Below the pieces are notes generated by a model, which had not been told where the DNA came from, did not search any database, and was given only the letters and a program-made list of their open reading frames with translations. Positions 1 to 64,000 of a DNA stretch of 64,000 bases are shown piece by piece (within the stretch, counting starts at the first letter, position 1; the number at the start of each line of letters is the position of its first letter). The stretch lies in NCBI RefSeq assembly GCF_006443685.1, contig NZ_VFYP01000001.1, forward strand, positions 992,001-1,056,000, read 5' to 3'. The stretch comes from Rhizobium glycinendophyticum (GTDB lineage Bacteria > Pseudomonadota > Alphaproteobacteria > Rhizobiales > Rhizobiaceae). The position numbers and the translations under genes were made by a program.

Positions 1-57
1 CGTATCGAGTTTCGCCGCGACGGCGAGGGCTGGGCGAAGGTGCGGATGTACCCGTGA
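1..57 (+). CDS. C-terminal end of an unidentified protein (partial)
   Basis: The first 18 codons of the window stay open in frame 1 and stop at TGA 55-57, giving a tail that ends ...AKVRMYP. The next gene lies on the opposite strand 21 bases away, so the two genes converge. The fragment is too short to assign to any family. It is called only because the codon use matches the neighbours and the reading frame is open to the window edge. Confidence 0.45.
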   Translation, partial: RIEFRRDGEGWAKVRMYP

Positions 58-78
58 GCAAAGACCGGGCAGGAGCTC

Positions 79-1125
79 TTAGCCGCGACCGAGCCGAGAG
101 GGAATCCCGGACGCCAGTGCCTGCACGTAACGGGCCTTCTGGTAGAACCCGTTGAGCGAGATGCGCGGCAAAAGCTGCGGTGCATCAAGCGAGGCTTCGG
201 TGAGGGTGCCGGGGCGCGTGGTGACGGCCAGCCGAAACCCCGCCCATTCCGCATAACCCGCCGTGCGGGGCGTTGCGCTGCGTGCATCCCCGTAGGGATA
301 GGCGAAGGTCACCGGCCGTATACCGGTGATCTCAGCGACATACTCGGCGCTGTCGTTGAGTTCGGCGAGGATCTCCGTGTCCGTCAGCGCCTCCAATGCC
401 CTGTGGCTGACGGTATGGGCGCCGTAGGAGACGAGCGGGTGTTGTGCAAGCGCCCGCAGCTCTTCGCCGTCCATTACGGTTTCTGCCACCAGCGCATGCG
501 GATTGAGGCCGATGGCCTGGGCGGTGGCGTCGAGTAGAGCGACGGCCTTTGCCTCATTGCTGGAAAAGATCGCTTTCGCGACGGCGTCGAATGCCGCCGC
601 CTTCGTTTTGACGGTGCTGCAGTCGACATCGATCCGTTCGGCGGGCAGGCAGAGCGTCAGACGTTTTTGCCGTGCGATCAGCATGGCCGCCGTGTCCCAC
701 CACATGGTGTGGCTGCGCTCCGACAGGCCCTTGCAGACGAAGATGGTGAAGGGCACACCATGCCGCTCGAAGACGGGAAGGGCGTGCTGGGCATTGTTGC
801 GAAATCCGTCGTCAAGCGTGAAGACGGCAAAGGGGGTGGAGGCGGCGGGTTCTTGGAGTGCTGCCGGCACGTCGTCCAGCCGAAGGAAACGATAGCCGTC
901 CCGTTTCAGCCCGACGATCGCGGCGTCGAGGAATTCCGGCGTGATCTCAAGATGACGGTTCGGCTGGAACGGACCCGCTTCGGCAGGGCGAACGTGATGC
1001 AGCGTGAAAATCACGCCGCGTCCCCGCGCCGCCTTGAACAGCCCAAGACGGGAAAGGCAGAAGGAGACCTCCAGCCCGGCGGTGATCACCGCCCGCTTGA
1101 TCCTCTGTTTCAACTGTCCCGCCAT
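79..1125 (-). CDS. Polysaccharide deacetylase family protein (NodB/CE4 fold)
   Basis: A 348-residue protein of the carbohydrate esterase 4 family. These enzymes remove N- or O-acetyl groups from surface polysaccharides using a metal held by one Asp and two His. Visible motifs are TLDDGFRN (motif 1, catalytic base and metal Asp) and GAHTVSHRAL (motif 2, H-x3-H type), followed by FAYPYGD (motif 3). The N-terminal region has no clear cleavable signal peptide. The ATG at 1125 is preferred over the upstream in-frame start at 1173 because GGAG lies just before it and the first 16 residues of the longer form look non-coding. It is probably involved in exopolysaccharide or cell-wall modification; the substrate cannot be read from the sequence. 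Confidence 0.85.
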   Translation of the reverse strand: MAGQLKQRIKRAVITAGLEVSFCLSRLGLFKAARGRGVIFTLHHVRPAEAGPFQPNRHLEITPEFLDAAIVGLKRDGYRFLRLDDVPAALQEPAASTPFAVFTLDDGFRNNAQHALPVFERHGVPFTIFVCKGLSERSHTMWWDTAAMLIARQKRLTLCLPAERIDVDCSTVKTKAAAFDAVAKAIFSSNEAKAVALLDATAQAIGLNPHALVAETVMDGEELRALAQHPLVSYGAHTVSHRALEALTDTEILAELNDSAEYVAEITGIRPVTFAYPYGDARSATPRTAGYAEWAGFRLAVTTRPGTLTEASLDAPQLLPRISLNGFYQKARYVQALASGIPSRLGRG

Positions 1126-1207
1126 CGTCTCCGCCCGCACTCCTTTTCGAGTCGCAGTCAACCTAGCGGCCAAGTCCTTAAGCTTCGTTCAATGGCTTCG
1201 TCTCAAT

Positions 1208-2698
1208 TCAGGACAAGCCGGGACCCCAAGGTGCGGGAGCGAGCCGCAGTGTCCGCTGCGCCAGAATGATGGCGGGAAGCGTCCAGAGGATGGGAGCCAC
1301 GAAAGTGGCTGAAAGAACAAGGTGCAGCCTGTCCGCGTCCGAACTACCGGCAAAGCCGAGACTGTTGGCGGTGAGCCCGGCAAGGGCCGCGCCAATGGCG
1401 TAGCCAGCCGATTGCAGGGTGGGCAACAGGCCGGAGGTTTTGTCCCGTTCGGATGCCGGGCTTGAGGCCATCAGCATCTGGTTGAGATAGGACCAGCTGG
1501 AGCCGAAGGCAGCCCCGACCAGCACTTGGCCAAGGACCAGAAGAGGTAGAATCTGCAAGGCCATCCCAACTGCCACGAGGATCATGCCGGCGCATTGCAG
1601 CACAGGCCCGCCCTGTATCGCCCGCCGCCTCGCCTGCGGCGAAGTGAGGTTGGCGATCAGCACGGCGACCACACTCCAGCTCATCGCCATCACGGCGCCG
1701 AACCCGCCGGCCGCCGTCGGACCATAGCCGAAGACATGCTGCAGTCCGAAGACGATGTAGACGGCGCTGGTCGCCTGCGCCACCGGCATCAGCAGCACGA
1801 CCCAGAGTCCAGTGCCAACGGTCGATCCGAACCCGAACGCGCCCTGCGGCATCAGCCGGTCAGAAGACGTGCGATCACGGACCACGCTCCAGCTCACAAG
1901 CGTTATGCCGACGATGACGGTGAGCGCCGAAATGCGCAGATCGACCGCCGAGCCGGCAGACAACAGCACCAGCATCCCTGCGGCCAGCAGAAGCAGGGGA
2001 GCAAGTGGTATCCGGCTGCCGGTTTCGTAGATCTCCCTCGGCGTCGCCGTCTTGATCGCAAGCACGAGGAAGATCAGCCCGAGCGGGATATTCACCAGGA
2101 AGGCGGCGCGCCAGGACAGGGTCTCGGTGATCCACCCGGCCGCGAAGGGGCCGCCGAAAGAGGCGACCGCCCAGACCATGGCTTCGGCGCCAAAAACCTT
2201 GGGCACCAGCCGCGTCGGATAGAGGGCGGGAATGAGCGCATAGCAGAGGGCAGCGACAATACCTTCGCCAAGCCCCTGCGCCATCCGGCCGAGCAGCACC
2301 TGCGGCATCGCGGTCGCGAGGGCGGCCGCGAGCGTGCCACCGAGAAACAGCAGCGTCGCGACCAACATCACCAGCCTCGACCCGAACCGGCTCTTCAGTG
2401 CTGCGGCACTGGCGCCTGATACGATCGAACCGATCAGGTAGAGCGACACCGACCAGGCGATCAGTTCGCCACCGCCGATCTCGGCAATGGCGCTCGGCAT
2501 CACGGTGGTGACGAGAAAGCCGTTGAAGGCAAAGAGTGCCACCCCCATGCACAGCATCACGGTCGTCGCGGCGTGGCGGGGCGTCAAGAGGTCGAGCCAG
2601 CGGCCCTCGGTTGAGGTGTCCACCGTCTGCGGGCTGGGCGCGGCAGGATCGGCGCCGGCTTGGGCAGCGGCGGGGGAGATGGCGGCGGTCTTGGACAT
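1208..2698 (-). CDS. MFS drug exporter under SoxR control
   Basis: A major facilitator of about 496 residues with the many hydrophobic segments expected of a 12-14 TM efflux pump. After a Pro/Ala-rich cytoplasmic tail of about 35 residues come the first TM (AFNGFLVTTVMPSA) and a loop with LLGRMAQGLGEG, the usual DHA-type motif region. The ATG at 2698 is chosen because an upstream in-frame ATG at 2713 adds only five unlikely residues. It is transcribed divergently from soxR. A SoxR box with the 19-bp MerR-type spacer lies in the MFS promoter itself, so the pump is the likely direct SoxR target, induced by redox-cycling compounds. A SoxR-controlled MFS gene next to soxR is also known in Agrobacterium. 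The substrate is not predictable. Confidence 0.88.
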   Translation of the reverse strand: MSKTAAISPAAAQAGADPAAPSPQTVDTSTEGRWLDLLTPRHAATTVMLCMGVALFAFNGFLVTTVMPSAIAEIGGGELIAWSVSLYLIGSIVSGASAAALKSRFGSRLVMLVATLLFLGGTLAAALATAMPQVLLGRMAQGLGEGIVAALCYALIPALYPTRLVPKVFGAEAMVWAVASFGGPFAAGWITETLSWRAAFLVNIPLGLIFLVLAIKTATPREIYETGSRIPLAPLLLLAAGMLVLLSAGSAVDLRISALTVIVGITLVSWSVVRDRTSSDRLMPQGAFGFGSTVGTGLWVVLLMPVAQATSAVYIVFGLQHVFGYGPTAAGGFGAVMAMSWSVVAVLIANLTSPQARRRAIQGGPVLQCAGMILVAVGMALQILPLLVLGQVLVGAAFGSSWSYLNQMLMASSPASERDKTSGLLPTLQSAGYAIGAALAGLTANSLGFAGSSDADRLHLVLSATFVAPILWTLPAIILAQRTLRLAPAPWGPGLS

Positions 2699-2740
2699 GG
2701 GGCATCCTTGCAATGAGGGTCTTGGTCGGTTCGGGATCGG

Positions 2741-2771
2741 ATGCTACAACCTCAACTTAAGTTGAGGTAAA
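2741..2771 (-). promoter_or_regulatory. SoxR box within the MFS promoter
   Basis: Bases 2750-2767 read CCTCAACTTAAGTTGAGG, a perfect 18-bp palindrome that differs from the enterobacterial soxbox only in its centre. On the minus strand a -35-like TTTACC (2766-2771) and a -10-like TAGCAT (2741-2746) flank it with a 19-bp spacer. That over-long spacing is typical of promoters activated by MerR-family regulators. The better promoter elements face the MFS gene. The box ends nine bases before the soxR start codon, so binding could also autoregulate soxR. Confidence 0.88.
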
Positions 2772-2776
2772 GACCT

Positions 2777-3220
2777 ATGGCGAAAGAAAACTCTCTCCTC
2801 AGTGTCGGGGATGTCGCAAGGCGCAGCGGCCTTGCCGTCTCGGCCATCCATTTCTACGAGCGCAAGGGCCTGATCGCGGCCGACCGCACCGGCGGAAACC
2901 AGCGGCGCTACGGCCGCGATGTGCTGAGGCGCCTTGCCCTGATCCGTGCGGCCCAGGAGGTTGGGCTGCCATTGTCGGAAGTTGCCGACGCGCTTGCGAG
3001 CCTGCCCGCCGGACGCACGCCGACACCCGCCGACTGGCGCCGCATCGCAAGTGGCTGGGCGGAGAGGCTCGACGCGCGCATCCGCGTGCTCCAGCGCCTG
3101 CGCCACGATCTCGACGGCTGCATCGGTTGCGGTTGCCTGTCGACGAAGCGTTGCCAGTTGATCAATCCGGCGGACACGCTGGCGAACGAGGGGACGGGTG
3201 GGGTGGCGCTGCGCAGGTAA
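2777..3220 (+). CDS. soxR: Redox-sensitive transcriptional activator SoxR
   Basis: A 147-residue MerR-family regulator. The N-terminal winged helix is present (SVGDVARRSGLAVSAIHFYE), followed by the dimerisation helix and the [2Fe-2S] cluster motif CIGCGCLSTKRC (C-x2-C-x-C-x5-C) near residues 114-125, which is diagnostic of SoxR. Oxidation of the cluster by superoxide or redox-cycling drugs switches the protein to an activator. Outside enterobacteria it usually controls efflux pumps and oxidoreductases directly, without SoxS. The divergent MFS gene and the box between them fit that scheme. The GAGG at 2764-2767, part of the box, may double as the ribosome binding site. Confidence 0.95.
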   Translation: MAKENSLLSVGDVARRSGLAVSAIHFYERKGLIAADRTGGNQRRYGRDVLRRLALIRAAQEVGLPLSEVADALASLPAGRTPTPADWRRIASGWAERLDARIRVLQRLRHDLDGCIGCGCLSTKRCQLINPADTLANEGTGGVALRR

Positions 3221-3464
3221 GCTTCGGGGAGGATTGCCGGGATAAAGGGAAGCGGCGGGGAGGCGATGTGGCAGAACTCGCCGACAAAATTAACCTCCCG
3301 CTAACCACGATCGCGGCACCTTCTGTGGATCATTGGTTGCATTTGATTCCGATCGGCTGATTGTCGCCCCATTCTTGCCCTAAGCGCAGCATCCGGAACG
3401 GCGCGTCGAGAGAATCATGCAAGCCTGATCCATCATCGAAATCCAGGCGGCAGTTGGAGTTTTC

Positions 3465-4814
3465 ATGAAGAAGTTATTGATCGCGTTTTCGTTTTGCGTG
3501 GCGATCCTGTCTCTCTCGACTTCGGCCCAGGCCGGCAGCGCCCAGCTTCTCCTCGATGCGCGCACCGGTGAAGTGCTTGCCTCCGAAAACCCCGACGCGC
3601 TCAATCACCCGGCATCACTGACCAAGATGATGACCATCTACATGGTTCTCGATGCGATCCATGCCGGCAAGCTCAGCTGGGACAGCCCCGTTCCGTTCTC
3701 GAAATACGCCTCCGCCCGCCCGCCGACCAAGCTGCGCGTTAAAGCCGGTGACTCGATTACCGTCAAGGAAGCCGTGCTTGCGATGATCGTGCTCTCGGCC
3801 AACGATGTTGCAACCGCCGTCGGCGAAAAAATCGGCGGTTCGGAAGAGGGTTTTGCCGCGCTGATGACCCGCAAGGCGCGTTCGCTTGGGATGCTCAACA
3901 CCACCTTCTTCAACGCCTCGGGTCTGCCGCACGACCAGCAGTTCACCACCGCCCGCGACATGTCGACCCTCGGCGTCGCCCTGATCCGCGACTTTCCCAA
4001 GGATTACGAACTCTTCTCCACCAAGAGCTTCGCCTTCCGCGGCCGCACCATCAATGGCCACAATAACCTGATGTATCGCTACAAGGGCATGGACGGCATC
4101 AAGACCGGCTATACCAATGCTTCGGGCTTCAACCTCGTCAGCGCCGTCGAAAGCAAGGGACGCCGCGTGATCGGCGTGGTCATGGGCGGCCGCACGGCCG
4201 CGAGCCGTGACAGGCTGATGGAAAAGCTCATCGACGCCAACATCAAGAAGGCCTCGACGGGAACGCAGCTCGTGGCGAGCCACACGACCGGTGTCCAGAT
4301 GGACCTCGCCCGCCTGGGTGACGACATCCCGGTGCCCGCCTCGCGCCAGTCGGCCATGGCAGCTGTCCAGGGCATGGCCGGCGCAACCGGTGTCGGGACG
4401 AGCGACTTTGCCGCCGCCTATGCCGAGGGTGACCTCGCTCCGGCGGCGCAGCCGCTGACCGCCGCCATCCCGCGCGTCACGCCGCGCGCCAATGTCGGTG
4501 CCGGAGCCTCCGTCGGCGGGCAGGGCGCCCAGCAGGCCTCTGCCGCCTCGACCACCGGCGAGCGCAAGTGGCAGATCCAGATCGCTGCCGCCACCTCCGC
4601 CCAGGCAGCCATGGATCTGCTCTCCGACGCCCGCGACAAGGTCGGCGCGCCGCTCAAGAACCTGGACACCTATACCGAGATGGTCACCCGCAACGGCACC
4701 ACCTTCTACCGCGCCCGTTTCACCGGCTTCGACACCAAGGACGAAGCCCGCACCGTCTGTGACAAGCTGGTCCGCCAGCGCTACGACTGCGTGCTGATGC
4801 CTGCGCGGGGGTGA
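3465..4814 (+). CDS. D-alanyl-D-alanine carboxypeptidase (DacF/PBP5-like) with C-terminal SPOR domain
   Basis: A 449-residue S11 serine peptidase that trims peptidoglycan stem peptides in the periplasm. A signal peptide runs to about residue 24 (STSAQA). The three active-site motifs are present: SLTK (S-x-x-K, near residue 51), SAN (S-x-N, near 108) and KTG (DGIKTGYTNASGF, near 210). An Ala-rich linker follows, then a SPOR domain over about the last 80 residues (from KWQIQIAAAT), which in this family binds denuded septal glycan. The combination suggests a role at the division site. The 244-bp upstream region has no palindrome that I could identify. The gene converges on the toxin-antitoxin pair with no spacer. 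Confidence 0.93.
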   Translation: MKKLLIAFSFCVAILSLSTSAQAGSAQLLLDARTGEVLASENPDALNHPASLTKMMTIYMVLDAIHAGKLSWDSPVPFSKYASARPPTKLRVKAGDSITVKEAVLAMIVLSANDVATAVGEKIGGSEEGFAALMTRKARSLGMLNTTFFNASGLPHDQQFTTARDMSTLGVALIRDFPKDYELFSTKSFAFRGRTINGHNNLMYRYKGMDGIKTGYTNASGFNLVSAVESKGRRVIGVVMGGRTAASRDRLMEKLIDANIKKASTGTQLVASHTTGVQMDLARLGDDIPVPASRQSAMAAVQGMAGATGVGTSDFAAAYAEGDLAPAAQPLTAAIPRVTPRANVGAGASVGGQGAQQASAASTTGERKWQIQIAAATSAQAAMDLLSDARDKVGAPLKNLDTYTEMVTRNGTTFYRARFTGFDTKDEARTVCDKLVRQRYDCVLMPARG

Positions 4815-4833
4815 TCATTCGATCACCTCGCGC
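4803..4833. terminator. Shared hairpin at convergent gene ends
   Basis: GGTGATC (4810-4816), loop ATTC, and GATCACC (4821-4827) form a perfect 7-bp stem. It is extended outward by GCGCG (4803-4807) pairing with CGCGC (4829-4833) around a small internal bulge. The stop codons of the carboxypeptidase (4812-4814) and the toxin (4815-4817) both lie inside the hairpin. There is no T-run, so it is at best a Rho-assisted or bidirectional 3'-end structure. Confidence 0.5.
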
Positions 4834-5168
4834 GCGATCCGGGCGAGGTCGGCGCGAAGTTTTCTCGGCATGTCTCGTCGCACATCCACGAGCCTCAGTA
4901 TGCCGATCGAGCCGCTCGGCAGTTCACGGAAGAAGATGTAATGTCGCTGGTGGCGGGAGACATAGAGCGTGACGTCGCTACGGATCAGGATGCCCACGCG
5001 GTTCGGTAGCGCACGCCAGAGACCGCGAGACGCCGCGAGCAGTTCGAGATGCGCATGCAGTTCCCGGATATAGGTTTCCGCTTGGCGTTGGCCCCAGCGC
5101 TCTCGCATGAAAAGAAATATTTCGTCCTGTTCAGCATCCGCGATCGGGTGGAACAGGTATCCGGTCAT
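4815..5168 (-). CDS. ParE/RelE-family toxin
   Basis: A 117-residue protein of the RelE/ParE superfamily. Recognisable stretches are PIADAEQDEIFLFM at the N-terminus, RVGILIRSDVTLYVSR in the middle strands and a C-terminal LRLVDVRRDM. The ATG at 5168 lies one base past the stop of the upstream antitoxin gene, so the pair is translationally coupled. The longer frame that starts at 5237 is rejected because it overlaps the antitoxin. By family the protein would be a gyrase poison or an mRNA interferase; the sequence alone does not decide which. The gene converges with the carboxypeptidase and shares its terminal hairpin. Confidence 0.82.
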   Translation of the reverse strand: MTGYLFHPIADAEQDEIFLFMRERWGQRQAETYIRELHAHLELLAASRGLWRALPNRVGILIRSDVTLYVSRHQRHYIFFRELPSGSIGILRLVDVRRDMPRKLRADLARIAREVIE

Positions 5169-5169
5169 G

Positions 5170-5421
5170 CTAGCGCGGCGAATTGCGCTGGATGACGTCG
5201 TTCGGTTCGACTGCTCTGAAACTGTCCTCGCCGTCATTTATGGCATCCGCCAGCAAGTCGTGCAGGAACACGGCCGTCGCGTCGTCCGCTTCCATATCCT
5301 GGCGGATCAACTCCCCGACATAATCCTCGGCAGTCTCATAGCCGGTTTCGGCCTGCACCTTGCGGTCCACATGGGCAGCGAGGTCTTTGTCGAGCGTAAT
5401 GTGGAGGCGTCTGTTTGCCAT
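5170..5421 (-). CDS. ParD-like ribbon-helix-helix antitoxin
   Basis: An 83-residue acidic protein beginning ANRRLHITLDKDLAAHVD, a ribbon-helix-helix strand and first helix, followed by ETAEDYVGELIRQ as the second helix. This is the DNA-binding half of ParD/CopG-type antitoxins; the rest would wrap the toxin. GGAG stands five bases before the ATG at 5421. A longer frame from 5478 has no support. It is the first gene of a two-gene minus-strand operon with the ParE-like toxin and is expected to repress its own promoter. Confidence 0.8.
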   Translation of the reverse strand: MANRRLHITLDKDLAAHVDRKVQAETGYETAEDYVGELIRQDMEADDATAVFLHDLLADAINDGEDSFRAVEPNDVIQRNSPR

Positions 5422-5499
5422 GTCTGCTCCAAGCGAAATGGACCGAAAGAGTGTCGCACAGACGCAAAGCCTTGCCAATTGGTCCAGAGACCTTTGCCG

Positions 5500-5934
5500 T
5501 CAGCCTTCGGCCGCGAGCTCCCGCCGACCAAGATCCTCGAACAGCCGCAGCAGATACCCGTCCGGATCCGCCACGACGAATTGCCGGTTGCCGACCTCGT
5601 GGTCATCCCGACGATACCACTTCTCTTCGAGTGGCAGGTAGAGCGCCACGCCCGCTTCGCTGAGACGATACAGGATGTCGACGACATCAGGCACCCGGAT
5701 CTGCAGATTGAGCCCCCGTCCGAAGGGGCGCTCGATCGGTGCATTCTCGAGCGCAAAAGTCCGTCCGATGCCGATCTGGTCGATCATCAACTGCGCCTCG
5801 CCGAGCGTCAGGTAGCTGAAGCCTTCCTCCGGCCGCTCATAGGCGACCTCGAATCCAACAAAATCCAGATAAAAGGCCCGGCTCCTGCGCCAGTCGCTGA
5901 CGCCCAGCTCCGGCACCAGCGCATTGCCGATCAA
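5500..5934 (-). CDS. VOC family protein (glyoxalase/bleomycin resistance fold)
   Basis: About 144 residues with the paired beta-alpha-beta-beta-beta units of the vicinal oxygen chelate fold: a first half around VSDWRRSRAFYLDFVGFEV and a second half ending FVVADPDGYLLRLFEDLG. No ATG fits. The best start is TTG at 5934-5932, whose last bases overlap the TGA of tldD (TTGA), so the two genes are coupled. The exact activity (dioxygenase, glyoxalase or drug-binding protein) cannot be told. The C-terminal Arg/Glu-rich tail is ordinary for the family. Confidence 0.78.
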   Translation of the reverse strand: MIGNALVPELGVSDWRRSRAFYLDFVGFEVAYERPEEGFSYLTLGEAQLMIDQIGIGRTFALENAPIERPFGRGLNLQIRVPDVVDILYRLSEAGVALYLPLEEKWYRRDDHEVGNRQFVVADPDGYLLRLFEDLGRRELAAEG

Positions 5935-7346
5935 GCCTTCGTCCCGCCCACCGTGATCTGGTCCATCCTCAGATGCGGCTGGCCGACGCCGACCGGGACC
6001 CACTGGCCGGCCTTGCCGCAATTGCCGATGCCTGTGTCGAGCTTGGAATCATTGCCGATCATGGTGATGCGCTTCATCGCATCGGGACCGTTGCCGATCA
6101 GCATGGCGCCCTTCACCGGTGCGCCGATCTTGCCGTTTTCGATCAGATAGGCCTCGGTGCAGCCGAAGACGAACTTGCCGGAGGTGATGTCCACCTGGCC
6201 GCCGCCGAAGGAAACGGCATAGATGCCCTTCTTCACCGAGGCTATGATCTCTTCCGGCGTCTTGTCGCCCGAGAGCATGTAGGTGTTGGTCATGCGTGGC
6301 ATGGGCTGGTGGGCGTAACCCTGGCGGCGGCCGTTGCCGGTCGCCTTCATGCCCATCAGACGGGCGTTCTGCCGGTCCTGCATATAGCCGACCAGCTTTC
6401 CGTTCTCGATCAGCACGTTATAGGCCGACGGCGTGCCTTCGTCGTCGATGGTGATCGAGCCGCGCCGGTCATTGATCGTGCCGTCGTCGACGACGGTGAC
6501 GCCGGGCGCGGCAACCATTTCGCCCATCAGGCCGGCAAAGGCCGAGGTTTCCTTGCGGTTGAAGTCGCCTTCCAGCCCATGCCCGACAGCCTCGTGCAGC
6601 ATAACACCCGGCCATCCATTACCGAGCACCACGTCCATCGTGCCCGCCGGCGCTTCCTGTGCTTCGAGGTTGACCAGCGCCTGACGCAGCGCCTCGTCGG
6701 CACCGAGCTGCCAGCTTTCGCTCGTCAGGAAGTCGTTGAATCCCATGCGCCCGCCGGTGCCGAAGGAACCGCTTTCCTGGCGGTCTCCCTGTCCGGTGAC
6801 GACGGAGATGTTGATGCGGGTCATCGGCCGGATGTCGCGCACCCGGTGGCCGTCAGCGCGCAGGATCTCGACCACCTGCCAGCTCGCGCCGACGGTTGCC
6901 GTCACCTGCCGCACTTTCGGGTCCTTGTCGCGCAGATAGGCGTCGATCTCGGACAGAAGCTTCACCTTCTCCTCGAATGTCGGCGAACCGATCGGATTGC
7001 CGTCGCCATAGAGCTTCGAATTCGTTCGCTGCGGGGCCGCCGCATAGGAGCCGGAATGGCCGTGGGTAACCGCACCGACGGCGTCTGCGGCACGGGAAAG
7101 CGCAGCGAGTGAGAGTTCGCCGGCGTGGGCATAGCCGACGGCTTCACCGGCGACGGCCCGGAGCCCAAAGCCCTGGTCGGTATTGAACGAGCCGCCCTTC
7201 AGGCGTCCGTTGTCAAAGGTCAGCGATTCCGCCTGGGCATGCTCGACGAACAGCTCTCCGTCATCGGCACCCTTAAGCGCATCGGCGACGCGCTGGGTCA
7301 GCGTGGCGTCGTCGCAGTCGAAGAGGGAGAGAAGGTCCTGGGTCAT
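5931..7346 (-). CDS. tldD: Metalloprotease TldD
   Basis: A 471-residue protein of the PmbA/TldD family. TldD pairs with TldE in a heterodimeric metallopeptidase that digests unfolded peptides, matures microcin B17 and degrades CcdA antitoxin. The metal site is visible as MLHEAVGHGLEGDF (HExxxH) near residue 255. The C-terminal Cys and Gly-rich segments (FGCTEAYLIENGKI) also fit. AAGGAG lies seven bases before the ATG at 7346, which decides the start against the upstream ATG at 7430. Neighbouring ialB and cox genes are its usual partners in rhizobia. Confidence 0.95.
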   Translation of the reverse strand: MTQDLLSLFDCDDATLTQRVADALKGADDGELFVEHAQAESLTFDNGRLKGGSFNTDQGFGLRAVAGEAVGYAHAGELSLAALSRAADAVGAVTHGHSGSYAAAPQRTNSKLYGDGNPIGSPTFEEKVKLLSEIDAYLRDKDPKVRQVTATVGASWQVVEILRADGHRVRDIRPMTRINISVVTGQGDRQESGSFGTGGRMGFNDFLTSESWQLGADEALRQALVNLEAQEAPAGTMDVVLGNGWPGVMLHEAVGHGLEGDFNRKETSAFAGLMGEMVAAPGVTVVDDGTINDRRGSITIDDEGTPSAYNVLIENGKLVGYMQDRQNARLMGMKATGNGRRQGYAHQPMPRMTNTYMLSGDKTPEEIIASVKKGIYAVSFGGGQVDITSGKFVFGCTEAYLIENGKIGAPVKGAMLIGNGPDAMKRITMIGNDSKLDTGIGNCGKAGQWVPVGVGQPHLRMDQITVGGTKA

Positions 7347-7394
7347 GCGGGTCTCCTTGGAACGTGCCTCTGCATGTAGGGGGACAACGAGAAA

Positions 7395-7419
7395 GGGGCA
7401 AGTCCATTGGACTTGCCCC
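7395..7419 (-). terminator. Intrinsic terminator downstream of ialB
   Basis: GGGGCAAGTCC (7395-7405) and GGACTTGCCCC (7409-7419) form an 11-bp perfect stem around a 3-base loop. Read on the minus strand it is followed by a short T-rich stretch. It lies between ialB and tldD, both on the minus strand, and would end ialB transcription. Confidence 0.7.
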
Positions 7420-7451
7420 AAAACGATCATTGGGTCACGATAAGGCGAAGC

Positions 7452-7985
7452 TTACGGCAGGGTGTCGTAACCTTCGCCGAAGCCGGCGAGCTCGATCGGA
7501 ATGCCGACGCGGTCCTGGTCGGCAGATTCGCGGAGCGCAAAGACGGCAGCCTTGCCGGCGCGCAGGATCTTCATTAGTTCCTCGTCGATCTCGACCTCTA
7601 CATAACAGCCCTCGGAGAAACAGCGGGTGAAATAGGCGCGGCCGATATTGTTCCCGTCGACGAAAAGCTCCATCCCGTCCTTAAGGAGTACGCCGAGCGG
7701 CGCCAGAATGCGCAGGATCCGCGCCTTGCGGTCGGCGGTCTTCAGCACGACGACCGACAGACCCACTTCCGGTCGGTCTTCCGCAATCACGTTCTGCATC
7801 AGCGCACACTGTTCGGCCGTGGCACCCGCCGGCTTGTCGCAGATCACCGACCATGCGCCATGATTGGACCGGACGGAACCCGGCTGCTGCTGCTGGGTTT
7901 GCTGGCTCTGCGCCGGACCGGCCAGCGCACCGATCAGTACCGCAGATGCGGCAAGGCCGGACCAGACACGTCTAGAAAGCCCCAT
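7452..7985 (-). CDS. Invasion-associated locus B (IalB) family protein
   Basis: A 177-residue exported protein. The signal peptide is MGLSRRVWSGLAASAVLIGA and onward to about residue 26, then a Gln-rich stretch and the IalB domain (SNHGAWSVICDK, then CALMQNVI, then ARILRILAPLGVLL). The paired Cys residues (ICDK/QCAL and RCFSEGC) probably form disulfides. IalB homologues influence envelope integrity and erythrocyte invasion in Bartonella and are common in free-living rhizobia, where the role is uncertain. AGAGG five bases before the ATG at 7985 supports this start; an in-frame ATG at 8009 is an alternative. Confidence 0.85.
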   Translation of the reverse strand: MGLSRRVWSGLAASAVLIGALAGPAQSQQTQQQQPGSVRSNHGAWSVICDKPAGATAEQCALMQNVIAEDRPEVGLSVVVLKTADRKARILRILAPLGVLLKDGMELFVDGNNIGRAYFTRCFSEGCYVEVEIDEELMKILRAGKAAVFALRESADQDRVGIPIELAGFGEGYDTLP

Positions 7986-8312
7986 GAATACCTCTGGAAA
8001 ACGAATCATCCCGGACATTCTTGTCGCCCGGGTGGGCAAATGGAAAGCCCCGGCGCCTGTTTTACGGCCGACTACGGCATAATTGGGACTGGGCATGTGC
8101 CTCTGGCGGGCATTCGGCACTGCTTCCACCACCCGTTGGGGAAAAGCCTGTGTATCCAGCGCTCTCGCAATTGATGAAGAGCAAAATGCCGCACCGGCTT
8201 TCGCCGCAGCGTATTGCGAATGCGGCTGATCTGTGATTTTAAACGGCGACACTAGCATGATTTTTGCGCTATGGTTTGATGTGGATCAAGCGCTTGTGGG
8301 AGACCAACCGTG
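7986..8312. other. Intergenic region between ialB and the cox operon
   Basis: This 327-bp divergent spacer holds the ialB promoter on one side and the cox promoter on the other. Apart from the FNR/FixK-type box near its right end, no hairpin with a T-run and no convincing small ORF was seen. The short reading frames in it show no Shine-Dalgarno sequence or recognisable protein family. Confidence 0.6.
8246..8289 (+). promoter_or_regulatory. cox promoter with FNR/FixK anaerobox
   Basis: TTGAT (8276-8280), GTGG and ATCAA (8285-8289) exactly match the FNR/FixK consensus TTGAT-N4-ATCAA. A weak promoter can be drawn immediately upstream: GCGACA (8246-8251), an 18-bp spacer and TATGGT (8270-8275). 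The box would then cover the start of transcription, a position that favours repression. The coxB start codon is only 23 bases downstream, so class II activation from this box is unlikely. Confidence 0.7.
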
Positions 8313-10879
<2,567 letters not shown>

Positions 10880-10969
10880 GCAGATCTTCGAGGCCACCAG
10901 ACAGTCGGGCGCCGCAGTCAAAGGGATTGCGGCGCCCGAAAGATCAGACGGAAGACGGAAAGCAACAGA

Positions 10970-11926
10970 ATGACAGTCATCGACAATCGCGACGTATTCG
11001 GCATCGAGGGCGAAATCCGCCTGTCCGAAGCCGGCCCGCGCGATTTCTTCGCGCTTCTGAAGCCGCGCGTCATGTCGCTCGTCGTCTTTACGGCGCTTGC
11101 AGGCCTCGTGCTGGCGCCAGGTTCCATCAATCCGGTCATCGGCTTCATCGCCATCCTGTGCATCGCGGTCGGGGCAGGGGCCTCGGGTGCCCTCAACATG
11201 TGGTACGATGCCGATATCGACGCGATCATGTCGCGCACGGCAACCCGCCCGGTGCCGGCGGGCCGTGTCACCCCGCATGAAGCCTTGGCCTTTGGCCTCG
11301 TGCTCTCGGTCTTTTCGGTCAGCATTCTCGGCCTTGCCGTCAACTGGTTCGCCGCCGGCCTGCTCGCCTTCACCATCTTCTTCTACGCCGTCGTCTATAC
11401 GATGTGGCTCAAGCGCTCGACCCCGCAGAACATCGTCATTGGCGGTGCGGCCGGCGCCTTCCCGCCCATGGTCGGCTGGGCCTGTGTCACCGGCGGCGTC
11501 TCGCTCGACAGCTTCATCCTCTTCATGATCATCTTCCTCTGGACACCGGCCCATTTCTGGGCGCTGGCGCTGTTCAAGATGAAGGAATATGGCGCCGTCG
11601 GCGTCCCCATGATGCCGAATGTCGCCGGTGTCGCGTCGACCAAGCGCCAGATCACCGTCTATGCCGTTCTGACCGCAATCACCGGCGTGCTGCCGACCGT
11701 CACCGGTCTCTCCTCGATCGGCTACGGCCTTGTCGCCGCCCTGCTCGGCGCCGTCTTCATCCACTGTTCCATCGCCGTCTGGCGTATGCCCGACGGCGAT
11801 GAGAAGATGGTGCCGGCGAAGAAGCTTTTCGGCTATTCGATCTTCTATCTCTTCGCGATCTTTTCGGCCCTGATGGTCGATCTCTATGTCGCGCCCGCAA
11901 TCCTGTCTCTCGGAGGTGCCGCCTGA
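10970..11926 (+). CDS. ctaB: Protohaem IX farnesyltransferase (haem O synthase)
   Basis: A 318-residue UbiA-family membrane prenyltransferase that converts haem B to haem O for the aa3 oxidase. The prenyl-diphosphate motif [15 protein letters not shown] (N-x3-D-x2-D) is visible near residue 78, and about nine hydrophobic segments follow. It sits in the cox operon; its TGA overlaps the ATG of coxF by one base. Confidence 0.96.
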
Positions 11927-12060
11927 TGGAGACCATCGAGCTCAATGACGTCCAGAAGAAGTCCCGCCGCGGCCGCAACATCGCGCTCGGCGTGGTTCTG
12001 GCGCTTCTTGTCGTCATCTTCTACGTCGTGACGATCATCAAGATCAGCAAGATGGGCTGA
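11926..12060 (+). CDS. coxF: CoxF-type small membrane protein
   Basis: A 44-residue ORF between ctaB and ctaG. The ATG (11926-11928) shares its A with the ctaB stop codon, so translation is coupled. The product has a polar, basic N-terminus (KKSRRGRN), one TM helix ([20 protein letters not shown]) and a short basic tail. A small single-span protein at this position is a constant feature of rhizobial and other alphaproteobacterial cox operons, where it is annotated CoxF. Its function is not settled; an accessory role in oxidase assembly is the usual guess. Confidence 0.85.
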
Positions 12061-12065
12061 CGGAC

Positions 12066-12692
12066 ATGACCGACGCACCGCTGAACCAGACCCCGAAGAC
12101 CACCGAACGCCGCGCCAGCCGGCGCGATTTCGGCGTGGCAACGGCCTGTGTGGTGTTTGTCGGCGCCATGGTTGGCATGAGCTATGCCGCCGTCCCGCTT
12201 TACCAGATGTTCTGCAAGGTCACCGGCTATGGTGGCACCACGCAGCGCGTCGAGCAGATGTCGGATGTGGTTCTGGACAAGACGATCAACGTCACGTTCG
12301 ACGCCAATGTCTCTGATGGCCTGAACTGGGATTTCAAGCCGCTCGACAAGAAGGTCACGCCGAAGATCGGCGAAACGGTCCAGATCCGTTACGTTGCGAC
12401 CAATCATTCGGCCGAGCCGGTAACCGGCGAGGCCGTGTTCAACGTCTCTCCAGGCGAAGCCGGCGCCTATTTCAACAAGGTCCAGTGCTTCTGCTTTACC
12501 AAGACCACGTTGCAGCCGGGCGAAACACTGGAAATGCCTGTTGTCTTCTTCGTCGATCCCGCCATCGTAGATGCGGAAGAGACCAAGGACATCGGAACGA
12601 TAACCCTTTCCTACACCTTCTATCCGCGCGAGGATGACAAGCCCGTGGCAGCGCTGGAAGCGGGAGAGGGCAAGGAACAGCCGAAACTGTGA
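12066..12692 (+). CDS. ctaG: Cytochrome c oxidase assembly protein CtaG/Cox11
   Basis: A 208-residue membrane-anchored copper chaperone that delivers copper to the CuB site of subunit I. One TM anchor ([20 protein letters not shown]) is followed by a periplasmic immunoglobulin-like domain with the copper motif CFCF ([15 protein letters not shown]). It starts five bases after coxF, within the same operon. Confidence 0.96.
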
Positions 12693-12747
12693 GAGGGGTC
12701 CGGTAAGCCGGGTCTCGTAATGAAATTGACATTCGGGGATTGCTGAA

Positions 12748-13626
12748 ATGGCCGAAGCGCACCAGAAGAACCACGACTACCACATTATCGATCCGAGCCC
12801 CTGGCCGATCCTGGCCTCGATCGGTGCCTTCCTCCTGACCTTCGGCGGCGTTGGCTACATGCGTTACCTGCATGGCGGCTCGTTCAAGCTTTTCGGTCTT
12901 GAGCTCGCCCATCCGTGGCTGTTCTTCATCGGGCTGGCCATCGTGCTCTTCACCATGTTCGCCTGGTGGGCAGACACGATCCGGGAAGCCCATGCCGGCG
13001 CCCACACCCGCGTCGTATCGCTGCACCTGCGCTATGGCATGATCATGTTCATCGCTTCGGAAGTGATGTTCTTCGTCGCCTGGTTCTGGGCCTTCTTCGA
13101 CGCCAGCCTTTTCGCCAACGAGGCGATCCAGGCAAGCCGCGTTGAGTTCACAGGTGGCACCTGGCCGCCGAAGGGTATCGAGGTTGTCGATCCCTGGCAC
13201 CTGCCGCTCTACAACACCGTGATCCTGCTGCTCTCGGGCACCTGCGTCACCTGGGCTCACCACGCGCTGCTGCACAACGACCGCAAGGGCGTCGTCTCCG
13301 GCCTGGTTCTGACGGTCCTGCTCGGCATCCTGTTCTCGTCGGTCCAGGCCTACGAATACATGCACGCCCCGTTTGACTTCAAGAACTCGATCTACGGCGC
13401 GACCTTCTTCATGGCCACCGGCTTCCACGGCTTCCACGTTCTGGTTGGCACGATCTTCCTGATCGTCTGCCTGTTCCGTGCGCTTGCCGGTCACTTCACG
13501 CCGAAGCAGCATTTCGGCTTTGAAGCCGCCGCCTGGTACTGGCACTTCGTTGACGTCGTCTGGCTCTTCCTCTTCTTCGCCATTTATATCTGGGGCGATT
13601 GGGGTGCACCGCTGCACGCCGGCTGA
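12748..13626 (+). CDS. coxC: Cytochrome c oxidase subunit III
   Basis: A 292-residue seven-TM subunit of the aa3 oxidase, beginning with the conserved HDYHIIDPSPWPI. The characteristic AWYWHFVDVVWLFLF closes the protein. Subunit III stabilises the complex and protects it from turnover inactivation. It is the last gene before a strong intrinsic terminator. Confidence 0.97.
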   Translation: MAEAHQKNHDYHIIDPSPWPILASIGAFLLTFGGVGYMRYLHGGSFKLFGLELAHPWLFFIGLAIVLFTMFAWWADTIREAHAGAHTRVVSLHLRYGMIMFIASEVMFFVAWFWAFFDASLFANEAIQASRVEFTGGTWPPKGIEVVDPWHLPLYNTVILLLSGTCVTWAHHALLHNDRKGVVSGLVLTVLLGILFSSVQAYEYMHAPFDFKNSIYGATFFMATGFHGFHVLVGTIFLIVCLFRALAGHFTPKQHFGFEAAAWYWHFVDVVWLFLFFAIYIWGDWGAPLHAG

Positions 13627-13644
13627 TCAGGGCCAAAAGCATCG

Positions 13645-13669
13645 AAGGGCGGCGCAAGCCGCCCTTTTT
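13645..13669 (+). terminator. Intrinsic terminator after coxC
   Basis: GGGCGGC (13647-13653), loop GCAA and GCCGCCC (13658-13664) form a 7-bp GC stem with a stable GNRA loop, followed by TTTTT (13665-13669). It closes the cox operon and separates it from the DUF983/surf1 pair. Confidence 0.92.
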
Positions 13670-13783
13670 CGTTCTCTTCCCTTCGCCTGCGGCGCGCCCT
13701 GCGACCTTGCGGGCACTGGGATGGAACACCGGCCTGCACTAAGGGTTGGCCTACGGCTGGAATATCCCGAAGGAGGGACTGAA

Positions 13784-14167
13784 ATGACCGACGACAACGC
13801 ACAATACGCCCCCGTAGACCCGATGAAGGCGGCACTCTCCGCCTCCTGCCCGCGCTGTGGCAACGGCAAACTCTTTGATGGGCTGACCAAGCCGAAGCAG
13901 CGTTGCGCCTCGTGCGGCCTCGACTATTCCTTCATCGATGCTGGCGACGGTCCGGCGATCTTCGTCATCCTGCTCGCCGACCTCCTGGTCGTCGGGTTTG
14001 CCGTCTGGGTAGAGCTCACCTATCAGCCCTCCGTGTGGCTGCACATCCTCGTCTTCGCCCCCCTCGGCGTCGGACTGACGCTCTGGCTGATGCGCACGCT
14101 GAAAGCCCTGCTGATCGCTCTGCAATACCGCCACAACGCCGCCCCGGGGGTTATCGACCGTGGTTGA
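13784..14167 (+). CDS. DUF983 zinc-ribbon membrane protein
   Basis: A 127-residue protein with an N-terminal zinc ribbon (CPRCGNG ... CASCGLD) and two TM helices (FVILLADLLVVGFAVW and a second near residues 85-110). DUF983 proteins occur beside cytochrome oxidase genes throughout alphaproteobacteria and are suspected assembly or biogenesis factors. AGGAGGGA lies six bases before the ATG at 13784, one of the strongest ribosome binding sites in the window. The gene overlaps surf1 by 8 bp. Confidence 0.9.
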   Translation: MTDDNAQYAPVDPMKAALSASCPRCGNGKLFDGLTKPKQRCASCGLDYSFIDAGDGPAIFVILLADLLVVGFAVWVELTYQPSVWLHILVFAPLGVGLTLWLMRTLKALLIALQYRHNAAPGVIDRG

Positions 14168-14912
14168 ACAGACTGACGCAGTGGGCAAGACGAGCCGCGG
14201 CTGGCGCTTCTGGGCCGGTCTCGTGCTGGTCCCGCTCGCCATCGCCATCTTGCTGTCGCTCGGCACATGGCAGGTCAATCGCCTGCATTGGAAGGAAAGC
14301 CTGCTCACCGCGATCGACGAACGTAGCCATGCTCCGGCCATCGACGTATCGGAGATCGCGGCGCGTCTGGCGGCCGGCGAGGAGATCGACTACCGCCACG
14401 CCACGGCCAGCGGGCGCTTCCTGCACGACAAGGAACGCCATTTCCTCGCGACCTTCGACGGTCAATCCGGCTTCTATCTCTACACGCCCCTCGAACTGGC
14501 CGATGGTCGCTTCCTCTTCGTCAACAGGGGCTTCGTCCCCTATGACCGCAAGGATGCCCAGACCCGGCCCGAAAGCCTGGTTGAGGGGCAGCAGACAGTG
14601 ACCGGCCTTGCCCGGGCACGCCTCAATGAGAAACCTTCCTCGCTGGTGCCTGACAATAACGAGGCCACCAACATCTTCTACTGGAAGGACCTGACCCGCA
14701 TGGCCGCCTCGACCGGCCTGCCGGAAGATCGCGTCCTGCCCTTCTTCCTCGACGCCGATGCGACCCCTGTTCCGGGCGGACTGCCGAAGGGCGGGGTCAC
14801 GCAGGTCGATCTGCCGAACAGCCACCTGCAATATGCCATCACCTGGTATGGCCTCGCCTTCGCTCTGGCCGCCGTCACGATTGCAGGCCTCTTCCGCCGC
14901 AGAACGCCGTAG
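14160..14912 (+). CDS. surf1: SURF1 family cytochrome oxidase assembly protein
   Basis: A 250-residue protein with two TM helices, one near residues 18-38 and one near the C-terminus (ITWYGLAFALAAVTIAGL), enclosing a periplasmic domain. The family mark LGTWQVNRLHWK is present after TM1. SURF1 supports insertion of haem a into subunit I. It starts with GTG at 14160 inside the end of the DUF983 gene, so the two are coupled. Confidence 0.93.
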   Translation: MVEQTDAVGKTSRGWRFWAGLVLVPLAIAILLSLGTWQVNRLHWKESLLTAIDERSHAPAIDVSEIAARLAAGEEIDYRHATASGRFLHDKERHFLATFDGQSGFYLYTPLELADGRFLFVNRGFVPYDRKDAQTRPESLVEGQQTVTGLARARLNEKPSSLVPDNNEATNIFYWKDLTRMAASTGLPEDRVLPFFLDADATPVPGGLPKGGVTQVDLPNSHLQYAITWYGLAFALAAVTIAGLFRRRTP

Positions 14913-14986
14913 AGGCGCGCCGCGATATCGGCTAGATAACGCTCCACGCGCAGCCTGAATCGCGGCTGCCTCATTGGAGGAACCGC

Positions 14987-15352
14987 ATGTCCTATCTCGC
15001 CTCGACGCTGGTTGCGCTCATCGCACTGGAGCACATCTACATCCTGGTGCTGGAAATGTTCCTCTGGACAGCGCCGACCGGCCGCCGCGCCTTCGGCCTG
15101 AAGCCGGAACAGGCCGAAGCGACCAAGGTCATGGCCGCCAACCAAGGTCTCTACAATGGTTTCCTAGCTGCCGGCCTGATATGGGGCCTGCTCCATCCCG
15201 ATCTCGCCGTCGGCTATCAAATCCAGTTGTTTTTCCTTGGCTGTGTGCTGGTCGCGGGCCTATATGGGGGTGCAACGGCCTCGCGGAAGATCTTCGTCAT
15301 CCAGGCGCTTCCTGCGGCCATCGCCATCCTCGCTGTCCTGATTGCCGGCTGA
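14987..15352 (+). CDS. DUF1304 membrane protein
   Basis: A 121-residue, very hydrophobic protein with four predicted TM helices and the DUF1304 features [13 protein letters not shown] near the N-terminus and [17 protein letters not shown] in the middle. Function is unknown. GGAGG precedes the ATG. It lies between surf1 and ispH; I do not think this position is a constant part of the cox cluster. Confidence 0.85.
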
Positions 15353-15356
15353 CCCT

Positions 15357-16361
15357 ATGAATATGCACATGAACCGCCCCCCACTGACGATCAGGCTTTG
15401 CGGCCCGCGCGGTTTCTGCGCCGGTGTTGACCGCGCCATCCAGATCGTCGTTCTGGCGCTGAAGCGCTATGGGGCACCGGTTTATGTGCGTCACGAAATC
15501 GTCCACAACAGGTATGTCGTCGAGGGCCTGGAAGCGAAGGGCGCAATCTTTGTCGAGGAACTCGACGAAATTCCCGCCGAGCATCGCCAGCAGCCGGTCG
15601 TCTTCTCCGCCCACGGCGTGCCGAAATCGGTGCCCGAGGACGCGACAAGCAGAAACCTCTTTTATCTCGACGCCACCTGTCCGCTGGTCTCCAAGGTTCA
15701 CAAGCAGGCCATGCGTCACCAGCGCTTGGGGCGCCATGTCATCCTCATCGGCCATGCCGGCCATCCGGAAGTGATCGGCACCATGGGCCAATTGCCGGAA
15801 GGCTCGGTCTCGCTCGTTGAAACCGTCGAGGACGCCGCCGCCTACACGCCCGCCGACGCCGACAATCTCGGCTACGTCACGCAGACCACGCTGTCGGTGG
15901 ATGATACGGCCGGTGTCATTGCCAAGCTGATGGAGCGTTTCCCGAACCTGACGGCACCGTCGGCCGACAGCATCTGCTACGCCACTACCAACCGCCAGGA
16001 AGCGGTGAAGGCGGCAGCCCCCGGTTGTGACCTTTTCATCGTCGTCGGTGCGCCCAACTCGTCGAACTCCAAACGTCTCGTCGAAGTGGCGCTGAGGGCA
16101 GGGGCCACCCGCTCCCTGCTGGTCCAGCGGGCCTCCGAGATCGACTGGGACGATGTCGGCGAAATCGGCACGCTCGGCATCTCCGCCGGCGCGTCCGCCC
16201 CGGAAGTCATCGTCGATGAAATCATCGAGGCCTTCCGCCACCGTTTCGACGCCAAGGTCGAGCTTGCGATCACGGCGGAGGAAAACGAGCACTTCCTCGT
16301 CAACCGCGAACTGCGTGATGTGGAATTGACGCGCGCGGACATGGCCTGGGTGAATGGTTAG
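15357..16361 (+). CDS. ispH: 4-hydroxy-3-methylbut-2-enyl diphosphate reductase
   Basis: A 334-residue iron-sulfur enzyme, the last step of the MEP isoprenoid pathway, which yields IPP and DMAPP. The three cluster cysteines are in [23 protein letters not shown] and [11 protein letters not shown]. The substrate-binding HAGHPEV and SNSKRL stretches are intact. The ATG at 15357 is five bases after the DUF1304 stop; a second ATG (15363) could serve. Confidence 0.97.
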
Positions 16362-16391
16362 GTCGTGGTGTCGTCCTAAGCCTCGAAGACG

Positions 16392-18098
16392 TCAGAGGGC
16401 TCGTGCTGCGCGCAGGCCGCCCGCTGTCTGGACCTGACGGAAGAAGTTGAGCGCATCCTGCGCCGGCATCGGCCGACCATAAAGGTAACCCTGGCCTTGC
16501 CCGCATCCCATGGCCAGCAAAACCGCGGCCTGTGCTTCCGTCTCGATTCCCTCGGCAACGGTATCGAGCCCCATCTCCCGACTCATCGCCACCAGAGCCC
16601 GCGTGATGGCGGCATCCGAGGCCGAGGTCTGGATGTCGCGGATGAAGCCTCGGTCTATCTTGAGCGTGGTCAGCGGATAGCGCTGCAGCGAGGAGAGCGA
16701 GGCATAGCCCGTTCCGAAGTCGTCGAAGGCGACACCGACGCCGATGTCGCGGATGCATTTCAGCGTCTGCAGGCTCGCCTCGTCGTCGTTGAGCGTGACC
16801 TCCTCGGTGACTTCGAGCTCGAGCCACGACGGCGCAATGCCGTGTCGCTGCACCGCTTCCATGACCCGCTCGCGCAAATGAGGCGAGCGGAACTGTTGTG
16901 CAAAGAGATTGACTGCCACCTTGCAGCCCTCGCCACGGCCATTCAGTTTGTGAGCCATCCGGCAGGCCTCGTCGAGCGTCCACCAGCCGATCTCGCTGGC
17001 GAGCGCGCTCTGCTCGAGGGAGGGCAGGAAACGGCCCGGCAGAAGCAGCCCGTGCTGCGGATGGTTCCAGCGGATGAGCGCCTCGAAGCCGACGACCCGA
17101 CGCGAGGAAAGCTCCACCTGCGGCTGATAATAGAGTTCCAGCTCCCCCTGACGCATGGCGCGGCGTAGGTCGTCCCGCATGTCGCGCTTGGCTTGGCTTT
17201 CGCTGCGCATCGAGGGTTCGAAGAAGCGATAGCCGCGACCGCCGGCGGCCTTGGCGCGGTAGAGCGCGAAGTCCGCCGACGCGAGAAGCTCGTCGCCGTC
17301 TTCGCCATGCAACGGTGCAATGGCAATCCCGATGCTCACTCCCAGTTCCAGCTCCAGCCCACCCAGGCTGAACGGTTTGCGAAAGGCATCGAGGATCGCG
17401 GAGGCGTCCTTCTGTGCCGAGAGCGGATCTCCGCTATCCGCGTAGAGCACGGCAAACTCGTCTCCGCCGAGACGGCCGACCGTAGCCCTGTCGCCGAGCA
17501 GATAAGGAATGCGCACCGCAACAGCCTGCAGGAGGCTGTCGCCCACGACGTGACCATGCGCATCGTTGACCTCCTTGAAGCCGTCCAGGTCCATCAGGAA
17601 GAGGCTGCAGGGCGCGCCGGCGGCGAGTTTTTGCGCCAGATGCGTCGTGAATTCATGCCGGTTCGGCAAGCCCGTCAACGTGTCATGAGAGGCAAGCCGC
17701 ATCAGCTTGGCATCTCGCTCTCGCCGCTCCGAAATGTCCTTGATGGCGGCGCCGGCCCAAAAGCCGCTCTCGGTCTTCCAAGTCGACAGAGTGATCTCGA
17801 TCGGAAATTCGCTCCCGTCGCTCTTCAACGCCGAAACTTCCACCGCTTTGCCGCCGAGGCCCGGTTTGGCACCGGCGGCAACATTGCTCATGCCGACGGT
17901 ATGGGCCCCGCGCATGCGTTCCGGAATGATGATGGTAATCGGCCGTCCTCTGATGTCGTCGAAATCGTAACCGAACATGCAGCAGAACGCGGGATTGGCG
18001 AACTGTATGTGTCCCTCACCGTCGACGACGATAAGCGCAAGGTTCATCGCCGCGGCGAAATCATGCGCCATGCGGACGCTGGAAACGGGATCCATCAC
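16392..18098 (-). CDS. PAS-GGDEF-EAL cyclic di-GMP protein
   Basis: A 568-residue cytoplasmic protein with no TM segment. It has a PAS domain (about 10-130; FANPAFCCMFGYDFDDIRG), a GGDEF domain (about 135-295) with the intact active site VGRLGGDEFAVLYA, and an EAL domain (about 310-560) with FEALIRW, the metal-binding DDFGTGYASL and a late EGIETE. Both catalytic halves look competent, so it could make or break c-di-GMP, with PAS as sensor. It stands alone on the minus strand between ispH and thrB, convergent with ispH and divergent from thrB. Confidence 0.93.
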   Translation of the reverse strand: MMDPVSSVRMAHDFAAAMNLALIVVDGEGHIQFANPAFCCMFGYDFDDIRGRPITIIIPERMRGAHTVGMSNVAAGAKPGLGGKAVEVSALKSDGSEFPIEITLSTWKTESGFWAGAAIKDISERRERDAKLMRLASHDTLTGLPNRHEFTTHLAQKLAAGAPCSLFLMDLDGFKEVNDAHGHVVGDSLLQAVAVRIPYLLGDRATVGRLGGDEFAVLYADSGDPLSAQKDASAILDAFRKPFSLGGLELELGVSIGIAIAPLHGEDGDELLASADFALYRAKAAGGRGYRFFEPSMRSESQAKRDMRDDLRRAMRQGELELYYQPQVELSSRRVVGFEALIRWNHPQHGLLLPGRFLPSLEQSALASEIGWWTLDEACRMAHKLNGRGEGCKVAVNLFAQQFRSPHLRERVMEAVQRHGIAPSWLELEVTEEVTLNDDEASLQTLKCIRDIGVGVAFDDFGTGYASLSSLQRYPLTTLKIDRGFIRDIQTSASDAAITRALVAMSREMGLDTVAEGIETEAQAAVLLAMGCGQGQGYLYGRPMPAQDALNFFRQVQTAGGLRAARAL

Positions 18099-18304
18099 GT
18101 CACTCCGGTTGTTTTGCGAGGCGAGACTAAATCAACAACATTAGTGATGGGTAAAATTTTAAACCTGAAAACATGCCTACGACGCCGCGAGAGGTGCGGG
18201 CATGAGCCCCATTTCCTGTGCTCCATGTCGTTCCGGGGCTGGCATGGATGCGGCGCCCGTTATAGGACTCGGAGCCATTCCCGAAGCGGCACGGAATCTC
18301 ACCT

Positions 18305-19270
18305 GTGGCAGTCTATACCGATATCAACGAACACGACCTCAAGTCCTTCCTGGCGCAGTACGATGCCGGGGAACTGCTGTCCTACAAGGGCATTGCCGAA
18401 GGCGTCGAGAACACCAATTTCCTGCTGCACACAACCAAGCAGCCGCTGATCCTGACGCTCTATGAGAAGCGCGTCGATCGAAACGATCTGCCTTTCTTCC
18501 TCGGCCTGATGCATCACCTGTCTGAGCGCGGTCTGTCCTGCCCGCTGCCTTTGCCGCGCAAGGACGGCGAACTTTTGGGTGAACTATCCGGCCGTCCGGC
18601 TGCCCTCATCTCCTTCCTCGAAGGCATGTGGCTGCGCAAACCGGAGGCGCAGCATTGCCGCGAAGTCGGCAAGGCTCTGGCCGGCATGCATGTGGCAGGC
18701 GAAGGTTTCGAGCTGACGCGCCCCAATGCCCTGTCGCTCGAGGGCTGGCAGACGCTCTGGGCAAAGTCGGAGGCGCGTGCCGACGAGGTCGAGGCAGGTC
18801 TCGAAGACGAGATTGGCGCCGAGCTCGATTTCCTCGCCGCCCACTGGCCTGGGGATCTGCCCGCCGGCGTCATCCATGCCGACCTCTTCCCCGACAACGT
18901 CTTCTTCCTCGGCGATGACCTATCGGGCCTGATCGACTTCTATTTCGCCTGCAACGACTTCCTCGTCTACGATCTGTCGATCTGCCTGAATGCTTGGTGC
19001 TTCGAGAAGGACGGGTCCTACAACATCACCAAGGGCAAGGCGATGATCGAGGGATATCTCTCGGTGCGCCCGCTCTCCGCTGATGAGATCGCAGCCCTTC
19101 CGGTGCTCTGCCGTGGCTCGGCTTTGCGCTTCTTCCTGACGCGCCTCTATGACTGGCTGACGACGCCGGAAGGGGCGCTGGTGGTCAAGAAGGATCCGCT
19201 CGAATATCTGAAGAAGCTGCGCTTCCACCGCGCCGTGACCAATGCCTCGGAATACGGACTGATTTCATGA
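18305..19270 (+). CDS. thrB: Homoserine kinase (ThrB, APH fold)
   Basis: A 321-residue kinase of the aminoglycoside-phosphotransferase-like fold used by alphaproteobacteria for homoserine phosphorylation, unlike the GHMP-type ThrB of E. coli. Key features are NTNFLLHT near residue 37, the catalytic loop [14 protein letters not shown] and [11 protein letters not shown] (DFG equivalent). A GTG start at 18305 is used. rnhA follows with an ATGA overlap. The next enzyme of the pathway, thrC, lies about 13 kb away in this window. Confidence 0.94.
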
Positions 19271-19734
19271 AACATGTCGACATCTTCACCGACGGTGCCT
19301 GCTCGGGCAATCCCGGCCCCGGTGGTTGGGGCGCCGTGCTCCGCTACGGCGACGTCGAGAAGGAGCTGTGCGGCGGTGAGGCCAATACCACCAACAACCG
19401 CATGGAGCTGCTCGCCGCCATCAGCGCGCTGAATGCGCTCAAGGACACCTGCGAAGTCGATCTCTACACCGACAGCAAATACGTCATGGACGGCATCTCC
19501 AAGTGGATCTTCGGCTGGAAGAAAAACGGCTGGAAGACCGCCGACAAGAAGCCGGTGAAGAACGGCGAAATCTGGCAGGCGCTCGATGCCGCCAACCAGC
19601 GCCACAAGGTCAAATGGCACTGGGTCAAGGGCCATGCGGGTCATCCCGAGAACGAACGCGCCGACGAACTCGCCCGCAAGGGCATGGAGCCGTTCAAGAT
19701 CTCCAATTTCGGCAAGTCGCTCCTGGTGAAGTGA
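19267..19734 (+). CDS. rnhA: Ribonuclease HI
   Basis: A 155-residue RNase H that cleaves RNA in RNA-DNA hybrids. The catalytic residues are visible: D in [16 protein letters not shown] in [10 protein letters not shown] in YTDSKYV, and the C-terminal [15 protein letters not shown] with the flexible His and last Asp. The ATG overlaps the thrB stop codon (ATGA). This thrB-rnhA pairing is standard in rhizobia. Confidence 0.97.
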
Positions 19735-19880
19735 GCGAGTTGGACGACCACTGATCCCCGGATTTGCACGGGTATAACCAGCCTAGCCGCTACGGTATGA
19801 TGCCCCTTGCGGATGCGGGGACCGTGGAAAATTGCCGCCATTCGCGAGACAGGGAGATGTCCGTTTGGCGGGTGGCGGGT

Positions 19881-20246
19881 ATGGCGATCAGGACAATCAG
19901 ATACGTCAACAATGCCGCCAAGAAAGCGGTTCAAAAACTGCCGCAAGCCATTGCCATCGACTTTCTCAACGATCTGAACTTCGTGGCTGCAGGCAAGGAT
20001 CCGCGCTCACCGTTCAAGCACTTGCCCGAACTCGGTGCAGGTGTGATCGAGTTGATTGAGAACGGTTCACCCGCCTATCGGCTGGTCTACTGTGCCAAGT
20101 TTCTAGACACGGTCTTCGTGCTTCACGCGTTCACGAAGACAACGAACGGCGTGGACAAGAAGGCGATGGCCACGGTGAAGGAACGCTACAAGGAGATGAT
20201 GGCGATCATCCGCGACGAGGAAAAGCGGGGCAGAGCGAAACGATGA
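19881..20246 (+). CDS. Gp49/HigB-like (DUF891) toxin
   Basis: A 121-residue protein of the phage Gp49-like RelE/HigB group. Marks are YRLVYCAKFLDTVFVLHAFTK, giving the central strands with the catalytic-face basic residues, followed by a helical C-terminus KERYKEMM. The ATG at 19881 gives the usual family length; an in-frame ATG at 19857 is possible. By family it is a ribosome-dependent mRNA endonuclease. The usual partner, an HTH_37-type antitoxin, is present next door but on the opposite strand, which is not the standard toxin-antitoxin order. Confidence 0.75.
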   Translation: MAIRTIRYVNNAAKKAVQKLPQAIAIDFLNDLNFVAAGKDPRSPFKHLPELGAGVIELIENGSPAYRLVYCAKFLDTVFVLHAFTKTTNGVDKKAMATVKERYKEMMAIIRDEEKRGRAKR

Positions 20247-20261
20247 TCCGCATGAGCATCC

Positions 20262-20579
20262 TCAAGCCGCTGCCGGCTCCACCGAGCAAATCACCCGGTG
20301 TTCGCCGTCAACCGACGGGCGCAGACGGTAGCCGAGCTTGGCCAGATATCCAATCAGCCGATCCGAGGAAAACAGGCTGATCTTGCCACGCAGCAATTCG
20401 CTCACGCGAGGCTGGGGAATGTCGAGCGCCTCGGCAATCTCAGACTGCTTCCAGCCCTTGTGCTCGATGATGTCGATCAGCGTCATCATCAGATCCGAAC
20501 GGAATTGCAAGTCCGCAGCAAGCGACGTGTCTTCCGTGATCGACTCGAAGATGTTGCTGTAGGTAAGCTTTTCCGACAT
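20262..20579 (-). CDS. XRE-family antitoxin (HTH_37 type)
   Basis: A 105-residue protein with a helix-turn-helix in the middle (WKQSEIAEALDIPQPRVSEL, about residues 43-62) and the following LLRGKISLFSSDRL typical of HTH_37 antitoxins that pair with Gp49-like toxins. Its start codon is preceded at nine bases by a perfect 12+12-bp inverted repeat, a convincing autoregulatory operator. The gene is convergent with the toxin gene at 19881-20246, 15 bases between the stop codons. Confidence 0.82.
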   Translation of the reverse strand: MSEKLTYSNIFESITEDTSLAADLQFRSDLMMTLIDIIEHKGWKQSEIAEALDIPQPRVSELLRGKISLFSSDRLIGYLAKLGYRLRPSVDGEHRVICSVEPAAA

Positions 20580-20587
20580 GTGTCCGC

Positions 20588-20619
20588 ACCAGTTTATACT
20601 GATTTCGGTATAAACTGGT
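20588..20619. promoter_or_regulatory. Operator of the XRE antitoxin
   Basis: ACCAGTTTATAC (20588-20599), an 8-base spacer and GTATAAACTGGT (20608-20619) form a perfect inverted repeat with 12-bp arms. It is AT-rich against a GC-rich background and sits 9 bases upstream of the antitoxin ATG on the minus strand, so it overlaps that promoter. No second intact copy was found upstream of the toxin gene. Confidence 0.82.
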
Positions 20620-20745
20620 CTCTATTCGGAAGAATGTCAAGATTGACGGAGGAGTGAGCGACCCTCACCGCACGGTGCGCGCGCCCTTGCCCTTTCCCCC
20701 ATTACCCCTATGCTCGCCTCAAAACGAAACATCCGGGAGACATCC

Positions 20746-21054
20746 ATGATCCAGCACTGCGTGTTCCTGCGCTTCAAGGCCGCTGTCCAGGAGGCCGAGA
20801 AGCAGGCGATCTATGCCGCGATCGCGGAACTGAAAGATGTCGTGCCCGGCATGCTGGAGGTGAAGTCGGGCCCGAATGTCTCGCCCGAGGGCCTGAGCGG
20901 CGGTTATAACGACGGCTTCATCGTCACCTTCGAGGACGAACTGGTCCGCGACTACTATCTGAAGCACCCGCAACACGTCGCCGTCGGCGAACGCATCGTA
21001 CACGCGACCGATGGTGGCCTCGCCGGCATCCTGGTCTTCGACCTCGCCCATTGA
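20746..21054 (+). CDS. Dabb family (stress-responsive A/B barrel) protein
   Basis: A 102-residue dimeric alpha/beta-barrel protein. The family pattern is clear: MIQHCVFLRFK at the N-terminus, a central GFIVTFEDELVRDYYLKHPQH and a terminal GILVFDLAH. These proteins are ferredoxin-like and bind small ligands; some are cyclases or monooxygenases, but most bacterial copies have no known reaction. The ATG at 20746 is preceded by GGGAG; the longer frame from 20710 is not needed. Confidence 0.88.
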   Translation: MIQHCVFLRFKAAVQEAEKQAIYAAIAELKDVVPGMLEVKSGPNVSPEGLSGGYNDGFIVTFEDELVRDYYLKHPQHVAVGERIVHATDGGLAGILVFDLAH

Positions 21055-21060
21055 CGAAAA

Positions 21061-21082
21061 GCCCTCCCGGCTAGGGGAGGGC
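21061..21082 (-). terminator. Intrinsic terminator for the zinc transporter operon
   Basis: GCCCTCCC (21061-21068), loop GGCTAG and GGGAGGGC (21075-21082) form an 8-bp stem. Reading the minus strand, the stem is followed by TTTTC, so it ends the transcript of the metal-binding protein gene. The plus-strand Dabb gene also stops just before it. Confidence 0.82.
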
Positions 21083-21111
21083 CCATCGACCATCAGTCGT
21101 ATCGTTTGCGA

Positions 21112-22011
21112 TCAGCTCGATTTCGCCATGGCGGCCGAGAGCTGGTCGACATTGTAGCGGAACATCTGCTCATAGGTCGGCGCCGGGCCGTCCTTCTCCG
21201 ACAGCGATTCGACGTAAAGCTCCCCGCCCGACTGCGCCCCGGTCGCACCGGCGATCTGCTCGACCAGGCGCGGATCGTTGGAGTTCTCCAGGAAATAGGT
21301 CTTCACATGCTCCGTCTTGATCTGCTCGATCAGTTGGGCGACGTCGGCGGCCGACGCTTCCGTCTCGGTCGATAGCCCGAGCGGCGACAGGAAGGTCACG
21401 CCATATTCCCGGCCGAGATAGCCGAAGGCGTCGTGGCTGGTCAGGATCTTGCGGCTGGCCTCCGGAACCGCATCGAACTTTTCATGCGCATAGGCATCCA
21501 GAGTGTCGAGCTTGTCCTTGTAGGCTTTGGCATTGGCTGCGAAATCCGCCGCGTCGTCAGGATCGGCCTTCGCAAGGGCTGCCGCGATATTGTCGACCCA
21601 GACCTTCACATTGACGGGGCTGTTCCAGACATGCGGATCGGTCACGGTCTCACCGTCCTCTTCCATGCTGCGGAGCGTAATCCCGTCGGACACGACCACC
21701 GGCTTGCCTTCATAACCCGAGGCCGAGATGAGCCGTTCCATCCAGCCTTCCAGGCCCTCGCCGCTGATGAAGGTGACCTTGGCCGCCTTCAACGCCTTGG
21801 CATCTGATGGAGATGGCTCGAATTCATGCGGGTCGCCATTCGGCCCGACCAGGCTGGACACCTCGACATGATCGCCGCCCACCTGCGCCACGACATCGGC
21901 GAGCACGGTGAAGGAGGCAACCACCTTGACCGGTTCGCCGGCCAGCGCCGTGGAACCGTAAAGCGACGCGATCAGGGGGAGGGCGGAGAGAAGGGAGAGC
22001 TTGCGGATCAT
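21112..22011 (-). CDS. Zinc/manganese-type ABC transporter substrate-binding protein
   Basis: A 299-residue periplasmic cluster A-I metal-binding protein. A signal peptide runs to about residue 24 (STALA). Metal ligands can be placed at the His of GDPHEFEPSPSD, the His of DPHVWNS and the His of TSHDAFGY, with a late Asp/Glu. The long His-rich loop of classical ZnuA is replaced by a short acidic stretch (MEEDGE). The gene order ATPase-permease-binding protein resembles the Zur-regulated troCBA operon of Agrobacterium. The Zur-like box upstream favours zinc over manganese. Confidence 0.88.
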   Translation of the reverse strand: MIRKLSLLSALPLIASLYGSTALAGEPVKVVASFTVLADVVAQVGGDHVEVSSLVGPNGDPHEFEPSPSDAKALKAAKVTFISGEGLEGWMERLISASGYEGKPVVVSDGITLRSMEEDGETVTDPHVWNSPVNVKVWVDNIAAALAKADPDDAADFAANAKAYKDKLDTLDAYAHEKFDAVPEASRKILTSHDAFGYLGREYGVTFLSPLGLSTETEASAADVAQLIEQIKTEHVKTYFLENSNDPRLVEQIAGATGAQSGGELYVESLSEKDGPAPTYEQMFRYNVDQLSAAMAKSS

Positions 22012-22050
22012 CGGACACTCCTTGGTGTGCGGTTGGAAAAGCGGCAGTCG

Positions 22051-22923
22051 TCAGGCCTTGAGATGCGGCAGGCGCAGGAAGCGGCGGGCGATGCCCATCG
22101 GGGCGATGAGGATCGACAGGCCGTAGAGAATGGCGGCGGTCAGGATGATCGTCGGGCCGGAGGCGAGTTCGAGGTGGAAGGAGGCGATCAGGCCGACATA
22201 GCTGGAAACGATCGCCGTCACTGCGGAGACCGCCAACATGCCCGGCAAAGTCCGCGCCCAGAGCTGCGCCACCGCCGCCGGCAGCATCATCAACCCCACC
22301 GCCATCAGCGTGCCCAGCGCCTGGAAGCTGGCGACGAGGTTGATGACCACGAGCAGCAGGAAGGCAAAGTGATAGAGGGAGCCACGGCCGCCGACGGCCC
22401 GCAGGAAGCCGGGATCGAGGCATTCCAGCACCAGCGGCCGATAGATCAGCGCCAGCGCCACAAGCGTTAGCGTGCTGATCGCGCCGATCTGCGTTAGCGC
22501 CGGCGCGTCGATGGCGAGGATCGTGCCGAACAGCACATGCAGGAGATCGATATTGGAGCCGCGCAGCGAGACGATCAGCACCCCGAGTGCGAGCGACGCC
22601 AGATAGAAACTGGCAAAGCTCGCATCCTCCTGCAGCACCGTGGAGCGGCTGACGAGGCCGGAGAGAACGGCGACTGAAAGGCCGGCAACCAGCCCGCCAA
22701 TGCCCATGGCCGTCAGCGACAGCGAACCGGCGACCAGATAGCCGATGGCAGCACCGGGCAGCACTGCATGGCTCATCGCATCGCCCATCAGGCTCATCCG
22801 CCGCAAGAGCAGGAACACCCCAATCGGCCCGGCGCTGAAGCCGAGGCAGACGGCCGCCATCAAGGCGCGGCGCATGAAGCCGTAATCGGCAAAGGGCGCA
22901 ATCAGCAGGTCGAAGGCGCTCAT
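22051..22923 (-). CDS. Metal ABC transporter permease
   Basis: A 290-residue ABC-3 family permease with about eight TM helices, beginning SAFDLLIAPFADYGFMRRAL. The conserved GDAMSHAVLPG (residues about 49-59) contacts the ATPase and metal path. Its ATG overlaps the stop of the ATPase gene (ATGA), so both are made together. It is the membrane channel of the zinc-type importer. Confidence 0.93.
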   Translation of the reverse strand: MSAFDLLIAPFADYGFMRRALMAAVCLGFSAGPIGVFLLLRRMSLMGDAMSHAVLPGAAIGYLVAGSLSLTAMGIGGLVAGLSVAVLSGLVSRSTVLQEDASFASFYLASLALGVLIVSLRGSNIDLLHVLFGTILAIDAPALTQIGAISTLTLVALALIYRPLVLECLDPGFLRAVGGRGSLYHFAFLLLVVINLVASFQALGTLMAVGLMMLPAAVAQLWARTLPGMLAVSAVTAIVSSYVGLIASFHLELASGPTIILTAAILYGLSILIAPMGIARRFLRLPHLKA

Positions 22924-23675
22924 GCCGCCGTCCTCCCGAGCTTGCCGTCCGGCTGACAGACCTCTGCATCCTCGTCCCAGCGCTCGGCCATGCTGCGCAT
23001 CGAAAGCAGATTGGCCGGTGTCAGAACGTCCCCGGTCGCACCCCAGCCGATCAGTTCGCGTGCCAGAAGCAGCGTCTCGGGAAAGTGGCTGCGCACTTGC
23101 TCGAGGTCATGCAGCACTGCGATGACGGTGCGGCCCGCGCCATGCCAGCCCGCAACGAGATCGATCAGGTCGCGGGTGGTGCGGGCGTCGATGGCGGTGA
23201 AGGGTTCGTCGAGCAGGATCACCTGCGCGTCCTGCAGCAGCAGCCGCGCAAACAGCACGCGCTGGAACTGCCCGGCCGACAGCGAGCCGATCTCGCGCCG
23301 CTCGAATCCCTCGAGCCCGACAGTCGAAAGTGCTTCGCGCGCTCTGTCCGTCTCTTCCCGGCCTGTACGCCCGAACGCGCCCACCCGCCGCCAGGCACCG
23401 AGCATGACGGTGTCGAGCACGCTGATCGGAAAGCGTCGGTTGATCTCGACTGCCTGCGGCAGATAACCGAAGTCATGCGCGGTGAGAGCATGTTCTATGC
23501 GGCCCTCGGAAGGGCGGATTTCACCCATGATCGCCTTCAGCAGCGTGGATTTTCCTGCCCCGTTCGGTCCGGCCACCGCCGTCAGGCTACCCTTGCGGAT
23601 CACGCCAGAGAGATGGTGCACGGCCGGATGCCGTCGATAGGTCAGCGTCAGGTTGTCGATGCGGATCAGGCTCAT
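22920..23675 (-). CDS. Metal ABC transporter ATP-binding protein
   Basis: A 251-residue ATPase with Walker A GPNGAGKSTLLKAI, signature LSAGQFQRVLFARLL (LSAGQ, a normal variant in this family), Walker B VILLDEPFTAID and a switch His (VLHDLEQV). It drives the permease encoded immediately downstream. The ATG at 23675 overlaps the stop codon of a 40-residue upstream ORF; the longer frame from 23738 would run through that ORF and is rejected. Confidence 0.94.
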   Translation of the reverse strand: MSLIRIDNLTLTYRRHPAVHHLSGVIRKGSLTAVAGPNGAGKSTLLKAIMGEIRPSEGRIEHALTAHDFGYLPQAVEINRRFPISVLDTVMLGAWRRVGAFGRTGREETDRAREALSTVGLEGFERREIGSLSAGQFQRVLFARLLLQDAQVILLDEPFTAIDARTTRDLIDLVAGWHGAGRTVIAVLHDLEQVRSHFPETLLLARELIGWGATGDVLTPANLLSMRSMAERWDEDAEVCQPDGKLGRTAA

Positions 23676-23794
23676 GGCAGTGCGACAGCCCATTGAACGC
23701 CGACCCAGATCAACGCGACCAGCAGGAGCACAAAACACAGGCGGGCGAGAGCCGAGCGGGCGAGAAGGCTCGGGAGAAAGGCAGGATCGTCCAT
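23672..23794 (-). CDS. 40-residue membrane leader protein of the zinc operon
   Basis: A short ORF with ATG at 23794 and a stop that overlaps the ATPase start codon as ATGA. The product has a polar start (DDPAFLPSLLARSALAR) and one TM helix (FVLLLVALIWVGVQWAVAL). It lies directly behind the Zur-like box and is the first cistron of the transporter operon. No family is recognised. It could be a small subunit of the importer, or a leader whose translation sets ATPase expression. The exact coupling and single-span topology argue for a real gene. Confidence 0.7.
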   Translation of the reverse strand: MDDPAFLPSLLARSALARLCFVLLLVALIWVGVQWAVALP

Positions 23795-23811
23795 CAGCTT
23801 CCTGTGATTAA

Positions 23812-23826
23812 TGTAATAACATTACA
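23812..23826. promoter_or_regulatory. Zur-like operator
   Basis: TGTAAT (23812-23817), AAC and ATTACA (23821-23826) form a perfect 6+6 inverted repeat, AT-rich and centred about 25 bases upstream of the first start codon of the metal transporter operon. The form GTAAT-N3-ATTAC is what I expect for Zur, a Fur-family zinc repressor, in Rhizobiales. It implies expression on zinc starvation. Confidence 0.7.
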
Positions 23827-24013
23827 AAAGCCAAGGGCGCTCAAATTGTGGCGAAATCAAGGTGGCCGCTTGGGTGGTGCATTGGAGCAGCGGAGTGTGA
23901 AAAGCGTCTTGCCCGTGCTTCAGCGGCATCGGGCGCCAATGTTGTCTTATCGTCTACCAGATCCAGTGGGAAATTTGTCGCATTGGAGATCGCTTTCCTC
24001 TGCCTTGCCAGGC

Positions 24014-24177
24014 ATCTTCCCCTCGAGGGGGGGAGATCGGAAGACAGCGCCGCTCGCAAGACACGCATCCTTCAGGAAGAACGTATCGGATCGGGGAACG
24101 CAGATTGGTTCTAATCTCCCCCCTTGAGGGGAGATGTCCGGCAGGACAGAGGGGGTAACCCAGTCCGCATCCTATCC
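24014..24177. repeat. Intergenic palindromic repeat pair
   Basis: In the 433-bp gap between the zinc operon and the peroxiredoxin gene, two related palindromes lie in opposite orientation: 24014-24037 (centre CCCCTCGAGGGG) and 24114-24135 (centre CCCCTTGAGGGG). The second continues into a GTCCGGCAGGACAGAGGG stretch. They look like members of a dispersed rhizobial intergenic repeat family. A small plus-strand frame in this gap (23848-24114) shows no protein-like features. Nothing else was recognised here. Confidence 0.6.
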
Positions 24178-24227
24178 GGCAGGCGGGGGGACCCAACCCT
24201 CCAGCCTCTCCGGACGCTCACATCACA

Positions 24228-24713
24228 TCAGAGCTGCTCGATCATCGTCGCGGCAGACGAGACGGTCGCCTGGCCGGGGTTTTCCTCGATGTTGAGGCTC
24301 TTCACCACGCCGTCCTCGACCAGCATGGAATACCGCTTCGATCGCACGCCGAGCGCGCCGGCCGAAAGATCCATGTCGAGACCCATCGCCTTGGTGAAGG
24401 AGGCATCCCAGTCGGCGAGGAAGTGGATCTTGCCCATGCCGCCCGAATGCTGGGCCCATGCGCCCATGACATGCCAGTCATTCACCGAGACGACGGCGAT
24501 GTCGTCGACGCCACGCTCCATCAGAGCATCTCGGTTTTCCAGATAGCCCGGAAGATGATTCAAGGTGCAGGTCGGGGTAAAGGCGCCCGGCACGGCAAAC
24601 AGCACGACCTTCTTGCCGGCGAACAGCTCGTCGGTGCTGATCTCGACGGCACCATCAGTCGTCTTTTCCTTGAAGGTTGCCTTGGGCAGCGTGTCGCCAA
24701 TTGCAATGGTCAT
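24228..24713 (-). CDS. Peroxiredoxin (Prx5 type)
   Basis: A 161-residue redoxin that reduces peroxides. The peroxidatic cysteine is in PGAFTPTCTLNHLPGY near residue 48, and the conserved Arg of the active site lies in LGVRSKRYSMLVEDG. The length and the lack of a CxxC motif fit the Prx5/AhpE-like group that uses glutathione or glutaredoxin. The ATG at 24713 gives the normal N-terminus (TIAIGDTLPKATF); the longer frame has no support. Confidence 0.93.
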   Translation of the reverse strand: MTIAIGDTLPKATFKEKTTDGAVEISTDELFAGKKVVLFAVPGAFTPTCTLNHLPGYLENRDALMERGVDDIAVVSVNDWHVMGAWAQHSGGMGKIHFLADWDASFTKAMGLDMDLSAGALGVRSKRYSMLVEDGVVKSLNIEENPGQATVSSAATMIEQL

Positions 24714-24783
24714 CGAATTCATCCCCGTTGTTCGTCGCGCCGGCCTCGTGCCGGTGGTCGTCGCGGCCGAATATAGAAGCGGG

Positions 24784-25659
24784 TCAGTCAAAGGCAAGCG
24801 TGGTTTCCATGGCGCGGTCACCGGCCACCACGAGGATGCCCCATCTCTTGCCGGCCATCGTATAACCCTTCGGCAGCTTGCCGATCGGCACCGTCACGAC
24901 CGTCTCACCAGCCGCACCGGCGGAAGGTTTGCCGTCGACGTAAACATGGCCAACCGGGCCGCTGATGATCACCTGCGGGGCAGGAGCGCCGGAGGGCAGC
25001 CGCAGCGACACTGAAAGGCTCTTCAGATCCGGCTGCATCACAAGGCGCGTCACCTGGAAGTCCGTGCTCGGCCCGGGCGGCAATTGCCGCTTGGCGTCCT
25101 CGACCAGCGCCACCTCCTGCGGATCGCTTCCCACTTGAGAAGCGGGATCGACGGTCAGGTCCGCCTGAAAGGGGATGCAGATGTTCTGGCACACGCCGAC
25201 AAAGGCGGAGATCTTGAACGGCGCATCCCCGCCAGCATTGGCGAGTTGCAGTGGCAGGGCCACCGGGTGGTCATAGCCGACATCCTGCATGTCGCCTGTG
25301 GACAAAAGTTTCGGCACGGGGAAATCGACACGAGCGACGGTAAAGCTTGATCCGGGCGCCGGCGTGATCGACGGCGGAATGCCGACATCGCCCGGCTCTC
25401 TCCAATAGGTGATCCATCCCTTCTTCGGCTCGACCAGCAAAACGCCCTCGCGGCTCCCGTCATCCTTCGCCGGCAACAGCACAAGGCGCATGCGCCCGCC
25501 TTCGTTCACAGCCCAGTCGCTGCTGGCGGCCTGTGCGACGCCGGTGAAAGCTGCGAGACAGAGCGGCGCCATGGCAATGAGGCCCGCCAGCGAGGCGAGC
25601 AAGGCCTCTGGAAAGACGCGTCGGGGGGGAAGGGGAAGGGTGCTCAGACGGTGGATCAT
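24784..25659 (-). CDS. DsbD N-terminal-domain-like periplasmic protein
   Basis: A 291-residue exported protein. A hydrophobic signal (ALLASLAGLIAMAPLCLAAF) ends near residue 43. The body resembles the immunoglobulin-like alpha domain of DsbD and includes GVCQNICIPFQADL, a C-x3-C pair that in DsbD-alpha is the redox-active site. The central membrane domain and C-terminal thioredoxin domain of full DsbD are absent, so it must get electrons from a separate partner such as a CcdA/ScsB-type protein. ATG at 25659 is preferred; a TTG at 25665 is in frame. The spacer to algH contains a long inverted repeat. Confidence 0.85.
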   Translation of the reverse strand: MIHRLSTLPLPPRRVFPEALLASLAGLIAMAPLCLAAFTGVAQAASSDWAVNEGGRMRLVLLPAKDDGSREGVLLVEPKKGWITYWREPGDVGIPPSITPAPGSSFTVARVDFPVPKLLSTGDMQDVGYDHPVALPLQLANAGGDAPFKISAFVGVCQNICIPFQADLTVDPASQVGSDPQEVALVEDAKRQLPPGPSTDFQVTRLVMQPDLKSLSVSLRLPSGAPAPQVIISGPVGHVYVDGKPSAGAAGETVVTVPIGKLPKGYTMAGKRWGILVVAGDRAMETTLAFD

Positions 25660-25754
25660 GCCCAATTCTCTAGGCGATCAATGCGGCCGATGCCAGTCAC
25701 GCTTCAGCGACCGCGATCATTTTGGGTTGATCACAGCCGACTTCTGCCCCATCT

Positions 25755-25778
25755 TGGTTCAGGGACAAACCTGAACCA
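25755..25778. promoter_or_regulatory. Operator-like inverted repeat between divergent genes
   Basis: TGGTTCAGG (25755-25763), a 6-base spacer and CCTGAACCA (25770-25778) make a perfect inverted repeat with 9-bp arms in the spacer between the DsbD-like gene and algH. It has no T-run and stands 43 bases upstream of the algH start codon, so a regulator site is more likely than a terminator. It matches no regulator that I know. Confidence 0.5.
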
Positions 25779-25820
25779 CGCATCACATCGATGGCCGCAA
25801 GGCAGACCGAGGAGGCAGGC

Positions 25821-26426
25821 ATGGCATTGTCGTCGAAGACATCCTTGAGAGAGCGCGGCTTTCTGGACGGCCAGTTGCTGATCGCCATGCCCGGCATGGC
25901 AGACGGCAATTTCGCCCGCGCCGTCGTCTATATCTGCGCCCATTCGGATGCCGGCGCCATGGGCTTCATCATCAATCGCTCGCAATCGGTCACCTTCGCC
26001 GATCTCCTGCTGCATCTCGAACTGATCGACCGCAACGACGCGATCATGCTGCCCGATCACGCCCGCCATTTTCCCATTCAATGCGGCGGCCCGGTCGAGC
26101 AGAACCGCGGCTTCGTGCTGCATTCCGATGACTATCTCTCCGATAGCTCCATCCCCGTCAGCGACGATATCTCGCTGACCGCCACGCTCGACATCGTCCG
26201 CGCCATCTCCGACGGCCGCGGCCCGCGCCACGCCACGATGCTGCTCGGTTATGCCGGCTGGGGTCCGGGACAGCTGGAAGAGGAAATCGCCCAGAATGGC
26301 TGGCTGAATTGCGCCGCCACCGAAGACCTGATCTTCGATCGCAGCCTCGACAACAAATATGACCGTGCCTTAGCGCTGATGGGCATCAACCCGGCCATGC
26401 TGTCGATGGATGCGGGGCACGCGTGA
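25821..26426 (+). CDS. YqgE/AlgH family protein (UPF0301, DUF179)
   Basis: A 201-residue protein of the AlgH family, with the conserved [15 protein letters not shown] start, [11 protein letters not shown], and [19 protein letters not shown]. Despite the AlgH name (alginate regulation in Pseudomonas), the molecular role of the family remains unclear. The ATG at 25821 gives the common N-terminus; the frame opens earlier at 25791. Confidence 0.93.
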
Positions 26427-26533
26427 GGGACGAGGTTTCGAGGCTGCAGGCCTTGGCGCTTGCACGCACGCGTCCGGAGTGACATCGTCGGCGCGCCAGA
26501 CAACAAGGTCTGGCTCACGCTGAGACCCATCCC

Positions 26534-27169
26534 ATGCCCTCCACCGATATCCTGCTCGCCTTCTTCATCACCACCGCCGTCTTTGCCTTCATTCCGGGTC
26601 CCGCCATGCTCTATGTCGCGGCCCGCACGCTGGCCGCCGATCGCCGCGCCGGGTTGATGGCAACGTTTGGCATTCATGTCGGCTGCTACGTGCATGTGGT
26701 GGCCGCCGCCGCCGGCTTGTCGATCCTCTTCCACCTGGTGCCGACGCTCTATCTGGCGGTGAAGCTCGCAGGGGCTGCATACCTGATCTATCTCGGTTTC
26801 CGCATGATCCGTGCCACCCGCTCGAAGGGGCCGGCAAGCGAGACCCTGCTGCCGCAGAAATCAGCCGGCCGCGCCTTCGTCGAAAGCATGTTTGTCGAAG
26901 TACTCAATCCGAAGACGGCGATCTTCTTCCTTGCCTTCCTGCCGCAGTTCATCGATGCCGACGCGAGCTTCCCCGTCTGGCTGCAATTCGTCATTCTGGG
27001 AACAGTGGTTAACGTCATGTTCACGATGGCCGACATCGCCTGCGTCATGGCCGCAAGCACCGTCACCAAACGCCTGGCGCGGGTGTCGTCCCTGCAACGC
27101 AATCTGCAAAGGGCAGGGGGCGCTGTGCTCGTCGGGCTTGGCCTGCACGTCGCTTTTCAGAGAACCTGA
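26534..27169 (+). CDS. LysE family amino-acid exporter
   Basis: A 211-residue inner-membrane exporter with six hydrophobic segments. The family mark is FFITTAVFAFIPGPAMLYVA near the N-terminus and FVESMFVEVLNPKTAIFFLA after the loop. LysE/RhtB proteins expel basic amino acids, homoserine or homoserine lactones; the substrate here is unknown. The 107-bp gap before it holds a small hairpin (CCAGAC ... GTCTGG) and no gene. Confidence 0.93.
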   Translation: MPSTDILLAFFITTAVFAFIPGPAMLYVAARTLAADRRAGLMATFGIHVGCYVHVVAAAAGLSILFHLVPTLYLAVKLAGAAYLIYLGFRMIRATRSKGPASETLLPQKSAGRAFVESMFVEVLNPKTAIFFLAFLPQFIDADASFPVWLQFVILGTVVNVMFTMADIACVMAASTVTKRLARVSSLQRNLQRAGGAVLVGLGLHVAFQRT

Positions 27170-27178
27170 TGCAAATCA

Positions 27179-27201
27179 GCGTGAGGGCTTGCCCCTCACG
27201 C
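27179..27201. terminator. Hairpin between convergent lysE and GGDEF-EAL genes
   Basis: GCGTGAGGG (27179-27187) pairs with CCCTCACGC (27193-27201) around a short loop, a 9-bp stem located at the convergent 3' ends and covering the stop codon of the minus-strand gene. A T-run is missing, so termination strength is uncertain. Confidence 0.5.
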
Positions 27202-30105
27202 CCGCTTCATCAGCGGAAACCGTTCCTTCAGGAGCCTTAGCACCGACTCCGAACCGAGCGGCGGGCCGAATAGGTAGCTCTGGCCGAATTCGCAGCCCAT
27301 CATCGCCAGGTCGGCGGCGTCCTGATCACTCTGGATGCCCTCGGCCACCACCTGCATGTCGAGCCCGCGCGCCATGGCGACGACGGAGCGCAGGAGAACG
27401 GCGCGCTTGTCGGACTGGTCGCAGACCAGCGCCTTGTCGAGCTTGATCGTGTCGAAGGGGAAGCGGGTCAGATAGGCGAGCGAGGAATAGCCGGTTCCGA
27501 AATCGTCGAGCGCCAGGCTGATGCCCGTGTCCTTCAGCTTCTGCAGCATCAGGCGCGCCTGTTCCGGATTCTCCATCACGACGCTCTCTGTCAGCTCCAG
27601 CTTGATCCGCTTCGGGTCACACTGGGTCTTGGTCAGCATGGCGCGCACGTCGTTGTAGATCTCGCTAGAGATCAGCTGCGCCGAGGACAGGTTGACCGAG
27701 ACGAACAGCGGCAGTTCGCCGGTCTGGCGCTCCCAGTCCATCAGGTCGGTCGAGGCGCGCTCCAGCGCGAACATCCCGAGCGGCTCGATCAGGTCGGACA
27801 TCTCCGCGATCGGAATGAATTCCGTCGGCGGAATATTGCCGCGCTTCGGATGATCCCAGCGCATCAGCGCCTCGAAGCCGGCGATCTCGCCGTTCGACAG
27901 CCGCACGATCGGCTGATAGGCCATCGACAGCTCCTTGCGCTCGATGGCGCGGCGCAGGTCCGTCTCCAGTTGCAAGCGGTCGGTGCTGACGGTGCGGAAG
28001 GCAGGGCGGAACGGCTCGACCCGGTTCCCCCCGGCACGTTTCGCCCGATACATCGCAAGCTCGGCATCCGCGAGCAGGCTCGTCGCACTTTCCTGCTGGT
28101 CCACCCAGGACACAAGTCCGATCGAAGCCGTCAGGCTGATCTCGCGATTGGCGAAGTTGAGCGGCACCATGATCGCCTTGGAGACGGCATCGGCAAAGTC
28201 CGCGATCTTGGCCGGATCCTTTTCCGACACCAGGATCAGGCCGAATTCGTCGCCGGAGAGGCGCGCCAGCGTATCCTGCGGCTTCAAGAGCCGGCGCAGG
28301 CGTCGTGTGATGGCAATCAGGATATTGTCGCCGGCGGCAATACCCAGCGCATCGTTGACCTGCTTGTAGCGGTCGATGTCGATCGCCAGCACCGTCGGCC
28401 GAACGCTTTCCGAGGTCGAGGCGAGAGACAGGATCGCCTGCAACCGGTCGAGGAAGACCTCGCGGTTCGGCAGGCCCGTCAGGTTGTCGTGCATGGCATC
28501 GACCAGAAGCCGGTCGATCGAGTTCTTCTGCTCGGTGACATCGATAATGGTGCCGACGCAGCGGATGACTTCGCCATTCGATCCGAGGACCGGTCGCGCC
28601 CGGATCTTCAGCCAGTGGAAATGCCCGTCTTCAGCGCGGATACGGAACTCATGGCTAAGCCGCCCCTTGCGATGCTCCAGCAGCACGTCGAGCGTCGCAC
28701 GAAAACGGTCGCGGTCGTCGGGATGCAGGCGCGGCAGCCAGTTGCGGGCCGGCCCATGCATGGTGCCGGGTGACAGGCCGAGACGCACGGAAACGTCCGG
28801 GCTGGTGACGACGCGGTCGCGCGCCACGTCCCAGTCCCACACGGTGTCGCCCGAGCCGGTGAGCGCCAGCGACTGACGCTCGAGATCGGAGAACAGCCCC
28901 TGCTGATAGGCGCCGCCGGCAAAGGCGTGCTGCATGACCGTAAAGCCGATTAGCAGAACGATGAGCACCAGCCCGCCGCCGAGCGCCGGCTGGATGATGT
29001 CGTTCGAGAGCTGTCCAGTCACGGTCATCCAGCCGCCGAACAGCCAGACCAGAATCAACACCCAGGTCGGCACCAGAAGAACGGCGCGGTCGTAGCGGTT
29101 GAAGCCGAGATAGATGATCAGGCCAATGCCAACGACGCCGGTCAGCGCGAAGGACATACGCGCGATCCCGGCGGCAATCGAGGGATCGACGATCGCAACA
29201 CCGAACAGTGCGGCGAGACCCAGCACCCAGGCAAGGGTCGCATAGCCGAGATGCACATGCCAGCGGTTGAGGTTGAGATAGGTGAAAAGGAAGATGACGA
29301 GCGACGAGGCGAGCGCCACCTCGGCCCCGGCACGCCATATTCGCACGTCGGAAGAAGTGATCGAGATCAGCTTTTCGAGGAAACCGAAGTCGACGCAGAT
29401 ATAGGCAAGGACCGCCCAGGCAAGTGCGGCTGCCGCCGGCAGCATGGATGTGCCCTTGACGACGAAGAGGATGGTCAGGAATACGGCGAGCAGGCCTGCG
29501 ATGCCGAGCACGATGCCGCGATAGAGCGTGAACGCGTTGACCGTGTCTTTGTACACATCCGGTTCCCACAGATAGATCTGCGGCAGGTTGGGCGAGGCGA
29601 GTTCCGCGACGAAGGTAATGACGGTGCCGGGGTTCAATGTGATGCGGAAAACGTCAGCATCGGCGCTCGGCACGCGGTCGAGCGCAAAGCCTTCCGAGGG
29701 CGTGATCGCCATGATGCGCTGAGAGCCGAGGTCGGGCCAGAACATCTTCGACCCCGAAAGCCGGAAATGCGGTGCGACGATCACCCTTTCCAGTTGCTCT
29801 TCCGAGACATTGGCGAGCGCGAACACGGCCCAGTCGCCCTGATGGTCCTCCGAGTCCGAACGCACCTCGATGCGCCGGCGGATCCCATCGGCGCCGGCGG
29901 CGGTGGAAACCTGGAAGGCCGCACCCTGGTTGGTATAGATTTCGGTGGTCGCGGTCAGATCAAGCGCCGTATCGTCGCGCGCGATCTTCACCGGCTCGAC
30001 CGCTAAGGCCGGTGCTGCATAACCGAAGCAAAGGGCCGATAGCATGGCCAGCACGAGGAGCAACAGGCGCTGGGCCGCGCGCGGGGCGATCTGGGTCTCA
30101 GTCAT
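27196..30105 (-). CDS. Membrane-bound 7TM-PAS-GGDEF-EAL cyclic di-GMP protein
   Basis: A 969-residue inner-membrane protein. A signal segment (to about 35) is followed by a periplasmic domain (about 36-185), then seven TM helices (about 190-405), together a 7TMR-DISM-like sensor. A PAS/PAC region (about 425-535), a GGDEF domain (about 545-700) and an EAL domain (about 715-965) follow. The cyclase site reads SGDEF (LARLSGDEFGLIL) instead of GGDEF, so cyclase activity is uncertain. The EAL site is intact (FEALMRWDHP, LDDFGTGYSSL), which suggests a phosphodiesterase. The ATG at 30105 overlaps the GNAT stop codon (ATGA). Confidence 0.92.
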   Translation of the reverse strand: MTETQIAPRAAQRLLLLVLAMLSALCFGYAAPALAVEPVKIARDDTALDLTATTEIYTNQGAAFQVSTAAGADGIRRRIEVRSDSEDHQGDWAVFALANVSEEQLERVIVAPHFRLSGSKMFWPDLGSQRIMAITPSEGFALDRVPSADADVFRITLNPGTVITFVAELASPNLPQIYLWEPDVYKDTVNAFTLYRGIVLGIAGLLAVFLTILFVVKGTSMLPAAAALAWAVLAYICVDFGFLEKLISITSSDVRIWRAGAEVALASSLVIFLFTYLNLNRWHVHLGYATLAWVLGLAALFGVAIVDPSIAAGIARMSFALTGVVGIGLIIYLGFNRYDRAVLLVPTWVLILVWLFGGWMTVTGQLSNDIIQPALGGGLVLIVLLIGFTVMQHAFAGGAYQQGLFSDLERQSLALTGSGDTVWDWDVARDRVVTSPDVSVRLGLSPGTMHGPARNWLPRLHPDDRDRFRATLDVLLEHRKGRLSHEFRIRAEDGHFHWLKIRARPVLGSNGEVIRCVGTIIDVTEQKNSIDRLLVDAMHDNLTGLPNREVFLDRLQAILSLASTSESVRPTVLAIDIDRYKQVNDALGIAAGDNILIAITRRLRRLLKPQDTLARLSGDEFGLILVSEKDPAKIADFADAVSKAIMVPLNFANREISLTASIGLVSWVDQQESATSLLADAELAMYRAKRAGGNRVEPFRPAFRTVSTDRLQLETDLRRAIERKELSMAYQPIVRLSNGEIAGFEALMRWDHPKRGNIPPTEFIPIAEMSDLIEPLGMFALERASTDLMDWERQTGELPLFVSVNLSSAQLISSEIYNDVRAMLTKTQCDPKRIKLELTESVVMENPEQARLMLQKLKDTGISLALDDFGTGYSSLAYLTRFPFDTIKLDKALVCDQSDKRAVLLRSVVAMARGLDMQVVAEGIQSDQDAADLAMMGCEFGQSYLFGPPLGSESVLRLLKERFPLMKRA

Positions 30106-30713
30106 GAACCTGCTTTGCCGTTCCGTCCCCTTGCCGGGGCGATCTTCGAAAACAGCACGTGATCGCGCCACTCTCCGTTGATTTTCAGATATTCGCGCAA
30201 AAGACCTTCTCGCTCAAATCCCGCCTTTTCCAGCAGGTTTACGCTGTTGACGTTGTCGGGAATACAGGCTGCCTCGATGCGGTGCAACTCGAGCGGCCCG
30301 AAGATGTAGGGAATAGCCAGTTGAAGTGCGGCAAACATATGGCCCTTGCCCGCATGTTTTTCGCCCATCCAGTATCCAATCATGCAAGCCTGCGATGCGC
30401 CCCGTCGGATCAGGCCGATGGTGAGGCCGCCGAGCAGGTCCCCGCTTTCGCGTTCGAAGAGGAAGAACGGCACGGCCATGCCCGAATGATATTCCTGCTC
30501 GTTGCGCAGCACGCGTTGCCGGAAGGCCCGCTCGGTCAGTTCGTCGGCCCGCCACGTCGGCTCCCAGGGCTGCAGGAAGGCGCGGCTGTCGCGTCTGAGC
30601 GCATGCCAGGGCTCGAAATCGCGGTAGCGGGCGAGGCGCAGCAGGTGGCGGTCGCTGACGAGTTCCGGTAGCTCCGCCTGTCGCGACAGAAACCGAAAGA
30701 CCGAGCGCGTCAT
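30102..30713 (-). CDS. GNAT family acetyltransferase (RimJ type)
   Basis: A 203-residue acetyl-CoA-dependent N-acetyltransferase similar to RimJ/RimL, with GYWMGEKHAGKGHMFAALQL as the acetyl-CoA pyrophosphate loop and IPDNVNSVNLLEKAGF as the C-terminal motif B. RimJ-type enzymes acetylate N-termini of ribosomal or other proteins. The ATG at 30713 gives the family start (TRSVFRFL). Its stop overlaps the start of the GGDEF-EAL gene, so the two are co-translated. Confidence 0.92.
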   Translation of the reverse strand: MTRSVFRFLSRQAELPELVSDRHLLRLARYRDFEPWHALRRDSRAFLQPWEPTWRADELTERAFRQRVLRNEQEYHSGMAVPFFLFERESGDLLGGLTIGLIRRGASQACMIGYWMGEKHAGKGHMFAALQLAIPYIFGPLELHRIEAACIPDNVNSVNLLEKAGFEREGLLREYLKINGEWRDHVLFSKIAPARGRNGKAGS

Positions 30714-30774
30714 CCTGGAACCCCCAGAGAGATCCGGCGACATCCCCGCCGGATGATTTCATGTGTGGTCGCGT

Positions 30775-32073
30775 TCAGCCGGCAGCCTTGCGGGCACCTT
30801 TCGGCTGGGTGCTGAGCGCCCCGGCGATCTCGTCGAGCGAAACCAGCTTCTCGACCGGTCCGATGGCAGAGAGCGTCGGCGCCGTGTCGAAGAACAGGCG
30901 TCCGGCGAGGTCGGTCAGCCGCTGGGTCGTGATGCCGGCTAGCCGCTCCATCATTTCCTGGTTCGGAATGGTGCGGCCATACAGCATCATCTGCCGGGCG
31001 ATCTGGCCGGCGCGGGCGGCGGGGCTTTCCTGGCCCATCAGAAGCTGCGCCCGGATCTGTGCCCGCGAGCGCTCGATTTCCTGTTCGTCGATATGCTGCG
31101 ACGCCTTGCGCAATTCATCGATGATGACGGGCACCAGTTCCGGCAGGTTGTCTCCGCCGGTTGCGGCATGAATGCCGAAGATGCCGGTATCGGAAAAGCC
31201 CCAGTGGAAGGCATAGACCGAGTAGCAGAGGCCGCGAATTTCGCGAACTTCCTGGAACAGGCGCGACGACATGCCGCCGCCGAGGATATTGGCCAGGATC
31301 TGCGAACAGTAGAAGTCGCGCATGTGGTAGGCCTTACCCTCGAAACCGAGCAGGACCTGCGTGTCCATCAGGTCGCGCTCTTCGCGGGCTTCGCCGCCCG
31401 TATAGCGGGCGACGTCCATCACGGGTGCGGCAGAAGGCTGGGTCGGAAGCGAGGCAAAGCGCTCTTCGACCTGTTTGACAAAGGCGTCGTGATCGACGGC
31501 GCCGGCCGCAACCACGAACATCCGGTCGGTGGTGTAATTGCGCGAGAGATAGGCGCGGATCTGATCGCTGGAGAAGGATTGCACCGTCTCCGGCGTGCCA
31601 AGAATGCTGCGGCCGATCGTCTGGTCCTGGAAAGCGCGCTCGGAAAACCGGTCGAAGACGACGTCGTCAGGCGTGTCGTCGGCAGCGCCGATCTCCTGCA
31701 GAATGACGTGTTTTTCCCGCTCGAGCTCTTCCTCGTCGAACACCGAGTCCGTCAGGATGTCGGCGAGAATGTCGACGGCCAGCGGCACGTTGTCCTTCAG
31801 CACGCGGGCATAATAGGAGGTCGTTTCGGTCGAGGTGGCGGCATTGAGTTCACCCCCGACATTCTCGATCTCCTCGGCGATCTGGCGGGCGCTGCGGCGC
31901 TGCGTCCCCTTGAAAGCCATGTGTTCCAGGAGATGGGCAATCCCATGCTCCGCTTCCGTCTCGTTGCGCGACCCGGACTTGATCCAGGTTCCGAGCGCCA
32001 CGCTTTCCAGATGCGGCATGGTCTCCGTTACGACCGTCAAACCCGAGGCGAGCCGGGTGCACTCAACATTCAT
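30775..32073 (-). CDS. M16 family zinc peptidase (processing-peptidase-like)
   Basis: A 432-residue protein related to mitochondrial processing peptidase beta. The inverted zinc motif HLLEHMAFKGT (H-x2-E-H) with the downstream Glu is intact, so it should be catalytic. The Gly-rich GGGMSSRLFQEVREIRGLCY substrate loop is also present. It lies 20 bases downstream of thrC, the usual rhizobial arrangement. The function in bacteria is probably peptide degradation. Confidence 0.95.
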   Translation of the reverse strand: MNVECTRLASGLTVVTETMPHLESVALGTWIKSGSRNETEAEHGIAHLLEHMAFKGTQRRSARQIAEEIENVGGELNAATSTETTSYYARVLKDNVPLAVDILADILTDSVFDEEELEREKHVILQEIGAADDTPDDVVFDRFSERAFQDQTIGRSILGTPETVQSFSSDQIRAYLSRNYTTDRMFVVAAGAVDHDAFVKQVEERFASLPTQPSAAPVMDVARYTGGEAREERDLMDTQVLLGFEGKAYHMRDFYCSQILANILGGGMSSRLFQEVREIRGLCYSVYAFHWGFSDTGIFGIHAATGGDNLPELVPVIIDELRKASQHIDEQEIERSRAQIRAQLLMGQESPAARAGQIARQMMLYGRTIPNQEMMERLAGITTQRLTDLAGRLFFDTAPTLSAIGPVEKLVSLDEIAGALSTQPKGARKAAG

Positions 32074-32093
32074 GGTCCGTCTTTCTGCGCTTC

Positions 32094-33491
32094 TCAACTG
32101 TCCGCACGGGCATGTGTGCCGACAAAGCTTTCGACGGCCTTAAGTTCCGCGGGCAGGATTTCGAAGCGCTCCTCCCTGTCCATCAGATCAGCAAGCCATG
32201 TCGGAAGCGCGGGGTCAATACCGCAGGCCGATTTTACTGCTGCCGGGAATTTCGCCGGATGGGCGGTAGCCAGCACCACCATCGGGCTCTGCGGCTTCTC
32301 GAATTTCTTCGCGACATGCACGCCGACGGCCGTGTGGGGATCGAGCAGATAGCCGGTATCGGCGAGCACCGCCTTGATGGTCTTTGCGACTTCCTTCTGC
32401 GTTGCACGGCCGGCGCGGAATTCCTTGCGGATCGCCTTCAGCGCCTCCGGCTGGATCTCGAACGAACCCGACTGCTTCAAGCCTTCCATCGCGGAGCGGA
32501 TGGAACTGGCGTCACGGCCATAGGATTCGAACAACAGCCGTTCGAAATTCGACGAGATCTGGATGTCCATGGATGGCGAGGTCGTCGCCATGACGCCCTT
32601 CATCTCGTAGCGGCCGGTCTTCATCGTGCGCGCCAGGATGTCGTTGTCATTGGTGGCGATCACCAGCTTGTCGATCGGCAGGCCCATCTTCTTGGCGACG
32701 TAACCGGCGAAGATGTCACCGAAATTGCCGGTCGGCACCGTGAACGAGACCTTTCGGTCTGGCGCGCCGAGGGCGACGGCAGACGTGAAGTAATAGACCA
32801 CCTGCGCCATGATGCGCGCCCAGTTGATCGAGTTGACGCCCGAAAGCTTCACCCGGTCGCGGAAGGCAACATCGTTGAACATCGCCTTCACCAGGTTCTG
32901 GCAATCGTCGAAATTGCCCTCGACGGCGATGGCGTGAACATTCGCCTCTTTGCAAGAGGTCATCTGGCGCTGCTGCACCGGTGAGACCTTGCCATGCGGG
33001 AAGAGAATGAAGATGTCGGTGCGCGCACGTCCTGCAAAGGCGCCGATGGCTGCACCCCCGGTGTCGCCCGAGGTCGCGCCGACGATGGTCGCCCGTTCGC
33101 CACGCTTTTCCAGCACATGGTCCATCAGACGCGCGAGCAACTGCATCGCCACGTCCTTGAAGGCGAGCGTCGTGCCGTGGAAGAGCTCGAGCACGAAGGA
33201 GTTCGGCCCTGTCTGTACCAGCGGTGCGACGGCCGGATGCTTGAAGGTCGCATAGGCCTCGTCGATCATCGCGCGGAAGGTGTCGGGTTCGATCTCGCCA
33301 TTGGTGAACGGCAGCAGCACCTCGTAGGCCACGTCCTGGTAGCTCTTGCCGCGCAAGCCCCGGATCGCCTTTTTCGACATCTGCGGCCATTCGCGCGGCA
33401 CATAGAGGCCGCCGTCGCGGGCAAGCCCGGCGAGAAGCGCGTCACAAAAGCCGAGGCTCGGGGCCTCTCCGCGGGTCGAGATATATTCCAC
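32094..33491 (-). CDS. thrC: Threonine synthase
   Basis: A 465-residue PLP enzyme that turns O-phosphohomoserine into threonine. The PLP lysine is in TTLAFKDVAMQLL and the phosphate-binding glycines are in ATSGDTGGAAIGAF. No good ATG exists; a GTG at 33491 with AAGGA about ten bases upstream starts the conserved EYISTRGEAPSLGF. Frames opening further upstream lack support. It forms an operon with the M16 peptidase gene. Confidence 0.95.
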   Translation of the reverse strand: MEYISTRGEAPSLGFCDALLAGLARDGGLYVPREWPQMSKKAIRGLRGKSYQDVAYEVLLPFTNGEIEPDTFRAMIDEAYATFKHPAVAPLVQTGPNSFVLELFHGTTLAFKDVAMQLLARLMDHVLEKRGERATIVGATSGDTGGAAIGAFAGRARTDIFILFPHGKVSPVQQRQMTSCKEANVHAIAVEGNFDDCQNLVKAMFNDVAFRDRVKLSGVNSINWARIMAQVVYYFTSAVALGAPDRKVSFTVPTGNFGDIFAGYVAKKMGLPIDKLVIATNDNDILARTMKTGRYEMKGVMATTSPSMDIQISSNFERLLFESYGRDASSIRSAMEGLKQSGSFEIQPEALKAIRKEFRAGRATQKEVAKTIKAVLADTGYLLDPHTAVGVHVAKKFEKPQSPMVVLATAHPAKFPAAVKSACGIDPALPTWLADLMDREERFEILPAELKAVESFVGTHARADS

Positions 33492-33804
33492 GATGCTTAT
33501 CCTTGGATACGAGTTGTCCGGAGCGATGACGTCCGCAAACCTATGGCGTTTTCGATAAAGAGGTTTGCCATTTTGCGCCAGAGCGGAGGTGTGAATTTCG
33601 CAAGCCCGGCAGTGCCGGCCACAAGGTGGCCCGGCGGCGGCGAGACGGGTTTGTGCAGGCAGATCGAAAATTGACTCAAATTGCCGGCTACCCAATCGAT
33701 TTTTGTCGTGGCCGCTGGTATAGACCATCCGCAAGGGCGCTGAAAAGCCTCAAGTTTGACTGGTTCCCGGCTTTTTCGGCCGTGCATGCGGAAGGTGAAA
33801 TCTC
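33492..33804. other. Divergent intergenic region thrC / lipoprotein
   Basis: This 313-bp spacer carries promoters for thrC on one side and the lipoprotein gene on the other. A TTGACT at 33671-33676 and a TATAGA near 33719 are promoter-like but are not correctly spaced with one another. No hairpin with a T-run, RNA gene or convincing small ORF was seen. Confidence 0.5.
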
Positions 33805-34389
33805 GTGTCTGTAAACGTGTCGCGTGGTGTCTTGGTCGTTTCGCTGATGATGGCGCTCGGTGGCTGCAATGCCGGCAGCATGGGGTCTAGCCTCGGCCTC
33901 TCCTCGCCGGAAACCGCAGCACAGCCCGCCGCCCAACCGCAAATGCAGATCGCTGAAAACGGATCTGTGCAGCCGGTGGTTCAAGGCTTTTGCCCGCAGA
34001 TCGCTATGCGTGACGGCACCGCTTTCTACCGCACCTATGCCAAGGCAAAGAGCGAGGATCCGAAGGATGTCGTCTTCCAGGTCTCGCTTGCCGATACGAC
34101 GCGCTCCTGCTCCCGTACCGACACCACGCTCACCATCAACGCGCTGGTCCAGGGGCGGACGATTTCCGGACCGCAGGGCAAGGCCGGGTCGCTCAACGTG
34201 CCGATCCGCATCACGGTCATCGACGGCGATCAGGAAGTCTATTCCGAAGTCGAGCAGTATTCTGTCTCGCTTGCCGACGTGAACCAGCCGACCCAATTCG
34301 TCTACAGCCGCCAGGTTACCGTCCCCGGCAATGTGTCCAACCTGACCCGCGTCTATATCGGCTTCGATACGGCCAAAAAGAAAAAGTAA
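33805..34389 (+). CDS. Conserved lipoprotein of unknown function
   Basis: A 194-residue protein with a lipoprotein signal: a hydrophobic stretch ending in the lipobox LGGC near residue 23, so the mature protein is anchored by a lipidated Cys. A low-complexity Ala/Gln/Pro linker follows, then a soluble domain beginning FCPQIAMRDGTAFYRTYAK and rich in beta-strand patterns. The C-terminus ends in KKKK. A GTG start at 33805 is used. I do not know the domain; it is probably conserved among rhizobia. Confidence 0.75.
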   Translation: MSVNVSRGVLVVSLMMALGGCNAGSMGSSLGLSSPETAAQPAAQPQMQIAENGSVQPVVQGFCPQIAMRDGTAFYRTYAKAKSEDPKDVVFQVSLADTTRSCSRTDTTLTINALVQGRTISGPQGKAGSLNVPIRITVIDGDQEVYSEVEQYSVSLADVNQPTQFVYSRQVTVPGNVSNLTRVYIGFDTAKKKK

Positions 34390-34485
34390 CTTCCCCGATC
34401 TATACTGTGCTGACGCGCGGCGGCGAGTAAGCTGTCGCGCACACGCATGGCCGTCGGTTGACCCGGTGGTGGGGGAGCAGAGGCG

Positions 34486-35406
34486 TTGAAGGTTAGCATC
34501 ATCAGGAACCCGGTCGCCGGTGGCGGCAAGCATGGCAAGGCTTGGCATGCCGCGCATGGTGCTTTCGTCGCACAATTTCCTGGCCTTGAAGTGCATGAAA
34601 GCCGCTCCAGCGGCGATGCCATCCGTCTGGCGCGGGCAGAGGCAGAGCGCGGATGCGAGCTGATCATCGTCGCCGGCGGTGACGGCACCATCAGCGATGT
34701 CGTCCATGGCGTTCTGACCTCCGGCCGGCCGGACACGCCGCTTGCCTTTTTGCCGATCGGCACCGGCTGCGATTTCGTTCGCAATTTCGCCCTCCCAAAG
34801 GATCCGGCTGAAATCGCCCGCCGCATCGCCGCAGCCGCCCCCCGCAAGATGGATGCCGGATTGCTTTTGGCGCGCGATGCCGAGGGACGCGAGCAGCGCC
34901 GCTACTTTGCCAACATCGCAAGCGTTGGCATTTCCGGCGAGATCGTCGATGCGGTCAATGCCCCCGGACGGCGCAAGATCCTGGGCGGCCCTCTGCGTTT
35001 CCTCGTCTTCTCGGTCCTCGCCATCCTGAGATACCGTCCTTATGCCTTTGACATTCTGGTCGACGGTATGCGGGTGCATGAAGGGCGCCTGGCGATCGCG
35101 GCCATCGCCAACGGCGCCTGGTTCGGCGGTGGCATGCATGTTACCCCGCAGGCCGATTTGGCGGATGGCTTCTTCGACATCGCCGTGATGCGCGAGGAAA
35201 CGGTGATTGGCCTGCTCGGTTTACTGAAGAGCCTCTATTCCGCCGGTCATCTCGGCCATCCGCTTCTCAGCTTTCACCGCGGGCGGCGCATCGAGCTCCG
35301 GCCGCAGGATCCGAACCGCTTCCCGGTCGAAGTCGATGGCGAAAGCCCCATTCGCGGCGGTTTCGTCGCAGAAATCGTGCCCGGCGCCCTCACGATCCGG
35401 ACCTGA
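34486..35406 (+). CDS. Diacylglycerol/sphingosine kinase-like lipid kinase
   Basis: A 306-residue protein of the DAGK catalytic family (YegS/LCB5). The nucleotide-binding motif GGDGTISDVVHG is at about residues 65-76, and FLPIGTGCDFVRNF follows. These enzymes phosphorylate lipid diols or diacylglycerol at the membrane. A TTG at 34486 with GGGGGAG upstream serves as start, since the conserved N-terminus (KVSIIRNPVAGGGKHGK) begins immediately after it. Confidence 0.9.
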   Translation: MKVSIIRNPVAGGGKHGKAWHAAHGAFVAQFPGLEVHESRSSGDAIRLARAEAERGCELIIVAGGDGTISDVVHGVLTSGRPDTPLAFLPIGTGCDFVRNFALPKDPAEIARRIAAAAPRKMDAGLLLARDAEGREQRRYFANIASVGISGEIVDAVNAPGRRKILGGPLRFLVFSVLAILRYRPYAFDILVDGMRVHEGRLAIAAIANGAWFGGGMHVTPQADLADGFFDIAVMREETVIGLLGLLKSLYSAGHLGHPLLSFHRGRRIELRPQDPNRFPVEVDGESPIRGGFVAEIVPGALTIRT

Positions 35407-35424
35407 GCGTTTCCGAAGATTGGC

Positions 35425-36114
35425 TCAGAACGCGCCTTCCCACTCTTCCATGGCGGCAATCACGCCCGGCAGATCGCTCATCCGCGCGATCACCGTTTCA
35501 GCACCCGCATCCGTCAGCTTGTCGGCATGCGACGGATAGGTGTGCGACGCCCCGGTAAAGCCGATCACCCGCATGCCGGCCTCGCGCGCGGCATGCACGC
35601 CATGCACGGAATCCTCGACCACCACACAGCGCGAGGGGCTGACGTTGAACTGCTTGGCGCCATGCAGGAAAATATCGGGCTTTGGCTTCACGCGATCGGC
35701 GCCCAGATCCTTGGCCGAATAGATATGCGGGGCAAAATGCTCCTTCAGCCCCACCTTGCTGAGCATCATGTCCAGCCGGTGCGAAGATGAATTCGAGCAG
35801 ATGCAGCGCGGCCCCTTGATCCGCGACAGGGCGAACTGGATACCGTCTATCGCCTTGACCTCGCGGGCCAGCCGCTGGTCCAGAAGTTGTTCGGACTTGT
35901 CGATCAGGCTGGCCGACAGCGGAATATCGACTTCCTTCTCGATCGACAGGAGAATGTTCTTCCAGGTCATGCCGGCAAAGCGCTCGCCCATTTCCTCGAC
36001 CGAGATCGGATAACCCGCCTCCGTCAGAAGCTTCGATTCCACCTTGGCGGCAATGATCTCGGAATCGACGAGAACGCCGTCGCAATCGAAAAGGGTAAGC
36101 TCGAAACTGCTCAT
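35425..36114 (-). CDS. HAD-IA phosphatase (phosphoglycolate phosphatase-like)
   Basis: A 229-residue haloacid-dehalogenase-fold hydrolase. Motif I is LFDCDGVLVDSE with nucleophile and acid/base Asp, motif II is CSNSSS, motif III a Lys in RVKPKPDIF and motif IV CVVVEDSVHGVHAA. A four-helix cap lies between motifs I and II. The substrate is a small sugar or organic phosphate, not identifiable from sequence. It converges with the lipid kinase gene 18 bases away. Confidence 0.92.
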   Translation of the reverse strand: MSSFELTLFDCDGVLVDSEIIAAKVESKLLTEAGYPISVEEMGERFAGMTWKNILLSIEKEVDIPLSASLIDKSEQLLDQRLAREVKAIDGIQFALSRIKGPRCICSNSSSHRLDMMLSKVGLKEHFAPHIYSAKDLGADRVKPKPDIFLHGAKQFNVSPSRCVVVEDSVHGVHAAREAGMRVIGFTGASHTYPSHADKLTDAGAETVIARMSDLPGVIAAMEEWEGAF

Positions 36115-36256
36115 GGGATGATCCGTGGTGGCGGTGAGGGATGGCCGCTCCCTACACGATCGGGACGCGGAGAACAATCACGCTGGCTGCAGGGCTGGTG
36201 TGCTGTGGTCAATCAGGGCCAGCAATTGCTCTCTGACCGGAATCTCAAGGGAGACT

Positions 36257-36847
36257 CTAGCCGCCCGCCAGTGCTAGAAGCCTTGCCTCGAGCGAATGCG
36301 GATAACGCTTCAAGCCGTCGGCCTTCTCGAGCACATCTGCCAGCCATACACCGTCGGCCGCCAGCCGCACGACGGTAAAGATCGGGTCCCCATCGGTATC
36401 GTGATGCCGCGCCTGGCGTGCGTCCAGCCACCCGGACCATAGGGCCTTCAAGGCCGGTTCAGAGACGATCGACACCGCAAGTGCTGCCCAGAGGCTCTGC
36501 GCCCCGAGGGGCCGGTTGGCGAAACAGGCCCGTACATAGGCGCGGGTGAAGCGCCCTTCGGCGTTTGCATCCGTTGCCATCGAGCGATCGATTTCCTGGT
36601 CGAGTTGGTCGAGCAGATCGGCAAAGACGGCCGCTAGCAGCGCCTGCTTGCTGTCGAAGTGATGCAGCAGCCCGCCCTTGGTCACTCCCGCCCGTGTCGC
36701 CACTGCCTGGATGGTGATGGCGGCAGCCCCTTCTTCGGCGGCGATCCGGGCAGCGCAGTCGAGCAGCGCCCGGCGCACCTGTTCCGGCTGTTTCTTGCGG
36801 TGATGGGCCGACAAAGGCGGTTCGGAAGGGGAGGCGGCCCGGACCAT
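36257..36847 (-). CDS. TetR family repressor
   Basis: A 196-residue regulator with an N-terminal HTH (AAAITIQAVATRAGVTKGGL, LLHHFDSKQALLAAV) and a ligand-binding C-terminal domain. The ATG at 36847 overlaps the stop of the upstream SMR gene (TGATG), so repressor and pump form one unit. A palindrome upstream of the SMR gene is the likely operator, giving feedback control by the pump substrate. Confidence 0.92.
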   Translation of the reverse strand: MVRAASPSEPPLSAHHRKKQPEQVRRALLDCAARIAAEEGAAAITIQAVATRAGVTKGGLLHHFDSKQALLAAVFADLLDQLDQEIDRSMATDANAEGRFTRAYVRACFANRPLGAQSLWAALAVSIVSEPALKALWSGWLDARQARHHDTDGDPIFTVVRLAADGVWLADVLEKADGLKRYPHSLEARLLALAGG

Positions 36848-37191
36848 CAATGAGACACCGTGTTTGACAGCGTGTTCATGACGATCACGCCTGCAATGAT
36901 CAGTCCCATGCCGGCAAAGGCCGCAAGATCAAGGCTTTGCTTTAAGACGAAGACGCTGACCAGCGCCGTGAGCACGATGCCGAGCCCGCTCCACATGGCA
37001 TAGGCAATGCCGAGCGGCAGCTGCTTGAGCGCCTGCGACAGGAGATAGAAGGACGCCACGTAGAAGACCACCATGCCGAACGTCGGCAGCAACTTGGTGA
37101 ACTGCGCCGATTTCTGCAGCAGCGTCGTTCCGATGACTTCGAACAGGATCGCGACTGCAAGCGCGGCATAGGCAGTTAGAACAGGGTTCAT
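36847..37191 (-). CDS. Small multidrug resistance (SMR) efflux protein
   Basis: A 114-residue, four-TM protein of the EmrE/QacE family. The essential membrane Glu is present in AVAILFEVIGTTLLQKS (TM1), and YAMWSGLGIVLTALVSVFVL covers the conserved TM3 region. It exchanges protons for quaternary or lipophilic cations, or guanidinium in related members. It is the first gene of an operon with its TetR repressor. Confidence 0.94.
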   Translation of the reverse strand: MNPVLTAYAALAVAILFEVIGTTLLQKSAQFTKLLPTFGMVVFYVASFYLLSQALKQLPLGIAYAMWSGLGIVLTALVSVFVLKQSLDLAAFAGMGLIIAGVIVMNTLSNTVSH

Positions 37192-37221
37192 GACGGCGCT
37201 CCGGATTGGACCGCCCAAAAC

Positions 37222-37239
37222 ATACCGTATGGTCGGTAT
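37222..37239. promoter_or_regulatory. TetR-type operator upstream of the SMR/tetR operon
   Basis: ATACCG (37222-37227), TATGGT and CGGTAT (37234-37239) form an inverted repeat 31 bases before the SMR start codon. The central part also contains a second partial palindrome (ATACCGTAT), the nested look typical of TetR/QacR-like operators. It is the obvious binding site for the adjacent TetR protein. Confidence 0.78.
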
Positions 37240-37272
37240 CTTTTCAAGGTGTCGCCTATTCCCTTGTGTCTT

Positions 37273-37959
37273 TCAGCCCGGCAGGGGGAACAGCGCCAGA
37301 AACTGCCGCTCGCCCTCGCGTGAGAAGCGGATGATGCGGCTGTCCTCAACGCGGCGCGCTTGGCCTTTGTCGAGAAAATGCGAAAGAAGTGCCGCGCCGA
37401 GTGTGCCCGCGAGATGTGTCCGCCGCTCGCTCCAGTCGAGGCAGGCCCGGCAGAGCGGACGGCGCCGGGCCCTGAGGCTGCCGATATCGAAGCCCCGTGC
37501 TCTCAGCAGGCGCTCGCCCTCAGCTGTCAGTGTCAGCGCTTCGTCCTCGGCTTTGATCGCGCCTTGGGCAATCAGGCTGTCCAGCATCCGCACGCCATAA
37601 TCGCCGGCGAGATGGTCGTAGCAGATCCGCGCTTTCCGCAATTCCGGCTCCTTCGGCCCGATCCGGTGCCGCAGCGCCCCACGGCTTGCGGCAAAACCCA
37701 TCAAGCTCTCGATCATCGCGCCAACCTCGTCATCGGCCAGTGCGAAATAGCGGTGCCGCCCCTGCTTGCGCGGCAACAGCAAACCGCCCTCCTGCAGTTT
37801 TGCCAGATGCGAACTCGCCGTCTGGACCGTCACCCCCGCCGCCCCCGCCAGCTCGGTCGCCGTCAGTGCCTTGCCGCCGAGAAGCGCGAGCAGCATGTTC
37901 GATCGTGCCGGATCGCCGATCAGCGCCGCGATGCGTGCAATGTCGGGACCTTCCGCCAT
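37273..37959 (-). CDS. ArsR-family winged-helix regulator
   Basis: A 228-residue regulator. The first about 95 residues are an ArsR-type winged helix (LTATELAGAAGVTVQTASSH, then KQGRHRYFALAD). The rest is a domain with CYDHLAGDYGVRMLD and CRACLDWSERRTHLAGTLG that I have seen in rhizobial ArsR-like proteins but cannot name. No metal-binding ELCVC motif is present, so metals are not the likely signal. It is divergent from the NIPSNAP/ABM pair with two identical operator-like palindromes between. Confidence 0.88.
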   Translation of the reverse strand: MAEGPDIARIAALIGDPARSNMLLALLGGKALTATELAGAAGVTVQTASSHLAKLQEGGLLLPRKQGRHRYFALADDEVGAMIESLMGFAASRGALRHRIGPKEPELRKARICYDHLAGDYGVRMLDSLIAQGAIKAEDEALTLTAEGERLLRARGFDIGSLRARRRPLCRACLDWSERRTHLAGTLGAALLSHFLDKGQARRVEDSRIIRFSREGERQFLALFPLPG

Positions 37960-38011
37960 GATGTCCTCCGGTTGTTTCTGGCAGCATTATCGCTCCCAAC
38001 TGTAGCAGATG

Positions 38012-38029
38012 CTTCGATGGTCGTCGAAG
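38012..38029. promoter_or_regulatory. Operator copy 1 for the ArsR-like regulator
   Basis: CTTCGA-TGGTCG-TCGAAG: 6-bp inverted arms around 6 bases. The same arms and spacer length recur at 38056-38073, 44 bases further on, about four helical turns. Both sit in the spacer between the divergent regulator and NIPSNAP genes. Confidence 0.78.
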
Positions 38030-38055
38030 TGTGCTATTTATTGGCTCGCCTGAAA

Positions 38056-38073
38056 CTTCGATCCCGATCGAAG
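38056..38073. promoter_or_regulatory. Operator copy 2 for the ArsR-like regulator
   Basis: CTTCGA-TCCCGA-TCGAAG, with one further base pair making the arms 7 bp in this copy. It lies 54 bases upstream of the NIPSNAP start codon and is the proximal site for that promoter. Confidence 0.8.
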
Positions 38074-38127
38074 CATCACCCGGTGCCGTCATGCCAGAAC
38101 CGCCTCGTCATCAACGAGGACGCTTTC

Positions 38128-38457
38128 ATGATCACCTGCATCATCCGCTATCACATCGACCCGTTCGGCCGCGACGACTTCGCAACTTACGCCCGCAACT
38201 GGGGCGAGGCGATCCCCCGCTGCGGCGCCGATCTCATCGGCTATTTCGCCCCGCATGAGGGATCGGCGACCACCGCCTATGGCATCTACAACATCGAAAA
38301 CCTCGCAGCCTACGAGGCCTATCGCACAAGGCTCGCCGCCGATCCCCTCGGCAGGGCCAACTACGAATTTGCCAGGAACGCCCGCTTCATCCTGAAGGAA
38401 GACCGGCTCTTCCTCAAAAACGTCTCGCATCCGCCGTCCCGGACGCTGCAGCCATGA
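38128..38457 (+). CDS. NIPSNAP family protein
   Basis: A 109-residue dimeric ferredoxin-like fold protein with the NIPSNAP pattern: ITCIIRYHIDPFGRDDFATY at the start, LIGYFAPHEGS in the middle and RFILKEDRLFLK near the end. The reaction is unknown. It is co-translated with the following monooxygenase-like gene through an ATGA overlap and probably repressed by the divergent ArsR-like protein. Confidence 0.9.
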   Translation: MITCIIRYHIDPFGRDDFATYARNWGEAIPRCGADLIGYFAPHEGSATTAYGIYNIENLAAYEAYRTRLAADPLGRANYEFARNARFILKEDRLFLKNVSHPPSRTLQP

Positions 38458-38798
38458 TCGCCGTCATCTTCGAAGTCACGCCCTTCATCGGCGAGCGCCA
38501 CCGTTACCTCGATCTCGCCGGCGACTTGCGCAGGCAACTGGAGGCGACCGACGGCTTCATCTCCGTCGAACGCTTCGAAAGCCTCACGACCCGGGGAAAA
38601 CTGCTCTCGCTGTCCTTCTGGCGCGACGAAGACGCCGTCCGCCGCTGGCGCGAGACGCCCGACCATCGCGCCGCGCAAGGGGCAGGTCGCGGCGGCTTGC
38701 TTGCTGATTACCGGCTGCGTGTCGCCCATGTGCTGCGCGATTACGGGCTTGCTGAACGTGAGGAGGCGCCTGAGGACAGCCGGGCGAGGCATGGCTGA
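38454..38798 (+). CDS. Antibiotic biosynthesis monooxygenase (ABM) domain protein
   Basis: A 114-residue protein of the ABM fold: IAVIFEVTPFIGERHRYLDL, then FISVERFESLT, then SFWRDEDAVRRWRETPDHR. Such proteins are cofactor-free quinol oxygenases, haem-degrading enzymes or simple ligand binders. Fold similarity to the upstream NIPSNAP protein suggests that the two may act together or arose from a common unit. The ATG at 38454 overlaps the upstream stop. Confidence 0.9.
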   Translation: MIAVIFEVTPFIGERHRYLDLAGDLRRQLEATDGFISVERFESLTTRGKLLSLSFWRDEDAVRRWRETPDHRAAQGAGRGGLLADYRLRVAHVLRDYGLAEREEAPEDSRARHG

Positions 38799-38918
38799 GC
38801 GCGGGTGGCGGTTCCGGCCTTGAGCCCGCCTGGCAATGAAGATAATCCGTTCCGGCCACCACCTCGCCGCCCCGACTGTTTTGTCGGAACGGGGACCAAC
38901 GCCATTTCGGAAACCTCC

Positions 38919-39341
38919 ATGACCGTCCGGCTCCGCCCCCACCATCTCCTATGCATGCTGACCTATGTCGGCAAAGGCTATTCGCCGGCCTTCGTCGAGA
39001 ATTACGAAGCGATCGCCGCCCGTCTGTCGTCCGGCGAGGAGATCGAGCTGGTGGCCGGGCCGGACGATATCTGTGCACCGCTGACCGCAGATGCAAAGGC
39101 CCATTGCCATGGACCGAGCGTCGTGGAGCGCGACCACGAGGCGGCCGTCGCCGTCGCCCGCCTGCTCGGCAGCCCGCTGCCGCTCGGCGCCCGCATCACG
39201 CCAACCCCGGCTCTCCTCTCCCGCCTCAGAAAAACCTTCGCCACCGGAGAGATCCGCACCGCCTGTTCCGGCTGCGAATGGTCGGGGCTTTGCGATCATG
39301 TAGCAGACGGTGGTTATGTCGGCGTGCGGGTGGAGATGTAG
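38919..39341 (+). CDS. DUF1284 cysteine-rich protein
   Basis: A 140-residue protein starting TVRLRPHHLLCMLTYVGKGY, with further conserved Cys at DDIC, AHCHGPS and a final CSGCEWSGLCDHVA. The Cys spacing suggests an iron-sulfur cluster or metal site; the family is a predicted metal-binding protein of unknown reaction. The longer frame from 38805 is rejected since conservation begins at this ATG. Confidence 0.85.
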   Translation: MTVRLRPHHLLCMLTYVGKGYSPAFVENYEAIAARLSSGEEIELVAGPDDICAPLTADAKAHCHGPSVVERDHEAAVAVARLLGSPLPLGARITPTPALLSRLRKTFATGEIRTACSGCEWSGLCDHVADGGYVGVRVEM

Positions 39342-39354
39342 GCTGGTGACTTCC

Positions 39355-39401
39355 CTTCTCCCGCCTGCGGGGAGAAGGTGCCCGAAGGGCGGATGAGGGG
39401 C
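39355..39401. repeat. RIME-type palindromic repeat
   Basis: CTTCTCCCGCCTGCGGGGAG and the following GGTGCCCGAAGGGCGGATGAGG form two adjacent hairpins, the shape of rhizobial intergenic mosaic elements. Related copies lie in inverted arrangement at 57303-57467. It sits just after the DUF1284 stop codon. Confidence 0.75.
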
Positions 39402-39465
39402 AGATGCCCCAGCAGATGACACGTCCGGCGACCTCTGGCAGACTGCCCCCCCCTGGAGGCCCATC

Positions 39466-39843
39466 ATGATCACCCTCGACACCCTGCGCCAGATCATTCT
39501 CGCTCTGCCGACAACGGAGGAAACCACCTCCTGGGGATCGCCCTCGTTCAAGGTCAACGGCAAGGCCATGCTCTTCTGGAACCCGACCCATGACTGTCCG
39601 GTCTTCAAGGTGCCCTTCGAGGAGCGCGACCACCTGATCGAGATCGATCCCGACACCTTCTTCACCACCGACCACCACCGGCCGCACCCGATGGTGCTCG
39701 CCCACCCTAATCACCTCGACATCGAATGGGCGCGGGAAAACCTCACCCGCGTCTGGCGGGCGCAGGCCAAGAAGGCGGTGGTGAAGGCTTGGGATGCCGG
39801 GCGGTGGCGGGCTTTTCTCCCCGGCGGGGAAGGTGGCGCGTAG
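39466..39843 (+). CDS. MmcQ/YjbR family protein
   Basis: A 125-residue protein with the YjbR pattern: a conserved TSWGSPSFKVNGKAMLFWN, then KVPFEERDHLIEIDPDTFF, then PHPMVLAHPNHLDIEW and a C-terminal helix. YjbR has a DNA-binding-like fold but no proven function. It lies behind a RIME repeat and converges with the next hypothetical gene. Confidence 0.88.
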   Translation: MITLDTLRQIILALPTTEETTSWGSPSFKVNGKAMLFWNPTHDCPVFKVPFEERDHLIEIDPDTFFTTDHHRPHPMVLAHPNHLDIEWARENLTRVWRAQAKKAVVKAWDAGRWRAFLPGGEGGA

Positions 39844-39881
39844 TGCCGGATGAGGACCGCTCCCTCCGGCCGGTCGCTTCC

Positions 39882-40448
39882 TCAGCAAGGAGATTTGGTC
39901 CTGCTCCGGGGATATGCCTGCAGGCTCTTCCAGGCTGAATGAATTTCCCTCCTAGAGACCTGACCCGGCTCAAATGTCAGTACACGAGCAGGAGTTCCGG
40001 AGCAGGCTCTTTTAATGACTATGTTCACGGGACCATGGATGAAGACGTAACGGCCAAGATCGACGCAGTTTGGCTGACCTGTTTCGATGGGGGTGCCGTC
40101 TGCTGCGCATCGATTGGGGTACGTGAAAATCTCTGCCGTTGCATTGAGCCGGCTGAGAGCAGCGCTCTCGCTAAAGATCTCCCAAACGAAGTAAGATGCT
40201 ATCGCGACGATGGCGAAAAAGGTGCCCACTCGGATCAGGCCGACAGTCACACGTGGTCCATCGCAGTCATCCCGCGAAGTTGGCTTGCGGAACTTACGCG
40301 ACAATTCCAATTGTTTTGGACTTTGCGCAGATGAATTCGAGCTAAACGCGATCGCTTGCGCAGCGCCTTCAGTGATGGGTGGTCGAGAAGAGCTTGGGGC
40401 AAGCGGTTCTCCTGTCGCTGGCTTGTAACCACGACAACAGTGCTTCAT
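39882..40448 (-). CDS. Hypothetical single-span membrane protein
   Basis: A frame of 188 residues from an ATG at 40448. The first 75 residues are polar and Ser/Pro-rich, then one TM helix (VGTFFAIVAIASYFVWEIF), then a likely extracytoplasmic domain with four Cys. No family is recognised. The plus strand of the same region is also open (39939-40334), but that product is Cys-rich and has no domain features, so the minus-strand frame is preferred. No strong ribosome binding site was found, and the start could be internal. Confidence 0.4.
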   Translation of the reverse strand: MKHCCRGYKPATGEPLAPSSSRPPITEGAAQAIAFSSNSSAQSPKQLELSRKFRKPTSRDDCDGPRVTVGLIRVGTFFAIVAIASYFVWEIFSESAALSRLNATAEIFTYPNRCAADGTPIETGQPNCVDLGRYVFIHGPVNIVIKRACSGTPARVLTFEPGQVSRREIHSAWKSLQAYPRSRTKSPC

Positions 40449-40542
40449 GCAGTGGTTGCCTGCAAGCGGCGTTTCTACTTTTCGGGATCGTCTGCCCCCC
40501 ATCCCACCCCCGCACAAATTCTCTCCCCCTCTTCACGCTTCA

Positions 40543-41738
<1,196 letters not shown>

Positions 41739-41816
41739 GGTTGCAGCCGGTGAAGACAATTGGCGCCTGCCGATCACGCTGGCGCCAATCCCCGGCACGA
41801 CATGTCGGCAATGCCG

Positions 41817-41905
41817 CGTCATCCTCGGCCCCCGTGCCGAGGATCTGCCAAGGTTAAATAAAAATCAAAGGGTTGTAGATGCTCGGGGCAAGCCCGAGCA
41901 TGACG
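41817..41905. repeat. Inverted pair of rhizobial palindromic elements
   Basis: Two palindromes of about 29 bp face each other: 41817-41846 (core ATCCTCGG ... CCGAGGAT) and 41877-41905 (core ATGCTCGGG ... CCCGAGCAT). Both carry the same CGTCAT edge on the outside. The pair is of the same family as 62709-62834. The remaining 261-bp gap between ccrM and the SnoaL-like gene shows nothing else. Confidence 0.7.
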
Positions 41906-41999
41906 AACGAGAAGGCCGGCGCCTTCTTTCAACGACCACCCTGTTCCCAGTCGCGCGTTTTCTCGTTGGGTATGGCGCCGAAGGCGGCCGACGTGACCC

Positions 42000-42362
42000 T
42001 CAGACTTTATAGTCGGTCACATCCACCGAGATGATCTTGCCTTCATCGTTGAAGGTGATCGTCTCCTCACCGAAACGCACAAGCGGCTCGCCCGTCTCCG
42101 AATGCGTCGCCTTCAGCCGCCACACGGCCCGCGCCGCCATCGGCGACACCGCCTCGGTCAGTTCATCGACGGCCACTTGGTCGGGATAGGTCTCGAAATA
42201 GCGCCGGAACGCCGCCATGATCTCGGTCTTGCCGGAGAGCTGGCCGACCTTCACCGATCCATAGACGGCATCCTCGGCAAAGAAGGCGTCGATCGTGTCG
42301 AAGTCGAGCGCATTGATCGCCTCGTGGAAAGTGCGGGCAGCAGAAACGGGATCGAAAGACAT
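42000..42362 (-). CDS. SnoaL-like/NTF2-like protein
   Basis: A 120-residue cone-shaped alpha+beta fold protein. The pattern is ARTFHEAINALDFDTIDAFF, then GKTEIMAAFRRYFETYPD and a final strand pair ETITFNDEGKIISVDVTDY. Members are small isomerases, hydratases or ligand binders; no catalytic residues can be assigned. It stands alone on the minus strand. Confidence 0.87.
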   Translation of the reverse strand: MSFDPVSAARTFHEAINALDFDTIDAFFAEDAVYGSVKVGQLSGKTEIMAAFRRYFETYPDQVAVDELTEAVSPMAARAVWRLKATHSETGEPLVRFGEETITFNDEGKIISVDVTDYKV

Positions 42363-42494
42363 GAATTCTCCGGAGACGGCTTAAGAGCAGGTGAGGGGCG
42401 GGAAGAGCAGGCGCGGAATCGGCGCCTGCCTTTGTGACGAGTTTACCGTATCTAGTCACAGGGAACAGTTTCGGACAAGCCGATGGCCGTAACA

Positions 42495-42613
42495 CCGCTT
42501 CACACATAAGCGGACGTAACGTCAGTCGATCGACGCCGACCGCAAACAATTCGGTCGTTCGCGACCGAACTGGCGCGGGTTGGGGTCCGCCAACTCCACC
42601 CGCGCCTATTTTT
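42495..42613 (+). ncRNA. Candidate trans-encoded small RNA (3' part)
   Basis: A plus-strand series of hairpins in a gap where both flanking genes are on the minus strand: CCGCTT/AAGCGG (42495-42513); TTCGGTCG/CGACCGAA around a TTCG loop (42550-42569); and GGCGCGGGT (42572-42580) with ACCCGCGCC (42598-42606) followed by TATTTTT (42607-42613). The last is a strong intrinsic terminator that no protein gene needs in this direction. The 5' end and promoter were not identified, so the RNA may begin up to about 60 bases earlier. No known RNA family was matched. Confidence 0.55.
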
Positions 42614-42633
42614 CCCAACTTATGAGACGCCGA

Positions 42634-43245
42634 TCAAACCTCGACGCCCAGCGCCCGCAGATCCGCCTTCAGCTGTTCGGCGCCGGTAAAATGCACGGCC
42701 TGCCAGCCGGCAGCGCGGGCACCTTCGACGTTCGGGAGGCTATCGTCGATGAAGACGCTGTGCGCCGGCTCCAGGCCGAAATCCGTGGCATGACGCTGAT
42801 AGATCGCCACATCCGGCTTGATCAGGCCCACTTCGCCTGACACCGTGACACCGCGTGGTGCATTCAGGAACGGATACATCTTTCGGGCTTCGGCAAAAGT
42901 ATCGGCAGCGAAATTGGTCAGCATTGTCACGTCATGGCCGGCCTCGATCAGTCCCGTCATGACGGCGACGCTGTCCTCATAGGCATGCGGCACCATTTCG
43001 GACCAGTAGCGGCGAAAGGCGCGGATCTGCTCCTCGTGCTCCGGAAATTCGTCGATCAGCAGGTCTTCGGCCTCCGCCCAACTGCGGCCGCGATCCTGCT
43101 CGATGTTCCAGTCATGGGTGCAGACGGTCGCGAAGAATTCCGCCCGTTCGTCCGGATCGGGGATGATCCGCTGAAACGGCAGGTTCGGATCGTAATGGAT
43201 CAGCACCTTGCCAATGTCGAAGACGATGTGGCGAATCTCGGTCAT
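42634..43245 (-). CDS. HAD-IA family hydrolase
   Basis: A 203-residue HAD-fold protein. Motif I is HIVFDIGKVLIHYD: the nucleophilic Asp is present, but the usual second Asp is Gly, as in the YihX-type group. Later motifs TMLTNFA, LIKPDVAIY and VFIDDSLPNVEGA are normal. The substrate is unknown. Its start is 3 bases after the mutY stop, so the two are one operon. Confidence 0.9.
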   Translation of the reverse strand: MTEIRHIVFDIGKVLIHYDPNLPFQRIIPDPDERAEFFATVCTHDWNIEQDRGRSWAEAEDLLIDEFPEHEEQIRAFRRYWSEMVPHAYEDSVAVMTGLIEAGHDVTMLTNFAADTFAEARKMYPFLNAPRGVTVSGEVGLIKPDVAIYQRHATDFGLEPAHSVFIDDSLPNVEGARAAGWQAVHFTGAEQLKADLRALGVEV

Positions 43246-43248
43246 GTT

Positions 43249-44334
43249 TTATCCCTTGGAAGTTGGAAAGGCCGTTGGAATAGCCGCCACAATTGCCTTC
43301 TTCATGACAGTCGGCAGCGCTTCCCCATCAAGTTCCACAACGGGAACCCAGAAACCGTGATCGCCCGCAGGCAGGTTGATCGGTCCGGCCCTGAAAATCG
43401 AGAGCCTCAGTTCGAAATGGGTGAAGACGTGGCTGATCGCGCCGGCCGGCTGCCAGTCGGCGGGGAAGGGGGCGGCGTCGGTGCCGGTTTCGCCATCCTG
43501 CCGCGACGTCCAGTCCGTCGTGGGCACTTCCGTCATGCCGCCCAGCAGCCCGCTTTCCGCCCGCTTGCGCAGCAACAGCCGCCCATCCCGGTCGACCGCG
43601 ATGAAAGCGGCCCCCAGCCGCACAGGCTTTGCCTTCTTCGCCGCCTTGACCGGAAAGCGCTCCGGTTCGTCGGAGGCAAGCGCCATGCAGGCATCATTGA
43701 ACGGACAGAGCGCGCAGGCCGGGCGCTTCGGCGTACAGATCGTCGCGCCCAGATCCATCATCGCTTGGGCAAAATCGCCCGGCCGGTCGGTCGGGGTGAG
43801 TTCGGCCACCTTCGCCTTCATCTGCGGCTTCGACCCCGGCAGCGGCGCATCGATGGCAAAGAGCCGCGAGATCACCCGCTCCACATTGCCGTCCATGACC
43901 GCCGAAGGACGATTGAAGGCAATCGCAGCGACCGCCGCCGAGGTATAGTCGCCGATGCCGGGCAGCGCCCGCAAACCCTCTTCCGTGTCGGGGAAGACGC
44001 CGGCATGTTGAAAGGCCACGGCTTCTGCGCATTTCTTCAGATTGCGCGCCCGGGCGTAATAGCCGAGCCCCGCCCAGGCGGCCATGACATCCTCGCTCGG
44101 CGCCTCAGCCAGATCCGTCACCGTCGGCCAGCGCTCAATGAACTTGGCAAAATAGGCCTTCACTGCCGCAACCGTCGTCTGCTGCAGCATCACCTCCGAC
44201 ATCCAGATGTGATAGGGATCCGGGGTCACACCCTGTTTTGAGGCATGAGGTGAGATTCGCCACGGCAATTCACGGTGGTGGCGGTCATACCAGGACAACA
44301 ATGTGCGGGCATCCGGCTTCGTCTTGTGATGCAT
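43249..44334 (-). CDS. mutY: A/G-specific adenine DNA glycosylase
   Basis: A 361-residue repair enzyme that removes adenine opposite 8-oxoguanine. The helix-hairpin-helix and catalytic Asp region ALPGIGDYTSAAVAAIAFN, the [4Fe-4S] cluster CTPKRPACALCPFNDAC (C-x6-C-x2-C-x5-C) and a C-terminal Nudix-like 8-oxoG recognition domain (HVFTHFELRLSIF) are all visible. The ATG at 44334 begins the conserved part; the frame continues to 44364 without support. It is divergent from dciA across a 160-bp spacer. Confidence 0.96.
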   Translation of the reverse strand: MHHKTKPDARTLLSWYDRHHRELPWRISPHASKQGVTPDPYHIWMSEVMLQQTTVAAVKAYFAKFIERWPTVTDLAEAPSEDVMAAWAGLGYYARARNLKKCAEAVAFQHAGVFPDTEEGLRALPGIGDYTSAAVAAIAFNRPSAVMDGNVERVISRLFAIDAPLPGSKPQMKAKVAELTPTDRPGDFAQAMMDLGATICTPKRPACALCPFNDACMALASDEPERFPVKAAKKAKPVRLGAAFIAVDRDGRLLLRKRAESGLLGGMTEVPTTDWTSRQDGETGTDAAPFPADWQPAGAISHVFTHFELRLSIFRAGPINLPAGDHGFWVPVVELDGEALPTVMKKAIVAAIPTAFPTSKG

Positions 44335-44494
44335 TCCGTTTCCGTCTACCTCTGTCCGAAACATGGGCCATGTCTTCTATGCATCTATTCGACAGACCGC
44401 CGGCTGAAAACAATCTTGCAGTCTTCCCTGTCGTTTTGTCTCGCGCCCGGGCAATGCCTGCCGAACACATGCGCTTGAACAGGATCGGTTGACC

Positions 44495-45016
44495 ATGGAA
44501 AGCCGCAGTTTCACCCGCAAGGGTGCCAACCAGATCTCCGAAATTGCCAATGGCATCGTCGATCCGGTGCTGGCGCGCCGCGCCGGCATCAATACGGCGC
44601 TTCTCGGCTCCTGGGAGGATATTGTCGGCGAAAGTTTTGCCGATTGCACCCGACCGGAAAAGATCGCCTGGCCCAGGCGCGGCGATCTTGCCGAAGACGG
44701 TGGTCACCGTCCGGGTGTGTTGACCATCGCCTGCGAAGGCGCCCGGGCGCTTTTCCTCTCTCACGCCCAGGGCGAACTGATCGCCCGCATCAACGGCTTT
44801 TTCGGCTATCCCGCCATCGGCCAGATCCGCATCCTGCAGAAACCGGTCTCCAATGCCGCCCTGCGCCGCCCGGTCCCGAAGAAGTTGCAGGGCGAAAAGG
44901 CGCGGCATCTGGAAACCCTTATGGAGGGGATCGAAAGCGACAGCCTGCGCCGCGCAATCGAGCGCCTCGGCACGGCGGTTCTGTCCCGCTCCAAGGGTCC
45001 GAGCGGCCCTCGCTGA
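44495..45016 (+). CDS. DUF721 family protein (DciA-like)
   Basis: A 173-residue protein with the DUF721 core: GSWEDIVGESFADCTRPEKI, then LTIACEGARALFLSHAQGEL and INGFFGYPAIGQIRILQKP. DUF721 proteins are related to DciA, the ancestral loader or chaperone of the DnaB helicase. The ATG at 44495 is preferred over the TTG at 44489. In Rhizobiaceae this gene is normally followed by dsbA and smc; here an about 11.4-kb block intervenes. Confidence 0.88.
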   Translation: MESRSFTRKGANQISEIANGIVDPVLARRAGINTALLGSWEDIVGESFADCTRPEKIAWPRRGDLAEDGGHRPGVLTIACEGARALFLSHAQGELIARINGFFGYPAIGQIRILQKPVSNAALRRPVPKKLQGEKARHLETLMEGIESDSLRRAIERLGTAVLSRSKGPSGPR

Positions 45017-45086
45017 GGCGCGGGCCAGGTCTTTATCAACCCTGAAAGCCAGCGCGGTCGACTGCTTTTCAAGGGAAAACGAAAAT

Positions 45087-45099
45087 GCTGCACTGCAGC
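45087..45099. promoter_or_regulatory. PhaR-type palindrome upstream of the SulP genes
   Basis: GCTGCACTGCAGC, a 13-bp palindrome with the core CTGC-N3-GCAG, the form recognised by PhaR (regulator of polyhydroxybutyrate granule genes) in Paracoccus and rhizobia. It lies 109 bases before the first SulP start codon. The reverse complement of exactly this 13-mer occurs at 56297-56309, upstream of the outer-membrane protein gene of the same block. Further downstream in this spacer are a palindrome (GGCTGATCAGCC, 45111-45122) and a GC hairpin (45169-45186). Confidence 0.55.
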
Positions 45100-45207
45100 G
45101 ACCTTTTCTGGGCTGATCAGCCAGGTGCCGTTGCTGCCGATCGTAAGTGAGGTTTACCAATATGGGAACGCCCCGGTTGCGGGGCGCCTCCTGTATGAGA
45201 TGCCCAG

Positions 45208-47514
45208 GTGCCCCTTAACACGCCGACAAGCCAGCCTGGACCTTTACCCGACGCTGCGTCAGAGCCCACGATCGGCAACGCCACGGACGCGCCGCAGCAA
45301 CCGGCATGCATGACAGTCCCATCCTCCGTCCCGTCGAATCGTTCAAATAACCTCGCGGCCTCGCTCTTCTTTGCCCTTATTGCCGGCATGGACGGGCTCA
45401 GCACCAGTATCGCCTTTTCAGCCCTCATCTTCACAGGCTCGCTTGCCGCAGGCTTCGGCATGGGCGTTGGTCTCATTCTGTTGTCCAGCCTCGTGCTGGT
45501 TCTTGCAATGGCCTTGTTCAGCTCCCATCCGGCGAGCATCGGTCAGGTACGCAAACCGAGCGTGGCCATCCTTGCGGCCGCGATCGCCGGGATAACCTCG
45601 ACCATGTCGGACGCCCCGGTCGAGACGAAGATCCTCACCGCTTTTGCCGTCCTGGCGGTGAGTGGCCTCGTCACCGGCATCCTCTTTTGGATCTTCGGCG
45701 CCTTCCGCTTCGGCAGATTGATACGCTTCCTGCCCTATTCGGTTATCGCCGGCTTCCTGGCCGGCTCCGGCGCGCTGATGGTTGAGGGCGCAGTCATGAT
45801 GGTGCTCGGCGAGGGAGGCTTTGCGGGTCTGATCCAGCCTCAAGGTCTTCCGGTAGCGGGCAATCTGATCGTCTCATTTTTGTTTGCCGCAATCCTGCAG
45901 GTGAGCCTGGATCGTCTTTCCCATCCGGCCACCGGCCCCATCGTCATGCTTCTGGGCGGTTTGCTTTTCTACGGGCTTCTCGCAAGCCTCGGGGTGCCGG
46001 TCGAGCAGGCCCGGCTCCTGCACTGGCTTCCGGCCATGCCGACAGCCCAGGGTCTCAACCTGCCGTCGCCGCTCGAAACCCTGTCCGGGGCGGATTGGCT
46101 GGCCGTCGCACAAACCCTTCCAGCCATTGCCTCCGTCGTGCTGCTCAGCATGATCGGCCTTCTGCTCAATACCAGCGGCCTCGAAGTCGCCACACGCCGC
46201 GAGATCGATGCGGACCGGGAAATGCGCACCGCCGGCCTCGCCAATATTGCCGTCGGACTGCTGGGTGGACCGCCCGGCTTTTCCAGCCTGTCGATGACCA
46301 TGCTCGCCAATCGCATGGGCGCGCGCACGCGGTTGGTCGGCCTTGCTACTGCGGCGGTTCTCGTCGTGATGCTGCCCTTCGCCAGCCAGCTTGCCGGCAT
46401 CATGCCGATCTTCATCGCCGCCGGCCTGATGATGACGCTCGGCTTCGAATTGCTGCACGACTGGCTGTGGAAAGCGCGCCGGAAACTATCCGTCAGTGAG
46501 TGGCTGACCGTGCTTGCCATTCCGCTCGGAATGGTCGCTTTCGGCTTCCTCGGCGGCATGGGCCTCGGCCTGGCTTTGTCCGTGGTGACCTTCGTCTACA
46601 ACTACGCCAGCCTCTCCGTCATCCGGGCCGAAACCTCGAACCGCGAACGCCGATCGAGCGTCGACCGCCCGATCGTGGAAAACCAATTGCTCGACCGGGA
46701 GGGCGACCGGGTTCAACTGCTCGAACTGCAGGAGTTCCTCTTTTTCGGGACCGCCGAACATGTGATGGATCGTATCCGCCGGCGCCTGCGCGACCAGGCG
46801 CGGCCGAAACTTGGCCACGTCATCATCGATTTCCGCCGCGTGAGCGGCATGGACGCGGCCGCCGCCGTGACATTCCTCAAGACCCGCAATCTCGTCGCCG
46901 GCAGCGGCGCAGTCCTGGTCCTGTGCGGTTTGTCGACCGAGATCGAAAACACGCTCCGCCGCAACGGTGTGGATCTCGATGACGACCCGGCGGTGTGGCT
47001 GATGGACAACCTCGATCAGGCCCTGGCGCGTTGCGAACAGAGCCTGCTCGAAGCCTTGCCCCGCGAGGAAGCCTGGCAGGATGTCGAGGATTGCCTGGCT
47101 CGGACGATCGGGCCAAACGAGCGGCTTCACGATCTCGTTGCAGTCATGCAGCGCATCGACTTCGCCGCCGGGGATCGGATCATCCGCGCCGGCGAAAGCG
47201 GCGATGATCTATTTCTTCTCTGGAAGGGCCGGGCCAAGATCCAGGCCCGCCTGCCGAATGGCCGGACCTTGCACCTGCGCACGGTGATGCCGGGCGTGGT
47301 GCTGGGCGAAATCGCCCTCTACCGGGAGGGACCGCGCACCGCCGACGTGGTGGCCGAACTGCCCTCCACCGCCTACCGCCTCGCACGCGCAGACCTTCTT
47401 CAGCTGGAACAGTCGGATCCGCAGCTCGCCGTGCTCGTACATCTGCTTTGCGCAACGGCGCTTTCGGAGCGACTGACCATCGTCAACCGCGTGATCCAGG
47501 CGCTGCACGAATGA
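45208..47514 (+). CDS. SulP-type anion transporter with STAS and cyclic-nucleotide-binding domains (copy 1)
   Basis: A 768-residue inner-membrane protein. A polar N-terminus (to about 48) is followed by about ten or more TM helices (about 50-455) of the SulP/SLC26 fold, a STAS domain (about 480-610; VIIDFRRVSGMDAAAAVTFL) and a C-terminal CAP_ED domain (about 640-760). The phosphate-binding cassette reads GEIALYREGPRTADVV with the Glu and Arg that hold the cyclic nucleotide, so binding looks competent. Transported anion (sulfate, bicarbonate or dicarboxylate) is unknown. GTG at 45208 is the only start in the frame before the internal ATG at 45310. A near-copy follows downstream; an adenylate cyclase gene converges on the pair. 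Confidence 0.88.
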   Translation: MPLNTPTSQPGPLPDAASEPTIGNATDAPQQPACMTVPSSVPSNRSNNLAASLFFALIAGMDGLSTSIAFSALIFTGSLAAGFGMGVGLILLSSLVLVLAMALFSSHPASIGQVRKPSVAILAAAIAGITSTMSDAPVETKILTAFAVLAVSGLVTGILFWIFGAFRFGRLIRFLPYSVIAGFLAGSGALMVEGAVMMVLGEGGFAGLIQPQGLPVAGNLIVSFLFAAILQVSLDRLSHPATGPIVMLLGGLLFYGLLASLGVPVEQARLLHWLPAMPTAQGLNLPSPLETLSGADWLAVAQTLPAIASVVLLSMIGLLLNTSGLEVATRREIDADREMRTAGLANIAVGLLGGPPGFSSLSMTMLANRMGARTRLVGLATAAVLVVMLPFASQLAGIMPIFIAAGLMMTLGFELLHDWLWKARRKLSVSEWLTVLAIPLGMVAFGFLGGMGLGLALSVVTFVYNYASLSVIRAETSNRERRSSVDRPIVENQLLDREGDRVQLLELQEFLFFGTAEHVMDRIRRRLRDQARPKLGHVIIDFRRVSGMDAAAAVTFLKTRNLVAGSGAVLVLCGLSTEIENTLRRNGVDLDDDPAVWLMDNLDQALARCEQSLLEALPREEAWQDVEDCLARTIGPNERLHDLVAVMQRIDFAAGDRIIRAGESGDDLFLLWKGRAKIQARLPNGRTLHLRTVMPGVVLGEIALYREGPRTADVVAELPSTAYRLARADLLQLEQSDPQLAVLVHLLCATALSERLTIVNRVIQALHE

Positions 47515-47650
47515 CCTTAACCGCTTGGCGCAAAGGGTTTCCAGCTTCTGCATTCGCAATCGGCCAAGTTTGGGCGGATCGGGGGCAGGCCCGTTGTCGG
47601 GCCACGGGGCCAAGGCTACCAATCCATCGTACTCCTCGCCCCACTGGCGC

Positions 47651-49960
47651 ATGGACCGCCCGCTTGCAGGAATGGCCACGGTGAACGTCAGCACCACCAA
47701 ATTCGAGCCGGAACTTCCCGTCGACGCCCTTGTGCCGGGACCGGACGTCGTGGCGCCCCGTTTCGTTCCGAAGGGACGGCTTGCGACCGCGGCCGCGCCA
47801 TTGCTCTTTGCGGCAATCGCCGGCATCGACGGTCTCGGCACCAGCATCGCCTTCGCTGCCCTCATTTTCACAGGGCCACTGGCCGCAGGCTTCGGCATGG
47901 GTGTCGCGGTCATCCTGCTCTCCTGCGTCGTCATCGCGTTGCTCATCGGTCTGCGCAGCCGCTACCCGTCAAGTGTAGGTCAGGTGCAGGAGGCAAGCAT
48001 CGCCATTCTCGCCACGGCCATTTCCACCGCCATGGCGGCACCGGCGCTCGTCGAGGGCTCGCAGGCCCTTCGGATCGACACCGCCTTTGCCATTCTCGGA
48101 ACCAGCGCGGTCGTGACCGGCGCGATCTTCTGGATCTTCGGCATCTGCCGTTTCGGCAAGCTCGTCCGTTTCATGCCGTTTTCGGTAGTCGCCGGTTTCC
48201 TGGCCGGTTCCGGTTTCTTGCTGATCCAGGGGGCTGTGATGATGATCGTCGGCGATCGCTCTTTGTCCGATCTCCTCATCCAGCCGCTCGGCCACCAGGC
48301 GCTCGCCAACCTCTACATCGCGCTGATCTTCGCCATCGTGCTGACGCTGGCGCTGAAGAATTCCAGCAATCCTGTGACGGCTCCTCTTGTGATGCTGGTG
48401 GGCGCCCTCTTGTTCTATGCCATGCTGGCCTTCATCGGCGTAACCTCCGAAGAGGCACGGCTGATGCAATGGTTGCCATCCATGCCGCCGACCTCCGGTC
48501 TGCATTTGCCGTCGCCGCTCGGCATCGTCTCCGGTGCCGATTGGGGCGTGGTCGCCCAGGCGCTGCCGGCCATTGCCTCGGTGGCGCTGCTCAGCATGGT
48601 CGGCGTGCTGCTCAACACCAGTGGCCTTGAAGTCGCGACCCGCCGGGAGATCGACGCGGATGCCGAACTGCGCATCGCCGGCATTGCCAATCTTCTGGCA
48701 GGCGGTTTGGGTGGTGCCCCCGGTTTCAGCGGCCTCAGCATGACCTTGCTCGCCAACCGCATGGGAGCACACAACCGTTGGGTCGGGATCGCAACCGCCG
48801 TCGTGCTCTTGGTGATGCTGCCCTTTGCCGGCCAACTCGCCGCCGCGATGCCGAATTTCATCGCTGCGGGACTGATGCTGACCCTCGGATTCGAACTAAT
48901 CCATGACTGGCTCTGGGGCGCGCGTCGGCAATTGCCGGTGAGCGAATGGCTCGTTGTTCTCGCCATTCCCGTCGGCATGATTGCCTTCGGCTTCATCGGC
49001 GGCATGGCGCTCGGGCTTGCCCTCTCCATCGTCACCTTCGTCTACAACTATGCCAGCCTCTCTGTCATCCGGGCGGACAGCTCGGGCCGCGAGCGGCGCT
49101 CCAGTGTCGACCGGCCGATCGCAGAAAATGCGGTGCTGGCGCTGGAGGGCGAGCAGGTTCAGGTCCTCGAACTGCAGGAATTCCTCTTCTTCGGCACGGT
49201 CGAGCAGATCATCGGGGCCGTGCGCCGACGGCTCAACGATCGCACGAAGCAATCGCTTCGCTTCGTCATCCTTGATTTCCGCCGTGTCAGCGGCATGGAC
49301 GCCGCCGCCTGCGCCGCCTTCGTGAAGATCCGCAACATGCTGGTGGCAAGCGAGGTGACCTTGCTTGTCTCAGGCATGAACGCCAAGGTGGAGACGGCAC
49401 TGAGGCGCAACGGCCTCGACGTCGTCGATGATCCGAGCGTCCGGGTCGAGCGCGATCTTGACCATGCTCTGGAACGCTGCGAGGAGCGGCTTCTTGCAAG
49501 CCTTCCCCGCGAGGCAAACTGGAACGACGTCGAGGACTATCTCGCCCGCACCATCGGCCCCAATGCACGTCTGCAGGATCTTGTGGCTGCGATGGAAAAA
49601 ATCGAGCTTGAGCCTGGTGATCGGTTTATCCGTGCCGGCGAGGCTGGCGACGATCTTTTCCTGCTGTGGAAGGGGCGCGCCAAGGTCGAGGCCCGCCTGC
49701 CCAATGGCCGTCGCCTGCGGCTGCGCACCGTCACGCCCGGCGTGGTGCTGGGGGAAATCGCGATCTATCGCGGCGGCCCGCGCACGGCCGATGTGGTCGC
49801 CGAAGTGCCCTCGACCGTCTACCGCCTCGTGCGCCAGCAATTGCGCCATATGGAAAAGTCCGATCCGCAACTGGCGCTTCTCGTGCATCGCCTCTGCGCC
49901 ACGACGCTTGCCGAACGCCTCACGATTGCAAATCGCGTGGTTCAGTCGCTGCACGAATAG
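47651..49960 (+). CDS. SulP-type anion transporter with STAS and cyclic-nucleotide-binding domains (copy 2)
   Basis: About 769 residues, co-linear over its whole length with the preceding gene and roughly two-thirds identical by eye (for example LLNTSGLEVATRREIDAD in both). Domains are SulP membrane core, STAS (FVILDFRRVSGMDAAACAAF) and CAP_ED (GEIAIYRGGPRTADVV). The N-termini are unrelated. The start is uncertain: ATG at 47651 or 47672, since neither has a good ribosome binding site and the frame opens at 47525. A 136-bp spacer separates the copies. They may form a heterodimer, as SulP proteins dimerise through membrane and STAS domains. Confidence 0.86.
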   Translation: MDRPLAGMATVNVSTTKFEPELPVDALVPGPDVVAPRFVPKGRLATAAAPLLFAAIAGIDGLGTSIAFAALIFTGPLAAGFGMGVAVILLSCVVIALLIGLRSRYPSSVGQVQEASIAILATAISTAMAAPALVEGSQALRIDTAFAILGTSAVVTGAIFWIFGICRFGKLVRFMPFSVVAGFLAGSGFLLIQGAVMMIVGDRSLSDLLIQPLGHQALANLYIALIFAIVLTLALKNSSNPVTAPLVMLVGALLFYAMLAFIGVTSEEARLMQWLPSMPPTSGLHLPSPLGIVSGADWGVVAQALPAIASVALLSMVGVLLNTSGLEVATRREIDADAELRIAGIANLLAGGLGGAPGFSGLSMTLLANRMGAHNRWVGIATAVVLLVMLPFAGQLAAAMPNFIAAGLMLTLGFELIHDWLWGARRQLPVSEWLVVLAIPVGMIAFGFIGGMALGLALSIVTFVYNYASLSVIRADSSGRERRSSVDRPIAENAVLALEGEQVQVLELQEFLFFGTVEQIIGAVRRRLNDRTKQSLRFVILDFRRVSGMDAAACAAFVKIRNMLVASEVTLLVSGMNAKVETALRRNGLDVVDDPSVRVERDLDHALERCEERLLASLPREANWNDVEDYLARTIGPNARLQDLVAAMEKIELEPGDRFIRAGEAGDDLFLLWKGRAKVEARLPNGRRLRLRTVTPGVVLGEIAIYRGGPRTADVVAEVPSTVYRLVRQQLRHMEKSDPQLALLVHRLCATTLAERLTIANRVVQSLHE

Positions 49961-49992
49961 AAGACCGAAAATTGTAGCCGAAGAGCGAGTCG

Positions 49993-52212
49993 TTACTTGC
50001 TCTTCGCGGTAAACACGCCGTCCCAGTCCCCGGGCGCCGTCTCCGGCAGGGCGGCCAGCCGCTCGCGATAGAGCGCATGCGTGCCAGAGAGCGGGGTCTT
50101 CGGTTCCAGCGCGAACGCCTCGATCATCTGCCGGCAGGTGGCAAAATCTCCGGCCTGCCAGGCATCGATGAAGGCATCGTGCCGAGTCAGAAGCGGCGCC
50201 AGATCGGTGAGAGCCGGATCACCCTCGCGGCCGAGCAGCGTATAGAGACGAACCGCCCCGCGGCGTCCGACGACCCTCACGCGATCGACTTCGGCGAAGA
50301 CGAAGCCCGGTGATCGCCGGCTGACCTCTTCCGTCACCAGGATGGTCACGTCGTACAGCTTGGTCATCCCCTCGACGCGCGAGGCGAGGTTGACGCTGTC
50401 GCCGAGGCAGGAATAGCTGAAGCGCTGGTCTGAACCCAGATTGCCGACGCAGGCCATGCCGGTGTTGAGGCCGATGCCGATCTTCAGCGCCGTGCCGCGC
50501 TCGCGGTTCATTGCCTCGAGCGCCTCGACCATGGCGAGCGCCGAGCCACAGGCTTTGGCCGCATGGTCGGCGATGTCGAGCGGCGCATTCCAGAAGGCCA
50601 TGATCGCATCGCCGATGTATTTGTCGATTGTCGCCTCGCGCTCCAGAAGCACGTCCGTCATCGGCGTCAGGAAGCGGTTGAGCAGGGCCGTCAGTTCGGT
50701 GGGCGTCAGGCTCTCCGACAGAGTCGTAAAGCCGCGGATATCCGAAAACAGGATCGTCAGTTCGCGGTCTTCGCCGCCGAGCTTCAGCCCTTCCGGGTTT
50801 TCCGACAGCCTCTCGACCAGCGTCGGCGACAGATAGCGACCAAAACTTTCGCGCACGAAGCGCTTCTCGCGATGCGTCAGCATCAGGAGCAGGGGAAGGG
50901 CGGTGAGCAGCACCGAGGCAAGCCCGCCGAGCGGCAGCAGAGGATCGAACAGGACCAGCGACTTCGAAAAGGCGAACCACGAGACGGCGCCGATCATGGT
51001 AGACAACAGCACTGCGGAAAGCACCGCCATCGCCGGCGAACCGAGCGCCAGTACCGCGAGCAGCAACAGCCCCGCCACGACCGCCAATCCGCGTTCCGCC
51101 CCGATGATCCAGTCCGGCCGCTGCAGGAAGACGCCGCTGGCGATCTGGTCGATGATCTCCGCATGCACCTTCACGCCCGGCATGGCCGGATCGACGGGTG
51201 TCGCAACGAGATCGCGCAAGCCGACCGCACTGGTGCCGATGAGGAGAATACGGCCTTCGATTTGTGCGGTGAGTGTGGCAGCCTTGGACGGATCGAGCAG
51301 ATCCGCCGCCGAGATGACCGGCATCGCTGGCAGTCCGGAATAATAGATCCACATCTCCCCGCCAGGCCCCACCGGGACCTCCAGCGCGCCGACCCGCAGG
51401 TCCGTCATGGCGAGCCGCCCGCCGCTGGTTGCCGAACGCACGATGAAGGATCCGGCCTGCTGGGCAATGCGCAAGGTCTCGATGGAGAGCGCCGGATAGA
51501 GCTTGCCCTGCGCCGTCGAGACGAGCGGAAAGCTACGGATGATATTGTCGGCAGAGGGCGGGAAGGAGAAATAGCCGATCGCCGAGGCCGCATCGCTGAG
51601 GACCGGCAGGTTGGACAAGGCGCCGGAATAGCCGGAAAGCGACTTGGCCGGGTCTTCGCCCAGAAAGGAAAAACCTGCCTTGGGGGCAGTGACCGGCGCC
51701 TGGGACTCATTGGTGAGCGCAATGCCGAGCGCCACCGCATGGCTGCGTGTCGCCTCGGCAAGCGCAAGGTCCGGATCGGGAAGCGAGGTGGCTGCAATGT
51801 CGAGCGCCACGCCCTGGCGTCGCATGTTTTCGATCAGCCGCGCCGGTGCCGTTCTATCCGGCTCGGAAAACACGATATCGAAGCCGATGGCGGCAGCACC
51901 GAGCGCGCTTGCCTGCGTCACCATGTCAGCCACCACGCTCCGCGACCAGGGCCACTGGCCAAGCTTGGCGATCGACGCCTCGTCGATGTCGATCACCACC
52001 ACAGGCGGATCGGTCGCTTCGCGCGGCTTGATCTGCTGGTAGCTGTCGAAGACGAGCGCGGTCAGGCGAAAGGCCTGATCGGCAAAGACGGCATGAAAGG
52101 TGATGAACCCGGTCAGCGCTGCGGCCCCGATCAGCATCACCCCCAGCCTGCGCCGCTGCGACGACGACAGCCGCCGCAAGCCCGGCCGACCCTGATCCTG
52201 CCGCGCCGCCAC
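49993..52212 (-). CDS. CHASE2-domain adenylate cyclase (class III)
   Basis: A 739-residue inner-membrane receptor cyclase. One TM near residues 24-45, a periplasmic CHASE2 sensor (about 50-365; VVVIDIDEASIAKLGQWPW marks its start), three TM helices (about 375-450) and a cytoplasmic class III cyclase domain (about 485-665). Catalytic residues are complete: metal Asp in FSDIRGFTTLSE and in DKYIGDAIMAFW, purine-selecting Lys of IDKYIGD and Asp of CLGDSVNLASRVE, and the transition-state Asn/Arg of NLASR. Lys/Asp specify ATP, so it makes cAMP. A GTG start lies 8 bases after the FecR-protein stop: last gene of a three-gene operon. Confidence 0.93.
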   Translation of the reverse strand: MAARQDQGRPGLRRLSSSQRRRLGVMLIGAAALTGFITFHAVFADQAFRLTALVFDSYQQIKPREATDPPVVVIDIDEASIAKLGQWPWSRSVVADMVTQASALGAAAIGFDIVFSEPDRTAPARLIENMRRQGVALDIAATSLPDPDLALAEATRSHAVALGIALTNESQAPVTAPKAGFSFLGEDPAKSLSGYSGALSNLPVLSDAASAIGYFSFPPSADNIIRSFPLVSTAQGKLYPALSIETLRIAQQAGSFIVRSATSGGRLAMTDLRVGALEVPVGPGGEMWIYYSGLPAMPVISAADLLDPSKAATLTAQIEGRILLIGTSAVGLRDLVATPVDPAMPGVKVHAEIIDQIASGVFLQRPDWIIGAERGLAVVAGLLLLAVLALGSPAMAVLSAVLLSTMIGAVSWFAFSKSLVLFDPLLPLGGLASVLLTALPLLLMLTHREKRFVRESFGRYLSPTLVERLSENPEGLKLGGEDRELTILFSDIRGFTTLSESLTPTELTALLNRFLTPMTDVLLEREATIDKYIGDAIMAFWNAPLDIADHAAKACGSALAMVEALEAMNRERGTALKIGIGLNTGMACVGNLGSDQRFSYSCLGDSVNLASRVEGMTKLYDVTILVTEEVSRRSPGFVFAEVDRVRVVGRRGAVRLYTLLGREGDPALTDLAPLLTRHDAFIDAWQAGDFATCRQMIEAFALEPKTPLSGTHALYRERLAALPETAPGDWDGVFTAKSK

Positions 52213-52220
52213 AGCCCGCC

Positions 52221-54749
52221 TTACCGGCTGCCGGCGAAGATGCCGGTCGATGACCAGGTGCCGTCTTCAGCTGTGAAGCTGCCCATGATGCCGGCGACCG
52301 GGTCTGTGCCGTTGGAGGCAAACGCGCCGGTGACGCTGGTTGCAATACCGATCATGGACGTACTGGTGAGGCTCGACACCGACGTGTTACCCGACTCGAA
52401 GCTGACTTCCGCACCGAAGGTGTCCTTGTCGTCGTAATTGCTGATTTCGATAGTTCCCGTCCGAGCGCTGAAATCCATCGTCGCGTTGAGATCCCCGGTG
52501 GCGATGTATTGCGATCCATTGTTCACCACAGTGCCTACGGCATTGCCGGTATAGGTGGCGGTGCCGCCTGTTTGATGCACCTGCTCTACCTCCGCATCTG
52601 TCGGCCTCTCCGCGATAATCCAGTTGCCGAGATGAACGGAGCTGGTGCTTTCGGGACCTTCTGCCTGTCCCCACCAGCCCCAGGTCATGAATTCGCAGCT
52701 GGAGCAGATCTCGCTGGTGGTGCTTCCGTCGGTGTTCTTGAAGATTTCCGCCGGCACGACCTCTGAGGATACGATGTAGGAGCCGTCGATTTCGCCAGCA
52801 GCCGCGATCAGTTGATCATTGAGATAGGCCGTCTGCGAGTTGATGGACGACATGTAGACCTCGTTCGTGTCGCCACTGTCCACGCCATCCACGTCGATGG
52901 CGCCGGTAAAGCTGTTTGTCGTCCCGTCGATGTTCCAGGAGACGGTGCCCGAGGCGAGCTCGGTGCTGCCGGAGCTGGTCACCGCGCCGGTCGCGAAGCC
53001 CGTTACCGTCGTGTCGGCAAACGAGCGCGTCCCGTCTGTTTCTGTTGCGGTGTCGTCGCGGCTGACGACATTGGCGCCTGAGTTGAGGTAGGTCCCACCA
53101 AGACCGCCATTTGCTGTGGCGTCGTAGGTCTCCCCGCTGCCGACGATCACCATGTATTCGCCGTCATCGCCGAAGAGCTGGTCGTCGCCTTCACTGCCGC
53201 CGATGGTTTCCGCGGTCGACTGCTCGTTCGTCACGCCCGTATTGGCGTCCGTTACATATCCTCCCGAGCTGAGTGCGGTCAGGCCGTTACCGCCATTTGT
53301 GAGTTCGGCAAACGTGCCGGCTGTAACGTTGATCGCACTCGTCTGGTCGCTGCCCTCGCCGCTGATCGAAAGGGAGGCCTGAATCGCTTTGCCGACGATT
53401 GTATTGCCGGAACTGTCGGTTCCCGATGCTCCGACGACGAGCAAGTCGCTGGAGATTACATCGCTCGTGTCAAGCGCGAGAGCCAGGTCCGGGTTGACAG
53501 CCCCGATCGTGACGGCCCCTGACGCCGGGTCTTCGCTCACCACGTAATGCAGCACATCGGTGCCGTTGAAGGTCGACGCCATGCTCGCACTCTCGCCACC
53601 GACCACGTAGAAGGGCTTGTCGTCCGTCGTCGAGCGCATCAGATAGGCGATGAAATCGCCGCTGCCGGCATAGGCAGAACCCGTCAGGCTGCCGAGCACC
53701 GAGCTTGAGCCCGTAACCGTTGCGCTCGTCAGCGTTTCCGAAGGAGTGATTCCGTCCAGGGAAAAGGTATTGCCGTCGCCATCCGTGCCCGACCACGAGC
53801 CGTCACTCTGCCGGGTCATCTGGCCATAGCCGCTGCTGAGCTCCGCATCGCCCCAATTGTCGACGGTCTCATAAACCACCCCCACAGACCCGTCCCAGCC
53901 ATCTGCCTCCGGTCGCGTCGTGTCGCGTGTTGAGTCTGCCGCAATCTGCTCCGGTGACGTTACCGGCAGCGGCCGTGGCTGCGGAACCGGAATGCTGTTC
54001 TTCGCCGGCGGCTGTTGCGAGTTGTTGTTGGCCACCTGGCTGTTGCGCACGCTGTTATCTGTCGGCAAGGTCTGCGCGCCGCCGGTCTGGCCAGGACGTC
54101 CGGCGAGATATTGCTGCAGGCTGCTCACCCAGAGCGGCGGCGTGCGCTTGACGCTGTTGCCGCCATTGCCGGCTACGATCGAAAAGCCCGGACGGAACAC
54201 GCGCTCGGAACTGCCACGACTGTTGAGCTCCACCTGCTTGCCGAAGACCAGCGAGACATGCGGCGGGATCACCTGGCCATCAGCGGTCTTGCCGTCAAGA
54301 TTGATGTCGACCACGGCGCCACGGATGCCGGCCGTGCCGATCGGGGTATTGATCGTGACGTCGCCGCTCGCCTTCGAGGCCTTGCCGCCGATGAAGCGCA
54401 ATGCGCCCTTGGTCATGGTGGCCGCAAGCGACGCCGTCTGTTTTTCCGGGTCATAGACGAAGCTGTCGATGACGATGGAGGAATTGGGCCCGACGGTAAA
54501 CGAGGTGCCGTCGGCCAGCAGGATCTGCACCAGGCCCTGCGGTCCGGTCTCGATGCGCTGGTTGCGCACCACCGGGTCGCCAAGCGAGATCAGCTTGCGT
54601 TTGCCGCTGGGCTCAAGTGCCGATGCTGTCGGGTTCACCGCTGCGGTGACGCCGGCGACATTGGTTTCCGCATGGCTCAAAGAGGCGCCCGAAACCAACA
54701 TGGAGACAGATGCGGCGAGAAGTGCAGAGCTCGACAGGATGCGGTTCAT
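52221..54749 (-). CDS. Secreted FecR-domain protein with TbpB-like C-terminal barrel
   Basis: An 842-residue exported protein. A signal peptide runs to about residue 28 (SHAET); there is no lipobox. A FecR domain covers about 55-165 (LGDPVVRNQRIETGPQG, then TINTPIGTAGIRGAVVDI). A Gln/Asn/Pro linker (about 225-275) leads to a long Ser/Thr/Gly-rich beta region, then CSSCEFMTWGWWG near 685, and a terminal domain ending SFTAEDGTWSSTGIFAGSR that resembles the handle/barrel end of transferrin-binding protein B and hemophilins. The ATG at 54749 is chosen because AGGAG sits six bases before it; the ATG at 54755 abuts AGGAG. The 9-base gap to the upstream OM protein gene indicates one operon. Confidence 0.82.
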   Translation of the reverse strand: MNRILSSSALLAASVSMLVSGASLSHAETNVAGVTAAVNPTASALEPSGKRKLISLGDPVVRNQRIETGPQGLVQILLADGTSFTVGPNSSIVIDSFVYDPEKQTASLAATMTKGALRFIGGKASKASGDVTINTPIGTAGIRGAVVDINLDGKTADGQVIPPHVSLVFGKQVELNSRGSSERVFRPGFSIVAGNGGNSVKRTPPLWVSSLQQYLAGRPGQTGGAQTLPTDNSVRNSQVANNNSQQPPAKNSIPVPQPRPLPVTSPEQIAADSTRDTTRPEADGWDGSVGVVYETVDNWGDAELSSGYGQMTRQSDGSWSGTDGDGNTFSLDGITPSETLTSATVTGSSSVLGSLTGSAYAGSGDFIAYLMRSTTDDKPFYVVGGESASMASTFNGTDVLHYVVSEDPASGAVTIGAVNPDLALALDTSDVISSDLLVVGASGTDSSGNTIVGKAIQASLSISGEGSDQTSAINVTAGTFAELTNGGNGLTALSSGGYVTDANTGVTNEQSTAETIGGSEGDDQLFGDDGEYMVIVGSGETYDATANGGLGGTYLNSGANVVSRDDTATETDGTRSFADTTVTGFATGAVTSSGSTELASGTVSWNIDGTTNSFTGAIDVDGVDSGDTNEVYMSSINSQTAYLNDQLIAAAGEIDGSYIVSSEVVPAEIFKNTDGSTTSEICSSCEFMTWGWWGQAEGPESTSSVHLGNWIIAERPTDAEVEQVHQTGGTATYTGNAVGTVVNNGSQYIATGDLNATMDFSARTGTIEISNYDDKDTFGAEVSFESGNTSVSSLTSTSMIGIATSVTGAFASNGTDPVAGIMGSFTAEDGTWSSTGIFAGSR

Positions 54750-54758
54750 GGTCATCTC

Positions 54759-56159
54759 CTAGAAGCTCGACTGGATGCCAAAGGACACACTGATGTTGTC
54801 AAAAGTCTTGATGTCGTAGTTTGACCAGACCTTGCGGTAGCCCGCCTCCGCCACCAGTGCCACGTGTTCGTTGAACGGTACGATCTGCCGCAGGTTGACG
54901 CTGAACTCGGTGTCCTGCTGGCTCTCGTTTGCATTGATCATGGCATCCGGAGCGTCATAATTGCGCCGGGAGAGGCCGCTGTCGAGGGCCAATACCCAGG
55001 CCGGACCCTCGCCCACCGGCGAGGCGAAGCGCCAGGCACTGCCAAGGCCGAGACCCACTTCGGTCGACGAAAGATATTCCGCTTCGGCGCTTCGGCGGGT
55101 GGCCAGAAGCCGCGCCGACAGATTGAAATCTTCGGTGACCTGCCGCGAATAGGAAAGCTGGCCGTCGAAGCGGTCGCCGGTCTGGTATTCCGCAGTCTTG
55201 CGCGATTTCGTGTTGTTATAGTCCTCGTAGCGATATTCGACCTGCGCCCCAATACCGTCGCTCGGCGTCACCTGCCAGTTGAACACGGTCGAAGCCCCGA
55301 TTGAGGCGAGATAACGATCGCCCTCGATCAGAACGCCGCTCGAGAGGAGGAATACCGAGAGCGAGCGGTCGTCGAGGCCGAAGCGGGCCAGATCGAAGGT
55401 CGGCCCGACAAAGGCTTCGAGCGCGCCCGTATTGAGCGTGTCGCGGTCCCGGTAGCCGGCGGTATAGCCGGAAAGCCCGGCTTCGATGGCAATCCCCTGT
55501 TCGTCAAGTTCGTGGCGATAGCGCACCGAACTGGTGAGGAATGCATTGAAGTCTTCACCCGCGACAGTCAGGCTGTCGAGCGTATAAGGTAGGCCATTCA
55601 GCGTCACGGTGGAATTGCCGGGACCGGCATTGGCATTGCTCTGATAGCGGATGCCGGCCCGCACCATGCCGGTCAACGAGTTTGGCGCTGCCCGCTTGTC
55701 GATCGCCGCGAGATATTCCTCGACCTTGGCCGCCACCTCCGGCGGCACATTGCCGGCAGACTGCGCGCCTTCGAAGTATTGCCGCGCGGTTTCATAGGCC
55801 CCGAGCCGGTAATAGAGCACACCGAGTTCCAGCTGCAGGCGCGGCAGGCCGGGGGCATAGATCAGCATCCGCTCCAATGTCGACACGGCACCTTCGAGGT
55901 CGCCTGCCTGCGATGACAAAGCTGCATATTGAAACGCCGTATCCAGATCGTCCGGCTGCGCCATCATCCGGGCGAACAGCGTCTTGCGTTCGGCCTCGAT
56001 CGCCTCCAGGGACTGCCCCGCAGGGCGCGGCACGACGTTCTGGGAAGACTGGGCAAGGGCATCAACAGCGCAGAACGACAAGCTGCACGCGACCAGCATG
56101 CCGCTTATGGGGAGTGCCGGAAAAAAGAGCTTGCTGAAACTACGGGATGAGAAAATCAT
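54759..56159 (-). CDS. Slam-like TPR / beta-barrel outer-membrane protein
   Basis: A 466-residue protein. A signal peptide ends near residue 36 (VDALA). A TPR-type helical part (about 50-165; LDTAFQYAALSSQAGDLEGAV and YYRLGAYETARQYFEGAQ) is followed by an outer-membrane barrel (about 170-466) starting GIRYQSNANAGPG and ending in a terminal Phe (VSFGIQSSF). This order, TPR then about 14 strands (DUF560), is that of Slam, which moves TbpB-like lipoproteins and hemophilins across the outer membrane. The next gene encodes a protein with a TbpB-like tail, the expected kind of cargo. It is the first gene of the operon. Confidence 0.78.
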   Translation of the reverse strand: MIFSSRSFSKLFFPALPISGMLVACSLSFCAVDALAQSSQNVVPRPAGQSLEAIEAERKTLFARMMAQPDDLDTAFQYAALSSQAGDLEGAVSTLERMLIYAPGLPRLQLELGVLYYRLGAYETARQYFEGAQSAGNVPPEVAAKVEEYLAAIDKRAAPNSLTGMVRAGIRYQSNANAGPGNSTVTLNGLPYTLDSLTVAGEDFNAFLTSSVRYRHELDEQGIAIEAGLSGYTAGYRDRDTLNTGALEAFVGPTFDLARFGLDDRSLSVFLLSSGVLIEGDRYLASIGASTVFNWQVTPSDGIGAQVEYRYEDYNNTKSRKTAEYQTGDRFDGQLSYSRQVTEDFNLSARLLATRRSAEAEYLSSTEVGLGLGSAWRFASPVGEGPAWVLALDSGLSRRNYDAPDAMINANESQQDTEFSVNLRQIVPFNEHVALVAEAGYRKVWSNYDIKTFDNISVSFGIQSSF

Positions 56160-56511
56160 GACGGCAACTCTTTACAGCGGACGGATGAAAGGCATTTACG
56201 ATGAGTTGAACCTAAGTATGAAGCAGAGAAACGAGCCCTCAACGGCCAAGTTTGGGGCCTTCCCCGCCGAAAACACGCCTGCGTCACATCTGTAAAGCTG
56301 CAGTGCAGCAAGGGCAAGAGCCGGTCACGCGCCGTCGCATGTTGCCTGGGTCGCTCCCGGCACCTCGGTCAAGACCCGGATTGGGCGCGCGTTCTGTGCA
56401 AAAAGGTCACGGAACTTTGATTTTTCTCCTCGGTCCCCGCCTTGTTTGCCGCAATCTGGCGTTATAACGGTTGAGCCCAGAATAAACGTCATTCCAACAG
56501 GTAAGAGACCG
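56160..56511. promoter_or_regulatory. Divergent intergenic region Slam-like gene / dsbA with PhaR-type palindrome
   Basis: A 352-bp spacer that must hold the promoters of the Slam-FecR-cyclase operon (minus) and of dsbA (plus). At 56297-56309 it contains GCTGCAGTGCAGC, the exact reverse complement of the palindrome upstream of the SulP genes. A TTTGATTTTTCTCC stretch near 56415 and TATAAC near 56463 are AT-rich promoter-like patches for dsbA. No RNA gene or small ORF was recognised. Confidence 0.5.
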
Positions 56512-57255
56512 ATGTCGATGTCTGAACTCACGATCACCAAGCGCCGCCTGCTGAGCGGCATCGCCATGGCCGGCGCCGTCGCCGCCCTGTCGGCCTGCAG
56601 CGAGGAAAAGTCGGCGAGCGCCGAACAGCCGGTGCCGGCGGTCAGCAACGAGACGACGGCCTCGACCACCTCGGCGGAAATGCCGAAGTCCGATCGCGAT
56701 GTCGACATGGAAGCCGCCCTGAAGCCTGGCCCGCTCAAGGAAATGGCGCTCGGCGATCCCAATGCGCCGGTGAAGATCATCGAATACATGTCGATGACCT
56801 GCCCGCACTGCGCCCACTTCCACGAAACGACCTTCGACGCGATCAAGACCAAGTATGTCGACAGCGGCAAGGCCTACTTCGTGCTGCGCGAATTCCCCTT
56901 CCCGCAGGACACGGCATCGCTCGCAGCCTTCATGCTGGCGCGTTGCACGACCGAAGACAAGTTCTTCCCCTTCGTCGGCATGTTCCTGAAGCAGCAGCGC
57001 GCCTGGGCGGCCCCTGATAACGGTGATGTCCGCGCCGCCATGCTGCAACTGTCGAAACTCGGCGGTTTTACACAGGAGACCTTCGACGCGTGCTTGACGA
57101 ACGCGAAGCTTGCCGGTGATGTGACGGCAGTCCGCGACCGCGGTGCACAGGAATTCGGCGTCAATTCGACGCCAACCTTCCTGATCAATGGCAAGGCCTA
57201 TTCGGGGGACATGTCGGTTGACTCCATGTCGGCCCTCATCGACAGCCTGCTCTGA
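56512..57255 (+). CDS. DsbA-family thiol-disulfide oxidoreductase
   Basis: A 247-residue exported thioredoxin-fold protein. A basic, hydrophobic signal (KRRLLSGIAMAGAVAALSAC) ends in a possible lipobox LSAC, so it may be a lipoprotein. The active site is CPHC (YMSMTCPHCAHFHETTFD) and the cis-Pro is in NSTPTFLING. It belongs to the DsbA/BdbD-like group that oxidises cysteines in the envelope. ATG at 56512 or 56518. In rhizobia it normally sits between dciA and smc. Confidence 0.9.
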   Translation: MSMSELTITKRRLLSGIAMAGAVAALSACSEEKSASAEQPVPAVSNETTASTTSAEMPKSDRDVDMEAALKPGPLKEMALGDPNAPVKIIEYMSMTCPHCAHFHETTFDAIKTKYVDSGKAYFVLREFPFPQDTASLAAFMLARCTTEDKFFPFVGMFLKQQRAWAAPDNGDVRAAMLQLSKLGGFTQETFDACLTNAKLAGDVTAVRDRGAQEFGVNSTPTFLINGKAYSGDMSVDSMSALIDSLL

Positions 57256-57277
57256 TCGACGTTCCGTTCTGACGACG

Positions 57278-57296
57278 GGCGCCGACGGCGCCTTTT
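57278..57296 (+). terminator. Intrinsic terminator after dsbA
   Basis: GGCGCC (57278-57283), a 3-base loop and GGCGCC (57287-57292), followed by TTTT (57293-57296). A short but GC-only stem with a T-run 23 bases after the dsbA stop codon. Confidence 0.7.
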
Positions 57297-57302
57297 ATCG
57301 CT

Positions 57303-57467
57303 CTTCTCCCCGTTCACGGGGAGAAGCTGCCGGCAGGTCAGGCGCAAAGTTTGCGCCGGGGATGAGGGGCAAATCCCTGTCATCGCGTGCGGTTTTACAT
57401 CACGGCAAACACGGCCCCTCATCCGGCCCTTCGGGCCACCTTCTCCCCGCAAGCGGGGCGAAGGGGA
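57303..57467. repeat. Inverted RIME repeat pair between dsbA and smc
   Basis: Two copies of the rhizobial intergenic mosaic element face each other: 57303-57370 (starting CTTCTCCCCGTTCACGGGGA, ending GATGAGGGGC) and 57414-57467 (starting CCCCTCATCCGGCCCTTCGG, ending in a GCGGGG hairpin). They fill almost the whole spacer. The last bases of the second copy run into the smc ribosome binding site. A related single copy lies at 39355-39401. Confidence 0.8.
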
Positions 57468-57477
57468 GGCTGTGCCG

Positions 57478-60400
57478 ATGAAATTCAATCGCCTCCGGCT
57501 CCTCGGCTTCAAGTCCTTCGTCGAGCCCTCCGAATTCGTCATCGAACGCGGCCTGACCGGCATTGTCGGGCCGAACGGCTGCGGCAAGTCGAACCTTGTC
57601 GAGGCGCTCCGCTGGGTCATGGGCGAAAACTCCTACAAGAACATGCGCGCGTCCGGCATGGACGACGTCATCTTCTCCGGCTCCGGCAACCGCCCCGCCC
57701 GCAACACGGCCGAAGTCGGCCTTTATCTCGACAATTCCGACCGCACCGCACCCGCCGCCTTCAACGATGCCGACGAAATCCAGGTGACCCGCCGCATCGA
57801 GCGCGGCGCCGGCTCCGTCTACCGCATCAATGGCAAGGAAGCCCGCGCCAAGGATGTGCAGCTTCTCTTCGCCGATGCCTCCACCGGCGCCCGCTCGCCG
57901 TCCATGGTCGGCCAGGGCCGCATCGGCGAACTGATCCAAGCCAAGCCTCAGGCGCGCCGGCAATTGCTCGAAGAAGCCGCCGGCATTTCCGGCCTGCATT
58001 CCCGCCGCCATGAGGCCGAACTGCGCCTGCGCGCTGCCGAAACCAATCTCGAGCGGCTGGAGGACATCACCGCCCAGCTCGAAAGCCAGATCGAGAGCCT
58101 GAAGCGCCAGGCCCGCCAGGCCAACCGTTTCAAGCAGCTCTCGGCCGACATCCGCGCGCACGAGGCCATGCTCCTGCACATCCGCTGGGCGCAGGCGAAG
58201 CAGGCCGAAGGCGAGGCGGAAAGCGCCCTCAACCAGGCCATGTCCATCGTCGCCGAAAAGGCCAACCACCAGATGGAAGCCGCCAAGCTGCAGGCGGTGG
58301 CGAGCCTCAAGATGCCGGAACTGCGCGAGGAGGAGGCGAAGGCCGCCGCCGCCCTCCAGCGCCTGCAGATCGCCCGTTCTCAGCTCGACGAGGAAGCGAG
58401 CCGGATTCTGCGCCGCCGCGACGAGCTCACCCGCCGCTTGGCCCAGCTCGACGAGGACATCCGTCGCGAGGAGCGTCTGGTGTCGGAGAATGGCGAGGTC
58501 ATTCAACGGCTCGCCGAAGAAGAGGCCGAACTCGAGGAAATCCTCGCCGATGCCGGCCGCTTTGGTGAAGAGGCTAAGCAAGCCTTCGAGGCAGCCGCCG
58601 CAACGCTCGCCGATAGCGAACGTGACTTCACCCGCCTGACCGCCGAGCGCGCCGAGGCAGCCGCCGGCCGAAACCAGCTGGAACGCGCCATCCGCGATCT
58701 GACCGAACGCCGATCGCGTCTCGAACGCCAGGTCTCCGACGCTTCCCGCGAACTCTCCGAGATCTCCGACCGCATCGCCGCACTTCCTGATCCGGACGAG
58801 AAGCGCGAAATGGTCGAGATCGCCGAACAGGCCGTCGCCGACGCCGAAAGTGCGGCGATGGAAGCCGAGGCTGCACTCAACGAAGCGCGCCGCACGGAAG
58901 GCCATCTGCGCCAGCCGCTCGAAGCCGCGCGCGCCCGCGTCAATGGTCTGGAGACCGAAGCCCGCACCATCGCCCGCATCCTCGCCTCGACCACGACAGG
59001 CGATTTCCCGCCGGTTGCCGACGAGCTCTCCGTCGATCGCGGTTATGAGACGGCGCTCGGTGCCGCCTTGGGCGACGATCTCGACAGCGCCCTCGACCCG
59101 TCGGCCCCCGCCCATTGGCACGGCAATGGCGACGGGGCAGGGGATCCGGCGCTACCGTCAGGCGCAAAACCGCTCATTGCCCATGTCCGCGCCCCTGCAG
59201 CCCTGACCCGAGCGCTGCGCCAGATCGGCGTGGTCGAAGACGCCGATGCGCTGCGCCTGATGGCAGACCTTGCCCCCGGCCAGCGCCTCGTCACCCGCGA
59301 TGGCGCCGTTTATCGCTGGGACGGCCATGTCACCGGCGCTGACGCCCCGAGTGCTGCCGCCCTGCGTCTTGCCCAGAAGAACCGCCTCGCCGAAATCGAG
59401 ATCGAGACCGAGGAAGCCCGCGACCAGATGGTCGAGGCCGAGGAGCGCTTGGCCGAAGCAGTCGACGCCATCCGCGCCGAAGAAGCCCGCTTGACCGATG
59501 CCCGCGACCGCAGCCGCCTCACCATTCGCCAGCTCTCCGAAGCCCGCGAAGCCCTGGCCCAGGCCGAACGCGCCTCGGGCGACCTCATCCGCCGCCGCGA
59601 GGTGATCGAGGAGGCGGTCAACGGTCTGAAGGCCCAGATCGAGGAGATCGTCGAGCAGGAAGAAACCGCCCGCATCGAGATGGAGGAGACGCCCGACCTC
59701 TCCGCCCTCGATGCCCGTCTGCGTGACGCGGAAAGCCTGGTCGCCCGCGATCGTGGCCTGCTCGCCGAAGCCCGCGCCCGTTTGGAAGGGCTTGCCCGCG
59801 AAGACGAAATGCGCCGCCGCCGCATCCTCTCGATCCGCCAGGAAAAGCAGAACTGGCAGAACCGCGCGAACTCGGCCGAAGAACACATCGCGACGCTGCG
59901 CGAACGCGAAGCCGAGGCCCGCGAGGAGATCACTGATCTCGAAATGGCGCCCGACGAATTCGAGGACAAGCGGCGCAACCTGATGACCGCGCTCGACAAG
60001 GCCGAGAAGGATCGCCGCGAGGCAGCGGACCGTCTGGTGGACGCCGAGACCCGCCAGCGTGAAGCCGACCAGAAGGCCGCTGCGGCACTCGCCGAACTCG
60101 CCGAATCCAGGGAGAAGCGCGGCCGCGCCGAAGAGCGTCTGGTCTCCGCCAAGGAATGGCGCATCGATGCCGAAACGCGCATTGCCGAAGCGCTCAACGT
60201 TCCCCCGCACGAAGCTTTCCGCCTGACAGGCCTGAAGGATCCCTCGCAGATCGGCGACCTGCGCGAGGTGGAGCGCAATGTCGACCGGCTGAAGATGGAG
60301 CGCGAGCGCCTAGGGGCCGTCAACCTGCGCGCCGAGGAGGAACAGAAGGAGCTCTCGGAAAAACTCGCGGCGTTGATCAAGGAGCGCGACGACATTATTG

Positions 60401-60942
60401 ACGCCATTCGCAAGCTGCGTGGCGCGATCCAGAGCCTCAACCGCGAAGGCCGCGAGCGCTTGATCGCCGCTTTCGACGTGGTCAACGCCCAGTTCCAGCG
60501 CCTCTTCACCCACCTCTTCAACGGTGGCACGGCCGAACTGCAACTGATCGAAAGCGACGACCCGCTCGAAGCCGGTCTCGAAATCCTCGCCCGCCCGCCG
60601 GGCAAGAAGCCGCAGACCATGACGCTGCTCTCCGGTGGCGAACAGGCGCTGACCGCCATGGCCCTGATCTTCGCCGTCTTCCTCACCAACCCCGCGCCGA
60701 TCTGCGTGCTCGACGAAGTCGATGCACCCCTCGACGACCACAATGTCGAGCGCTACTGCAACCTGATGGACGAAATGGCCGCCTCCACCGAGACCCGCTT
60801 CGTCATCATCACCCACAACCCCATCACCATGGCCCGCATGAACCGCCTCTTCGGCGTCACCATGGCGGAGCAAGGTGTGTCCCAACTCGTCTCCGTGGAT
60901 TTGCAGACGGCGGAGGCGCTGCGCGAGCGGGATCTGGTGTGA
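57478..60942 (+). CDS. smc: Chromosome segregation protein SMC
   Basis: A 1154-residue SMC ATPase that compacts and aligns the replicated chromosome with ScpA/ScpB. The N-terminal head has Walker A GPNGCGKSNLVEALRWVMGE, then a long coiled coil, a hinge near residues 505-650, the returning coil, and the C-terminal head with signature LSGGEQALTAMALIFAVF and Walker B ICVLDEVDAPLDDHN. The ATG at 57478 has AGGGGAGG about nine bases upstream, bordering a RIME repeat; the GTG at 57472 is less likely. The downstream gene overlaps its stop. Confidence 0.97.
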   Translation: MKFNRLRLLGFKSFVEPSEFVIERGLTGIVGPNGCGKSNLVEALRWVMGENSYKNMRASGMDDVIFSGSGNRPARNTAEVGLYLDNSDRTAPAAFNDADEIQVTRRIERGAGSVYRINGKEARAKDVQLLFADASTGARSPSMVGQGRIGELIQAKPQARRQLLEEAAGISGLHSRRHEAELRLRAAETNLERLEDITAQLESQIESLKRQARQANRFKQLSADIRAHEAMLLHIRWAQAKQAEGEAESALNQAMSIVAEKANHQMEAAKLQAVASLKMPELREEEAKAAAALQRLQIARSQLDEEASRILRRRDELTRRLAQLDEDIRREERLVSENGEVIQRLAEEEAELEEILADAGRFGEEAKQAFEAAAATLADSERDFTRLTAERAEAAAGRNQLERAIRDLTERRSRLERQVSDASRELSEISDRIAALPDPDEKREMVEIAEQAVADAESAAMEAEAALNEARRTEGHLRQPLEAARARVNGLETEARTIARILASTTTGDFPPVADELSVDRGYETALGAALGDDLDSALDPSAPAHWHGNGDGAGDPALPSGAKPLIAHVRAPAALTRALRQIGVVEDADALRLMADLAPGQRLVTRDGAVYRWDGHVTGADAPSAAALRLAQKNRLAEIEIETEEARDQMVEAEERLAEAVDAIRAEEARLTDARDRSRLTIRQLSEAREALAQAERASGDLIRRREVIEEAVNGLKAQIEEIVEQEETARIEMEETPDLSALDARLRDAESLVARDRGLLAEARARLEGLAREDEMRRRRILSIRQEKQNWQNRANSAEEHIATLREREAEAREEITDLEMAPDEFEDKRRNLMTALDKAEKDRREAADRLVDAETRQREADQKAAAALAELAESREKRGRAEERLVSAKEWRIDAETRIAEALNVPPHEAFRLTGLKDPSQIGDLREVERNVDRLKMERERLGAVNLRAEEEQKELSEKLAALIKERDDIIDAIRKLRGAIQSLNREGRERLIAAFDVVNAQFQRLFTHLFNGGTAELQLIESDDPLEAGLEILARPPGKKPQTMTLLSGGEQALTAMALIFAVFLTNPAPICVLDEVDAPLDDHNVERYCNLMDEMAASTETRFVIITHNPITMARMNRLFGVTMAEQGVSQLVSVDLQTAEALRERDLV

Positions 60943-61367
60943 GGGGTTTCCTGCTGACAGTGCTGACGGTTTTCCTGATCGGTCCCGCCGCCGCTCAGGA
61001 TGTGACCGCCGGTCTTCCCGATACCTCTCTCTCCGGCAACTTCCTGCCCAAGGTTCTCGAGACCTCGGCGGCCCACCGCGAGAGTTTGCTGGGTATGATC
61101 AAGGGCAAGCCGGGCTTGCCCTTCTGGGTGCGGGCGCTGGTGCGCCAACCGCAATATGTCGCGCTCGCGTCCGAGGAAGTCGCCGTGTCCGGTGAGAGAC
61201 GGCAGAAGTTCAGGGCTTGCGAAGCCGGCCATTGCGAGGCGAGCTGGCTGGTGATCGTGTATTCCGCCGATGGCAAACACGCGGTGCTGAAGGTTTCCGA
61301 TGCCAAGCTCGGCGTCAAATTCTTCGGCAATCCGACCCCTGATGAATTGGCCGCTCTGGCGGATTGA
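60939..61367 (+). CDS. Ivy-like periplasmic protein (putative lysozyme inhibitor)
   Basis: A 142-residue exported protein. The signal peptide ends near residue 19 (GPAAAQ). Later features are LPFWVRALVRQPQYVALASE, CEAGHCEASWLVIVYSADGK and VKFFGNP, which resemble the Ivy family (inhibitor of C-type lysozyme). Its CxxxHC is a variant of the Ivy loop, which in E. coli is C-x2-H-x-C. The GTG start overlaps the smc stop codon (GTGA), so it is co-translated with smc. The family call is from pattern only. Confidence 0.65.
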   Translation: MRGFLLTVLTVFLIGPAAAQDVTAGLPDTSLSGNFLPKVLETSAAHRESLLGMIKGKPGLPFWVRALVRQPQYVALASEEVAVSGERRQKFRACEAGHCEASWLVIVYSADGKHAVLKVSDAKLGVKFFGNPTPDELAALAD

Positions 61368-61378
61368 GAGGGTCCGCG

Positions 61379-62545
61379 TCAGGCGTTAGCTTCGGGCGCC
61401 TTCGCCACCCGGACCGGCAGTGCCGAGCTCGCAAAAATCGACCCCAGAATGAGCGGCAGGCAGACGAGATAGGCATTTCGGATGCCGAAGGCTTCGGCGA
61501 CAAAGCCGAGCAGTGGCGGTCCGAGGAAGAAGACGACGAAGGCCATCTGCGCAATCGCTGCCACATTGACCACCGCCGGACGATCGGTCCGTTGCGCGGC
61601 GGCTGACACCGCCATCGGATAGACCGCGCTGCAGCCGGCCCCCATCAGCGCGAAGCCGAGAAGCGCCACATAGGGATGGGGCGCGAGCCATGCCATGGCG
61701 ATTCCCACCGCCGCGACCGAGAGCAGCACCCGCCCGACGAGCCGCGCGCCGTGCCGGTCGACCACCGGATCGACCGTGAGCCGGGCGAGCGCCATGAAGA
61801 AGGCAAACAACGTGAGCCCGGAGCCGGAAATGAAAGGCGAGACGTCGAAGACTTCGTTCATGTAGATCGTCGACCAGTCGATGCCCGCGCCCTCGATCAG
61901 GAAGGCCGAGGTGCCGATGATGCAGAGCGGCAGAAGGCCGAGGGTGGGCAGGGCAAAATGCGGCTGCTTCTCCTCGGGCCCGGCATGTACGAGATGCGGC
62001 GCATTTTTCATGCCAGCAACCGTGACCGCCCCGATCACGAACATCACCGCCAGCAGCACGTGCATATGCGTCTGCATGGTGATCTCCGCCTGGCGGACCA
62101 GCGAGGCGGTGACGGCGGTGACGAAGAAGCCGAGGCTCCAGCAGCCATGCGCCCGGTTCATGATGCCGAAGCCGATCTGCGCTTCGATCCGCCCGATCTC
62201 GACATTGAGACAGATCTCCAGTGCGCCGGCCAGCAGGCCCATGATGAAGAGTGTCGCGAAGACCAACGGCGCATTGGGAAGAAGCGGAATGATTGACAAC
62301 AGCGCCATGACACCGAGCAGCGAGATCGCGAGCGTCGTGCGCGTGCCGAGCCGGACGATCAACGGCGAGGAGAAGGTCAGTGAAATCAACGATCCGATCG
62401 CCATGCCGATCAGCGTCGTGCCGAGTTCCGCCTTGTTGACCGAAAGCTGCGCCTGCAGGTCCGGCAGCCGCGAAAACAGCGAGCCGGTGGACATGGCGAA
62501 CAGGAAGAAGGCGATATAGACGCGAAACTGCGGGGGAAGATGCAT
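61379..62545 (-). CDS. MFS transporter
   Basis: A 388-residue major facilitator with 12 hydrophobic segments, starting HLPPQFRVYIAFFLFAMSTG. The loop 2-3 signature is weak. GCWSLGFFVTAVTASL and FLIEGAGIDWSTIYMNEVF resemble the FucP/YbjJ-like sugar and drug transporter branch. The ATG at 62545 begins the conserved part; the frame upstream (to 62695) is not coding-like. It converges with the Ivy-like gene. Confidence 0.88.
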   Translation of the reverse strand: MHLPPQFRVYIAFFLFAMSTGSLFSRLPDLQAQLSVNKAELGTTLIGMAIGSLISLTFSSPLIVRLGTRTTLAISLLGVMALLSIIPLLPNAPLVFATLFIMGLLAGALEICLNVEIGRIEAQIGFGIMNRAHGCWSLGFFVTAVTASLVRQAEITMQTHMHVLLAVMFVIGAVTVAGMKNAPHLVHAGPEEKQPHFALPTLGLLPLCIIGTSAFLIEGAGIDWSTIYMNEVFDVSPFISGSGLTLFAFFMALARLTVDPVVDRHGARLVGRVLLSVAAVGIAMAWLAPHPYVALLGFALMGAGCSAVYPMAVSAAAQRTDRPAVVNVAAIAQMAFVVFFLGPPLLGFVAEAFGIRNAYLVCLPLILGSIFASSALPVRVAKAPEANA

Positions 62546-62708
62546 CAGGACGACTCGATTTGTCAGACAACCGGGCACCGACGTGCCAGCATTCGCCCGG
62601 CAAGTCCAGCCGCGAGGGACGTCGATCGGTTCGCCGCCGGAAAAGGGCTCATGAGCTGGTGCTGTTCGCCGAGGCATATGGCGCTGAGGGAGCATGCCTC
62701 ATACAAGC

Positions 62709-62834
62709 CGTCATCCTCGGCCTTGTCCCGAGGATCTCTGAAGGGTGGCGATGAATGGGAGCTCTAAGCGAAGGCCATAAGCATCAAGCAAATGGCCGCG
62801 GCAGTAGATCCTCGGGACAAGCCCGAGGATGACG
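62709..62834. repeat. Inverted pair of palindromic elements
   Basis: The 29-bp unit at 62709-62737 (CGTCATCCTCGGCC... ending GAGGATCT) returns as its reverse complement at 62806-62834 with one mismatch. Each unit is itself a palindrome built on ATCCTCGG and CCGAGGAT. The outside edge is CGTCAT in both, the same design as 41817-41905. The about 360-bp gap between the MFS gene and the next gene holds nothing else recognisable. Confidence 0.75.
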
Positions 62835-62906
62835 AAGGGGGCGTGAAAACGAAAATGCCAGAAGCAAGCTCCCGGCATCCATCTATTCGCTATTCGCTTC
62901 CCGCGC

Positions 62907-64000
62907 TCAGCCCGCCGAATTGATCTGCCGCGCCACCACATCATGGTTCAGCCACAGCACCGGGGCGGACGGGTTCGCTACTTCGCCAAAAATCAGCGCG
63001 CCGGTCGCCTCGACCACGAGCACGCTCAGATAGTCCGAGATCAGTGCCTTTGCATCCTTGTGCATCTGGGCGATTTCGGTGGAGGTACCGATGGTGATGT
63101 CCGACTGGCCCTGGCTGTTGGGCATCGGCCACTTGTTGAAGTCGTAGAACGGCTCCATGACGGTGCTCACCTGGAAGTCGGCGATCTTCTGCAGAACGTC
63201 GTCGATAGTCGCACCCTCGACCAGAAGCGCCTGGCAATCGGCCCAGATCTTCTCGGCCCGCGCGCCGCCGTTTTCCTTCTTCAGCGCCTTCAAGAGCGGC
63301 AGAAGCGGCAGTTCGATGCCGGCAAAGACGTCGGACGAATTGGTGCGGATCTCCGGGCAGTTGAACACGGTCGCCTTGATGCCCGATGCAAAAGCCTCCT
63401 CGGCAATCGCCTCGAGCTTCATCTTGGCATAGCCCTGGGTATAGTTCGTATAGGTCTGCCAGCGATATTCGTCGCCGATCAGGATGCCCGTGCCGTGATA
63501 GCCATAGGCCGAGTAACGCACCTGGCCGCCGCTCTTTTCGATGCGGGCACGGATGGCGGCACTGCCTTCGATCAGGTGGCGGAAGGTATTGGCCGAGACT
63601 TCGTCGAAATTCTGTAGGATCAGCTTGCCGAGATCGCTTTCGAGCAGAACCTGCGAGGACATGTGACGCGCGCCACGACCCTTGTAGATGCGGTTGGCGA
63701 TCACGAGGAAAACCTTCGCCTTCGGGATGCCGCCGGCCATGGTGTGGGCGAAATGCACGTTTTTTCCGTCGGCAATCATGCCCTCAAGCTCGGCCATGAT
63801 CTTGGCAACGGCATCCTGAAAACGCTTCACGCCGATCTGGCGGCACTTTTCGATATGGGCCCAGTCGAGCTTTTCGGTTTCCCAGTTTTCCAGCGTCAGC
63901 GCGCCGAGCAGGTCGGTCGGCGTCGGCTCGCCCTCAGCTGAGTCGAGGTCAAAGCCGGCCATGGCCGGTACATTGATGATCCGGCCGCCGAGATTGGCTT
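62907..64000 (-). CDS. Enoyl-ACP reductase FabMG-like protein (5' end beyond window)
   Basis: The frame runs from the stop at 62907 through an internal ATG at 63962 to the window edge without interruption (upstream residues ANLGGRIINVPA read as protein), so the gene is truncated here and at least 364 residues are visible. SDR-like features are YTNYTQGYAKMKLEAIAEEA (Tyr-x-x-x-Lys type) and FNCPEIRTNSS; the N-terminal nucleotide-binding glycine motif would be outside the window. The resemblance is to the FabMG group of enoyl-ACP reductases, recalled from annotation of rhizobial genomes rather than proven by a motif. It would reduce enoyl-ACP in fatty-acid synthesis. Confidence 0.55.
   Translation of the reverse strand, partial: ANLGGRIINVPAMAGFDLDSAEGEPTPTDLLGALTLENWETEKLDWAHIEKCRQIGVKRFQDAVAKIMAELEGMIADGKNVHFAHTMAGGIPKAKVFLVIANRIYKGRGARHMSSQVLLESDLGKLILQNFDEVSANTFRHLIEGSAAIRARIEKSGGQVRYSAYGYHGTGILIGDEYRWQTYTNYTQGYAKMKLEAIAEEAFASGIKATVFNCPEIRTNSSDVFAGIELPLLPLLKALKKENGGARAEKIWADCQALLVEGATIDDVLQKIADFQVSTVMEPFYDFNKWPMPNSQGQSDITIGTSTEIAQMHKDAKALISDYLSVLVVEATGALIFGEVANPSAPVLWLNHDVVARQINSAG

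Follow-up and report, generated by a model that had tools for sequence, protein, structure and literature searches.

A Slam-type barrel, a FecR–TbpB-like protein and a CHASE2 cyclase encoded together in Rhizobium glycinendophyticum: a putative trans-envelope signalling unit

In a window of 64,000 nucleotides from the soil bacterium Rhizobium glycinendophyticum (the whole stretch of DNA analysed here: contig NZ_VFYP01000001.1, positions 992,001 to 1,056,000), three minus-strand genes form a tight unit at 49993–56159 and encode, in this order, an outer-membrane barrel protein, a FecR–TbpB-like protein, and a CHASE2 adenylate cyclase. We propose that their products form a three-part signalling unit that spans the envelope and amounts to the NsrA–CyaK design of Sinorhizobium meliloti in split form, in which a Slam-type barrel would export the lobes of the FecR protein; our confidence in this reading is evenly balanced. 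The domains, the folds, the Slam and client relationships, the conserved neighbourhood, and the recurring FecR–CHASE2 pairing on which it draws were all computed. The route by which outside signals reach inner-membrane CHASE2 cyclases is poorly known, and a compact operon that combines an exporter-like barrel, a client-like head, a FecR coupling domain, and a cyclase makes the outer-membrane step directly testable. The operon would also link type 11 secretion to signalling, and it may explain why FecR and CHASE2 genes are so frequently neighbours.

Organization of the locus

The three genes, which a first-pass annotation had noticed from the sequence and which reading frames and domain searches confirmed, comprise the following features.

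54759..56159, minus strand: TPR and 14-strand outer-membrane barrel protein, 466 aa, a distant Slam/SlipAM relative (profiles, AlphaFold model)
55689..56009, minus strand: TPR helices of the barrel protein, residues 51–157 (domain search, AlphaFold model)
54762..55682, minus strand: 14-strand barrel, residues 160–466, with a fold like OmpG/CymA and a sequence profile like SlipAM
52221..54749, minus strand: FecR–TbpB-like protein gene, 842 aa when read from the favoured start (54749)
54144..54659, minus strand: FecR domain, residues 33–204, with the fold of FecR/PupR anti-sigma periplasmic domains
53892..54098, minus strand: proline-rich linker, residues 220–288, mostly low-confidence or disordered (AlphaFold model)
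52851..53888, minus strand: central beta-rich part, residues 290–635
52224..52838, minus strand: TbpB C-lobe-like handle and 8-strand barrel, residues 640–844
49993..52212, minus strand: CHASE2 class III adenylate cyclase, 739 aa, GTG start
51055..52092, minus strand: CHASE2 sensor domain, residues 41–386 (domain search)
50233..50763, minus strand: cyclase catalytic domain, residues 484–660

A promoter scan returned three sites against 1.2 expected, none of them directly upstream of the barrel gene, which is the first of the unit, and a terminator scan returned four against 4.8 expected.

The barrel protein and its relationship to Slam

The AlphaFold model of the barrel protein, whose signal peptide was judged by inspection only, consists of an N-terminal TPR part and 14 long strands. 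A TPR part N-terminal to a 14-strand barrel is the layout by which Slam proteins are defined in the accessible text of PMC5449769, and the modelled protein shares it. Searches with the lone protein against Pfam and NCBIfam gave no Slam match, so family-level tests were required; PF04575 had no match to this protein (P0001) at E<=1, and the barrel gene was not among the PF04575 matches of its own genome. At the family level, PF04575 matched 11 of 81 members at E<=0.01, and hhalign of the barrel family against SlipAM/PF04575 gave 99.7% (0.2% for the reversed control). Among 14 PF04575 matches drawn from the class as a sample, 13 of them above the Pfam cut-off, the barrel-family profile in turn recovered 10, and the profile of the FecR protein's tail found matching ORFs beside four, one of the four also with FecR.

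Structure comparison with VIA-align placed the 14-strand barrels OmpG and CymA first; Slam structures were not among the best 50 matches shown by Foldseek or VIA-align, an absence that carries no weight. The PF04575 check proposed in the first-pass annotation thus failed for the protein alone and succeeded for its family, and the Slam relationship claimed there is upheld by the family profile and by the TPR part with its 14 strands. Judged from sequence profiles and the model, the barrel is a distant but clear relative of Slam (SlipAM/DUF560, type 11 secretion), with an export role that is only putative.

The FecR–TbpB-like protein

Residue numbers of this protein follow the 844-aa version that begins at the ATG at 54755; the start at 54749 is favoured, where an AGGAG motif and the database protein agree. 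Inspection revealed a signal peptide and no lipobox cysteine. The FecR domain matches PF04773 and has the FecR fold, as had been predicted from the sequence, and its residues 29–102 resemble the cell-surface (adhesin) anchoring domain 5ix9 (rmsd 1.1 over 64 columns, Foldseek E 2.1e-3), with a profile match of the FecR start at E 5.4e-7 (65 rows) or 0.0062 (32 close rows). Identity as a FecR anti-sigma factor was considered and set aside, the domain following a signal peptide and no sigma gene being noticed in the operon by inspection. In FecA–FecR and PupB–PupR surface signalling, the output is a sigma factor and the receptor is TonB-dependent, whereas the window has a cyclase and a Slam-type barrel in their place.

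In 60 of the 67 loci with a FecR-tail frame, the FecR domain is followed by a stretch rich in proline. Linker residues N245, S246, N253, P256, P258, P260, and P262 do not vary among 32 close homologues but do so in the wider family. A PRP motif shared by the FecR protein and the barrel N-terminus was dropped as a candidate feature, P[RKQ]P occurring in the first 130 residues of only 2 of 80 barrel frames; PRP is present anywhere in 37 of 67 FecR-tail frames. The central part shows likeness to the TbpB N-lobe only within a long, loose alignment to whole TbpB.

The tail carries CxxC at 684/687 and WGWW at 692–695, and both structure comparison and profiles give it the fold of TbpB, fHbp, and NHBA, the last of which is a Slam client. 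Its profile matches NHBA at E 1.7e-6 (65 rows) or 0.0011 (32 close rows); the profile of the 32 close homologues reaches fHbp only at E 0.04–0.1, and TbpB drops out of it at E<=0.1. The TbpB-tail model includes P0102, itself a FecR protein with PF01298, and the PDB test was repeated with the 32 close rows without P0102. The AlphaFold model ends in a C-terminal 8-strand barrel of the TbpB/fHbp type, which marks type 11 clients, and so bears out the TbpB-like tail of the first-pass annotation. TbpB and fHbp are named as Slam clients in the accessible parts of PMC12282271 and PMC5449769.

The CHASE2 cyclase

The third protein joins a CHASE2 domain to a Guanylate_cyc domain with the catalytic motifs, and both the domain search and the motifs agree with its initial description as a CHASE2 class III cyclase; formation of cAMP is predicted.

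Comparison with known systems

The closest design is that of NsrA–CyaK, in which a root-nodule bacterium has a receptor for a plant signal and which, like the window, combines FecR, TPR, and an outer-membrane barrel with an adjacent CHASE2 cyclase. On pSymB of S. meliloti, nsrA is directly followed by cyaK, and Pfam finds FecR and TPR in NsrA and CHASE2 and a cyclase domain in CyaK. As far as the available texts go, the NsrA barrel lies at 600–1200 (PMC7529298), and an outside protein signal is reported to require both NsrA and CyaK (PMC7529298, PMC13001267). NsrA holds FecR, TPR, and barrel in one chain and has no TbpB-like lobes in Pfam, whereas the window divides these parts between two chains and its FecR protein has such lobes. 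The NsrA barrel as a homologue of the window's barrel, or as Slam-like, was not supported (profile 0.2%), and for that reason NsrA supports the design and not the export step. Five further FecR frames of 1225–1324 residues, chosen for being long and near CHASE2, adjoin CHASE2 cyclases in an NsrA-like manner; the three tested in Pfam contain FecR and TPR, and one frame shares 55% identity with the nsrA product over 99%. On these sequence comparisons, the window's unit would follow the layout of NsrA–CyaK, yet it is not itself an NsrA.

Type 11 secretion (Slam, SlipAM/DUF560) shares with the window a TPR and 14-strand barrel protein next to a client-like C-terminal 8-strand barrel, and differs in that the window's client-like protein has an N-terminal FecR domain and, by inspection, no lipobox, and that a cyclase belongs to the operon. 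In the available main text of a survey of type 11 cargo, the words FecR and cyclase are absent (PMC12282271). A Campylobacterota cluster, as described in the accessible portion of PMC9239204, has in common with the window a CHASE2 cyclase, a FecR-domain outer-membrane protein, and a TPR protein; in contrast to the window, it includes a phosphodiesterase, and no Slam or TbpB-like part was found in that portion. In magnetotactic bacteria, the gene for MtxA, a secreted TPR-fold protein, precedes a CHASE2 adenylate cyclase gene, much as a TPR-fold protein gene precedes the cyclase gene in the window, and a periplasmic signalling role has been proposed; unlike the window, that system has no barrel, and the word FecR is absent, in the text available (PMC4439547). 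A Burkholderia operon likewise sets a FecR protein beside a CHASE2 sensor, here a FecR–LysM protein and a CHASE2 histidine kinase, and departs from the window in its kinase output, in LysM in place of TbpB-like lobes, and in the lack of a barrel in the part of the description consulted (PMC5192318).

The statement in the first-pass annotation that no system of this composition had been described therefore needs correction, NsrA–CyaK and the Campylobacterota cluster being already on record. In a literature search largely confined to papers outside subscription, nothing joined 'surface lipoprotein assembly modifier' with CHASE2 or DUF560 with FecR; among papers mentioning both Slam and FecR, no such system appeared by title; and the accessible text of papers on FecR with CHASE2, and on CHASE2 with a beta-barrel and a cyclase, described no Slam-type barrel. 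What is already known is thus the design of FecR, TPR, and barrel with a CHASE2 cyclase (NsrA–CyaK), together with related CHASE2-cyclase clusters; what is new is a Slam-type barrel and a client-like head in such a relay, with cNMP-binding neighbours as candidate targets.

Conservation of the three-gene unit

Conservation was examined across named loci that carry the barrel gene, taking the best 80 of 269. Among these best 80, FecR adjoins the barrel gene in 73, and FecR and the TbpB-like tail share one frame in 67, in all 67 on the same strand and starting <=2 kb from the end of the barrel gene; seven loci lack an adjacent FecR, and in five of these a short FecR gene is located about 2 kb upstream. 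A CHASE2 cyclase lies in the fetched flank of 40 of these best 80 loci (co-directional and downstream in 35 of the 40), and none was found in the flank of the other 40 (<=10 kb on each side, less at contig ends). The order of barrel, FecR-tail, and cyclase is kept in 11 of 11 same-genus loci fetched at 16 kb, in Paracoccus aminophilus of another order (tail E 3.8e-40, CHASE2 E 1.4e-144), and, with the same domains, in the class-level relative L213. The survey of gene neighbourhoods suggested at the outset accordingly finds the three-gene order conserved, and both the structural likeness and the co-occurrence elsewhere on which the original proposal had been staked beforehand are present. The distribution is patchy: of 35 genomes of the genus, 12 have the barrel, and the order sample of 150 genomes yields members of its family in 33. 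Rhizobium sp. Root274 (L122) is one strain with the operon.

Six loci (L035, L036, L090, L091, L092, and L098) hold barrel–FecR–CHASE2 triads in which the barrel part matches at E 1.8e-7 or better and no tail-profile match appears even at E<=10, a result that is not proof of absence, as HMMER filters may drop weak matches. Since related barrels thus adjoin FecR proteins with no tail-profile match, the link between barrel and FecR rests on more than client export, and, as far as these sequences indicate, the barrel family must have a function beyond export by the TbpB-like tail.

The triads bear on an alternative in which the Slam-type barrel is a receptor, not an exporter: it would sense the outside, with its TPR part relaying the signal to a FecR protein in the periplasm and from there to CHASE2, the TbpB-like lobes being an added ligand-binding piece. 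NsrA–CyaK offers a precedent, NsrA doing so in one chain, and the triads without a TbpB-like tail and the Campylobacterota cluster, in which a CHASE2 cyclase and a FecR outer-membrane protein occur with a TPR protein and a phosphodiesterase (PMC9239204, in its accessible portion), point the same way. However, the tail in the window's lineage has a Slam-client fold that 67 of the best 80 of 269 loci retain, and the barrel groups with the exporter family, not with the barrel of NsrA. We consider a pure receptor unlikely, with a substantial residual weight; it stays alive because of the tail-less triads and the 40 of 80 loci with no cyclase in the flank.

FecR–CHASE2 pairing more widely

A sample of 60 CHASE2 genes (48 of cyclase type, 12 other) was taken as alternate rows from the first ~119 matches listed, so that strong matches are over-represented and some genomes appear more than once. 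FecR lies <=3 kb from at least 34 of the 48 cyclase-type and at least 4 of the 12 other genes, counts that are lower bounds because the local model missed the FecR gene in the stretch of L271. A barrel match lies <=6 kb from 13 of 48 and 0 of 12, respectively; the corresponding counts for a TbpB-like tail nearby are 3 of 48 and 0 of 12. Only three of the 13 cyclase loci with a barrel match have the tail, and only five of the other ten show a match to the barrel part at E<1e-4. In the window's own genome, the second CHASE2 gene is likewise a neighbour of a FecR gene. FecR is the pivot, and its pairing with CHASE2 recurs even without a barrel.

This recurrence weighs against reading the locus as a plain type 11 secretion pair beside an unrelated cyclase, with the FecR protein as an exported binding protein (for haem or a metal, for instance). 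Such a reading would account for the 40 loci, among the best 80 of 269, with no cyclase in the fetched flank, and for L081, L083, and L087, where two FecR-tail genes come after a single barrel gene. It fits poorly with FecR being near at least 34 of 48 cyclase genes against 13 of 48 for the barrel, with the FecR–CHASE2 pairs of other groups (PMC5192318, PMC9239204, in the parts available), and with the frames around the operon, among which inspection, not profile search, revealed no TonB receptor. We regard it as improbable.

Proposed mechanism

From these computed relationships we infer the topology, the retention of the FecR domain, its contact with CHASE2, the direction of the signal, and the cAMP targets. 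The Slam-type barrel would be lodged in the outer membrane, its TPR part extending into the periplasm; it would engage the TbpB-like C-lobe of the FecR protein and deliver the lobes to the surface, while the FecR domain would stay in the periplasm, tied to the surface lobes by the proline-rich linker. The FecR domain would then provide the coupling: CHASE2 would read whether it is there, missing, or moving, and the inner-membrane cyclase would make cAMP, which may act through CRP-type regulators and perhaps through neighbouring cNMP-binding SulP transporters. It is plausible that the surface state of the FecR protein would in this way be reported to the cyclase. Tentatively, and at somewhat less than even confidence, we suggest that the unit is a type 11 pair turned receptor, in which the barrel displays a signalling client with a tethered FecR plug in the periplasm and the CHASE2 cyclase reads the plug and controls cNMP-binding transporters. 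We know of no secretion system of this kind with a second-messenger output.

The same operon, with its exporter-like barrel, client-like protein, and cyclase bearing a periplasmic sensor, might instead monitor export quality, the cyclase reporting stalled or failed export of the FecR protein and not an outside ligand. Against this stand the triads in which the FecR protein lacks a client tail, since they would have no cargo for such export; we judge such a monitor very improbable.

Neighbouring cNMP-binding genes as candidate outputs

For the signalling unit proposed here, two transporters encoded beside the cyclase, which had been overlooked in the first-pass annotation, are candidate cAMP targets.

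47525..49960, plus strand: SulP–STAS transporter with a C-terminal cNMP-binding domain (49601–49852), convergent with the cyclase
45208..47514, plus strand: second SulP–STAS transporter with a cNMP-binding domain (47158–47415)

A SulP gene with a cNMP-binding domain lies in the flank of 22 of the best 80 of 269 loci. Genes with cNMP-binding domains are found near the unit in 23 of 40 loci with the cyclase and 0 of 40 without it (Fisher p 2.6e-9), and, when the window's close relatives (L122–L138) are removed, in 10 of 24 and 0 of 39 (p 1.5e-5). In a tree of 69 of the 80 loci (>=15 kb), the cyclase changes five times and the cNMP gene three times, too few for significance; the association is therefore strong in raw counts, and its independence from descent is not supported by the tree. 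The CHASE2 sample has a cNMP gene at 12 of 48 cyclase loci and 1 of 12 other CHASE2 loci. With 13 cNMP-binding and four class III cyclase matches in the window's own genome, the neighbourhood of SulP and cyclase there could be due to chance. Elsewhere, an Na/H exchanger with a cNMP-binding domain lies beside NsrA-like units (L205, L206), and a SpoIIE phosphatase (L150) and a patatin (Paracoccus) are further neighbours with cNMP-binding domains.

Neighbouring genes

The genes flanking the window unit and corresponding units in other genomes (loci numbered L) are as follows.

Window 45208-49960, convergent with the cyclase gene: tandem pair of SulP-STAS transporters, each carrying a cNMP-binding domain at its C-terminus
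Window 56446-57255, divergent: DsbA-like thioredoxin gene
L205:9276-11813 and L206:9764-12001, each convergent to the CHASE2 cyclase of an NsrA-like unit (NsrA being a FecR-TPR-barrel single chain encoded beside its cyclase): Na/H exchanger with cNMP-binding domain
L198:5868-9718, with a SulP-cNMP gene on one side and the barrel gene on the other: two ABC proteins, one of them a peptidase C39 ABC transporter

The cNMP-binding domains of both window transporters contain GEIA...PRTA, and the pair are possible cAMP targets. The DsbA-like gene was found in 16 of the 17 close loci (L122-L138), and the CxxC of the window FecR protein (684/687) is invariant across 32 close homologues. Frames similar in size to the L198 ABC genes occur in L144, L147, and L152.

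Variation of the unit and its FecR domain

A class-level relative retains the gene order of the window unit.

L213:7107-13445: barrel, FecR protein, and CHASE2 cyclase

Its barrel matches PF04575 (E 8e-14), and its FecR protein gives a TbpB_B_D match below the cut-off. In L081, L083, and L087, a single barrel gene is followed by two genes joining a FecR domain to a TbpB-like tail, and then by either another FecR gene or fragments; the arrangement looks as though several partners were served by the same barrel.

The first part of the window FecR domain (residues 29-102; window 54450-54671) closely matches the adhesin cell-surface anchoring domain 5ix9. The match hints at a possible common origin for FecR domains and adhesin anchors.
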